Origin: Candidatus Altarchaeum sp. | Lineage (GTDB): Archaea > Altiarchaeota > Altiarchaeia > Altiarchaeales > Altiarchaeaceae | Direction of reading: 5' to 3' | Assembly (NCBI GenBank): GCA_018260755.1 | Contig: JAGTWP010000007.1 | Span: 1-38,372 of the forward strand | Length of the DNA: 38,372 bases | Shown: positions 1 to 38,372 of the stretch, piece by piece | How positions within the stretch are numbered: the first letter of the stretch is position 1 | How the letters are laid out: every line of letters starts with the position of its first letter | Translations under genes and position numbers: made by a program | Notes under the pieces: model-generated | Told to the model about the DNA's origin: nothing | The model's input: only the letters and a program-made list of their open reading frames with translations | Database searches by the model: none

Positions 1-29
1 TGAGCAAATTTTTTAAATTTTTTCTAATG

Positions 30-185
30 TTATATTAAAAGTTATATTAAAGGTTATATTAAAGGTTATATTAAAAGTTATATTAAAGGTTATATTAAAG
101 GTTATATTAAAGGTTATATTAAAAGTTATATTAAAGGTTATATTAAAGGTTATATTAAAGGTTATATTAAAAGTTATATTAAAGG
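30..185. repeat. 12-bp minisatellite (13 units)
   Basis: Thirteen perfect tandem copies of ttatattaaaRg follow one another. The single variable base (a or g at unit position 11) is itself periodic: an 'ag' unit recurs every fourth unit (A-G-G-A-G-G-G-A-G-G-G-A-G), which implies a 48-bp higher-order duplication. The array touches the carB stop codon: the next partial unit (ttat, 186-189) contains the reversed stop. No spacers, so it is not a CRISPR array. Confidence 0.95.
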
Positions 186-2102
186 TTATCCTGTCCTGTA
201 TTCATTTACATCCTTAACACAAATTTCCTCCCCTTTTCTTAATGTTTCAATTGCATTGATGACTGCTTTTACTGCTTTTATGGTGGTTATATAAGGAATA
301 TTAAGCTCAACAGATGCCCTTCTTATCATATATCCGTCCTTTCTCGGATTTACTCCTAACTTCGGAATGTTTATTACAAGAGCAATTTCTCTGTTTCTCA
401 TTAAATTTAATATATTTGGCTCGCCTTCGCTTATCTTTAAAACCCGTGTGTTTGTAATTCCATGTTGTGATAAATATCGCGATGTCCCGGATGTTGAAAT
501 TATTTCAAAATTTAAATTGTCCAATTTTTTTGCAACCTGCAAAATTTCTTCTTTATCCTCGCTTCTTACACTTATAAAAATTTTCCCTTTTAAAGGAATT
601 TTTGTCCCTGCAGCAAGTTCCGCTTTATAAAATGCCATTCCGAAACTATCTCCAATTCCCATAACCTCCCCTGTTGAACGCATTTCAGGACCAAGCACAG
701 GGTCAACATTCGGAAGTTTCAGGAATGGAAAAACAACCTCTTTAACACAAACATGCTTTGTTTTTTCAAGATTTTTGTTATGTTGAAATACATCTATCAA
801 TTCATTCAGTTTCTTTCCGAGTATAACCTTTGTGGCGAGCTTTGCTAACTGAATACCAGTTGCTTTGCTTACAAAAGGAACTGTCCTGCTTGCTCTCGGA
901 TTTGCTTCAATGACATAGACCTTTTCATCCTTAATAGCATATTGAATGTTGATCATCCCGATAGTTCGTAAATTTATTGCAATTTTTTTTGTGGTCTCCT
1001 TGAGTTGCGCTATGATTTCTTTACTTATTGTTTGCGATGGAATTACAGCAGCGGAATCACCGGAATGAATACCTGCTTCTTCTATATGCTCCATTATTGC
1101 TCCGATTAAAACATCCGTTCCATCACATACAGCATCAACATCACATTCGGTTGCATCGGAAAGAAATTTATCAACCAATATCGGATGTTTGCCTAATTCA
1201 TCTTCACTTACCTTTACAGCTTCTTTCATATACTCTGCAAGTTCTTCATCATTATAAACAATTTCCATCGCTCTCCCACCCAAAACATAACTCGGCCTGA
1301 CTAGTACCGGATAGGTAATTTCGTATGCTATTTTTTTTACTTCTTCATAAGTATATCCTGTTCCGCCTTTTGCCTTTAATATTCCTAATTTCTCAAAAAA
1401 TTTCTCTGACTTTTCTCTGTTCTCTCCAATGTCAATATCCTCTGGCTGTGTTCCTAAAACATGCACTCCTTCTTTTTTGAGTGCATTCGCTAAATTTATT
1501 GATGTCTGTCCGCCAAACTGCACAATAACCCCTAAAAAATTTTGAGCCGTAAGATCTTTACTCTCTTTTTTAATGACATTTAATACATCCTCCAACATTA
1601 GCGGTTCAAAATACAATTTGTCGGAAATATCAAAATCAGTTGAGACGGTTTCGGGATTGTTGTTTATGATAATTGCTTCTATTCCTTCCTCCCTTAATGC
1701 AGATATTGCATGAACAGTGCAGTAATCAAATTCAATTCCCTGTCCGATTCTGATCGGTCCGGCACCTAAAATTATTGCTTTTTTGTTATCTGAAACCTCA
1801 ATTTCATCTTCCTCGTCGGTATAAGTGGAATAATAATAAGGTGTTTGTGCCTCAAATTCTCCCGCACATGTATCAACCATCTTATAAACAGGCATTCTCC
1901 GGATTTTTCTTATTTCTTTTTCATCTAAATTTTCATAATTTTTATTTGACTTTAAAATTTCCAAGACCTTTTTATCACTAAATCCGTAATACTTTAATTT
2001 ATCAATATTATCCTTTAATTTATCAATATTATCCTTTAATTTATCAATATTGTCATTTAATTTATCAACATTATCCCCTGATTTGTTATCGGTATTATCC
2101 AT
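186..2102 (-). CDS. carB: Carbamoyl-phosphate synthetase large chain, C-terminal half (split CarB)
   Basis: Carbamoyl-phosphate synthase (ammonia/glutamine) large subunit, making carbamoyl phosphate for pyrimidines and arginine. The 638 residues match only the second half of a full CarB (about 1070 aa). After an unusual N-terminal repeat (residues 10-37, four 7-residue units of the type DNIDKLK) come the end of the oligomerisation region (MPVYKMVDTCAGEFEAQTPY), the second ATP-grasp synthetase unit beginning at ILGAGPIRIGQGIEFDY, its VRPSYVLGGRAM loop and the EANPRASRTVPF metal-binding strand, and finally the MGS-like allosteric domain from about residue 505. Methanocaldococcus-type archaea split CarB in the same way. 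The N-terminal half is not upstream: the next gene is priS. The start at 2102 is the only ATG before the repeats. The stop codon abuts a 12-bp minisatellite. Confidence 0.95.
   Translation of the reverse strand: MDNTDNKSGDNVDKLNDNIDKLKDNIDKLKDNIDKLKYYGFSDKKVLEILKSNKNYENLDEKEIRKIRRMPVYKMVDTCAGEFEAQTPYYYSTYTDEEDEIEVSDNKKAIILGAGPIRIGQGIEFDYCTVHAISALREEGIEAIIINNNPETVSTDFDISDKLYFEPLMLEDVLNVIKKESKDLTAQNFLGVIVQFGGQTSINLANALKKEGVHVLGTQPEDIDIGENREKSEKFFEKLGILKAKGGTGYTYEEVKKIAYEITYPVLVRPSYVLGGRAMEIVYNDEELAEYMKEAVKVSEDELGKHPILVDKFLSDATECDVDAVCDGTDVLIGAIMEHIEEAGIHSGDSAAVIPSQTISKEIIAQLKETTKKIAINLRTIGMINIQYAIKDEKVYVIEANPRASRTVPFVSKATGIQLAKLATKVILGKKLNELIDVFQHNKNLEKTKHVCVKEVVFPFLKLPNVDPVLGPEMRSTGEVMGIGDSFGMAFYKAELAAGTKIPLKGKIFISVRSEDKEEILQVAKKLDNLNFEIISTSGTSRYLSQHGITNTRVLKISEGEPNILNLMRNREIALVINIPKLGVNPRKDGYMIRRASVELNIPYITTIKAVKAVINAIETLRKGEEICVKDVNEYRTG
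1992..2075 (-). repeat. 21-bp in-frame repeat encoding heptads
   Basis: Four tandem 21-bp units inside the 5' end of carB encode DNVDKLN and three copies of DNIDKLK (residues 10-37). Ile/Val and Leu fall three residues apart in each heptad, the a/d spacing of a coiled coil. Unit length is a multiple of three, so copy-number change keeps the frame. Confidence 0.9.
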
Positions 2103-2169
2103 TTAAATTTTTATGTCAATTTAAATTTTTATATTCTATTAAATTTTAACATAATCAATTAAATTTACT

Positions 2170-3318
2170 TTAAAATTTTAAAATTTCCGCTTTTCCTTTT
2201 AGCATTAGATAGACAGCAACATATTCTGGAATCTTGTTAATCCCTTTTTTTAGTTCAAAGTCATTGAGCAGCCAGAATTTTAGGTCATCATTAAGAGAAA
2301 TTTCAACATCTGTTTCATTAAACGCAACAAAGTCCTTAAAATTTTCCTCAACCGTGAAATTTTCAGCATTGTCAATTTTTTTTGCTCTAAGACCAGTTCC
2401 TCCGTGCAATGTATTTTCAAGTCGTATGAGTCGCGATATATCCTGTGTTACCTGTCTGTCCGTGTCGGCGGTTAAATTTACGGCATATTTTTTAATCTTC
2501 TCTTTCATTCGTTTGTCTTTTAAATACCCTCTGAATTTATCATAATTTCCCTTTTCTATATCTTCACGGATTTCTTTTATTTTTCTTCTTCTTTCCTCTC
2601 CAAGCCGTTTGTTAGTTTCATCTTCATTTAAAATTTCAATTGCCGCCTCTGCGATTCTTTTTCCCCATCCGACATCATCTGGTTTTGGACCGATTAAAAT
2701 TTCTGTTTTTGTTTCGGTTCCTTTTCTTTTTCTATCCATTATTTCCACTCCGCTTCCGATCTCTTTTACCTCAAAGAAAACACTTTTTTTAATATCACTA
2801 AGTAACTTGTTTGCAGTCACATAGTCCAAAATTTCTCTCCTCTCTTCTTTTCCTAATTTTCTTATTCTCTCGTCAAAGACCTTCACATGAAATCCCTTGC
2901 TTCCTGAAAAATTTACCTTAATATCCTTTGCTGAAAATCCGAAATCACCTTTCAAAAAGTCAAGCAATTTCAAAATTTCATCCCAAATTATTTCAATCTT
3001 TTTGGGTTCAATAAATTCCATCTCGGCATCAAAATCAAAGAGCAAGTCAGCACCGAGCCAGTTTTTGCGTGAAATTTCGTTTTCTGGAAATTCATAATAT
3101 GCTGCGGAATATGAAATGTAAAACGGAGCGTCAAATTTCAGGTAGTGGTTTAAATCATTCTCCGACTTGAAACTCTTATGTCTAAATGCAATCTTTTTTT
3201 CTATATTTCCAATCCCAAATTCTCTATGATAGATTTCAGGTGGTGCGGAAATGTTGTGCTTAATATAATATTCCCGAAATTTCTTTTTAATATAAAGAGC
3301 TGTTTTTTGTTCCATCAC
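2170..3318 (-). CDS. priS: DNA primase catalytic (small) subunit PriS
   Basis: Archaeo-eukaryotic primase small subunit, which synthesises RNA primers with PriL at the replication fork. It is 382 aa, slightly longer than the typical 330-360. The metal-binding DxD is D95/D97 in LLFDFDAE, and the nucleotide-binding SGxxGxH motif is SGSKGFH at 138-144. The late conserved segment 'VTQDISRLIRLENTLHGGTGL' is around residues 287-307 (the family usually has a VT.D..RLIR...HG.TGL pattern). A Zn-binding Cys cluster, often present in this family, is not evident. The second residue is also Met, so the start may be at either. It lies upstream of carB on the same strand with a 67-bp gap. Confidence 0.94.
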   Translation of the reverse strand: MMEQKTALYIKKKFREYYIKHNISAPPEIYHREFGIGNIEKKIAFRHKSFKSENDLNHYLKFDAPFYISYSAAYYEFPENEISRKNWLGADLLFDFDAEMEFIEPKKIEIIWDEILKLLDFLKGDFGFSAKDIKVNFSGSKGFHVKVFDERIRKLGKEERREILDYVTANKLLSDIKKSVFFEVKEIGSGVEIMDRKRKGTETKTEILIGPKPDDVGWGKRIAEAAIEILNEDETNKRLGEERRRKIKEIREDIEKGNYDKFRGYLKDKRMKEKIKKYAVNLTADTDRQVTQDISRLIRLENTLHGGTGLRAKKIDNAENFTVEENFKDFVAFNETDVEISLNDDLKFWLLNDFELKKGINKIPEYVAVYLMLKGKAEILKF

Positions 3319-3400
3319 AATAAATTTAAATTTTATAAATTTTTTGTATTTTAAATTTTAGACCTTAATTTAATATTTTATCTTTTAATAATAATTATAT

Positions 3401-3436
3401 TGTGATTATAAATTTATTGTGATTATAAATTTTAAA
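3401..3436. repeat. Tandem 18-bp repeat in lipoprotein upstream region
   Basis: Two near-identical copies of ttgtgattataaattt lie directly in front of the lipoprotein start at 3437. The second copy runs into the ATG. The repeated tataaa-like core could be a duplicated promoter element or simple slippage. Confidence 0.6.
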
Positions 3437-4171
3437 ATGAAACCGATATATGCTATTTTAGGAGTGATTGTTGTTGCAGGAGTGTTGTTGCTGTCCGGAT
3501 GTATTGGCACAAATCAAAGCGGATTTGATGCAAATAAGGTAATTGAAGCACAGAAAAATGTAAATCAGTATGTATTTGAGGGTGAAATAACCTTGGGCAA
3601 GACGGGAATGCAGCAGTCCATTTCCATGAACGGAAAGGTAGATGCGGAAAACCTAAAAATGTATGTAAATACAAACATAATGGGACAAAATGAAGAATTA
3701 TACCTAATCGGTGAAGAAACATATATAAAAAATAATAATGGTCAATGGAATAAAATGAAAAAAGATGATTTATGGAATAATTCAAACCGATATGGAAGTA
3801 CTGTTGAAATTTTAAAAAGCCCAAACACAAAAATTGAGATTCTCGGAGAAGAAAATGTAGATGGAGATGTATGTTATATTGTAAACATTACGGCAGATAC
3901 GGAAAAACTAAAAGAACAATTTGCAAAAAGTATGGGTGGAGGTATATCAGAAGTAGAATATAATTTGAATGTTAGTTCATATACTTTGTATGTATCCAAG
4001 GCAACAAATTTCATCAAAAAAGAATATCTGAATGCCAGCATGGTGGTGTCTGCACAAGATATGAATGTGGAAGTAGAAATTACCTTTGTGTTCAGATATA
4101 AAGACATAAATAAGCCAGTAGATATACAACTTCCAGAAGAAGCAAGGAACGCAGAAACAACAAGTCAATAA
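3437..4171 (+). CDS. Predicted secreted lipoprotein
   Basis: A 244-residue lipoprotein. The signal peptide (MKPIYAILG, then a VIVVAGVLLL core) ends in a lipobox LLSGC, so the Cys would be lipidated and the protein held on the outer face of the membrane. I prefer the ATG at 3437 over the in-frame ATG at 3419, because the extra residues (MIINFK) fall in an upstream tandem repeat and do not improve the signal peptide. The body alternates short hydrophilic beta-strand segments (ISMNGKVDAENLKMYVNTNI, ELYLIGEETYIKNNNGQW), resembling the LolA/LppX-like fold of lipoproteins that hold lipids. That resemblance is an inference from pattern only. No neighbour clarifies its role. Confidence 0.75.
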   Translation: MKPIYAILGVIVVAGVLLLSGCIGTNQSGFDANKVIEAQKNVNQYVFEGEITLGKTGMQQSISMNGKVDAENLKMYVNTNIMGQNEELYLIGEETYIKNNNGQWNKMKKDDLWNNSNRYGSTVEILKSPNTKIEILGEENVDGDVCYIVNITADTEKLKEQFAKSMGGGISEVEYNLNVSSYTLYVSKATNFIKKEYLNASMVVSAQDMNVEVEITFVFRYKDINKPVDIQLPEEARNAETTSQ

Positions 4172-4320
4172 GTGAATTACCAATGAATTAATGAATGAAT
4201 TTTAAATTTTTTATTTAAATTTTATTTTTTATCTATTTTAAATTTTATTTTTTACTTTTTAATAAATTTTATTTTAAATTTTTTTATTTGAGCAAATTTT
4301 TATAAATTTTATCTTTTAAG

Positions 4321-5091
4321 ATGCAGTCATCTAAATCTAATCCTAAATCCGATGTCAAACATGAGGTATTTTCGTTCGCGCAGGATGTTATTTACGCACT
4401 TGCGGCGGTCTTAATCATATTTGGAACGATGTATTTGATTTTAGGGCCTCCGTTTCCTCCGATTGTAGTTGTTGTTTCTACAAGTATGCTGCACGAAGAC
4501 GGGAATACTCAATGGAAGACATGGCTTGAAGAAAATAATTTAAATTACACAAATTTTCCACTTATTGGTGGATTTGATAAAGGAGATGTAATAATAACAA
4601 AGCGAACAACAAATGTATCTCTCGGAGATGTAATTATTTATGAAAGAGACCTTGAACATTATGGCTTAGAGTCCGCTCCGATTATTCACAGAGCCGTAGG
4701 AATCATTACCATAAGGGACTGGAAATTTGAAAATTATACGGGAACATTAGATTGTATTGATGAGGCACAAATTGAAGGAGCAATAGCTCATGTTAAAATG
4801 TGTAATGAAGAAACAACGAATTATGACCCAAACACCCCAATTATAAAAGAAACTTGTCAATACAAAAATTTCCCGAAAGAAGGAAATTTTAAATTTTACA
4901 TAACCAAAGGAGATAATAATCCGGTTTCCGACCAGTGCGGCTTAATGGGAGGTGTGCATACATCAATGCGACTAATTCCCGAAACACAGGTAATAACAAA
5001 TGCGTGGATTCTTATTCCTAAAGTAGGATATATAAAAATATGGATGAACGATGCAATTTCTTTTATAAGCTCACCTTTCAGAGGGCATTGA
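4321..5091 (+). CDS. Signal peptidase I (archaeal/ER type)
   Basis: Membrane-bound type I signal peptidase, which removes signal peptides from secreted proteins. A single N-terminal membrane segment (about residues 23-42) precedes the catalytic Ser55 in STSM. The general base is His123 in IIHR rather than the bacterial Lys, which is the archaeal/Sec11 arrangement. Box E is TKGDNN with Asp199. An insertion of about 60 residues with several Cys and Asn lies between the His and box E, so at 256 aa it is longer than the smallest archaeal enzymes. It is convergent with the kinase gene that follows (8-bp gap). Its obvious clients here are the lipoprotein-like and beta-helix exported proteins, although lipoproteins use another peptidase. 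Confidence 0.92.
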   Translation: MQSSKSNPKSDVKHEVFSFAQDVIYALAAVLIIFGTMYLILGPPFPPIVVVVSTSMLHEDGNTQWKTWLEENNLNYTNFPLIGGFDKGDVIITKRTTNVSLGDVIIYERDLEHYGLESAPIIHRAVGIITIRDWKFENYTGTLDCIDEAQIEGAIAHVKMCNEETTNYDPNTPIIKETCQYKNFPKEGNFKFYITKGDNNPVSDQCGLMGGVHTSMRLIPETQVITNAWILIPKVGYIKIWMNDAISFISSPFRGH

Positions 5092-5099
5092 ATTTAAAT

Positions 5100-5633
5100 T
5101 TATTTTTTTAAATTTTCAATTGCAGTAAAAATAATTTTTTTCATGCCTTCAATATCCCACTTTGAGGTATTTATACATAAGTCATAATTTCTTAAATCGT
5201 TTATGTCTATGTTATAAATCTCCTTAAATCTTTTATATTCGCTTAATTCCCTGTTCTTTATGCCGCTACTCGCATTGTCATAACTGCACTTTTCTCTTTT
5301 CATAACTCTTTTTGTTCTGACATCAACTTCTGCATCCAGAAAAATTTTAATATCTGATTTCACCACAAACCAGGAAATTCTTCCCTCAACAACACAATTG
5401 TTGCCTTTTTTGATTTCTTTTTCAACTAATAACTTTTGATGCTTGTCTATTTCTTTATCAATCTCAAAATTTTTTTCTGCATACGTTGAAAGCTCCAAAA
5501 GTGATAAATTTCTTTCTTTAGCCATTCCTCGCATTATTTCGCCTGCCGATATGTGCACAAAGTTCAATTTTGAAATTTCGTTGGCAATACTTGTTTTTCC
5601 CGAGCCGATTGTTCCTGATAAGGTGATGAGCAT
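5100..5633 (-). CDS. cmk: Archaeal cytidylate kinase-like protein
   Basis: P-loop nucleoside monophosphate kinase of the archaeal CMP kinase type (phosphorylates CMP/dCMP with ATP). The P-loop is GTIGSGKT at residues 7-14. The HISAGEIMRGMA segment, the EGR motif (VVEGRISWF) and the lid region (RTKRVMKREK) follow in the expected order over 177 aa. AAA-like 'AdK-type' annotation is the alternative, but the SAGEIMR motif favours the archaeal Cmk family. The ATG at 5633 is immediately before the first beta strand (LITLSG), so the start is fixed. It is divergent from the Era-like GTPase, with a 141-bp shared upstream region. Confidence 0.87.
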   Translation of the reverse strand: MLITLSGTIGSGKTSIANEISKLNFVHISAGEIMRGMAKERNLSLLELSTYAEKNFEIDKEIDKHQKLLVEKEIKKGNNCVVEGRISWFVVKSDIKIFLDAEVDVRTKRVMKREKCSYDNASSGIKNRELSEYKRFKEIYNIDINDLRNYDLCINTSKWDIEGMKKIIFTAIENLKK

Positions 5634-5774
5634 CTTAAAATTTTAAGATAATTATTTTTCTATTTGCTTTTAATTTATTATTTTTGTTTGCATTTATATT
5701 TATGTATTTTTAATTAGATTTTTAATTACTTATTTAATTTAAAAGTACACATAACAAAATATATACACAACAAA

Positions 5775-6398
5775 ATGGCTTTTTTATGGTTTAAAAGGTG
5801 GCTCAATAAATTGTTCGGTAAAAAGAAGTCCGTCAGATTGGGATTTTATGGACCCCCTAATGCAGGAAAGACAACGCTTGCAAATAAAATTTCAAAGGAC
5901 TGGACCGGAACGGAAATCGGAAAGGTCTCTGAAGTTCCGCATGAAACAAGAGTTGTACAAAAAAAAGAAAAGGTAATAGTGAGGGTTGGAAATAAAAAGA
6001 TAGAAATGGATTTGTTAGATATGCCAGGTATTGCTACAAAGGTCGATTTTGAGGAGTTTGTAGATGATTATAAAATGAGTGAGGAAGAAGCAAAACAACG
6101 CGCAAAAGAGGCAACAGGTGGAATTATTGAGGCAATAAAATGGCTTGAAAATGTAGATATTGCAATTGTTGTTTTTGATGCATCCCTTGATCCGTATACG
6201 CAGACAAATATTACTATTATCGGAAATTTTGAAGCGAGAAAGATTCCGATAATACTTGTGGCAAACAAGATGGACCTAAAGAACGCAAATGTTGAGAGAA
6301 TTAAAAATGCTTTTCCACAGCATGATGTTCTTGCAATATCTGCAAAAGACGGAACAAATATAGATAAACTTTACAAAATAATAGCAAAATATGCATAA
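5775..6398 (+). CDS. Era-like GTP-binding protein
   Basis: Small archaeal GTPase of the Era-like/TRAFAC group, 207 aa. G1 is GPPNAGKT (26-33), G3 is DMPG (82-85), G4 is NKMD (164-167) and G5 is SAK (189-191). The N-terminal KRWLNKLFGKKK stretch is amphipathic and basic, as often seen before this domain. An insertion between G3 and G4 (FEEFVDDYKMSEEEAKQRAKE) is charged and probably helical. No C-terminal KH domain is present, so it is not bacterial Era itself. Function in archaea is unknown. The following gene is a DUF2073 protein, an arrangement I recall as recurrent in euryarchaea, so the two probably act together. Confidence 0.88.
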   Translation: MAFLWFKRWLNKLFGKKKSVRLGFYGPPNAGKTTLANKISKDWTGTEIGKVSEVPHETRVVQKKEKVIVRVGNKKIEMDLLDMPGIATKVDFEEFVDDYKMSEEEAKQRAKEATGGIIEAIKWLENVDIAIVVFDASLDPYTQTNITIIGNFEARKIPIILVANKMDLKNANVERIKNAFPQHDVLAISAKDGTNIDKLYKIIAKYA

Positions 6399-6478
6399 TA
6401 AAAATTTAAAAATAATTTATAAATTTTACCCATATTTTAAATAATAAATTTATTCAAATAAACATTATTCAAATAACA

Positions 6479-6856
6479 ATGACACTAGAAATAGAGTTTT
6501 TATCTTCAAATATGCTTAAAGAAAAGAAGGGCTATGAGAAAATAAGTTTTATTTTATACAAGATAAAAAATGGTAAAATTTTAATACTGGAAGAGCCATT
6601 GACAATGATTGAACAATCAAAATTAATAGAAGAAACAATGATTGGCGTTGACAACAAATTTAAAGGCATAGAAGTGGCCTCATTGGGTGAGGAAAATAAG
6701 TCATTTGCTTCAAAAATTGCCGCTCTGCTCGGTATCAGAAAAGGAATTACTGTTATAGGTCCTGCAACAGTTATTAAAAGGTTAAGGCAGGAAAAAGAAC
6801 CGCAAAAAATTTTAATGAGTGCGGCAGAAGGTATTGACAATAAAAAAGCCGAATAG
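6479..6856 (+). CDS. DUF2073 family protein
   Basis: A 125-residue soluble protein matching the archaeal DUF2073 family as I recall it: KISFILYKIKNGKILILEEPLT, followed by EETMIGVDNKFKGIE and a hydrophobic GITVIGPATVIKRL segment. Biochemical function is unknown. It sits 80 bp downstream of the Era-like GTPase on the same strand, supporting a functional pairing. The C-terminus is short and charged. No membrane segment is long enough to be confident of insertion. Confidence 0.7.
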   Translation: MTLEIEFLSSNMLKEKKGYEKISFILYKIKNGKILILEEPLTMIEQSKLIEETMIGVDNKFKGIEVASLGEENKSFASKIAALLGIRKGITVIGPATVIKRLRQEKEPQKILMSAAEGIDNKKAE

Positions 6857-6890
6857 GTAAAGAAGGAGTAATAAAAATGCAAATGCAAAA

Positions 6891-7094
6891 ATGCAGGAAA
6901 CGAAAATAAAAAGAATTTATCGCTCAAAAAAGGACAAAGCAATAGCAGGGGTCTGTGGAGGAATGGCAGAATATTTAAATGTAGATACGACTATAATCAG
7001 GATATTTTGGGCAGCATCTATATTTGTAGGCGCCTTCGGGATATTTGCATATATTTTTTGTTGGATAATTATTCCCAAGAATCCAAATCAGTAA
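6891..7094 (+). CDS. PspC-domain membrane protein
   Basis: A 67-aa PspC-domain protein: IYRSKKDKAIAGVCGGMAEY plus LNVDTTIIRIFW, then a membrane segment FVGAFGIFAYIFCWIIIP. PspC domains act in membrane-stress responses in bacteria; the archaeal role is unproven. Odd: a good ribosome-binding site (ggag, 6865-6868) is spaced for an ATG at 6877 that opens a different frame of only 10 codons, while the PspC ATG at 6891 is 22 bp away. The sequence between is an 'aaatgc' repeat, so a one-base slip may have separated the original start from the gene. Confidence 0.88.
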   Translation: MQETKIKRIYRSKKDKAIAGVCGGMAEYLNVDTTIIRIFWAASIFVGAFGIFAYIFCWIIIPKNPNQ

Positions 7095-7153
7095 AATAAA
7101 AAATAATGACCTAAAATTATGCAATGCAAAACTTCGGAATTTAAAATAAAACA

Positions 7154-7249
7154 ATGAACAATGACAGTAAAGAAAGAGTTTTAATAATTGTTGACGGTAG
7201 TAATTTTTATCACGGCTTAAAAGGATTTAAAAAAGATTTAAAGAAATAA
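7154..7249 (+). pseudogene. Truncated NYN (LabA-like) domain fragment
   Basis: A 31-codon open frame beginning MNNDSKERVLIIVDGSNFYH and continuing GLKGFKKDLKK before a stop. VDGSNFYHGLK is the first strand and catalytic-Asp motif of the NYN/LabA-like nuclease family, whose members are at least 140 aa long. The rest of the domain is missing, so this looks like the 5' remnant of a deleted gene. A complete NYN protein is encoded separately at 35.7-36.3 kb. Confidence 0.65.
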
Positions 7250-7259
7250 ATTTAATAAA

Positions 7260-7550
7260 ATGACATTTGCAATATCATTAGTAGATCTTGTACTAATTAT
7301 AATAATTATAGGTTATATAGGATTGAGTATAATAGATTGTGCGAATAGGAAGGATATTGACCAGCGTAAAAAGATTCTTTGGATACTTGTTCAGATATTT
7401 ATTCCTATAATAGGAGTATTATTGTATCTCCTATTATCTTGTAGTATAAGAAATACCTCAAAGAATATTGCCATATATTTTGGGGTTGGTTTGCTATTGC
7501 TTAGTATTGTTTTATTTTACACATTCCTTATAGGATTATATAACTTTTAG
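7260..7550 (+). CDS. PLDc_N-like membrane protein, 3' end abutting IS
   Basis: A 96-aa protein with three predicted membrane segments (residues 8-25, 43-61, 70-90). The arrangement ANRKDIDQRKKILWILVQ followed by IFIPIIGVLLYLLL resembles the PLDc_N (phospholipase D-nuclease N-terminal) domain, a small two-helix module found alone in many prokaryotic membrane proteins. The stop codon TAG at 7548-7550 runs into the terminal inverted repeat of an IS remnant (aggacttacgca begins at 7549), so the original C-terminus may have been cut off by the insertion. Function unknown. Confidence 0.72.
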   Translation: MTFAISLVDLVLIIIIIGYIGLSIIDCANRKDIDQRKKILWILVQIFIPIIGVLLYLLLSCSIRNTSKNIAIYFGVGLLLLSIVLFYTFLIGLYNF

Positions 7551-7844
7551 GACTTACGCAAGACAGACACGAACCCTTAGATTTTTAAGTTCGTTGAACA
7601 GATAATTGTGTAAAAGCCCCTTTTTGAGTTGGTAAATTGTCTTTTTAACTTTATATGCATAATCTTTCAAAGTAACCCAAACCAGCATACAACAGGCAAT
7701 ATGATTCCGTTGTATTCTTTGTTTTCGGCATTCGCATTCTTCAACACCTGTGGTTTGTTTTAGTTCTCTGTGAAAGGATATTTTTTGATTTTTAATATAT
7801 TCATATCTAATCCTAATAGTTTATATTAAAACTGCGTAAGTCCT
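7549..7844 (-). mobile_element. Internally deleted IS element
   Basis: Both ends carry the same 12-bp inverted repeat aggacttacgca (7549-7560, and reversed at 7833-7844). Between them the minus strand encodes only the last part of a DDE transposase, so most of the element has been lost. A second copy of one end lies just outside at 7858-7894. Confidence 0.8.
7554..7812 (-). pseudogene. DDE transposase C-terminal fragment
   Basis: The minus-strand frame reads ...QKISFHRELKQTTGVEECEC, RKQRIQRNHIACCMLVWVTL, KDYAYKVKKTIYQLKKGLLH, NYLFNELKNLRVRVCLA, then stops inside the terminal inverted repeat. The pattern CxxR.QRNHI.C...W..LK..A......T.YQLK..LL..YL..EL is the tail of an IS4/IS5-like DDE transposase. 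There is no start codon or catalytic DDE core, and the frame begins right after the other IS end. Confidence 0.78.
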
Positions 7845-7857
7845 AATATTTATATAT

Positions 7858-7894
7858 AATCCTAATAATTTATATTAAAACTGCGTAAGTCCTA
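7858..7894. repeat. Duplicated solo IS end
   Basis: A 37-bp near-copy of the preceding IS end (7808-7844), differing at one base or so: taatcctaataatttatatt then aaaactgcgtaagtccta. The 50-bp period suggests local duplication or a nested insertion. Confidence 0.75.
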
Positions 7895-7953
7895 TAAATT
7901 TAATATTTAATTTTAATTAACAATAAACAAAATAAAAATTTAAAAATAACAAA

Positions 7954-8325
7954 ATGGCAGATAAACCGACGGGAATATGGGTGTGTGCGATATTGTTTGC
8001 AGTTGGAGGGGTGCTTGGTATTTTGGGAGGGATTGCAATACTTTTGATGGGAGGTGCAATGTTTGGCATGGGAGGTGCAGACACAGAGGTGGCAGGGATG
8101 TTTGCAGGAATGATGGGCATTTTTGCAGTTATTTCTTTAATAATTGGAGTTGCCGAACTTGCTGTTGCGTACGGAATATGGAAAATGAAGAAATGGGCGA
8201 GAATTGCAGGAATAATTTTGGCTGTTATCGCACTGATAGGCATTCCAATTGGAACAATTATAGGTATAGTTATTCTGTATTTCCTGTTAATAGACAAGAA
8301 CACAAAGGATTTATTCACAGAATAG
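7954..8325 (+). CDS. Small integral membrane protein, copy 1
   Basis: A 123-aa hydrophobic protein with about four membrane segments: residues 8-30, a Gly/Met-rich 31-60, 44-72, and 80-116. It ends in GTIIGIVILYFLLIDKNTKD. The short YGIWKMKKWAR loop followed by hydrophobic helices resembles many uncharacterised prokaryotic membrane proteins. The next gene is a paralogue with the same N- and C-termini but without the Gly/Met-rich middle. I do not recognise a named family with certainty. Confidence 0.75.
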   Translation: MADKPTGIWVCAILFAVGGVLGILGGIAILLMGGAMFGMGGADTEVAGMFAGMMGIFAVISLIIGVAELAVAYGIWKMKKWARIAGIILAVIALIGIPIGTIIGIVILYFLLIDKNTKDLFTE

Positions 8326-8373
8326 AAAAACCAAAGACACTTTATTATAAATAAAAATATTCAAAATAACAAA

Positions 8374-8685
8374 ATGGTAGATAAACCGATAGGAATACAG
8401 GTGTGTGCAGCATTGTTTGCAATAGAAGGAATGTTTTGTATTTTGGTAGGAACTGGAGTATTTTTGACGGATATAAAGTTATTTGGTCTATTTTTTTTAA
8501 TGCTTGGAGTTGCCTTACTTGCTGTTGCGTATGGAATATGGAAAATGAAGAAATGGGGGAAAGATTTTGGATCAGCTTTAGCTGTTATGACACTGATAAA
8601 CATTCCAGTTGGAACAATTATAGGTATAGTTATTCTGTATTTCCTGTTAATAGACAAGAACACAAAGGATTTATTCACAGAATAG
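8374..8685 (+). CDS. Small integral membrane protein, copy 2
   Basis: A 103-aa paralogue of the preceding gene, starting 48 bp after it. It shares the N-terminus (M.DKP.GI.VCA.LFA), the YGIWKMKKW loop and an identical 24-residue C-terminus, but lacks about 20 residues of the Gly/Met-rich middle. The last 88 bp of the pair, including the stop and 11 bp beyond (8249-8336 and 8609-8696), are identical, while the middles have diverged strongly. Function unknown. Confidence 0.75.
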   Translation: MVDKPIGIQVCAALFAIEGMFCILVGTGVFLTDIKLFGLFFLMLGVALLAVAYGIWKMKKWGKDFGSALAVMTLINIPVGTIIGIVILYFLLIDKNTKDLFTE

Positions 8686-8808
8686 AAAAACCAAAGGCAC
8701 CTTATGAGAAATTTTATAAAATTTTCTATTTTATTTTTATTTTTTTAGCTCATATTTTTGATATCATAAACTAATGTAAAAATTCAAAAATTTTCGCGAT
8801 CATATATA

Positions 8809-8885
8809 GTCAATCTACTGACTTTTTACACTCTTGAAGCAGATTGATGAATAGTATATTGTGTGTAAAATGTTGATAGATTCAC
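8809..8885. repeat. Imperfect inverted repeat in a 326-bp gene-free stretch
   Basis: The interval 8686-9011 has no convincing gene. It holds an imperfect 23-bp inverted repeat: gtcaatctactgacttttta (8809-8828) and, reversed, gtgaatctatcaacatttta (8866-8885). It could be a hairpin or the remains of a small element. I see no other structure there. Confidence 0.45.
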
Positions 8886-9011
8886 TATGTACTTATATAA
8901 CTCAAAAATTTTTTAAAAATGCGATTTTCAAAAAAAAAGGGTTTTTCAACACTCTTAACAAATCAGAAAATTAAATGATTTTTTAAAATAATTAAACAAA
9001 ATATACAAAAA

Positions 9012-9236
9012 ATGGATGTTGATGGTAACGCAGTAGGGTCTGTAATATTAGGTGTTATTATTCTCGGAACAACTATAATAGGGAATGAAACAGGAAATTT
9101 AGGTGCATTAACGGCAGGTCTTATAGGATATTCCTCTGCGATGGTACTTCTTTTAAGAAATGATATGTACAAAAAAATTGATGAAATAAATAAAAAAATT
9201 GATGAACTATCTAAAAGAAATGACAAAACCAAATAA
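9012..9236 (+). CDS. Small membrane protein with coiled-coil tail
   Basis: A 74-aa protein with two hydrophobic segments (residues 9-26 and 32-48) and a charged C-terminal helix in which 'KKIDE' recurs at seven-residue spacing (KKIDEINKKIDELSKRNDK). That spacing is typical of a short coiled coil on the membrane face. There is no recognisable family. The ATG at 9012 follows an AT-rich leader without a Shine-Dalgarno sequence. Confidence 0.6.
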   Translation: MDVDGNAVGSVILGVIILGTTIIGNETGNLGALTAGLIGYSSAMVLLLRNDMYKKIDEINKKIDELSKRNDKTK

Positions 9237-9291
9237 TTTACGCTCTTATTCTTATTTTTATTGATTAAGATAATTTATAAAATTTTTAATT

Positions 9292-9405
9292 GGTAGTACT
9301 AAAACAGTAAATGATAAAATTTAATATTTAAACCAAAATTCAATAATGGGAAAGGTTAAAATACATAAAATTGTTACAAAATATCATTACATCTTTATCA
9401 CTACC
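9292..9405. mobile_element. 114-bp MITE-like element
   Basis: The ends are imperfect inverted repeats of about 23 bp: ggtagtactaaaacagtaaa at the left and, reversed, ggtagtgataaagatgtaat at the right. No coding capacity beyond a 24-codon chance frame. A related end, ggtagtgctaagcaagtaat, begins at 38340 at the edge of the window, so this is a repeated family. No clear target-site duplication is visible. Confidence 0.65.
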
Positions 9406-9484
9406 AAAGATTTTTACTAAAATTTAAGAATGTAATATAAATTAACATAAGTTTTTAATTTAAATTTAATACACTTATATTAAA

Positions 9485-9793
9485 ATGATAGGCAGGATTG
9501 TAAATTTTAGGGGAGGGAGGAGAACACATCACACAAATCAGATGGTGTTGGAATTAAACGATGAAATTTCATCAAAGAAGGAAAATTTAGTACGGTTGAT
9601 GGGCAAAAAAGTAACATACAAAGCAAAGACCCACGATATTATCGGAACAATTACAAGAATACACGGAAAAAGAGGCGTTGTGGCGAGATTTAATAGAGGT
9701 ATGCCCGGACAGGCAATAGGAAGTGCGGTTGAGATTGCTACGGATGTATCTCTAAATCCACAGCCGGAACCCTCGATGCTGAATAAGAAATGA
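9485..9793 (+). CDS. rpl35ae: 50S ribosomal protein L35Ae (eL33)
   Basis: Archaeal/eukaryotic large-subunit protein eL33, 102 aa. Recognised by the order G-RIVNFRGGRRTHHTNQMVLE, VRLMGKKVTYKAKT, IGTITRIHGKRGVVARFNRG and PGQAIGSAVEI. The basic Gly/Arg segments contact 23S rRNA. The C-terminal 12 residues (LNPQPEPSMLNKK) extend past the usual end. It stands alone rather than in a ribosomal operon, preceded by the small MITE and followed by a short unknown frame. Confidence 0.93.
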   Translation: MIGRIVNFRGGRRTHHTNQMVLELNDEISSKKENLVRLMGKKVTYKAKTHDIIGTITRIHGKRGVVARFNRGMPGQAIGSAVEIATDVSLNPQPEPSMLNKK

Positions 9794-9888
9794 ACGGAGT
9801 TGAAATTGCAGAACAATGAATTCAAAAAACTATTTATACTTTTTTCTTATTGCTTTATTTTTTCTAATTATTAAACAATTAATTAAAA

Positions 9889-10002
9889 ATGACAAAATAT
9901 GATTTAGGGGCAAATCCTCCAAAATTGTTTGGTGATTTGATTAATGCCAAAGCGCAAGTAATTAATAAGCGCGGAACCATAACAAGAACACAACAATATT
10001 AA
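9889..10002 (+). CDS. Possible small protein preceding the dehydrogenase
   Basis: A 37-codon frame, MTKYDLGANPPKLFGDLINA then KAQVINKRGTITRTQQY, ends in TAA directly followed by the ATG of the dehydrogenase gene at 10003 (taaATG). Codon use looks coding-like and the start context (aattaaaaATG) matches the neighbours. No family recognised. It may be a translationally coupled small protein, a leader or the remnant of a longer gene. Confidence 0.4.
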   Translation: MTKYDLGANPPKLFGDLINAKAQVINKRGTITRTQQY

Positions 10003-11166
10003 ATGAAAATGACCTCACTTCGTTCGGACGCTTCAAATAAATTTAAAATCGCCTTAATTCAGGGAGATGGAATCGGAAAAGAAGTAATGGCAGAAGGAAA
10101 GAAGGTTGTTGATGCAGTAAGCGAGAAATTAAATTTTGAAATTTCCTGGAATGAATATGATTTCGGAGCGGAACGATATTTGAAAGAAGGAAAAACATTG
10201 ACAGAGGATGACTTAAAGGAATTAAGCAAAAACAAAGGTATTTATTTCAGTGCCATCGGAGATCCCCGTGTAAAGCCGGGAATTCTTGAAAAAGGTATTT
10301 TGCTCGCAATGAGATTTTACTTTGACGAGTATATAAATTTAAGGCCGATAAAATTTTTTGAAGGCGTGCAGGAAATTTTAAAGAATAAAACCGCAAAGGA
10401 TATAAATTTTTATGCCGTCAGGGAAAATACAGAGGATTTTTATGTCGGAATCGGAAGCAATGAGGCAAAGAAAAAGCATAAAGATGAATTTGAAATTTTG
10501 AGAAATCTATACAATGTCAAATTTAATCTGGATATTGAAAGCGACAAAGATGAGGTTGCTTATCAGCTCGGAATTTTAAGCAAAAAGGGCTGCGAAAGAA
10601 TCATAAGGTATGCGTTTGAACTCGCAAAAAGAAAAAATTTTGATTTGGTAACATCTGTTGATAAGGCAAATGTGTTAAATTTTTATGCGGTCTGGAGAAA
10701 GGCATTTGATGAAATTTCAAAGGAATATACAAATGATGGAATTAAGAGCGAATATCTTTATGTTGATGCTGCGGCGATGTTTTTTGTTTTAAAACCGGAA
10801 AGGTTTAAAGTTCTTGCCATTCCGAATATGTTCGGCGACATTCTTACGGATTTGGGTGCCGGAATTTGCGGCGGGCTGGGAACTGCTGCGAGCGGAAATA
10901 TTAATCCAAATGGCATATCCATGTTTGAACCAATTCACGGGAGTGCTCCTGATATTGCAGGAAAAGGTATTGCAAATCCGACCGGTCAGATTTTGGCAGG
11001 TGCAATGATGCTTGATGAATTAAAGAAAAGCGATGCTGCATACATGATAATAAAAGCAGTTGAAGATGTATTAAGGGAAGGCAAAGTAAGAACACCTGAT
11101 TTAGGAGGGAGTGCAAAAACCGCTGACGTGGGAAATGAGGTTGTCAGGAAAATAAAGGAAATGTGA
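10003..11166 (+). CDS. Isocitrate/isopropylmalate dehydrogenase family enzyme
   Basis: NAD(P)-dependent beta-decarboxylating dehydrogenase, 387 aa. Family hallmarks are IQGDGIGKEVM (20-30), the substrate Arg cluster (RFYFDEYINLRPIK, 104-117), YAVRENTEDFYVGIG (138-151), the catalytic Lys in SVDKANVLNFY, the metal Asp residues in FGDILTDLGAGICGGLG, and FEPIHGSAPDIAGKGIANPTG. An insert after the RENTE motif makes it longer than typical LeuB. Candidate substrates are isocitrate, 3-isopropylmalate, homoisocitrate or tartrate/malate; sequence alone does not settle this, and the IANPTGQILAGAMML stretch is shared with tartrate-type members. The first 13 residues (MKMTSLRSDASNK) are outside the domain. 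They are encoded by 'cacttcgttcgga', which resembles the interior of the GTAAC elements. Confidence 0.86.
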   Translation: MKMTSLRSDASNKFKIALIQGDGIGKEVMAEGKKVVDAVSEKLNFEISWNEYDFGAERYLKEGKTLTEDDLKELSKNKGIYFSAIGDPRVKPGILEKGILLAMRFYFDEYINLRPIKFFEGVQEILKNKTAKDINFYAVRENTEDFYVGIGSNEAKKKHKDEFEILRNLYNVKFNLDIESDKDEVAYQLGILSKKGCERIIRYAFELAKRKNFDLVTSVDKANVLNFYAVWRKAFDEISKEYTNDGIKSEYLYVDAAAMFFVLKPERFKVLAIPNMFGDILTDLGAGICGGLGTAASGNINPNGISMFEPIHGSAPDIAGKGIANPTGQILAGAMMLDELKKSDAAYMIIKAVEDVLREGKVRTPDLGGSAKTADVGNEVVRKIKEM

Positions 11167-11177
11167 TTAAAATAAAT

Positions 11178-11333
11178 GTAACTGTTCAGAGGTATTAAAT
11201 TTATATCGCTCTTATATTGATTTTTACTGATGGATATAAATATATTGTTGAAGTTTTGCAAATTTTTCAATGATAATAGATATATGAGCGAAGCGAAAAT
11301 ATTTTACTTATTGAAGGGGGGCTGAATAGTTAC
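11178..11333. mobile_element. GTAAC-end MITE, copy A
   Basis: A 156-bp non-coding element with ends gtaactgttcagagg (left) and ggctgaatagttac (right), the same ends as copies B and C. The flanking 8-mers aaataaat and gaaaaaat match at 6 of 8 positions, a decayed target duplication. Its right end lies 12 bp before the beta-helix gene start at 11346. Confidence 0.75.
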
Positions 11334-11345
11334 GAAAAAATTAAA

Positions 11346-14300
11346 ATGAAAAAAATTATTGGGTTAATTTTCCTTTTGGCTTTAATATTTGGAAATGTGA
11401 ATGCCTGCGATGTGTATTGTTTAACATGTGAAGATTGCAATTCAAAAATAAATTCGGCAAGTTCTTGGCAAACTATATGCCTCAATGCGAACATTACAAA
11501 TTACACAGGAACGTGTATAAATCCTTCAAGTTTCAACAATAAAATTTTTGATTGTCGAGAAAATATAATTGCTGGAAATGCCTTTTATGTTTCTGAAGGG
11601 GCTTTAATGCCTGCTCCAACTTATGGAATTTTTTTAAATAACAATCAAAATACTACAATCAAGAATTGTATAATATCTGGATTTGGCAATGGAATTGCTT
11701 TATATTATTCTTTAAACAGCACATTAATAAACAGCACAACCTACTCAAATGATAAAGGAATTGTTTTAAAAAATTCTCCAAACAATTTTTTAAGAAACAA
11801 TACTATGTTCAATAATAATTACAATTTTAACATTTTTTGTTCCATTATTAACAATTTTTATCAGGACATAGATATATCAAATTTAGTTGACGGAAAGGCA
11901 ATGTATTATTGGACAAATCAAAAGAACGCCCTCACTAATTGTAAAAATGCAGAAATTAATGAAACAAGCGATGTGGGTTTTGTTGCTTTAATTTCTTGTG
12001 ACAATATCACTGTTAAAAATTTAAATCTACACAACAATTCTCATGGGGTTTTACTCGTAAATACGACAAACAGCAAAATTTTAAACAACACAATAAATGC
12101 CACTCTTGGAGAAATGTTTATAAAAGGTGCGGGGATTTATCTTTTAAGTTCACAAAATAATTTTGTAATGAATAACATTTTAAGATTAAATGAAGATGGT
12201 GTTTCTTTAGTTTCCTCTTTTGGCAACCGTATAAATAGCAATACAATAAACTTAAGTGGGAATGGAATCTATTTATCCTCTTCAAATGATAATAATATAA
12301 CTAACAACACAGTGAATAATAATAATGAAGGAATCTCTTTATTTTCTTCCTCAAATAATAACATCACTAACAACACAATAACTTCTTCGACAAGTGTGGG
12401 AATCAACATTCTAAATTCACATTTCAATAGAATTTTGGAAAACAAAATTTTGGAAAACTCAAAAGGCATTATTCTTTCTACATTTTTTTTTGCAGGAACT
12501 TTTAAAAATAAAAATAACACAATAGAAAGAAATGAAATTTTGTACAACAACATTGGAATCTCTTCGCAAGATTCTTATTCAATTATAAATTCAAACGTCG
12601 TTTGTGAGAATGATTTTGACTTTAATTCATCCGATTGGGAATCAAGTTTAGGATATAATAATACCTGTAACAATCCTGATGGATGGCATGATACAAACAA
12701 GGCAGAAGGATGTACAAATACCTGTAAAATTGATTGTAATTGTTCAAGTTATAATCAATGTATAAGAAAATTGAATAATTCTAATTGTCCAATTGTTACT
12801 TTACTCAAGGACATAACATTAAAATTTTCACCTATTAGTTTTAACAATAAGACATTTGATTGTCAGGGGCATAAGATTATTGGTAAAAGTGGCAATAATA
12901 TAAGGGATATTGGAATAAAAGACATAAGTGAAAGTGTAATCAAAAATTGCATAATCAATAACTTTACTTATGGAATTTATTTGAAAAACAACTCCAATAC
13001 AATAGTAAATAATACATTAAGTTCAAATAATTATGGGGTTTACTTATCCCGTTCTTCAAGCAATATTATAATAAATAACACAATAAAAGAAAATAGTGAA
13101 TTTGATTTTTATATATCCTTCTATTGGGAGCCATTAGTTGGACTCCTTAAACCTGACTATTCAAGTGAATATTGTAATAATGTTTTAGAGAATAATGTTG
13201 GTTCGGGAAATACGCCTATCAAATTTTTTAATCATTCAATAAATTTATCAAACGAAATAGTTTCAGAATTAATTTTATGCAATGCTGACAATTCAAATAT
13301 AAACAATGTTACAATTAATGGCAATGCGAATTTAAAAAATAATGGATTATTTGTTTTTTTAACAGAAAATTCAAATTTTACAAATATAAATTCTTCAAAT
13401 AACAAACACGGATTTTATATAGAGAAATCTTCAAATAATGTCCTAACTAATATTACGGCGAATTTAAATAATGATTATGGAATTTACCTGAAAAATTCGT
13501 TAAACAACAGTATTAGTAATAGCAAGACAAACTTAAACAATAATGGAATTTTTTTACAAACATCAGCAAATAATACAATCATTAACAGTACTGCAAATTC
13601 AAATAAAGAATATGGAATTTCCACATATGATTCTTCAAATAGTATTTTGACCAATAATACTGCAAATTCAAATATTTATGGAATTTATTTATCTTCTTCC
13701 TCAAATAACACTATGAAAAACAATACTATGAAAAACAACACATATAATTTTAATATTGACGGATTTGAGATGTTTATTTCTAATTTTTATCAGGATATTG
13801 ATAAATCAAATTTAGTTGATAATAAACCCATTTATTACTGGACAAATGAAAAGAATGCTCCGAATAGTTGTAAGAATACAGAAATTTCCGATTTGGACGA
13901 TCCTGGTTTTCTTGCTTTGATTTCTTGCGACAATATTACTGTTAAAAATTTAAACCTACATGCCAATTCTCATGGAATATTGCTTGTGAATACAACAAAC
14001 AGCAAAATTTTAAACAGTGTAATAAATTCAAATTATTACGGCATTCATTTATTTTTATCACCAAACAACACATTAAATTCAAATATTGCCTGTGAAAATA
14101 CTTTCTTGGATTTTTATATGTCTTATCCTTATAATGCTTTATACTCAAATACCGGAGAAAATAATACATGTAAATTGGCGGCTTACTGGAATGATAGTGG
14201 AACACATGGATGTATCCATAGTTGTTCTGGGGCATCATGTAGTTGTAAAATAAAATTTGGTTTCAGAGGAACAATTTCTCGTTCTTGTAATTGCTGCACA

Positions 14301-14477
14301 CAATTTGATTTTGATAGCAATAGTATAACGAATATTTTTGATGCTGTTGCAGCATTAGAGTATTTAAGCGGGGAAAGAAATGAAATTTTTAATATAAATT
14401 GCTCTGATGTAAACAACAACGGAATTGACTTAATAGATATTTTCTATTTAATAGAAAAACTTCAGGGCTTGCATTAA
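11346..14477 (+). CDS. Secreted NosD-like beta-helix protein with dockerin-like C-terminus (1)
   Basis: A 1043-aa exported protein. A signal peptide (1-20) ends at NVNA-CD. Then comes a Cys-rich module (CDVYC..CEDCNSKIN, 21-70) and a long right-handed parallel beta-helix of short repeats of the 'GIYLSSSSNNTI.NNT' type (NosD/CASH-like). A second Cys-rich module near residue 455 restarts the pattern (NCPIVTLLKDITL..NNKTFDCQG). An approx. 80-residue block (170-250: NFYQDIDISNLVDGKAMYYW...) is repeated at about 812-893. The C-terminus, from about 985, is dockerin-like: FDFDSNSITNIFDAVAALEY and then DVNNNGIDLIDIFYLIEKL. Many Asn-X-Ser/Thr sites suggest N-glycosylation. Probably a cell-surface protein; its ligand is unknown. 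The next gene starts 2 bp after its stop. Confidence 0.87.
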   Translation: MKKIIGLIFLLALIFGNVNACDVYCLTCEDCNSKINSASSWQTICLNANITNYTGTCINPSSFNNKIFDCRENIIAGNAFYVSEGALMPAPTYGIFLNNNQNTTIKNCIISGFGNGIALYYSLNSTLINSTTYSNDKGIVLKNSPNNFLRNNTMFNNNYNFNIFCSIINNFYQDIDISNLVDGKAMYYWTNQKNALTNCKNAEINETSDVGFVALISCDNITVKNLNLHNNSHGVLLVNTTNSKILNNTINATLGEMFIKGAGIYLLSSQNNFVMNNILRLNEDGVSLVSSFGNRINSNTINLSGNGIYLSSSNDNNITNNTVNNNNEGISLFSSSNNNITNNTITSSTSVGINILNSHFNRILENKILENSKGIILSTFFFAGTFKNKNNTIERNEILYNNIGISSQDSYSIINSNVVCENDFDFNSSDWESSLGYNNTCNNPDGWHDTNKAEGCTNTCKIDCNCSSYNQCIRKLNNSNCPIVTLLKDITLKFSPISFNNKTFDCQGHKIIGKSGNNIRDIGIKDISESVIKNCIINNFTYGIYLKNNSNTIVNNTLSSNNYGVYLSRSSSNIIINNTIKENSEFDFYISFYWEPLVGLLKPDYSSEYCNNVLENNVGSGNTPIKFFNHSINLSNEIVSELILCNADNSNINNVTINGNANLKNNGLFVFLTENSNFTNINSSNNKHGFYIEKSSNNVLTNITANLNNDYGIYLKNSLNNSISNSKTNLNNNGIFLQTSANNTIINSTANSNKEYGISTYDSSNSILTNNTANSNIYGIYLSSSSNNTMKNNTMKNNTYNFNIDGFEMFISNFYQDIDKSNLVDNKPIYYWTNEKNAPNSCKNTEISDLDDPGFLALISCDNITVKNLNLHANSHGILLVNTTNSKILNSVINSNYYGIHLFLSPNNTLNSNIACENTFLDFYMSYPYNALYSNTGENNTCKLAAYWNDSGTHGCIHSCSGASCSCKIKFGFRGTISRSCNCCTQFDFDSNSITNIFDAVAALEYLSGERNEIFNINCSDVNNNGIDLIDIFYLIEKLQGLH

Positions 14478-14479
14478 AA

Positions 14480-17035
14480 ATGAGCAAAGCAAATAATATA
14501 AGTTTTGGAATAATTTTATTTTTAGCTATAATTTTTTTGGAAAATGTGACAGCATGTGATTTTTATTGTTCAACCTGCGAAGATTGCAATTCAAAAATAA
14601 ATTTGGCAGGTTCCGGGCAAACTATATGCCTTAATGCAAGTATTTTAGTAGATCAACAAATTTGTATTTATAACCCTGAAAATTTTAGCAATAAAACTTT
14701 TGACTGCCGCGGATATGAAATTCGGTCATCATCCCTTGCAATAGCACCAGGATCTTATCCCAGTGGAATCTATTTGTATAACAAATTAAATAACACTATT
14801 AAGAATTGCATACTAACCAGCTTTATAAATGGAATTTATTTAAGGTCATCGTCAAATAATACAATAATAAACAATACGATAACAAAGAATACTTCACTTT
14901 CATTTGGGAGTTTCAACGGAATTTACTTGACATCGTCGTCAAATAATACAATAATGAATAATCACATAATATCAATAAAATATGGAATTTATACCTATGA
15001 TAATTCAAATTTTAATATGATAAAAAATAACATTTTAAATAATAACAAAGTAGGAATAACCTCCTCTAATTGCTTTCCTGACGGCGATGATATTTATTCG
15101 TGTCTTTCCAGTGGAAATTTAAACAATACAATTAAAAATAATGAAATTTTAAATAATGCTGTTGGAATTTACTCTCAAAATTCAACATCAATAATAAATG
15201 GAAATATTGTTTGCGGAAATACAAATTTGGATTTCAATTCTTCTGATTGGCTTTCAAGTTATGGAGATAATAATAATTGTAGCAATCCTGGTAAATGGAA
15301 TGATGATAATAAACAAGGATGCACTTACACTTGCAGTACAACCGCTATAAATTGTGCATGCGTATCTTGTGATGAATGCGAGGCAAAGATGAACGACCTG
15401 AATTGTCCGATTGTCACTCTAACAACAAACATAACAAATCAAACAGAAACTTGCATCAATAATCCATCGAATTTCACAAATAAAATCTTTGATTGCAACG
15501 GAAATACAATAAAAGGAAACAAAACAAAGGACAGTTACGGAATCCTGTTAAGCAAAAAGTCAAACGATACAATCAGAAATTGCATAATTAATGGCTTTGA
15601 CTACGGAATCTACATTTATGCTTCATCAGAAAACAAAATACTTAACAATACCTTAAATTCAAACAATCACGGAATTTATGTTTCGTCACCTAATTCTCTT
15701 TCATGTTCAGGTTACGGATATGTTTGTATTCATTCCTCTTATGGAGATTATGTTTATTCAGAAGTAGAAAAAAGATTTGTTCTTATTTCAGGTGATGAAC
15801 AGTCATTAAATAATGAAATCAGTAATAATTCTGCCTGTGAAAATGAAATTTCAGATATCTCTTTAAATAACGAAGGTGAAAATTTTGGGGACAATATATG
15901 TGATAAGATTTCAAATAATACAAATACAATGGTATTTTGCAGCAAAAATTGCAGTAGTTCTGAATTACAAAAAACAATGTTCTTATATTATTGTGATTAT
16001 GATGCGGATTCCTATTTCTCAAAGTCTATTTCAGGATATTGTTTTGGAAATGAGAGCTGCATTCCTGCAAATTGTTCATTAAACAACGGAAATGACTGCA
16101 ATGACGATAATGTAAGTATAAATCCAAATACTCAAGAAATAGAATGTAATGGAATAGATGAAAATTGTGACGGATTTGACAAATGCGGCAAGCGAATTTG
16201 GAGTTCAGATAAACACAACAAGGAGAAAAACACATTTTATTCTTATCAAGGGGTTTATGTTGCAGGAACGGGATTTAATGCAAGCAGTAAAATTGAAATT
16301 TATATAATTCCTCATGGAATTTCAATAAATTTAAGCGATTTCAAAATAAAAAAGAACATAACAACAGACGAAAACGGAAATTTTGGAACTTTATTATGGA
16401 ATTTGCCCGCATGGAATGAACTTTCAATATTGCATTATGATATTATTGTTGATGAAAACTTAGACGGAATTTATGAAAATAATGAAGCAATTGACGCTTC
16501 GCCGTTTGGATTTTCCGTTGATCCTATTTGGGCATCTGATGAAAATGGAAATCCAAAAGAAACTTTTTGTGATAATGAAAAAATTTATGTTAATGGAAGC
16601 GGTTTATCTGTTTCTAATACAAACATATCGTTAATTGTTGTTCCGGATATGAATTTACTCATAGGCACTAATTTAAGTAATATGAATATTACATCAATAA
16701 AAACAATAGATCTTGATGATAAAGGAAATTTTGAATCAATTGTTGATTTGGGATATTTACCAGTCGGAGATTATGATATTATTCCAGATATAGACAATGA
16801 CTGTATTCTGGATGAGGATGAGAAAAAAGCGATGGATGACAATTCATCTATTGGATTTTCAGTTATAAGATCTTATGATTTTAACAACGATAATTTAATT
16901 GATATTTTTGATGCCGTTTATGCATTAGAATATTTAAGCGGGGAAAGAAATGAAGGTGAGATTTTTAATAAAGAGTGCTCTTGTGATGGAAATTTAGCAT
17001 TTCGAGATGTTTTAAATTTGATGGGAAGAATTTAA
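14480..17035 (+). CDS. Secreted beta-helix protein with MopE-like motif and dockerin-like C-terminus (2)
   Basis: An 851-aa paralogue of the preceding gene. It has a signal peptide (1-25), the same Cys-rich opening (CDFYCSTCEDCNSKIN), beta-helix repeats to about residue 450, and a second Cys module (CVSCDECEAKMNDLNCPIVT). At about 503-570 is a calcium/copper-binding MopE-type motif: DYDADSYF, NDCNDDNVSINP and ECNGIDENCDGFD. Two beta-sandwich-like domains follow (GVYVAGTGFNASSKIEIYII; EKIYVNGSGLSVSNTNISLI). The C-terminus from about 797 is dockerin-like (DFNNDNLIDIFDAVYALEYL). The shared 'EYLSGERNE' ending with copy 1 shows recent common origin. Almost certainly co-transcribed with copy 1. Confidence 0.87.
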   Translation: MSKANNISFGIILFLAIIFLENVTACDFYCSTCEDCNSKINLAGSGQTICLNASILVDQQICIYNPENFSNKTFDCRGYEIRSSSLAIAPGSYPSGIYLYNKLNNTIKNCILTSFINGIYLRSSSNNTIINNTITKNTSLSFGSFNGIYLTSSSNNTIMNNHIISIKYGIYTYDNSNFNMIKNNILNNNKVGITSSNCFPDGDDIYSCLSSGNLNNTIKNNEILNNAVGIYSQNSTSIINGNIVCGNTNLDFNSSDWLSSYGDNNNCSNPGKWNDDNKQGCTYTCSTTAINCACVSCDECEAKMNDLNCPIVTLTTNITNQTETCINNPSNFTNKIFDCNGNTIKGNKTKDSYGILLSKKSNDTIRNCIINGFDYGIYIYASSENKILNNTLNSNNHGIYVSSPNSLSCSGYGYVCIHSSYGDYVYSEVEKRFVLISGDEQSLNNEISNNSACENEISDISLNNEGENFGDNICDKISNNTNTMVFCSKNCSSSELQKTMFLYYCDYDADSYFSKSISGYCFGNESCIPANCSLNNGNDCNDDNVSINPNTQEIECNGIDENCDGFDKCGKRIWSSDKHNKEKNTFYSYQGVYVAGTGFNASSKIEIYIIPHGISINLSDFKIKKNITTDENGNFGTLLWNLPAWNELSILHYDIIVDENLDGIYENNEAIDASPFGFSVDPIWASDENGNPKETFCDNEKIYVNGSGLSVSNTNISLIVVPDMNLLIGTNLSNMNITSIKTIDLDDKGNFESIVDLGYLPVGDYDIIPDIDNDCILDEDEKKAMDDNSSIGFSVIRSYDFNNDNLIDIFDAVYALEYLSGERNEGEIFNKECSCDGNLAFRDVLNLMGRI

Positions 17036-17100
17036 AATTTCCTTAACAGAGTGTAATGGAACAAAAATAAGCCCCGCTATTGTGATAATACAAAAAATTG

Positions 17101-17259
17101 TTAAAATAAATTAAAAAATTTTGCAAAGAAAATTAAAGCAATAATCACCACAATTACCATTAATGAAAATTTGAACAATGGTTTAATGACAAGTTTCCAC
17201 AATACCAACAATATCAACAATACCAACAACACAGCAATTCCGATAATAAGTTCTATCAT
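17101..17259 (-). CDS. Small membrane protein (52 aa)
   Basis: A short minus-strand frame translating to MIELIIGIAVLLVLLILLVL, WKLVIKPLFKFSLMVIVVII, ALIFFAKFFNLF. Two membrane helices are separated by a short basic turn (WKLVIKPLFK). It lies 77 bp downstream of trmI in the same direction. Similar tiny double-helix proteins are common in archaea, but I cannot assign a family. The rest of the 300-bp gap between the beta-helix gene and trmI shows nothing else. Confidence 0.6.
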   Translation of the reverse strand: MIELIIGIAVLLVLLILLVLWKLVIKPLFKFSLMVIVVIIALIFFAKFFNLF

Positions 17260-17336
17260 TTTGAAATTTTTTATTAAAATTTTGAAATTTTATATTTCTT
17301 TACTCTCTACTTCGTTATTTATTTTTTCACTTCCTC

Positions 17337-17520
17337 TTAGTTATTTATTTTTTCACTCTCTACTTCGTTATTTATTTCTTCACTCTCTACTTCGTTATTT
17401 ACTTCATCACTCTTTATTTCTTCACTCTTCTTCATATCTTTTATTTCTTCACTCTTCTTCATATCTTTTATTTCTTCACTCTTCTTCATATCTTTTATTT
17501 CTTCACTCTTTGCTTTATTT
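17337..17520 (-). repeat. 27-bp coding minisatellite in trmI
   Basis: About seven 27-bp units in two flavours encode the TrmI tail (nine residues per unit). The flavours read SEEIKDMKK (three or more near-identical copies) and ESEEINNEV. On the plus strand it appears as an artefactual LFLHSSSYL repeat. Confidence 0.9.
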
Positions 17521-18248
17521 CTTGATATCAATCTCGCCACAGTTATAAATCCCGTATGTGCGATCATCCTTGAACACGGTCTTACTACCTTCATATCCCA
17601 GTTCCTTAATACGCATTCAAATGTCTCCTGGAGGAAATTTATATCCAATGCATCATGAAATTTTTTTGACTGCTCAATGCTCGGACTGAATGAAATCAAA
17701 ATTCCCCCCATTTTTAACTTTTCTACTGCAAAACGGACAACTAACCATGGCTCAGGCAGGTCCAGAATGATCGCATCCAAATTTTCCTCGTCAATACCTT
17801 CATAAATATTTTTCATCTTTATTTCAACATTATCAATTCCGAATTTCTCAAAATTTTTTCTCGCAATTTTTGCAAAGTCTTCCCTGATTTCATAACTTAT
17901 TACTTTTTCTGGCTCAACAGCATAAGCGAGAAAAATATCTATAATTCCCGAGCCGGTTCCTGAATTTAAGACCTTGCTTCCGGAATGTAAATTTGCATAT
18001 CCTACAATTAAAGATGCGTCCTTTAATGTGATTGCCTGCGGACCTCTCCTTGCCTTTTGTAGTATGTCTGTAATATTCGGATGAATAACCGCATATTCTG
18101 TTCCTAAATGTGTTTTTACAGTTCCTCCAACCTCACATTTATTAATTTCATCTGCTTTAATCATTCCGTCTTTCGTATGCATGTCCTCTCCCTTAAATAT
18201 ATACTTCCTTCCTTTCGGGTCTATTAAAATTTTCATATCCCTAATCAT
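17337..18248 (-). CDS. trmI: tRNA (adenine-58/57-N1)-methyltransferase TrmI
   Basis: SAM-dependent m1A methyltransferase acting on the T-loop of tRNA (A58, and A57 in many archaea). The N-terminal beta-barrel region is followed by RRGPQAITLKDASLIVGYA, the SAM-binding loop VLNSGTGSGIID (a variant of LExGTGSG), the acidic strand SYEIRED and motif IV ILDLPEPW. The catalytic domain ends near residue 240. The remaining 60 residues are a repeat-encoded hydrophilic tail of 9-residue units, SEEIKDMKK and then ESEEINNEV types, which other family members lack. Starts at residues 1 and 5 are both possible. It lies 26 bp downstream of the winged-helix gene in a GlyRS operon. Confidence 0.9.
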   Translation of the reverse strand: MIRDMKILIDPKGRKYIFKGEDMHTKDGMIKADEINKCEVGGTVKTHLGTEYAVIHPNITDILQKARRGPQAITLKDASLIVGYANLHSGSKVLNSGTGSGIIDIFLAYAVEPEKVISYEIREDFAKIARKNFEKFGIDNVEIKMKNIYEGIDEENLDAIILDLPEPWLVVRFAVEKLKMGGILISFSPSIEQSKKFHDALDINFLQETFECVLRNWDMKVVRPCSRMIAHTGFITVARLISRNKAKSEEIKDMKKSEEIKDMKKSEEIKDMKKSEEIKSDEVNNEVESEEINNEVESEKINN

Positions 18249-18274
18249 TTTCCTATCAGTGAGCCTTTTTTAAA

Positions 18275-18583
18275 TTAGATATATGCGACATTATTTTCTG
18301 CGTTTTTCTTTAAATTTTTTAAATTTTCCTGTTCAACAATTATATTCCTGTCAATTTTCTTTTCGTTAAAAAACATAAAATCCCTTCTTAACAATCTGAC
18401 AAAAATTTTATCAGGAAGAACATCTAATGCAATTATTCCTTCTTTTTCCAACCTTTTTATTTCTGTTTGAACTACATATTTTCTCGTTCCGAGTTCTTTG
18501 ACAAGTTCGTCTGTTGTTATTGGATATTTCTTCATTAAAATTTTAATTATTTGTTCCTGTAATTTGTTAGTCACCTCTTTCAT
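18275..18583 (-). CDS. Winged-helix DNA-binding protein
   Basis: A 102-aa protein. Residues 1-65 form a predicted winged helix-turn-helix (LQEQIIKILMKKYPITTDEL, VKELGTRKYVVQTEIKRLEK, then a wing EGIIALDVLPDKIFVRLL). The C-terminal 35 residues are charged and unassigned (EKKIDRNIIVEQENLKNLKK). It resembles small archaeal MarR/ArsR-like regulators. Located between glyS (22 bp) and trmI (26 bp) on the minus strand, so probably co-transcribed. It could regulate the operon or act on tRNA-related targets; this is not known. Confidence 0.75.
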   Translation of the reverse strand: MKEVTNKLQEQIIKILMKKYPITTDELVKELGTRKYVVQTEIKRLEKEGIIALDVLPDKIFVRLLRRDFMFFNEKKIDRNIIVEQENLKNLKKNAENNVAYI

Positions 18584-18605
18584 TTTACCATTTTCATTTC
18601 AACAT

Positions 18606-20066
18606 TTATTTCACCACCTTTTCCAGTTCATCAATCTTAACCCTTCTCTGCTCTTTTGTATCTCTGAACCTTACGGTAACCGTATTATCCTTTAATGTGT
18701 CATAATCAATTGTGAGCGCATAACTTACTCCAATCTCATCTGCCCGTGCATATCTTCTTCCGATACTTCCGGATTTGTCATAAAATACATATAAATTTGC
18801 CCTCTTTAAAACATCAACAACCTCTCCTGCTTTTTCGGGAAGCCCGTCCTTTGCCATCAACGGAAATACACAAACATAAGGTGAAATTTCAGGAGGAAAT
18901 TTAAAATACACTCTTTCATCGCCTTTCTTAGACATTTCTTCAACATAGCATGATTCAACAATGCAATACACTGGCCTGTCAATCCCGTAAGCAACCTCAA
19001 TAACATTCGGAACAAATCGCTTGTTATTCCAGAAAATTTCCATTGATTCCCCACTGCAATTTTGATGCTGCGTCAAATCATAATTTCCTCTGTCCGCAAC
19101 CCCTACAATTTCAATCCTTCCCAACTCGCTCATAAATTCAACATCCCATGTATCCTTGCTGTAAAACGCCCTTTCAGAGTCCTTATGCTGTCTTAACTGC
19201 AGTTTTTGATAATTAATGCCCATCCTTACAAATAAATTTACTGACTTTTGCAAAAAGTATGCGATTGCCTTGTTTTTTATTATTCCCTGCTCATGTGATT
19301 CTTTGATTGAAATTTCAGAAATTTTGTCATCCTTGTCCATAATCTTTATTGCCGCATCATCCTTTAAATTTAAATATTCGTATTTATCATCAGGATCTAT
19401 AAAAAATTCCATTTCCGCCTGCGTGAATTCTCGCAATCGTATTATATATTGTCTCGGAGAAATTTCATTACGGTAGGAATGTCCTATCTGCAATATTCCG
19501 AAAGGTAATTTCTTTCTTGAAATTTCCCACAACCGCTTGAATGCAATATAAGTTGATTGTGCGGTTTCGGGACGCATATAACCAGTTCGTTTGTTCTTTC
19601 CGGGTGCGATTTCTGTCCTGAACATCAGATTATAATTATAGACATCGTTAAGTTCGCCTCCGCACTTTTTACATTTTAAATTGTTGTTCTTTATTAATTC
19701 GGTTAATTGCTCTGCACTCATTCCGTCACAGGAAATTTTTAAATTTTCTTCAACCAGATGATCCGCTCTGAACGGCTCTTTACAAGCCATGCATTCAACT
19801 GTAAAATCACTGAAACTTTTGACATGTCCACTTGCATTCCAGACGCTGTCAATACTCAAAGTCGGGCACTCAATTTCAGAACAGGTAAAATTTCCGTATT
19901 CTTCTACCAGATATGCTTTTCTTATGAGGTCTTCAACATTTTTCTTTATTCGCGTTCCTATTGCCCCATAGTCGTAAAATCCGCTTATTCCTCCATAAAT
20001 TTCGCAGCTCGGATAAAATATTCCCCGCCTCTTTGCAATGTCTAAAATTTTTTCGTAAATTTTCAT
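18606..20066 (-). CDS. glyS: Glycyl-tRNA synthetase
   Basis: Class II GlyRS of the archaeal/eukaryotic type; charges tRNA-Gly. It opens with the substrate loop YGGISGFYDYGAIGTRIKKN. A Zn-binding cluster (CMACKEPF ... CKKCGGEL) is followed by MFRTEIAP, GYMRPETAQSTYIAF (motif 2 region), FGILQIGHSYRNEISPRQYI, LREFTQAEMEFF, and the C-terminal anticodon domain (PLMAKDGLPEKAGEVVDVLK to GVSYALTIDYDTLKDNTVTV). At 486 aa it is shorter than the usual archaeal 560-590, missing part of an insertion rather than a domain. The ATG at 20066 directly precedes the catalytic core. The cognate tRNA-Gly(GCC) is in this window at 36.4 kb. First gene of the operon. Confidence 0.96.
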   Translation of the reverse strand: MKIYEKILDIAKRRGIFYPSCEIYGGISGFYDYGAIGTRIKKNVEDLIRKAYLVEEYGNFTCSEIECPTLSIDSVWNASGHVKSFSDFTVECMACKEPFRADHLVEENLKISCDGMSAEQLTELIKNNNLKCKKCGGELNDVYNYNLMFRTEIAPGKNKRTGYMRPETAQSTYIAFKRLWEISRKKLPFGILQIGHSYRNEISPRQYIIRLREFTQAEMEFFIDPDDKYEYLNLKDDAAIKIMDKDDKISEISIKESHEQGIIKNKAIAYFLQKSVNLFVRMGINYQKLQLRQHKDSERAFYSKDTWDVEFMSELGRIEIVGVADRGNYDLTQHQNCSGESMEIFWNNKRFVPNVIEVAYGIDRPVYCIVESCYVEEMSKKGDERVYFKFPPEISPYVCVFPLMAKDGLPEKAGEVVDVLKRANLYVFYDKSGSIGRRYARADEIGVSYALTIDYDTLKDNTVTVRFRDTKEQRRVKIDELEKVVK

Positions 20067-20637
20067 TTTAACTTTACATATAAAACCAATATTTAGAATT
20101 AGAAATTTAACAAATTGAAATTATTTTATTGTTTTTACGACTTATCTGTGCTTTCATTTATTTCGCCAATTTTCAGAATGTGCAGATAAAAAAATTGCTT
20201 CATACGATATTTCCATCTGAAGAATAGAATAGAGTTGTTACAAATTAGTTGTTACAAATTAAAAATTTTAAAGGTGAAAAGTAATAAAATTTAAAGGAAT
20301 TCAAAGGTGGAAAAGTTATTTTGCAACATGTCTAATAATTACCTTTTATTTTAAATTTTCTATTTTGGAAATTTATCCCTGAAATGTTTGAACGATTTTT
20401 AAATCACCTCGCTTACGCTCGGAGATTTTAAAAACTTCGTTTATAAAATTCCGTAAATTTTAAAATTAAGTGGGTGTAAATAAGTGTAAAAGAGAGACAA
20501 AATAATACGGAAAAAGGCAGAAATCTTATCAATAATAATTTAATAAAATTTAAATGTATAATTAATAAAATAATTAAAAGTAATTAATAAAATCAAAAAT
20601 TTAATAGATAAATTAGTAATAAATTAAAATCGGTAAA
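20067..20637. other. 570-bp gene-free region
   Basis: No convincing gene, tRNA or C/D box pattern found. It contains the upstream regions of glyS (minus) and the surface-protein gene (plus). An imperfect palindromic stretch at about 20399-20432 (ttttaaatc ... gattttaaaa around cgcttacgctcgg) recalls the internal hairpins of the GTAAC elements and may be a fragment of one. Confidence 0.5.
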
Positions 20638-22209
20638 ATGGAAGGTAAAATAAATAATCCTAGAAGGCACATTGTATCTGTATTTTTTGTGGCTTTATTT
20701 TTGAGCATGCTGTTGGTGCTTAATACGTATGCAAGCTATTGTACGGAACAAGAGGCCTTGGGCAAATCATGTATTCTTATGCCCCCGGCAAAATATCCTT
20801 TAAATATAACATTTTCGGACTGTGCTGTTGATGATGACTGCGCAGTTTATGTCCTCGGAGACAACAGAAATATAAAAAATGCAAGTGTTGTTGTTAGCGG
20901 AGCAATAAATATTCAGGGACATACAGGTGATGATGGAAAATTTAAATTTTCTCCGGACAAAGCGGGAAATATAAAAATAATAGCGGAAAAGGATGGGTAT
21001 TATAAAGCAGAAGGTGGTTTTTCCATAAAAAAATCAACAAATATAAATATAGAGATTCCCGATAATATAGAAGCAAACAAGGAGATTAACATAGCAGTAA
21101 AAAATTCAAAAGGCAAAGGCATAAAGACAAATATTGCAATAGTTACACCTGACGGAAAAATGAGCAATGTAAAAACAGATAAAAACGGAAATGCAAAATT
21201 TACTCCTGCAACTCCGGGAAAATATAAAATTACTCTTGACGATGGAAATTATAAAGGTGAAAAGGAATTTATCGCATTGGGAAAATTAAATATTATCTGT
21301 CCTGATACCGTGAAGTTTATGAATAAATTTACAGTCAATGTTGTTGATGAAAATAACAATACGATTGATGTCCTGATTAAAATTTCGGAGTTAAATAAAG
21401 AAATAAATAACGGAGAGGAAGTTGTGGCAGAAAAGTGTGGGAATTTAAATTTGGTCGCGGAAAAAGAATATTATGAAAATGCGGCAAAGACAATATCCGT
21501 GGAAAATAAAAAATTAAATTTAACAGGAAAAGATAAATTAAATGCAAAGAAAGCATACTTATATAATGTGAAAGACGAAGATGGAAATGCTGTTGTGGAT
21601 GTCCGAATTTTGATTAATGGCAGTTTTGTCGGAACAACAGATAGCGGTGGAAATATCACAATAAAAATTGAAAATGCCGGAAATTATATAATCTCTGCAA
21701 AAAAAGAATGTTATGATGATTCGGCATTATCGGTTGAAGTAACCGAATTTTCACTAATGTCATTATGGTGGCTGTGGTTGCTGCTTTTATTACTTCTCCT
21801 GCTTTTACTGCTCTTCCTATGGAGAAAGTATAAAAGCAAAGAGAGTGAAGGTACCCCCGCAGGAGTGATGACACCTTTTGGAATGATAACAAAATCCGTA
21901 AAAATAGTAAAAAAAGAAGGATTAGAAATTCCGGGAGCATCGCACGAACAAAGAATATACGTTTATCTTATTGCAGAAAAAGATATGAAAAACTGCAAAC
22001 TTGCCGATAACATTCCGGCAAGATTTGATGTAAATGTAATGACATTAGGGGTTGAAAGGAGTGAAAACAAACTCACACTGAATCTCGGCGATGTAAATAA
22101 AGGCGATGTACGGGTATTAAATTACCTTGTAAACGGAATTTGTGAAATAGAAAACGCAAAAATTGTTTATGACGGCGGAGAGTTCAATGTTCCAATAAGG
22201 TATGTGTAA
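20638..22209 (+). CDS. Membrane-anchored surface protein with beta-sandwich repeats
   Basis: A 523-aa protein. An N-terminal signal (residues 11-32) precedes an extracellular part with Cys-rich start (YCTEQEALGKSC...DCAVDDDCAVYVLG). Four repeated beta-sandwich (carboxypeptidase-regulatory/Big-like) modules then follow, each with a 'DGNAKFTPATPGKYKI' or 'DGKFKFSPDKAGNIKI' strand pair. A single strong membrane helix (WWLWLLLLLLLLLLLLFLW, about 373-393) is followed by a basic stop-transfer (RKYKSKE) and a 120-residue cytoplasmic domain (KSVKIVKKEGLEIPGASHEQ to VNVMTLGVERSENKL). The cytoplasmic part is unlike the repeats and could couple the surface module to inside partners. Nop5 follows on the same strand 51 bp later, probably by chance. 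Confidence 0.8.
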   Translation: MEGKINNPRRHIVSVFFVALFLSMLLVLNTYASYCTEQEALGKSCILMPPAKYPLNITFSDCAVDDDCAVYVLGDNRNIKNASVVVSGAINIQGHTGDDGKFKFSPDKAGNIKIIAEKDGYYKAEGGFSIKKSTNINIEIPDNIEANKEINIAVKNSKGKGIKTNIAIVTPDGKMSNVKTDKNGNAKFTPATPGKYKITLDDGNYKGEKEFIALGKLNIICPDTVKFMNKFTVNVVDENNNTIDVLIKISELNKEINNGEEVVAEKCGNLNLVAEKEYYENAAKTISVENKKLNLTGKDKLNAKKAYLYNVKDEDGNAVVDVRILINGSFVGTTDSGGNITIKIENAGNYIISAKKECYDDSALSVEVTEFSLMSLWWLWLLLLLLLLLLLLFLWRKYKSKESEGTPAGVMTPFGMITKSVKIVKKEGLEIPGASHEQRIYVYLIAEKDMKNCKLADNIPARFDVNVMTLGVERSENKLTLNLGDVNKGDVRVLNYLVNGICEIENAKIVYDGGEFNVPIRYV

Positions 22210-22260
22210 ATAAAATTTAAAAATAAAATTTAAAAATTTAAGATAAATTTAAAAATAAAA

Positions 22261-23583
22261 GTGTTTCAAATTCAGACAAATCTGTTAGGGTGCTTTGCAA
22301 TCAGAGACGGAAAAATAATATCATCTCATTCATTTATTTCGGAACAAAAGACAGCTGCCGAAATTGCAAAAGACCTCATTTATGCGAGAAAAAATTTACT
22401 TCCCGAAGAGCGTGAAATAATAAAGGACTTAAGTAAATCCGGACAGAGCTTTGAAGTTGCTATAAACAACCATCAACGACTAAATGAAGAAAAAGAAAAA
22501 TTTAATGTCCGTTTTACTGAAATTTCCCCTTCAAAAGTTATCCCGCTTGAAGAAATATCCGGACAGATTATGTTAAGTAAGGAAGAACTAAAAGGACATA
22601 TGTGGGCTGTAAATTTGGAAATAACAAAGGAGGAGATGAGGGTTCAGGAGACAGATAAAGTAGCAATTCAGTTAGTCGGTGCGATAGATGAATTAAATAC
22701 CATGTTAAATTTAATGGATGAACGATTACACGAATATTATGGAACATATTTTCCGGAAATTGATGCTATCACCGACCACGAAATTTATGCGTCAATTGCT
22801 GCCTTGGGAAACAGAGAAAATTTAGATTTGAAAAATATAAATTTAAGCGAAAAAGTAAAGGAAAAAACAAAAGAAGAAGGTCTTACATCATTCGGAATGA
22901 AATTAGAAGATAAATATATAAGCGGTGCCTCTCTGATGGCATCTCAGATTTTAAATTTATATGGTTTAAAGACACAGCTTGAAGAAAATTTAAAAAAAGT
23001 AATGACTGAAATATGCCCGAATATTACTTATCTTGCAGGACATCTGCTTGGGGCAAGATTACTGCTGCATACCGGCTCTCTTGAAAGAATGGCTTTTATG
23101 CCTGCAAGTACAATTCAGATGTTGGGAGCGGAAAAAGCACTCTTTAAATTTTTAAGAACAAAAAAACTACCGCCTAAACACGGAATAATATTTACCCTGC
23201 CGGAAATAAACAGCGCACAAAAGAAAGACAGAGGAAAAATTTCAAGAAATTTCGCAGCAAAGGTGGCGATTGCCGCAAAGGTTGATTATTTTAAAGGTGA
23301 ATTTGTCGGAGTTGAACTTAAAGATAAATTTAATAAGTGTGTTGAAAATTTAAAAAAGAATACTAAAAATTTTAAACATAACGAGGTTAAAAATTTCAGA
23401 CATGAATATGAAGGTGGTGAAAATTTCAGACATGATAATGAAAACAGACATAATAATGAAAATTTCAGACATGATGAAGTTAAAAATTTCGACCATGACC
23501 CTGCGGGACATGGAAGTGCCGGAAATTTTAGACCTAAAGGAGATGGTGTTGAAAATTTTAAACATAAAAAACACAGGTATTAG
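22261..23583 (+). CDS. nop5: Nop5/Nop56-like C/D box RNP scaffold protein
   Basis: Archaeal Nop5, which bridges L7Ae and fibrillarin on C/D box guide RNAs for 2'-O-methylation of rRNA and tRNA. GTG start. The N-terminal fibrillarin-binding domain (1-110) is followed by a coiled coil (KEEMRVQETDKVAIQLVGAI...LNTMLNLMDERLHEYY) and the Nop domain with its signature: LAGHLLGARLLLHTGSLERM, AFMPASTIQMLGAEKALFKF and LPPKHGIIFTLPEIN. After about residue 376 the usual Lys/Glu tail is replaced by a 64-residue repeat tail rich in Asn, His, Phe and Asp (units like ENFRHD). Fibrillarin, commonly next door in archaea, is not here; the next gene is porA on the other strand. Confidence 0.94.
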   Translation: MFQIQTNLLGCFAIRDGKIISSHSFISEQKTAAEIAKDLIYARKNLLPEEREIIKDLSKSGQSFEVAINNHQRLNEEKEKFNVRFTEISPSKVIPLEEISGQIMLSKEELKGHMWAVNLEITKEEMRVQETDKVAIQLVGAIDELNTMLNLMDERLHEYYGTYFPEIDAITDHEIYASIAALGNRENLDLKNINLSEKVKEKTKEEGLTSFGMKLEDKYISGASLMASQILNLYGLKTQLEENLKKVMTEICPNITYLAGHLLGARLLLHTGSLERMAFMPASTIQMLGAEKALFKFLRTKKLPPKHGIIFTLPEINSAQKKDRGKISRNFAAKVAIAAKVDYFKGEFVGVELKDKFNKCVENLKKNTKNFKHNEVKNFRHEYEGGENFRHDNENRHNNENFRHDEVKNFDHDPAGHGSAGNFRPKGDGVENFKHKKHRY

Positions 23584-23658
23584 TGGATTTTATCCGTAAC
23601 TCAATCATTGGCACTCAACAGGATGTAAGGGGAATACCTCTAATTTATTATAAATCGG

Positions 23659-24798
23659 TTATAAATCAGATCCAATCCAGTTAACTTCATCTAATTTTCC
23701 ATTTTTCAACCGCTCTATTATATTTTCAATATATTCTTTTTTTGTATCTCTCCCTCCAAGTCCTACAATACATGAATAAACATTATTTGGATTATTAACA
23801 ATCCCTCTTACTTCACTCCATAAAGCCCCGCCAATTCCAATAGAAACATCTTTTTCTATAACTGCTATACCTTTGGCATCCTTTATGGTCCTTTTTAATT
23901 CCTCTGATGGAAATGGTCTGAATGAAATTACTCTTATTAATCCAACATCTTTGTGTTTGTCAATGACATCTTTTATAGTTCCACAAACAGAACCAATACT
24001 AACAATAACATAATCAGCATTTTTTGTATTGTATTCTTCAATTAATCCGTTTCCGTAATTTCTCCCGAAAAATTTGTAAAATTGGCTATTTACTTCCTTT
24101 ATCTTCTCCTTTGCTTTTTCCATTGCATCCCACTGCATCTTTCTAAACTCTGTATAAGAATTTGGAAATGATATCGACCCAAAGGTCATAGGATTCTTCA
24201 GATCTAATTTGTATAACGGATTAAATTTAGGCAAAAATTTATCAACTTCTTCCTGTTCGGGAATATCTGCAGGCTCAACACAATGTGTAAGTGTAAAACC
24301 ATCCATATTTACCATTACTGGAAGCAAAATTTCCCTGTCTTCCGCAATTTTGTATGCCTGAATGGTTTTATCTGCTGCTTCCTGAACTGTTTCAGCATAC
24401 AACTGAATCCATCCCGTATCTCTTTGTGATATTGAATCCTGCTGGTCATTCCATATATTAATAGGAGCAGACAATGCTCTGTTAGCATTTGTCATAACTA
24501 TCGGCAGTCGCATTCCGCTCGCTACGAATAAAATTTCGTGCATTAATGCCAGCCCCTGCGATGATGTTGCAGTATATGCTCGCACACCTGATGCTGATGC
24601 TCCGACACATGCGGAAATTGCAGAATGTTCTGATTCCGCATATACTACTTTTGCATTTAATTTTCCGTCTGCAACAATTTGCGATAAATTTTCAGGGATG
24701 TGTGTTTGAGGTGTTATAGGGTATATTGCCAACACTGCTGGTCTGCATAATGCAACAACTTCTGATACCGCTTCCGAACCTTCAAGTATGGTTTTCAT
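23659..24798 (-). CDS. porA: 2-oxoacid:ferredoxin oxidoreductase (PFOR) alpha subunit
   Basis: Alpha subunit of pyruvate/2-oxoacid:ferredoxin oxidoreductase; binds the TPP-side partner and CoA. The 379-aa chain has the ordered motifs LEGSEAVSEV, YPITPQTHIPE, YAESEHSAISACVGASASGV, TSSQGLALMHEILFVASGMR, the domain-II NMDGFTLTHCVEPADIP, and a transketolase C-terminal-like region (SIGSVCGTIKDVI). It fits PorA better than VorA or IorA. The usual partners (porB, porG, porD) are absent on either side, which is uncommon for this tight complex; they may be elsewhere. Convergent with nop5 (75-bp gap). It precedes a repeat-rich upstream region. Confidence 0.92.
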   Translation of the reverse strand: MKTILEGSEAVSEVVALCRPAVLAIYPITPQTHIPENLSQIVADGKLNAKVVYAESEHSAISACVGASASGVRAYTATSSQGLALMHEILFVASGMRLPIVMTNANRALSAPINIWNDQQDSISQRDTGWIQLYAETVQEAADKTIQAYKIAEDREILLPVMVNMDGFTLTHCVEPADIPEQEEVDKFLPKFNPLYKLDLKNPMTFGSISFPNSYTEFRKMQWDAMEKAKEKIKEVNSQFYKFFGRNYGNGLIEEYNTKNADYVIVSIGSVCGTIKDVIDKHKDVGLIRVISFRPFPSEELKRTIKDAKGIAVIEKDVSIGIGGALWSEVRGIVNNPNNVYSCIVGLGGRDTKKEYIENIIERLKNGKLDEVNWIGSDL

Positions 24799-24874
24799 CT
24801 TAAAAAATTTTCTGAAATATAATATAATAATTATGAAGCAAAATAATTATAAATTATAAATAAGATATAATATG

Positions 24875-24982
24875 ATATAATAATTATAAAATAAAATAAT
24901 TAAAGTTAATAATTAAAAATGAAAAATTTTATGAAATATAATAATTATAAAATAAAATAATTAAAGTTAATAATTAAAAATT
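24875..24982. repeat. 47-bp direct repeat, 61-bp period
   Basis: Two copies of a 47-bp AT-rich sequence, starting atataataattataaaata, at 24875-24921 and 24936-24982 upstream of porA. A third partial copy (ttaataattaaaaatgaaaa) appears at 25241-25260 on the other side of element B, showing that the element inserted into the repeat. Within 24799-25306 no gene is seen. Confidence 0.8.
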
Positions 24983-24985
24983 AAT

Positions 24986-25237
24986 GTAACTATTCAGAGG
25001 TCAACAAAATTTACTGAAAATTTATAAATAAATTTTCAATCTTAAAAAATATTTCAAATATTTTTTAATACTAGTAAAATTTTCAAAAAAATGCAATTTT
25101 AAAATCTCAAAGATTTTAAAATACACGAACGAAGTCCGCTCACTTTCGTTTGTGGATTTTTCAAACGAAATCGTTTGAAAAATGAGCGTAAAACTCAAAA
25201 AATCTGCTTATGATTTTTGAGATGGCTGAATAATTAA
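24986..25237. mobile_element. GTAAC-end MITE, copy B
   Basis: A 252-bp non-coding element with left end gtaactattcagagg and right end ggctgaataattaa (two changes from the other copies). The 8-mer aaattaat lies on both sides (24978-24985 and 25238-25245), a perfect 8-bp target duplication, although the surrounding sequence is repetitive. Internal palindromes, for example the arm ttttaaaatctcaaagattt and the arm caaacgaaatcgtttgaaaa, would fold into hairpins. It is inverted relative to copy C, with which it shares nearly its whole length. Confidence 0.83.
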
Positions 25238-25306
25238 AAATTAATAATTAAAAATGAAAAATAAAAAAAAATTTGTTTGCCCGCCTACACATTATGCAAA
25301 ATTTAT

Positions 25307-25567
25307 CTATTCGGATGATATCTCGTTTTTCTTTACATTCAAAAGCGTATATTCTCCGACCGAAAATATTTGTTCCGGTTTTATTTTAAATTTCTTTTTT
25401 AACAATCCCTCGCTACACTCAAAACTTAATACAGTTATATCCGAACTTGCAAGCGGCATTCCCACATTTCCTTCTCGTGGAACACTCAACTCAACATTAC
25501 TAATCTTTCCGACTTCTATTCCGTTTTTATCAACAACCTTCAATCCGATTATTTTTGTTGCCTTCAT
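25307..25567 (-). CDS. PRC-barrel domain protein
   Basis: An 86-aa PRC-barrel protein, a small beta-barrel found in photosynthetic reaction centres and RimM and, as single-domain proteins, in most archaea. The core MKATKIIGLKVVDKNGIEVG ... KISNVEL ... is recognisable, with a GLLKKKFKIKPEQIFSVGEY second half. Its archaeal role is not established; RNA or cell-division functions have been proposed for relatives. It lies 86 bp downstream of SepCysS on the same strand. Confidence 0.82.
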   Translation of the reverse strand: MKATKIIGLKVVDKNGIEVGKISNVELSVPREGNVGMPLASSDITVLSFECSEGLLKKKFKIKPEQIFSVGEYTLLNVKKNEISSE

Positions 25568-25653
25568 TTTATATGTGTTGCTAAAAGTTATAAACTAAAT
25601 ATAGATAATTAAAATTTCAAATAATTATTTTCTTGTTTTATAAATTATCGCCT

Positions 25654-26823
<1,170 letters not shown>

Positions 26824-26825
26824 TT

Positions 26826-26926
26826 ATTGTGCGGATAACTAATTTATAAAGTTAAATTTAAATTATTGTGTGGATAACTAATTTATAAAGTCAAATTTAA
26901 ATAAATTATAAAGTTAAATTTAAATA
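26826..26926. repeat. 39-bp tandem repeat in the SepCysS/metK divergent promoter region
   Basis: Two copies of a 39-bp unit beginning attgtgYggataactaattt (26826-26864 and 26865-26903) plus a partial third (to 26926). Each contains the core atttataaag, an archaeal TATA-like sequence. It lies in the shared intergenic region of two divergent genes, so it could carry promoters for both or bind a regulator; TATA positions relative to real transcription starts are unknown. Confidence 0.75.
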
Positions 26927-26970
26927 AACGAATGAATTAATTTAATAATACAAATAATTAAAAATTTAAA

Positions 26971-28254
26971 ATGAAATTTTACATAGAGGAACATAAGGGT
27001 AATTCAGTTGATGAAGGAAAGATTGAAATCGTTGAAAGAAAAGGACTTGGCCATCCTGATTATATGGCAGACAGCATCGCAGAGGCATTCTCGCGAAATT
27101 TAAGCAAATATTACATTGAACACTTCGGAACGATATTGCATCACAATGTTGACAAACTTGAGATTGTCGGAGGAAATGTAGATGTTGAATTTGGCGGGGG
27201 AAAATTTTTAAAGCCGATGCTCATATTCTTTTCTGGAAGAGCCACTGCCAAAGTCGGGAACGAAAATGTCCCGCTTGCAGAAATTGCCAAACAATCCGCA
27301 AAAAATTTTATAAAAGAAAATTACAGATTTGTAAATCCCGATGATGAGAAACAAATTAAATTTATGGTTGAAACAAAAAGCGGATCTACCGACCTGGTTG
27401 GCGTTTATGGCAGGAAAGATGCATTAAGCAGCGGAAAAATTTTGGCAAACGACACATCTATCGGAATCGGTTATGCACCGCTTACAATTACTGAAAGAAC
27501 TATTAAGGAACTTGAAGTGTATTTAAACTCAAAAAAATTTAAGGAAATGTATCCTTACAGCGGCGAGGACATCAAAATTATGGGCACAAGAATTGATAAA
27601 AAACTAGACCTGACAATAGCAATGGGATTTGTATCAAAATTTGTTAATAGTGAGAGCGATTACTGGAAATACAAAGGTAAAATAATGGAAGAAATAAGAA
27701 AATTTGTTAAGTCAAAAATTTCAGACAGTGAAATTTCATTGAATGAAAAAGGCGTTGACCTGGGCGAGAACGGAAGCAAGGGAATATATCTGAATACTGC
27801 TGATGTCAGAAAAAAGGGAGAAGAGAAAGGCAACATATATCTGACATTAACAGGAATGTCTGCCGAACAGGGCGATGACGGAGCGGTCGGAAGGGGAAAC
27901 AGAGTTAACGGAATAATTCCGTTTCAGAGACCTTTGAGCATGGAGGCGGTTGCAGGCAAGAATCCGGTAAATCACATCGGAAAACTTTATAATGTTATGG
28001 CATTCCGTCTTGCGACTCAAATTTACAGCGAATTAAGCAAAGAAATCAGACAGGTTGAGGTTAAATTGCTCTCACAAATAGGAATTTCAATTACGGATCC
28101 GTACATTGCTTATGCATCGGTAATTCCTATAGGTAATGTAAAGGTAAGCGATCTTGAAGGAAAAATAAAGAAAATCTTTGAAGAGGAATTGACCAAAGAG
28201 AAATTTGAAAATTTAAGGAAAGAGTTTGTTGATGGAAAAATAGAGGTCTGCTAA
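26971..28254 (+). CDS. mat: S-adenosylmethionine synthetase (archaeal type)
   Basis: Archaeal methionine adenosyltransferase (MAT_arch), making SAM from ATP and methionine; unrelated in sequence to bacterial MetK. Length 427 aa is near the usual 400. Hallmarks are IEIVERKGLGHPDYMADSIA, HNVDKLEIVGGNVDVEFGG, GSTDLVGVY, NDTSIGIGYAPL, TGMSAEQGDDGAVGRGNRVN and FQRPLSMEAVAGKNPVNHIG. The ATG at 26971 begins exactly at the conserved N-terminus (FYIEEHKGN). SAM is used by TrmI and Pcm in this window. Confidence 0.96.
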   Translation: MKFYIEEHKGNSVDEGKIEIVERKGLGHPDYMADSIAEAFSRNLSKYYIEHFGTILHHNVDKLEIVGGNVDVEFGGGKFLKPMLIFFSGRATAKVGNENVPLAEIAKQSAKNFIKENYRFVNPDDEKQIKFMVETKSGSTDLVGVYGRKDALSSGKILANDTSIGIGYAPLTITERTIKELEVYLNSKKFKEMYPYSGEDIKIMGTRIDKKLDLTIAMGFVSKFVNSESDYWKYKGKIMEEIRKFVKSKISDSEISLNEKGVDLGENGSKGIYLNTADVRKKGEEKGNIYLTLTGMSAEQGDDGAVGRGNRVNGIIPFQRPLSMEAVAGKNPVNHIGKLYNVMAFRLATQIYSELSKEIRQVEVKLLSQIGISITDPYIAYASVIPIGNVKVSDLEGKIKKIFEEELTKEKFENLRKEFVDGKIEVC

Positions 28255-28273
28255 ATTTTTAGGTTAGAAATTT

Positions 28274-28516
28274 GTAACTATTCAGCCACCCAAAAAATTA
28301 CGAGTAAATTTTTTGATTTTTACGCTCACTTCGTTCGTGTATTTTAAAATCTTTGAGATTTTAAAATTGTATTTTTTGAAATTTTACACTCACTTCGTTC
28401 GTGCATTTTCAAACAAGTTTGAAAATCGCAGGTATTAAAAATATTTGAAATATTTTTTAAGATTGAAAATTTATTTATAAATTTTCAGTAAATTTTTGTA
28501 CCCTCTGAATAGTTAC
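28274..28516. mobile_element. GTAAC-end MITE, copy C
   Basis: A 243-bp non-coding element with ends gtaactattcagccacc and, reversed, gtaactattcagagg. It is flanked by a perfect 8-bp direct repeat agaaattt (28266-28273 and 28517-28524), the target duplication. Read in reverse, the first about 90 bp agree nearly base for base with copy B (for example ttactgaaaatttataaata). The GTAA ends with 8-bp duplication are the IS66-family signature, but it encodes no transposase. The right end is 18 bp before the C/D box sRNA. Confidence 0.9.
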
Positions 28517-28534
28517 AGAAATTTAATTATAATT

Positions 28535-28594
28535 GCTATTATGATGACTCTTCGTGCCTCTGATTAATGATGATATCGCCAAACCCTGAATAGC
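28535..28594 (+). ncRNA. C/D box guide sRNA
   Basis: A complete archaeal C/D box sRNA in the gene-free stretch between metK and the DUF424 gene. Terminal stem GCTAT (28535-28539) pairs with ATAGC (28590-28594). Box C is ATGATGA (28541-28547), box D' is CTGA (28560-28563), box C' is ATGATGA (28567-28573) and box D is CTGA (28586-28589). All four match the consensus exactly. Both guides are 12 nt (ctcttcgtgcct and tatcgccaaacc) and the D'-C' spacer is 3 nt, the typical archaeal layout. By the N+5 rule the D guide pairs with GGUUUGGC, a sequence found in the 23S peptidyl-transferase region of many species (about U2493 in E. coli numbering). The D' target is not identified. Nop5, the protein scaffold, is at 22.3 kb. 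Confidence 0.88.
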
Positions 28595-28616
28595 AAATTT
28601 AAATTTACATTTTACT

Positions 28617-28907
28617 ATGTTCGCAAAGGTGTATGAAGTGGAAAATGAGTATATGGTTGCGGTGTGTGAAAAGTCCCTAATCGGAAAGACATTTAAGAAA
28701 GGAAAAATAACACTTAAACTTACAGAGGACTTTTACAAAGGTGAAGAAATAAGCGAAGATAAATTACTGGAACTGCTTAATAATGCAACAATTGCAAATT
28801 TAGTCGGAAAGCCGGTAAATTTAGCGATAAATCACAATCTTATTGATGAAGATGGAGTTATGGAAATTTCAGGTGTCAAATATGCACAAATTTTTGTTAT
28901 GAAATAA
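28617..28907 (+). CDS. DUF424 family protein
   Basis: A 96-aa archaeal DUF424 protein (COG2412). Recognised by VAVCEKSLIGKTFKKGKITLKL, the FYKGEEISEDKLLELLNNAT region and a conserved NLVGKPVNLAI segment. The family is nearly universal in euryarchaea and is suspected of an RNA-related role, but no function is proven. It starts 22 bp after the C/D sRNA, so the two may share a transcript. The first ATG follows 'ttactatg'; no better upstream start exists. The exchanger gene follows 31 bp later on the same strand. Confidence 0.87.
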   Translation: MFAKVYEVENEYMVAVCEKSLIGKTFKKGKITLKLTEDFYKGEEISEDKLLELLNNATIANLVGKPVNLAINHNLIDEDGVMEISGVKYAQIFVMK

Positions 28908-28938
28908 ATTTTATGAAAATTTATAAAAAAATTTAAAA

Positions 28939-29958
28939 ATGTTAGTGGAAATACTTGAACTTATAGGAACTCTTATAGTAATACTCGTGGGGTGTGAATT
29001 ATTTGCAAACGCTGTTGAACATGTCGGGAGAAAATTTGCTTTATCCCATGCGGCATCAGGGTCATTACTTGCCGCTGTCGGAACGGCAATGCCTGAAACA
29101 TTAGTTGTTATACTATCTTTATTTTTTGGCGGAGGGTACGCAGAAGAAATAAGTATGGGGGCAATATTGGGGCCCCCGTTTATGCTTTTAACATTGGCAA
29201 TATTTTTGCTTGGTTTAACTGTGTTCATCTTAAAATTTATGAAAAAAAGAGAAAATCTTGTTTTAAATGTTCATGTTCCGGCTTTAACATTTGACCTTAA
29301 ATATTTCATAATCGCATTTGCTATTGTAATAATCAGTGCTTTGCTTTATAATATGTCTCACGACAAAATCGTAAATTATATTGCCGCAATCCTTCTTTTA
29401 CTCATATATATTTATTATATAAAGGTTACTCTTTCAATTAAAGCAGATGACAACGAGACCTACGAAGAGTATTTTTACCTTACAAAATATTTTTCCATGA
29501 AACCAAAAATTACAAATGTTTATCTTCAGCTATTACTTGGATTTATCATCATATTTTTTGGGGCAAAGTTGTTTATCGGATATCTGATTGCTATCGGAAC
29601 GGAAGCAGGCATTTCAATGCTCGTGCTCGCTTTACTTATTACCCCATTTGCAACAGAACTTCCCGAAAAATACAACAGCATTTCATGGGTAATAAAAAGA
29701 AAAGATACATTAGGTGTAGCAAATATAACTGGGGCGGTTATTTTTCAGTCAACTATTCTGGTAGCTATCGGACTTATATTTACCTCGTGGGAACTTGATT
29801 TTTATACTATTCTTAATATATCGTTTGCGTTTATATCTGGAATACTTTTATATTTGTCATTAAAATTAAAAGGAAAATTATATGCTCCATATATGCTCAT
29901 CGGAGGGGTCTTATATCTTCTGTATATTTTACTTGTATTAGGATTTGTTAAAATTTAA
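28939..29958 (+). CDS. Sodium/calcium exchanger family protein
   Basis: Integral membrane cation exchanger of the CaCA superfamily, 339 aa with about ten helices in two inverted halves. The alpha-1 repeat contains AAVGTAMPETLVVILSLFF and the alpha-2 repeat contains LALLITPFATELPEKYNSIS. Both keep the PE pair that helps bind the cation. These repeat sequences deviate from the canonical GTSLPEL form (GTAMPE and TPFATELPE), so the transported ion (Ca2+, Na+, Mg2+ or another divalent) is uncertain. There is a short hydrophilic loop between halves (KADDNETYEEYFYLTKYFSM). The gene converges with the TPR gene (33-bp gap). Confidence 0.85.
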   Translation: MLVEILELIGTLIVILVGCELFANAVEHVGRKFALSHAASGSLLAAVGTAMPETLVVILSLFFGGGYAEEISMGAILGPPFMLLTLAIFLLGLTVFILKFMKKRENLVLNVHVPALTFDLKYFIIAFAIVIISALLYNMSHDKIVNYIAAILLLLIYIYYIKVTLSIKADDNETYEEYFYLTKYFSMKPKITNVYLQLLLGFIIIFFGAKLFIGYLIAIGTEAGISMLVLALLITPFATELPEKYNSISWVIKRKDTLGVANITGAVIFQSTILVAIGLIFTSWELDFYTILNISFAFISGILLYLSLKLKGKLYAPYMLIGGVLYLLYILLVLGFVKI

Positions 29959-29991
29959 TCTTTCCCAAAAGCCATCTCACATCTCAAATCA

Positions 29992-30732
29992 CTAACCTCC
30001 ATAAGGCATATCCAGATATTCTTCATTTATCTTACATGCTTTTTCATAATCCTTCGTTGCCTCTTTTTCTTTTTCAGTTGCATAATATGCCAGTCCTCTG
30101 TAATAATATGCATCGGCAAAATCCTTGTTCCTTTCTACGGACTTTGTGAAAAAATTTATTGCATTATTATAATCCTCTTTTCCCAAATATGCCAATCCCA
30201 AATAATGTAATGTTTCATAATTTTCCTTTATGTCGCATGCTCTCTTTAAAAATTTTATTGCATTGTCGTAATCATCTTTTCCCAAATATGCCAATCCCAA
30301 ATAATGATTATTGTCAAAATTTTCCTCAATTGAAATTGATTTATTTAAATGTATTATTGCATTGTCATAATCCTCGTCATTCATATAAGCCATTCCTATA
30401 AATTTTGACACATCAGCACTATTATTTCCGTAATCAATTGACTTTTTGAAATTTGATATTGCATCGTCATTTCTATTCATGTTTAAATAAACCAAACCTA
30501 AGTTATAATAGCCATTCACAGGTTCTATCAAAATTTCCTTTTTAAATATCTTTTCTGATGATTCGTTGTCTTCTTCGTCAATAAAATTTTCTCCGCTTTC
30601 TTCTAAAATTTCAACGATGTCATCTTTCTCATCTTCATTTTTTTTAAGTATTTCGTCAATCATTTCAAACGCTTCAAAAAATTTTTTTACTTCTAACAAT
30701 GCTTCAATTTTATCTCTGATTGCTTGTTCCAT
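29992..30732 (-). CDS. TPR-repeat protein
   Basis: A 246-aa protein made of about six tetratricopeptide repeats from residue 75 on (NGYYNLGLVYLNMNRNDDAI, then NNHYLGLAYLGKDDYDNAIK, LHYLGLAYLGKEDYNNAINF and DAYYYRGLAYYATEKEKEAT). TPRs mediate protein-protein contacts. The N-terminal 70 residues are acidic and helical without repeat character. Two repeats are nearly identical at the DNA level (tttttcccaaatatgccaat pattern), showing recent repeat duplication. No signal peptide, so cytoplasmic; partners unknown. Confidence 0.88.
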   Translation of the reverse strand: MEQAIRDKIEALLEVKKFFEAFEMIDEILKKNEDEKDDIVEILEESGENFIDEEDNESSEKIFKKEILIEPVNGYYNLGLVYLNMNRNDDAISNFKKSIDYGNNSADVSKFIGMAYMNDEDYDNAIIHLNKSISIEENFDNNHYLGLAYLGKDDYDNAIKFLKRACDIKENYETLHYLGLAYLGKEDYNNAINFFTKSVERNKDFADAYYYRGLAYYATEKEKEATKDYEKACKINEEYLDMPYGG

Positions 30733-30807
30733 TTTAAATAGTTAAATAATGAATAGTTATATTTTGATTTATATTAAATTTTATCTGAAAATTATAAAGT
30801 TAAAAAT

Positions 30808-31821
30808 TTAAATCCCTCTGTTTTGTAAGACCTCTATAACCTTTGATGCCTCGGTTCCTTTCATCCCTTCTCCTAAATTTTTCGCAACTTCTTTTAAAAT
30901 TTTTGGTTCATTGTAATGTGATGTCGCTTCAACAATTGCCTTTGCCCTCTTTTTAGGGTCGGATGATTTAAAAATTCCCGAACCAACAAAAACACCCTCG
31001 CATCCCATATTCATCATTAATGCCGCATCAGCAGGAGTAGCAATGCCACCCGCTGCAAAATTTACACGAGGTAATCGCTGCAATTTTTTTGTTTCCTCCA
31101 AAATTTTAAAAATTTCATCTTTTATGTATTTATAGTTATATTCATCAAATACAACATCATCCTCTTTTATCTCTTTTGATATTTCAAATTTTTCGTATAC
31201 CTCCTGCGTTAATTTGCAGTATTTGTTTGCATAATTTACCGCAACTTTTTGCATTTCTTCGTCACTTAAATTTTTTAACTGTGCAATACCTTCATTCATC
31301 ATGTGCATATGTCTTACCGCTTCTATTACATCCCCTGTTCCTGCCTCACCTTTTGTTCTCATCATTGCAGCACCTTCAAAAATCCTTCGGACTGCCTCCC
31401 CGAGTTCACGGGCACCGCAGACAAAAGGAATTTTAAATTTTTTCTTATTTATGTGGAAGAACGGATCAGCCATTGTCAAAACTTCACTTTCATCAACCAT
31501 ATCAACACCTAATGTTTCAAGTATTCTTGCTTCGCTGTAATGACCTATTCTGCACTTTGCCATTACAGGAATTGTAACTGTCTTTAAAATTTCATCTATC
31601 TTTTCAAGACTGGCCATTCTCGCGACTCCTCCTTCCGCTCTGATGTCAGCAGGAACTCGTTCAAGAGCCATGACAGCAACCGCTCCCGCATCCTCGGCAA
31701 TTTTCGCCTGTTCGGCATTTGTTACATCCATAATTACTCCCCCTTTTACCATACTTGCAAATCCCTTCTTTAAGGTCTCGCTGCCATAAATTTTTCCTTC
31801 GGTATCTATTGTGTTTGTCAT
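30808..31821 (-). CDS. pdxS: Pyridoxal 5'-phosphate synthase subunit PdxS
   Basis: PLP synthase, lyase subunit, in the DXP-independent pathway: makes PLP from ribose 5-phosphate, glyceraldehyde 3-phosphate and ammonia delivered by PdxT. A beta/alpha barrel with catalytic Lys89 ([14 protein letters not shown], equivalent to Lys81 of bacterial PdxS) and the second Lys in [32 protein letters not shown] and [13 protein letters not shown] bind phosphate. At 337 aa it is longer than the bacterial protein because of a roughly 40-residue insert ([20 protein letters not shown]), as in some methanogen PdxS. Feeds PLP to enzymes such as SepCysS. PdxT is separated from it by 273 bp. Confidence 0.96.
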
Positions 31822-32094
31822 TCTAGTCTATAAAATTTATTATTAATTTTTATTAATTTTATTTATTAATTTTATTTAAATTTCAATATCATTAAATTTG
31901 TTTGGATTATTATTTCAATTAATTAATCACGGATTATTAAATATGAGCCTATCTTTTGGTAATTCTACAAAATCACGTTTTTCTATTTTTGTCACAGGCA
32001 ACATTTTTAGTATTTCATTTCTTACTTCTTTTCTCTTTATTTATCAAGTTTATTAGAAATGAAATTATGAATTATGTATGTAATTATGTAAAAA
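31822..32094. other. pdxT-pdxS intergenic region with possible gene remnant
   Basis: A 273-bp gap in what would normally be a tight operon. On the minus strand a coding-looking stretch reads KEVRNEILKMLPVTKIEKRD and then FVELPKDRLIFNNP before a stop at 31927; the longest frame from ATG has 25 codons (31927-32004). It may be the tail of a deleted gene. No family recognised. Confidence 0.3.
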
Positions 32095-32688
32095 TCAGAT
32101 TAAATTTAAAAAGTATTTATAAATTTTTGTATCATTTGTCAATTCCGGATGAAAGGTCAGTCCGATTACATTTTTGTCTTTAACTGCGATTGCTTTTCCT
32201 TCAAATTCCGCCAAAATTTCTCCTTTATGCACCTTTTCAATGACCGGTGCCCTTATAAATATAGCATGAAATTTTTCGGTTTTGTTTAAATTAAATTTCA
32301 AACAGACATCCGCCTCAAAACTTTCTCTTTGTCTTCCGTAACCGTTTCTTTTTACTTCCATGTCAAGCAATCCATCATAAAATTTATTGTCAACATTCTT
32401 TGCGAGCAAAATCAGTCCCGCGCATGTTCCAAGTATGGGAATTTCTTCATCGCTTATTTTTCCTAGAAAATTTAAAAATTTATTGATATCATTGCCATTT
32501 TCATCATGCATTAATTTTCTCATCGTTGTGCTTTCTCCGCCGGGAATAATTAACGCATCGCAGTTAAAATTTTCAAATCCCCGCAATTCAACAACATTAA
32601 TATTCTTTTCAAGTTCTTTCACTGCATTATTAAGCATTCGGACATGCTCACTTACATCCCCCTGCAATGCAAATACCCCTATTTTCAT
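32095..32688 (-). CDS. pdxT: Pyridoxal 5'-phosphate synthase glutaminase subunit PdxT
   Basis: Class I glutamine amidotransferase that feeds ammonia to PdxS. The nucleophile is C89 in GTCAGLILLAK; the GGES motif (50-53, IIPGGESTTMRKLM) and the late His/Glu pair in TFHPELTND complete the triad. Length 197 aa is usual for the family. The N-terminus MKIGVFALQGDVSEHVRML is the conserved domain start, fixing the ATG at 32688. Codirectional with pdxS, as expected for partners. Confidence 0.96.
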   Translation of the reverse strand: MKIGVFALQGDVSEHVRMLNNAVKELEKNINVVELRGFENFNCDALIIPGGESTTMRKLMHDENGNDINKFLNFLGKISDEEIPILGTCAGLILLAKNVDNKFYDGLLDMEVKRNGYGRQRESFEADVCLKFNLNKTEKFHAIFIRAPVIEKVHKGEILAEFEGKAIAVKDKNVIGLTFHPELTNDTKIYKYFLNLI

Positions 32689-32764
32689 CGTAAAAATTTT
32701 TCAGGATTAAATTTAGAATTAAATTTTGTAAGCAAAAATTACGAACTCTTAACAATTTTATCAA

Positions 32765-33940
32765 TTACTTTATCATCTTGAGCAATAAAATTGCCGATAT
32801 AACTCCAACTATTCCGCCAAAGATAAATGTGACATCCGGAGAAACAAACTCCCACAATAAACCGGCAATTATGCCTCCGGGAAGTGCCGCTAATCCTATT
32901 ACAGTATGAAATGTTCCTAAGCCGGTTCCTCGTAAATTTTCGGGGATAATCTCCGAAATGTATGCTCTTTGAGTTGCATCTATAAACGCATAAGTTAATC
33001 CGTAAAGAGCAAAAAATAAAACAAACAAACTAAATGAATCAGACATTATAAAGCCAAGGCAAGTTAGTGCAAAAAATAAGTATCCTGCAATAAGGACTTT
33101 TTTCTTTCCTATTTTATCTGCCAACATACCAGCAGGAAAAGAAAGAGCGGCATAAACAACATTAAACCATGCATACAGAAGAATGGGTATTATAATTGCC
33201 ATCTCGCCTGAAAACAAGAATTGTGTTTTAAGTATGAAAAACATATATGTAAAATTTCCCAATGCAAAAATGCATGCAATCATTAGAAATTTGCGAAAGT
33301 CCCCCGGCAATAGCTTTAAATTTATTTTAAATGTTGTCTCAACAGGCGACTTCTTTTCTTCCCTGACAAATAATAAAGGAATGAGTGAGAAAAGCCCGAT
33401 TATTCCTGCGGCAAGAATCATTGTCTGAAAATTTAAACCGAAAAAATAGATAAGAATAAACGCCATTATTGAGCCGACAACCGCTCCCATTGTATCCATT
33501 GCTCTGTGTATTCCGAATGCCTTGCCTTTTTTATCTCCCGATGATTCTGCAATAATTACATCCCTCGGAGCTGTTCTTAAACCCTTGCCAACCCTGTCCA
33601 ATGAAACAAACAGGACTGCGTGCTGCCATATATCTGAAAATGAAAGAAGTGTTTTTGAGAATGCTGATATGCTATACCCCCAAAAGACAAAAGGAAGACA
33701 TTTTCCTTTTTTATCTGACATATATCCGGAAATAACCTTAAATATTGAGGCAATGCTTTCCGAAAGCCCGCCAACCAAACCTATAATAACTCCTGTTGCA
33801 CCTAAAGAAGCCAGGAATAAAGGCAATATCGGAAATATAATCTCGCTGCTTACATCCTGAATAAAACTAACTAATCCTAATAAAATTATATTCGGGTGTA
33901 TTTTATTTGTGATTTTTTTTATTTTTTCATGATTTTGCAT
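32765..33940 (-). CDS. MFS transporter
   Basis: Major facilitator superfamily permease, 391 aa, 12 predicted helices. The helix 2-3 loop motif (IFKVISGYMSDKKGKCLPFV) and its counterpart in the second half (FPAGMLADKIGKKKVLIAGY) are the MFS signature. RVGKGLRTAPRDVIIAESSG after helix 4 is typical of a subfamily of archaeal and bacterial efflux-type permeases. Substrate unknown. Upstream of pdxT on the same strand (76-bp gap). Confidence 0.9.
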   Translation of the reverse strand: MQNHEKIKKITNKIHPNIILLGLVSFIQDVSSEIIFPILPLFLASLGATGVIIGLVGGLSESIASIFKVISGYMSDKKGKCLPFVFWGYSISAFSKTLLSFSDIWQHAVLFVSLDRVGKGLRTAPRDVIIAESSGDKKGKAFGIHRAMDTMGAVVGSIMAFILIYFFGLNFQTMILAAGIIGLFSLIPLLFVREEKKSPVETTFKINLKLLPGDFRKFLMIACIFALGNFTYMFFILKTQFLFSGEMAIIIPILLYAWFNVVYAALSFPAGMLADKIGKKKVLIAGYLFFALTCLGFIMSDSFSLFVLFFALYGLTYAFIDATQRAYISEIIPENLRGTGLGTFHTVIGLAALPGGIIAGLLWEFVSPDVTFIFGGIVGVISAILLLKMIK

Positions 33941-33993
33941 CTTGTTTTATAAATTTTTACAACTAATTTTTACAAACATAACAATATGTTTTT

Positions 33994-34047
33994 GGCAATG
34001 AAATTTATTCTGGCAAGGAAATTTATTCTGACAAGGAAATTTAATTT
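33994..34047. repeat. 18-bp triplicated repeat
   Basis: Three tandem 18-bp units: ggcaatgaaatttattct, ggcaaggaaatttattct and gacaaggaaatttaattt, decaying to the right. They sit between the MFS gene and a solo IS end. Confidence 0.85.
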
Positions 34048-34052
34048 ATTAT

Positions 34053-34151
34053 GACTTACGCAGTTTTAATATAAAGTATTAGAATTATAAAAAAATAGTA
34101 TTTGTTTAGCCAACCGAATAAGCATAAAACTTTTGTTTTTTCATAATTCTA
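34053..34151. mobile_element. Solo IS end with hairpin
   Basis: The sequence gacttacgcagttttaatat (34053-34072) and the following bases match the end of the IS remnant at 7.8 kb. No transposase or second end is present. The same stretch forms an inverted repeat with the arm tagaattataaaaaaa (34080-34095) and its reverse at 34136-34151. Confidence 0.65.
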
Positions 34152-34177
34152 AATTCTATCTTACAAAAATTTAAATT

Positions 34178-35092
34178 TCATCCCTTAAAAAATTTCTCTA
34201 TCTGCACAACAACATCCATTCCTGCTCTTTTTTGTGCTTCTTTTGTTGCACTTGCGATATGCGGAGTAAGAATAACATTTTCCAAATTTCTAAATTCGGG
34301 ATTCGGATTCGGTTCGTTCTCAAAAACATCCAGGCACACACCTCCGATTAATTTATTCTTTAACGCTCCTATCAGTGCGAGTTCATTGATTATACCCCCT
34401 CTTGAAGTATTTATCATAATTGCATCCTTTTTTAGCGTCTTTATATTGTCCGCATTTATTAAATTTCTTGTTTCATTCATCAAAGGAACATGTATGGAGA
34501 CAAAATCACATTGTTTTAAAATTTCATCTATATTTTTGCAGTGTCTTACATTTAAATTTTCATAGATTTTTTCATCCGTAATCAGCGGATCATAAGCAAA
34601 TACATTTGCACTGAAACCATTAGCAATTGTCGCTACCTTTCTTCCAATTCTTCCGAATCCTATAATTCCAAAATTTTTTCCGCAGATTTCTCTTCCTGTA
34701 AATTTCTTCTTTTCCCATTTTTCTTCCTTCATTGATTTATCCGCTTCGGAAATTTTTCTTATCATGGCTAGCAGAGACCCGAAAACCATTTCCGCTACTG
34801 ATATGGTTAATGAATCAGGAGCATTGACAACCTTAATGTTTCTTTCTTTTGCTGCGAGCACATCTACATTGTCAAGCCCGGCACCCGCTCTTGCGATAAT
34901 TTTTAAATTTTTTGCATTTGCAATAACATCCTTTGTTATTTTTGTTGCACTCCTAACGAGCAGGCAGTCATAATTTTGCAATTTTTCAAGGTCGTTCAGT
35001 TTTTCCTTTCCGGTTTCAACATCCGCAATCCCTTTTAATTTGTCCGTTGCTTCCTCATCAATTTCATCACATATTAAAATTTTAGGATGCAT
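34178..35092 (-). CDS. serA: D-3-phosphoglycerate dehydrogenase (short form)
   Basis: NAD-dependent 2-hydroxyacid dehydrogenase of the SerA type, which oxidises 3-phosphoglycerate as the first step to serine and phosphoserine. Motifs in order: VRSATKITKDVI (substrate loop), GRAGLDN-like (IIARAGAGLDNVDV), the NAD-binding GFGRIGRKVA, catalytic Arg in INTSRGGIINE, Glu in VFENEPNPN and His in LTPHIAS. It lacks the ASB and ACT domains of long SerA (304 aa), but a separate ACT-doublet protein lies 50 bp upstream in the same operon. Alternative substrates (glyoxylate, hydroxypyruvate) are possible for short forms. Supplies the precursor for SepCysS-dependent cysteine. Confidence 0.88.
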   Translation of the reverse strand: MHPKILICDEIDEEATDKLKGIADVETGKEKLNDLEKLQNYDCLLVRSATKITKDVIANAKNLKIIARAGAGLDNVDVLAAKERNIKVVNAPDSLTISVAEMVFGSLLAMIRKISEADKSMKEEKWEKKKFTGREICGKNFGIIGFGRIGRKVATIANGFSANVFAYDPLITDEKIYENLNVRHCKNIDEILKQCDFVSIHVPLMNETRNLINADNIKTLKKDAIMINTSRGGIINELALIGALKNKLIGGVCLDVFENEPNPNPEFRNLENVILTPHIASATKEAQKRAGMDVVVQIEKFFKG

Positions 35093-35142
35093 TTTGTTTA
35101 AATTTTATCTGTTATTTCCTGTTTTTATGTTTTTCAAAAATT

Positions 35143-35559
35143 TTAATCAAAAAATTTCGCATCTTCAAGAACCTCTCTTGCTTTTAATTTTTGCGTCTCA
35201 TTTACCTTTATTATCACCCTTGCACTCCCTCTGTCCTCACTTGTTTGTTGATATATAAACTCAATATTTATCTTTTTTTTAGCCAGAATATCTGAAATTT
35301 TTTTCAATTGTCCCGGCTCGTTTCGAAGTGTTATTAGAAAAACATCCGACTCAACAACATTAAAATTTCTCTTTCGTAAAATTTCAGCTGTCTTTTTAGG
35401 GTCATCTGTAATGAGCCGTATAATTCCGATTTCTCCAAGCCCTTCACCATTAATTGCATTTATATTTATCTTTGCACTACCTATTGCTTCTGCTATTTCT
35501 GCGAGAACACCAGTCCTGTTTTCGGTTATAACCGAAATCAAAGTTGCGATATGCTCCAT
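35143..35559 (-). CDS. ACT-domain doublet protein
   Basis: A 138-aa protein made of two ACT domains (residues 5-70 and 75-138). The first is ITENRTGVLAEIAEAIGSAK and the second NEPGQLKKISDILAKKKINI. ACT domains sense amino acids; doublets of this form are common small proteins in archaea. Directly upstream of serA, which lacks its own ACT domain, so the two probably form a two-gene version of regulated SerA. Inference from context; family members can also sit near unrelated amino-acid genes. Confidence 0.85.
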   Translation of the reverse strand: MEHIATLISVITENRTGVLAEIAEAIGSAKININAINGEGLGEIGIIRLITDDPKKTAEILRKRNFNVVESDVFLITLRNEPGQLKKISDILAKKKINIEFIYQQTSEDRGSARVIIKVNETQKLKAREVLEDAKFFD

Positions 35560-35619
35560 TTTAAAATTTTGTTTATAAATTTAAATTTAAATATATTTAA
35601 TCCCTTGTTTACTAATTGT

Positions 35620-35748
35620 TTAAAAATTTGCTTCAGATAACTCAAAATTTTCCGTCGTCTCAACATCCGTTTTTTCTTTTGTTGTCCATCCATAAGATTT
35701 AAAATTTAAATCATACTTTTTTAGAAGTTGTCTTTCCACCTTCGGCAT
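35620..35748 (-). CDS. Possible small protein overlapping the NYN gene
   Basis: A 42-codon frame beginning inside the NYN gene's 3' end (38-bp overlap): MPKVERQLLKKYDLNFKSYG then WTTKEKTDVETTENFELSEA. Codon use looks coding-like beyond the overlap. No recognised family. It could be a real small gene or the original C-terminus of the NYN protein shifted out of frame. The rest of the 150-bp gap before the ACT gene is empty. Confidence 0.35.
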   Translation of the reverse strand: MPKVERQLLKKYDLNFKSYGWTTKEKTDVETTENFELSEANF

Positions 35749-36349
35749 TTTGTTCTTTATTGCCTGCCTCTTTTGGTTTGCTACTTTTCCTGCTGGCAAG
35801 ACCTTTTCTAATTTTAGATATTATTCCTTCTTTGCTTTTATTTTCATCTTTCTTTCCTTCTTTATTTTCCATTTCTCTGCTTTCCTTCATACCTTCTAGC
35901 AATATTGCTTCGTCAGCGGTATTTCTAAGTGCGGAAGAAAAATTTTCCTTTGCACCGACAACTATTGTTGCCTTTCCCATTTCTTTGGCTTTTTTCAGAA
36001 CAAAGTGAAAATCAGTATCCCGTGTAACCAGAGCAATTACATTTACAGCAGGATTGTAAATAGCACTTGTTGCATCAACAGCCATGCACACATCTACATC
36101 AGACGGAGTTGTAACTACCTCATAGCCCTCGTTTATTGCTGCTTCAACTAATTTTGGCGGTGCATTTTGATTTAAATAAACGCGGCAAATTTTTATCAAA
36201 CCGACGGTCTTTAAATTTTCCTTGATCTCCCTCAAACTTAAATTTACATCCTTTCTCAACACATTAGGACCATCTACAAAAACAGCCAGCTTATTCTTTT
36301 TCTTCAAAAGGTCTTTAAATTTTTCTATTTCTATCATTGCAGATGCCAT
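35711..36349 (-). CDS. NYN-domain protein (TIGR00288-like)
   Basis: A 212-aa PIN-like NYN-domain protein. The first catalytic Asp is in LAVFVDGPNVLRK; the second acidic cluster is VDVCMAVDATSAI and the third ALVTRDTDFHFVLKKAKEMG, then KATIVVGAKENFSSAL. The domain ends near residue 152. The last 60 residues are Lys/Glu/Ser-rich and low in complexity (KEGKKDENKSKEGIISKIRK...). Members are predicted RNases, with no proven archaeal substrate. It lies close to tRNA-Gly and Pcm but in no clear operon. Confidence 0.85.
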   Translation of the reverse strand: MASAMIEIEKFKDLLKKKNKLAVFVDGPNVLRKDVNLSLREIKENLKTVGLIKICRVYLNQNAPPKLVEAAINEGYEVVTTPSDVDVCMAVDATSAIYNPAVNVIALVTRDTDFHFVLKKAKEMGKATIVVGAKENFSSALRNTADEAILLEGMKESREMENKEGKKDENKSKEGIISKIRKGLASRKSSKPKEAGNKEQNAEGGKTTSKKV

Positions 36350-36395
36350 TTTTTCACATAAATAAAAATATAAATAAAAATGAAATTTTAAATTT

Positions 36396-36467
36396 TGCGG
36401 TCACCGGGATTCGGACCCGAGTTACAAGATTGGCAACCTCGTGTGATAGCCACTACACTATGACCGC
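36396..36467 (-). tRNA. tRNA-Gly (GCC anticodon)
   Basis: Complete cloverleaf on the minus strand: acceptor GCGGTCA pairs with TGACCGC, D arm GTGTAGTGGCTATCAC, anticodon stem CGAGG/TCTTG with loop TTGCCAA (anticodon GCC), T arm TCGGG-TTCGGAT-CCCGG. No intron. CCA is not encoded. The AT-rich ttaatatatt (36503-36512) about 40 bp upstream may be its TATA box. Confidence 0.95.
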
Positions 36468-36522
36468 AGTAATGAAAACACAATAACAAGAATTATGAAT
36501 GAAATATATTAAATTTAAAAAT

Positions 36523-37173
36523 TTACCCCTTTTTAGGAGATATTAAAGGCACAAACATACACTCGCACAATAATGTTTTTTTAATTTTTGTTTGTGAAAT
36601 TTTTTCAGCCAGTATTAAATTTTGAAGATAACTGCCTCCGACAGGAATAACCATCTTTCCACCTATTTTTAATTGCTCTATCAACGGACCCGGAATTTCA
36701 ACAGGTGCTGCGGTAACAATTATTTTATCATAAGGTGCTTCATCTTTATATCCGTAATAACCATCTCCATGCAATATTTTAATATTATTATAATTTTTCA
36801 GTTTTTCTTTTGTAATTTCTATAAGTTCGGGAATTCGTTCAATAGTATAAATTTTTCCTTTTATTGCTATTTCTACAAGTATCGCCGCCTGATACCCACT
36901 TCCGCAGCCAATTTCCAAAATTTTATCATTCTCTTGAATGTCAAGCACTTCTGTCATTAATCCAACGATGCTGGGGGCGGAAATTGTCTGTTTAAAACCG
37001 ATAGGAATAGGATAGTCGGAATAAGCATCAACCCTATAGTCATTCGGAACAAATTTTGCCCTGTCAACCTTTAGCATAGCAGATATAACTTTCTCACTCT
37101 TTATGTAATTATACTTTATTAAGTGCTGAACCATTCCTTTCTTTGCTCCTTCAAGAGCAAATTTTAATTCCAT
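36523..37173 (-). CDS. pcm: Protein-L-isoaspartate O-methyltransferase
   Basis: SAM-dependent repair enzyme that methylates L-isoaspartyl residues in damaged proteins. Sequence 216 aa. Diagnostic are IPIGFKQTISAPSIVGLMTE (substrate loop), the SAM-binding LEIGCGSGYQAAIL, the acidic strand IYTIERI and the motif ILHGDGYYGYKDEAPYDKII then VTAAPVEIP and GGKMVIPVG. The N-terminus is a short helix typical of the family. Starts 26 bp downstream of the ppaC gene, same strand. Confidence 0.95.
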   Translation of the reverse strand: MELKFALEGAKKGMVQHLIKYNYIKSEKVISAMLKVDRAKFVPNDYRVDAYSDYPIPIGFKQTISAPSIVGLMTEVLDIQENDKILEIGCGSGYQAAILVEIAIKGKIYTIERIPELIEITKEKLKNYNNIKILHGDGYYGYKDEAPYDKIIVTAAPVEIPGPLIEQLKIGGKMVIPVGGSYLQNLILAEKISQTKIKKTLLCECMFVPLISPKKG

Positions 37174-37198
37174 TTATGAGTTTTAAATTTAACAAAAT

Positions 37199-38107
37199 TT
37201 AAAAGACCTGTTGTAATTTTGGCACAACTTGTTTTTTCCTTGACATTAATCCGGGAATGTAAACAAAATTTCCAACTACTTTAATGCCAAATGCCTTTTC
37301 AATTTTACTTTTATCTCCGGCAAAGAATAATTCGCTTCCTTCTTTAATTATATCCGTTGCCACAAAAACAGTCATTTCGTAGTTCTCATTTTTTAAATTT
37401 TCCAGAAATTTTGAAATTTGAGCTTTTATTTCGTAAATTTCATTAATGTCAACAATCTCGGTTTGCCCTATTCCGACTTTTTTTCCGTTGAAATCAAATT
37501 CCTTAAAGTCGGCCATAATTATGCTTTCAACTGTTTTTCCTCTGATGCTGCCCTTCGCTTTCTTTATATCAATTCCGAATTTAATAAGAGCATCTATTCC
37601 TACTGCCTTTGCCAGTTCGTTTGCTATTTTTTTGTCTTCTTCTGTTGTTGTGGGCGATTTAAAAACAACCGTGTCCGAAAGAATTGCCGAAAGCAACAAT
37701 CCTTTGATTTTTTTCTTTTCATTTACTTCTATTTTCTCTATATCGCTTTCAAAATATTTTGCGATGACCGTTGCAGTGCTTCCCAATGGTTCTGTTAAAA
37801 ATTTTATCGGTTTATCGTAGGAAAATTTTATCTTATGATGGTCAATTACTTCAACAATTTCTGCTTTTTCAATTCCGTCTGCACTTTGCTGAAATTCATT
37901 ATGGTCAACCAAGACCACTTTCTTCCCTTCAACATTCTCAATTGGTCTTGGAATCTCAACGCAAAATTTTTCCAAAACAAATTTTGTTTCTTCATTGATC
38001 TCTCCCAGTCGTGCAGGTGTTAAATTTTTTATTTTTGCATACGCAATTGCCGAACAAATTGTGTCCGTATCAGGACTTTTGTGTCCGAAAACATAAATTT
38101 CTTCCAT
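37199..38107 (-). CDS. ppaC: Manganese-dependent inorganic pyrophosphatase (family II)
   Basis: DHH-family inorganic pyrophosphatase, which hydrolyses pyrophosphate released by biosynthesis. Metal ligands are H9, D13 and D15 (GHKSPDTDT), D68 (VDHN) and the DHH motif D89-H90-H91. A second domain (DHHA2) is suggested by IGQTEIVDINEIYEI and the SRKKQVVPKL basic motif at 292-301 that binds pyrophosphate. Length 302 aa is normal. The ATG at 38107 precedes the first strand EIYVFG. Confidence 0.95.
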   Translation of the reverse strand: MEEIYVFGHKSPDTDTICSAIAYAKIKNLTPARLGEINEETKFVLEKFCVEIPRPIENVEGKKVVLVDHNEFQQSADGIEKAEIVEVIDHHKIKFSYDKPIKFLTEPLGSTATVIAKYFESDIEKIEVNEKKKIKGLLLSAILSDTVVFKSPTTTEEDKKIANELAKAVGIDALIKFGIDIKKAKGSIRGKTVESIIMADFKEFDFNGKKVGIGQTEIVDINEIYEIKAQISKFLENLKNENYEMTVFVATDIIKEGSELFFAGDKSKIEKAFGIKVVGNFVYIPGLMSRKKQVVPKLQQVF

Positions 38108-38339
38108 TTTAAATGAATTTAGATATACTGATGTTGTTAATTATTATTTAAAAATTAATTTTTCAAATAAAAAGAAATTGTTCGTATAATAAGCTCGTAT
38201 AATAATCTGCAGTAGAAACGAACTCGGATAAATTTATTTTACCTTTATTTGTCCTTTCTTCTTTTCTACATTTAATAATTTAAATTTTTTCTAAATATTA
38301 TTTTTATTTTTTACCATTTTTATTTTTATTTTTATTTTA

Positions 38340-38372
38340 GGTAGTGCTAAGCAAGTAATGATAAAATTCAAT
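38340..38372. mobile_element. End of a GGTAGT-type element, cut by the window edge
   Basis: The last 33 bases (ggtagtgctaagcaagtaat then gataaaattcaat) match the left end of the 9.3-kb MITE-like element at about 27 of 33 positions. The element continues past the window. It may be a full-length or another miniature copy. The region 38108-38339 otherwise shows nothing, apart from T-rich tracts. Confidence 0.6.

Follow-up and report, generated by a model that had tools for sequence, protein, structure and literature searches.

In the part of the survey by Dennis et al. (2015; PMC4644070) on which we draw, U/C2880 of their alignment, equivalent to E. coli C2606, is the only site for which guided methylation is predicted in each of the six thermophilic archaea (6/6). 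The corresponding sRNAs, Neq sR10, Tte sR152, Sac sR13, Pca sR30, Mka sR3, and Iho sR6, resemble an element of Candidatus Altarchaeum described here both in the anatomy of their boxes and in carrying a guide to the C2606 nucleotide. Their second guides, as given in the same part of the source, address unrelated sites in the vicinity (C2864, G2908, U2826, C2807), a defective one, or none at all, whereas the second guide of the Altarchaeum sRNA is predicted to address a facing strand located ~540 nt away. Dennis et al. also describe sRNAs that pair with distant strands of a single helix, for which a chaperone role has only been proposed; sR15 and sR17 of Nanoarchaeum equitans (16S helices 30 and 28; PMC4644070) are similar to the present case in that two guides fall on two strands of one long-range helix. 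Table 3 of that paper, in the portion used here, holds no entry for an sRNA pairing the sites equivalent to E. coli 2056 and 2606.

Anatomy and conservation of the element

The element occupies positions 28541-28589 on the + strand of the window, that is, the whole stretch of 38,372 nt that was analysed. It is composed of box C (ATGATGA, 28541-28547), the D' guide (CTCTTCGTGCCT, 28548-28559), box D' (CTGA, 28560-28563), a D'-C' spacer (TTA, 28564-28566), box C' (ATGATGA, 28567-28573), the D guide (TATCGCCAAACC, 28574-28585), and box D (CTGA, 28586-28589). Every letter of the four perfect consensus boxes agrees with an earlier sequence-only reading of this DNA, as do, letter by letter, the 12-nt length of both guides and the 3-nt spacer. 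The terminal stem described in that reading is also present but is longer than claimed, with 7 bp instead of 5 bp formed between the 5' arm (TTGCTAT, 28533-28539) and the 3' arm (ATAGCAA, 28590-28596), which together close the C/D kink-turn. The flanking genes on the + strand encode an archaeal S-adenosylmethionine synthetase (26971-28254) and a DUF424 protein (28617-28907). Two further observations concern this neighborhood: a repeated intergenic motif, (t)acgctcacttcgttcgtg..., has two copies in the window (28320-28430; also L036) and another beside the sRNA in the sibling genome G003, and a strong gene for Sep-tRNA:Cys-tRNA synthase (SepCysS) on the - strand (25654-26814) points to the two-step route to Cys-tRNA.

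The full four-box pattern, allowing up to three mismatches, occurs once in the 38-kb window and in none of 100 dinucleotide-preserving shuffles. A looser three-box C/D pattern has 4 matches in the 1.32-Mb draft genome, and its reversed form, used as a control, has none. In the covariance search that the sequence-only reading had proposed, nearly all Rfam matches at the element under a relaxed threshold belong to C/D box families and share the + strand and the same coordinates, but none rises above its gathering cut-off, so that membership in a named C/D family is not assigned. The best match is to the Pyrococcus snoPyro_CD family (RF00095), which, along with sR14 (RF01145) and sR9 (RF01312), aligns box for box, although the scores are 18-24 bits against gathering cut-offs of 36-45 and the guides are unrelated. 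Such low family scores are expected because guides dominate RNAs this short.

The element is present in all three of the other Candidatus Altarchaeum/Altiarchaeales genomes found (G001, G002, and G003), and the D' half is contained in three public records (Candidatus Altarchaeum HURL_140, Altiarchaeales archaeon A3, and Altarchaeum CG2_30_32_3053). Over the span of box C to the D guide, identity to the window across the four genomes is 43-45 of 44-45 bases, compared to ~55-70% in the flanks. Boxes C, D', and C' are the same in 4/4 genomes, whereas box D is CTGA only in the window and G001, with G002 reading CGGA and G003 CTCA; the siblings being draft metagenome assemblies, decay of box D and assembly error are indistinguishable. 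The conserved boxes that the sequence-only reading looked to in related genomes are found in all three siblings, with box D degenerate in two. Across the four genomes, most guide substitutions affect position 12, the one most distant from the box: this is the sole variable base of the D' guide among siblings, and in the D guide it differs in G003, while G002 is without one C adjoining box D. The terminal stem is kept in G003 (GCTAT/ATAGC), unreadable (N) in G001, and weak in G002. Outside the genus, a search of 29 genomes from the phylum gave no exact-pattern relative. A broad scan of genome contigs yielded nothing beyond the three sibling genomes and a single Neisseria contig; the latter match is taken as chance.

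Fibrillarin, Nop5, and L7Ae are all encoded in the genome. The gene for the C/D sRNP core protein Nop5/aNOP56 lies in the same window (22261-23583, + strand); it scores 293.6 bits (E 2.6e-87) against PRK14552, below the equivalog cut-off of 452, and is above the cut-off of the Pfam Nop domain (PF01798, E 2e-51). Nop5 and fibrillarin genes are often neighbors in archaea; here fibrillarin is encoded on another contig (G000:C55:11254-11898) and does not adjoin the window copy of Nop5.

Because of the boxes, the shuffles, the conservation within the genus against diverged flanks, and the presence of genes for fibrillarin, Nop5, and L7Ae, we regard the element as a C/D box methylation-guide sRNA, as the sequence-only reading had it; the stem and the weak C/D matches in Rfam agree with this. 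As judged from sequence, it is very probably an archaeal double-guide C/D box sRNA with predicted sites at U2601 (D guide; E. coli C2606) and A2058 (D' guide; E. coli 2056) of the 23S rRNA. The RNA would be transcribed and bound by L7Ae, Nop5, and fibrillarin, whereupon the D guide would direct 2'-O-methylation of U2601 and the D' guide that of A2058. The uncultured lineage would thereby join those archaea predicted to guide methylation at E. coli 2606.

Predicted targets in the 23S rRNA

Both guides were scanned under the N+5 rule against the 16S and 23S rRNA taken from the same genome and against 30 of its 39 tRNAs, with 5S left out. In this alignment, which the sequence-only reading had suggested, both guides have their best matches in the organism's own 23S rRNA (10.3, against runner-ups of 8.8 and 6.6 in rRNA), and neither has a comparable target in the 30 tRNAs, where the best score is 6.9. 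The D' guide, for which the earlier reading could place no target, pairs with GGGCACGAAGAC at 23S 2054-2065 through one G.U followed by ten consecutive Watson-Crick pairs, the predicted 2'-O-methylated nucleotide being A2058. The D guide pairs with AGTTTGGCGGTA at 23S 2597-2608; after a mismatched position 1 come eight Watson-Crick pairs, a G.U, and two further Watson-Crick pairs, and the nucleotide predicted to be 2'-O-methylated is U2601. In alignment with the E. coli 23S rRNA, A2058 corresponds to G2056 and U2601 to C2606.

In 10,000 trials with composition-shuffled guides, the observed score was reached by 4.6% (D') and 1.1% (D), and 0.21% of shuffled D' guides did so no more than 10 nt from A2058. 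The D' duplex qualifies under the strict pairing criterion by virtue of its ten Watson-Crick pairs and the D duplex under the relaxed criterion only; with eight consecutive Watson-Crick pairs and a mismatch next to box D, the latter falls short of the nine-consecutive-pair cut-off of Dennis et al. (PMC4644070). Nevertheless, the D duplex is long enough despite its terminal mismatch because methylation is high with duplexes of 8-10 bp (Yang et al. 2016, cited in the part of PMC7089733 used here).

Predicted pairing with two strands of one helix

Co-folding places the target strands of A2058 and U2601 opposite each other at the top of one long-range 23S helix, which, from the 23S structure, we take to be helix 73. 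The setting thus differs from that of N. equitans sR15 and sR17, which address 16S helices. At the pair A2058-U2607 the genus has A-U, and three other genomes of the class have G and C in the corresponding alignment columns; this covariation supports the pair. The D' guide is complementary to the form found in the genus and not to that of the relatives. The exact pairs atop the helix are uncertain, since those in the co-fold differ slightly and aligning this region with E. coli takes a gap of one base. With the D site taken as given, the probability that both guides match facing sites by chance is about 0.011 x 0.0021, or near 2 in 100,000 (~1 in 40,000).

Hence, to the extent that base-pairing predictions allow, a single sRNA appears to grip both strands of one long-range helix, 23S helix 73. 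Simultaneous binding by both guides would keep the distant strands close together while the helix is still open; such a chaperone role suggests itself because the target strands face each other atop the helix. That the sRNA binds both strands of helix 73 at its top, on the edge of the peptidyl transferase centre, acting as a folding chaperone as well as a methylation guide, with a lineage-specific predicted D' site (E. coli 2056) by the macrolide-binding pocket, is a tentative proposal to which we give real but less than even weight. The predicted grip on the two strands of a helix in the 23S core makes the sRNA a clean, testable case and is the sole point for specialists; beyond it, the element is a matter of routine annotation and belongs to an ordinary kind of archaeal sRNA.

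The strength of the D' duplex relative to the D duplex also accommodates another scenario, in which the sRNA is real and its D' guide active at A2058, with the D guide serving only as an anchor or decaying, so that one site is methylated. Single-site activity has been described for some double guides, and the degenerate box D of G002 and G003, together with the base missing from the D guide of G002, would fit such decay. Yet box D shows no departure from the consensus in the window or G001, the core of the D guide is nearly unchanged in 4/4 genomes, and the D site is the one most widely guided in archaea, all of which make this scenario unlikely compared with activity of both guides. An arrangement of boxes by chance, with no gene behind it, draws on the Rfam scores below gathering cut-offs but accounts poorly for the 0/100 shuffles, for the retention of the element in four genomes while its flanks diverged, and for two matched targets on one helix; we consider it highly improbable.

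The proposal of the sequence-only reading that the D guide targets the segment around E. coli U2493 had its basis in a match of eight guide bases to the E. coli sequence. Only seven match: E. coli reads GUGUUUGGC and not GGUUUGGC, leaving the base that adjoins box D unmatched. In the organism's own 23S rRNA the segment is GGCUUGGU (GGCUUGGUACC, GGCTTGGT), and it pairs badly, with a mismatch at position 3, a wobble at position 8, and no pairing beyond position 8. For this 23S rRNA the proposal is refuted and its probability practically nil, the site equivalent to E. coli 2606 being the better target.

Other C/D sRNAs of the genome

Three other C/D sRNAs of the genome, found and scored with the same pattern and procedure, served as positive controls and match sites of known archaeal type, namely U2552, G2251, and C34. 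U2552 and G2251 are both named in the part of Dennis et al. (PMC4644070) used here. The D guide of the first (L057; G000:C76:7868-7901, - strand), GATGAACAACCA, forms 11 Watson-Crick pairs at 23S 2547 (E. coli U2552, in the A-loop), and its D' guide forms 9 pairs at 16S 1339 (own numbering). The second (L054; G000:C65:13193-13225, - strand) lies between two tRNA genes, and its D guide forms 11 Watson-Crick pairs with the anticodon loop of a CAU tRNA, the N+5 nucleotide being C34 (tRNA position taken from the letters that matched); in archaea, the first anticodon position of tRNA-Met is known to be a target of methylation. The D' guide of the same sRNA has a match at 23S 600 (own numbering). 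In the third (L040; G000:C16:3676-3707, - strand), the sites are E. coli G2251 (P-loop) for the D' guide and E. coli 2438 for the D guide. A D' guide similar to that of L040 is found in G012, a genome from another family of the class.
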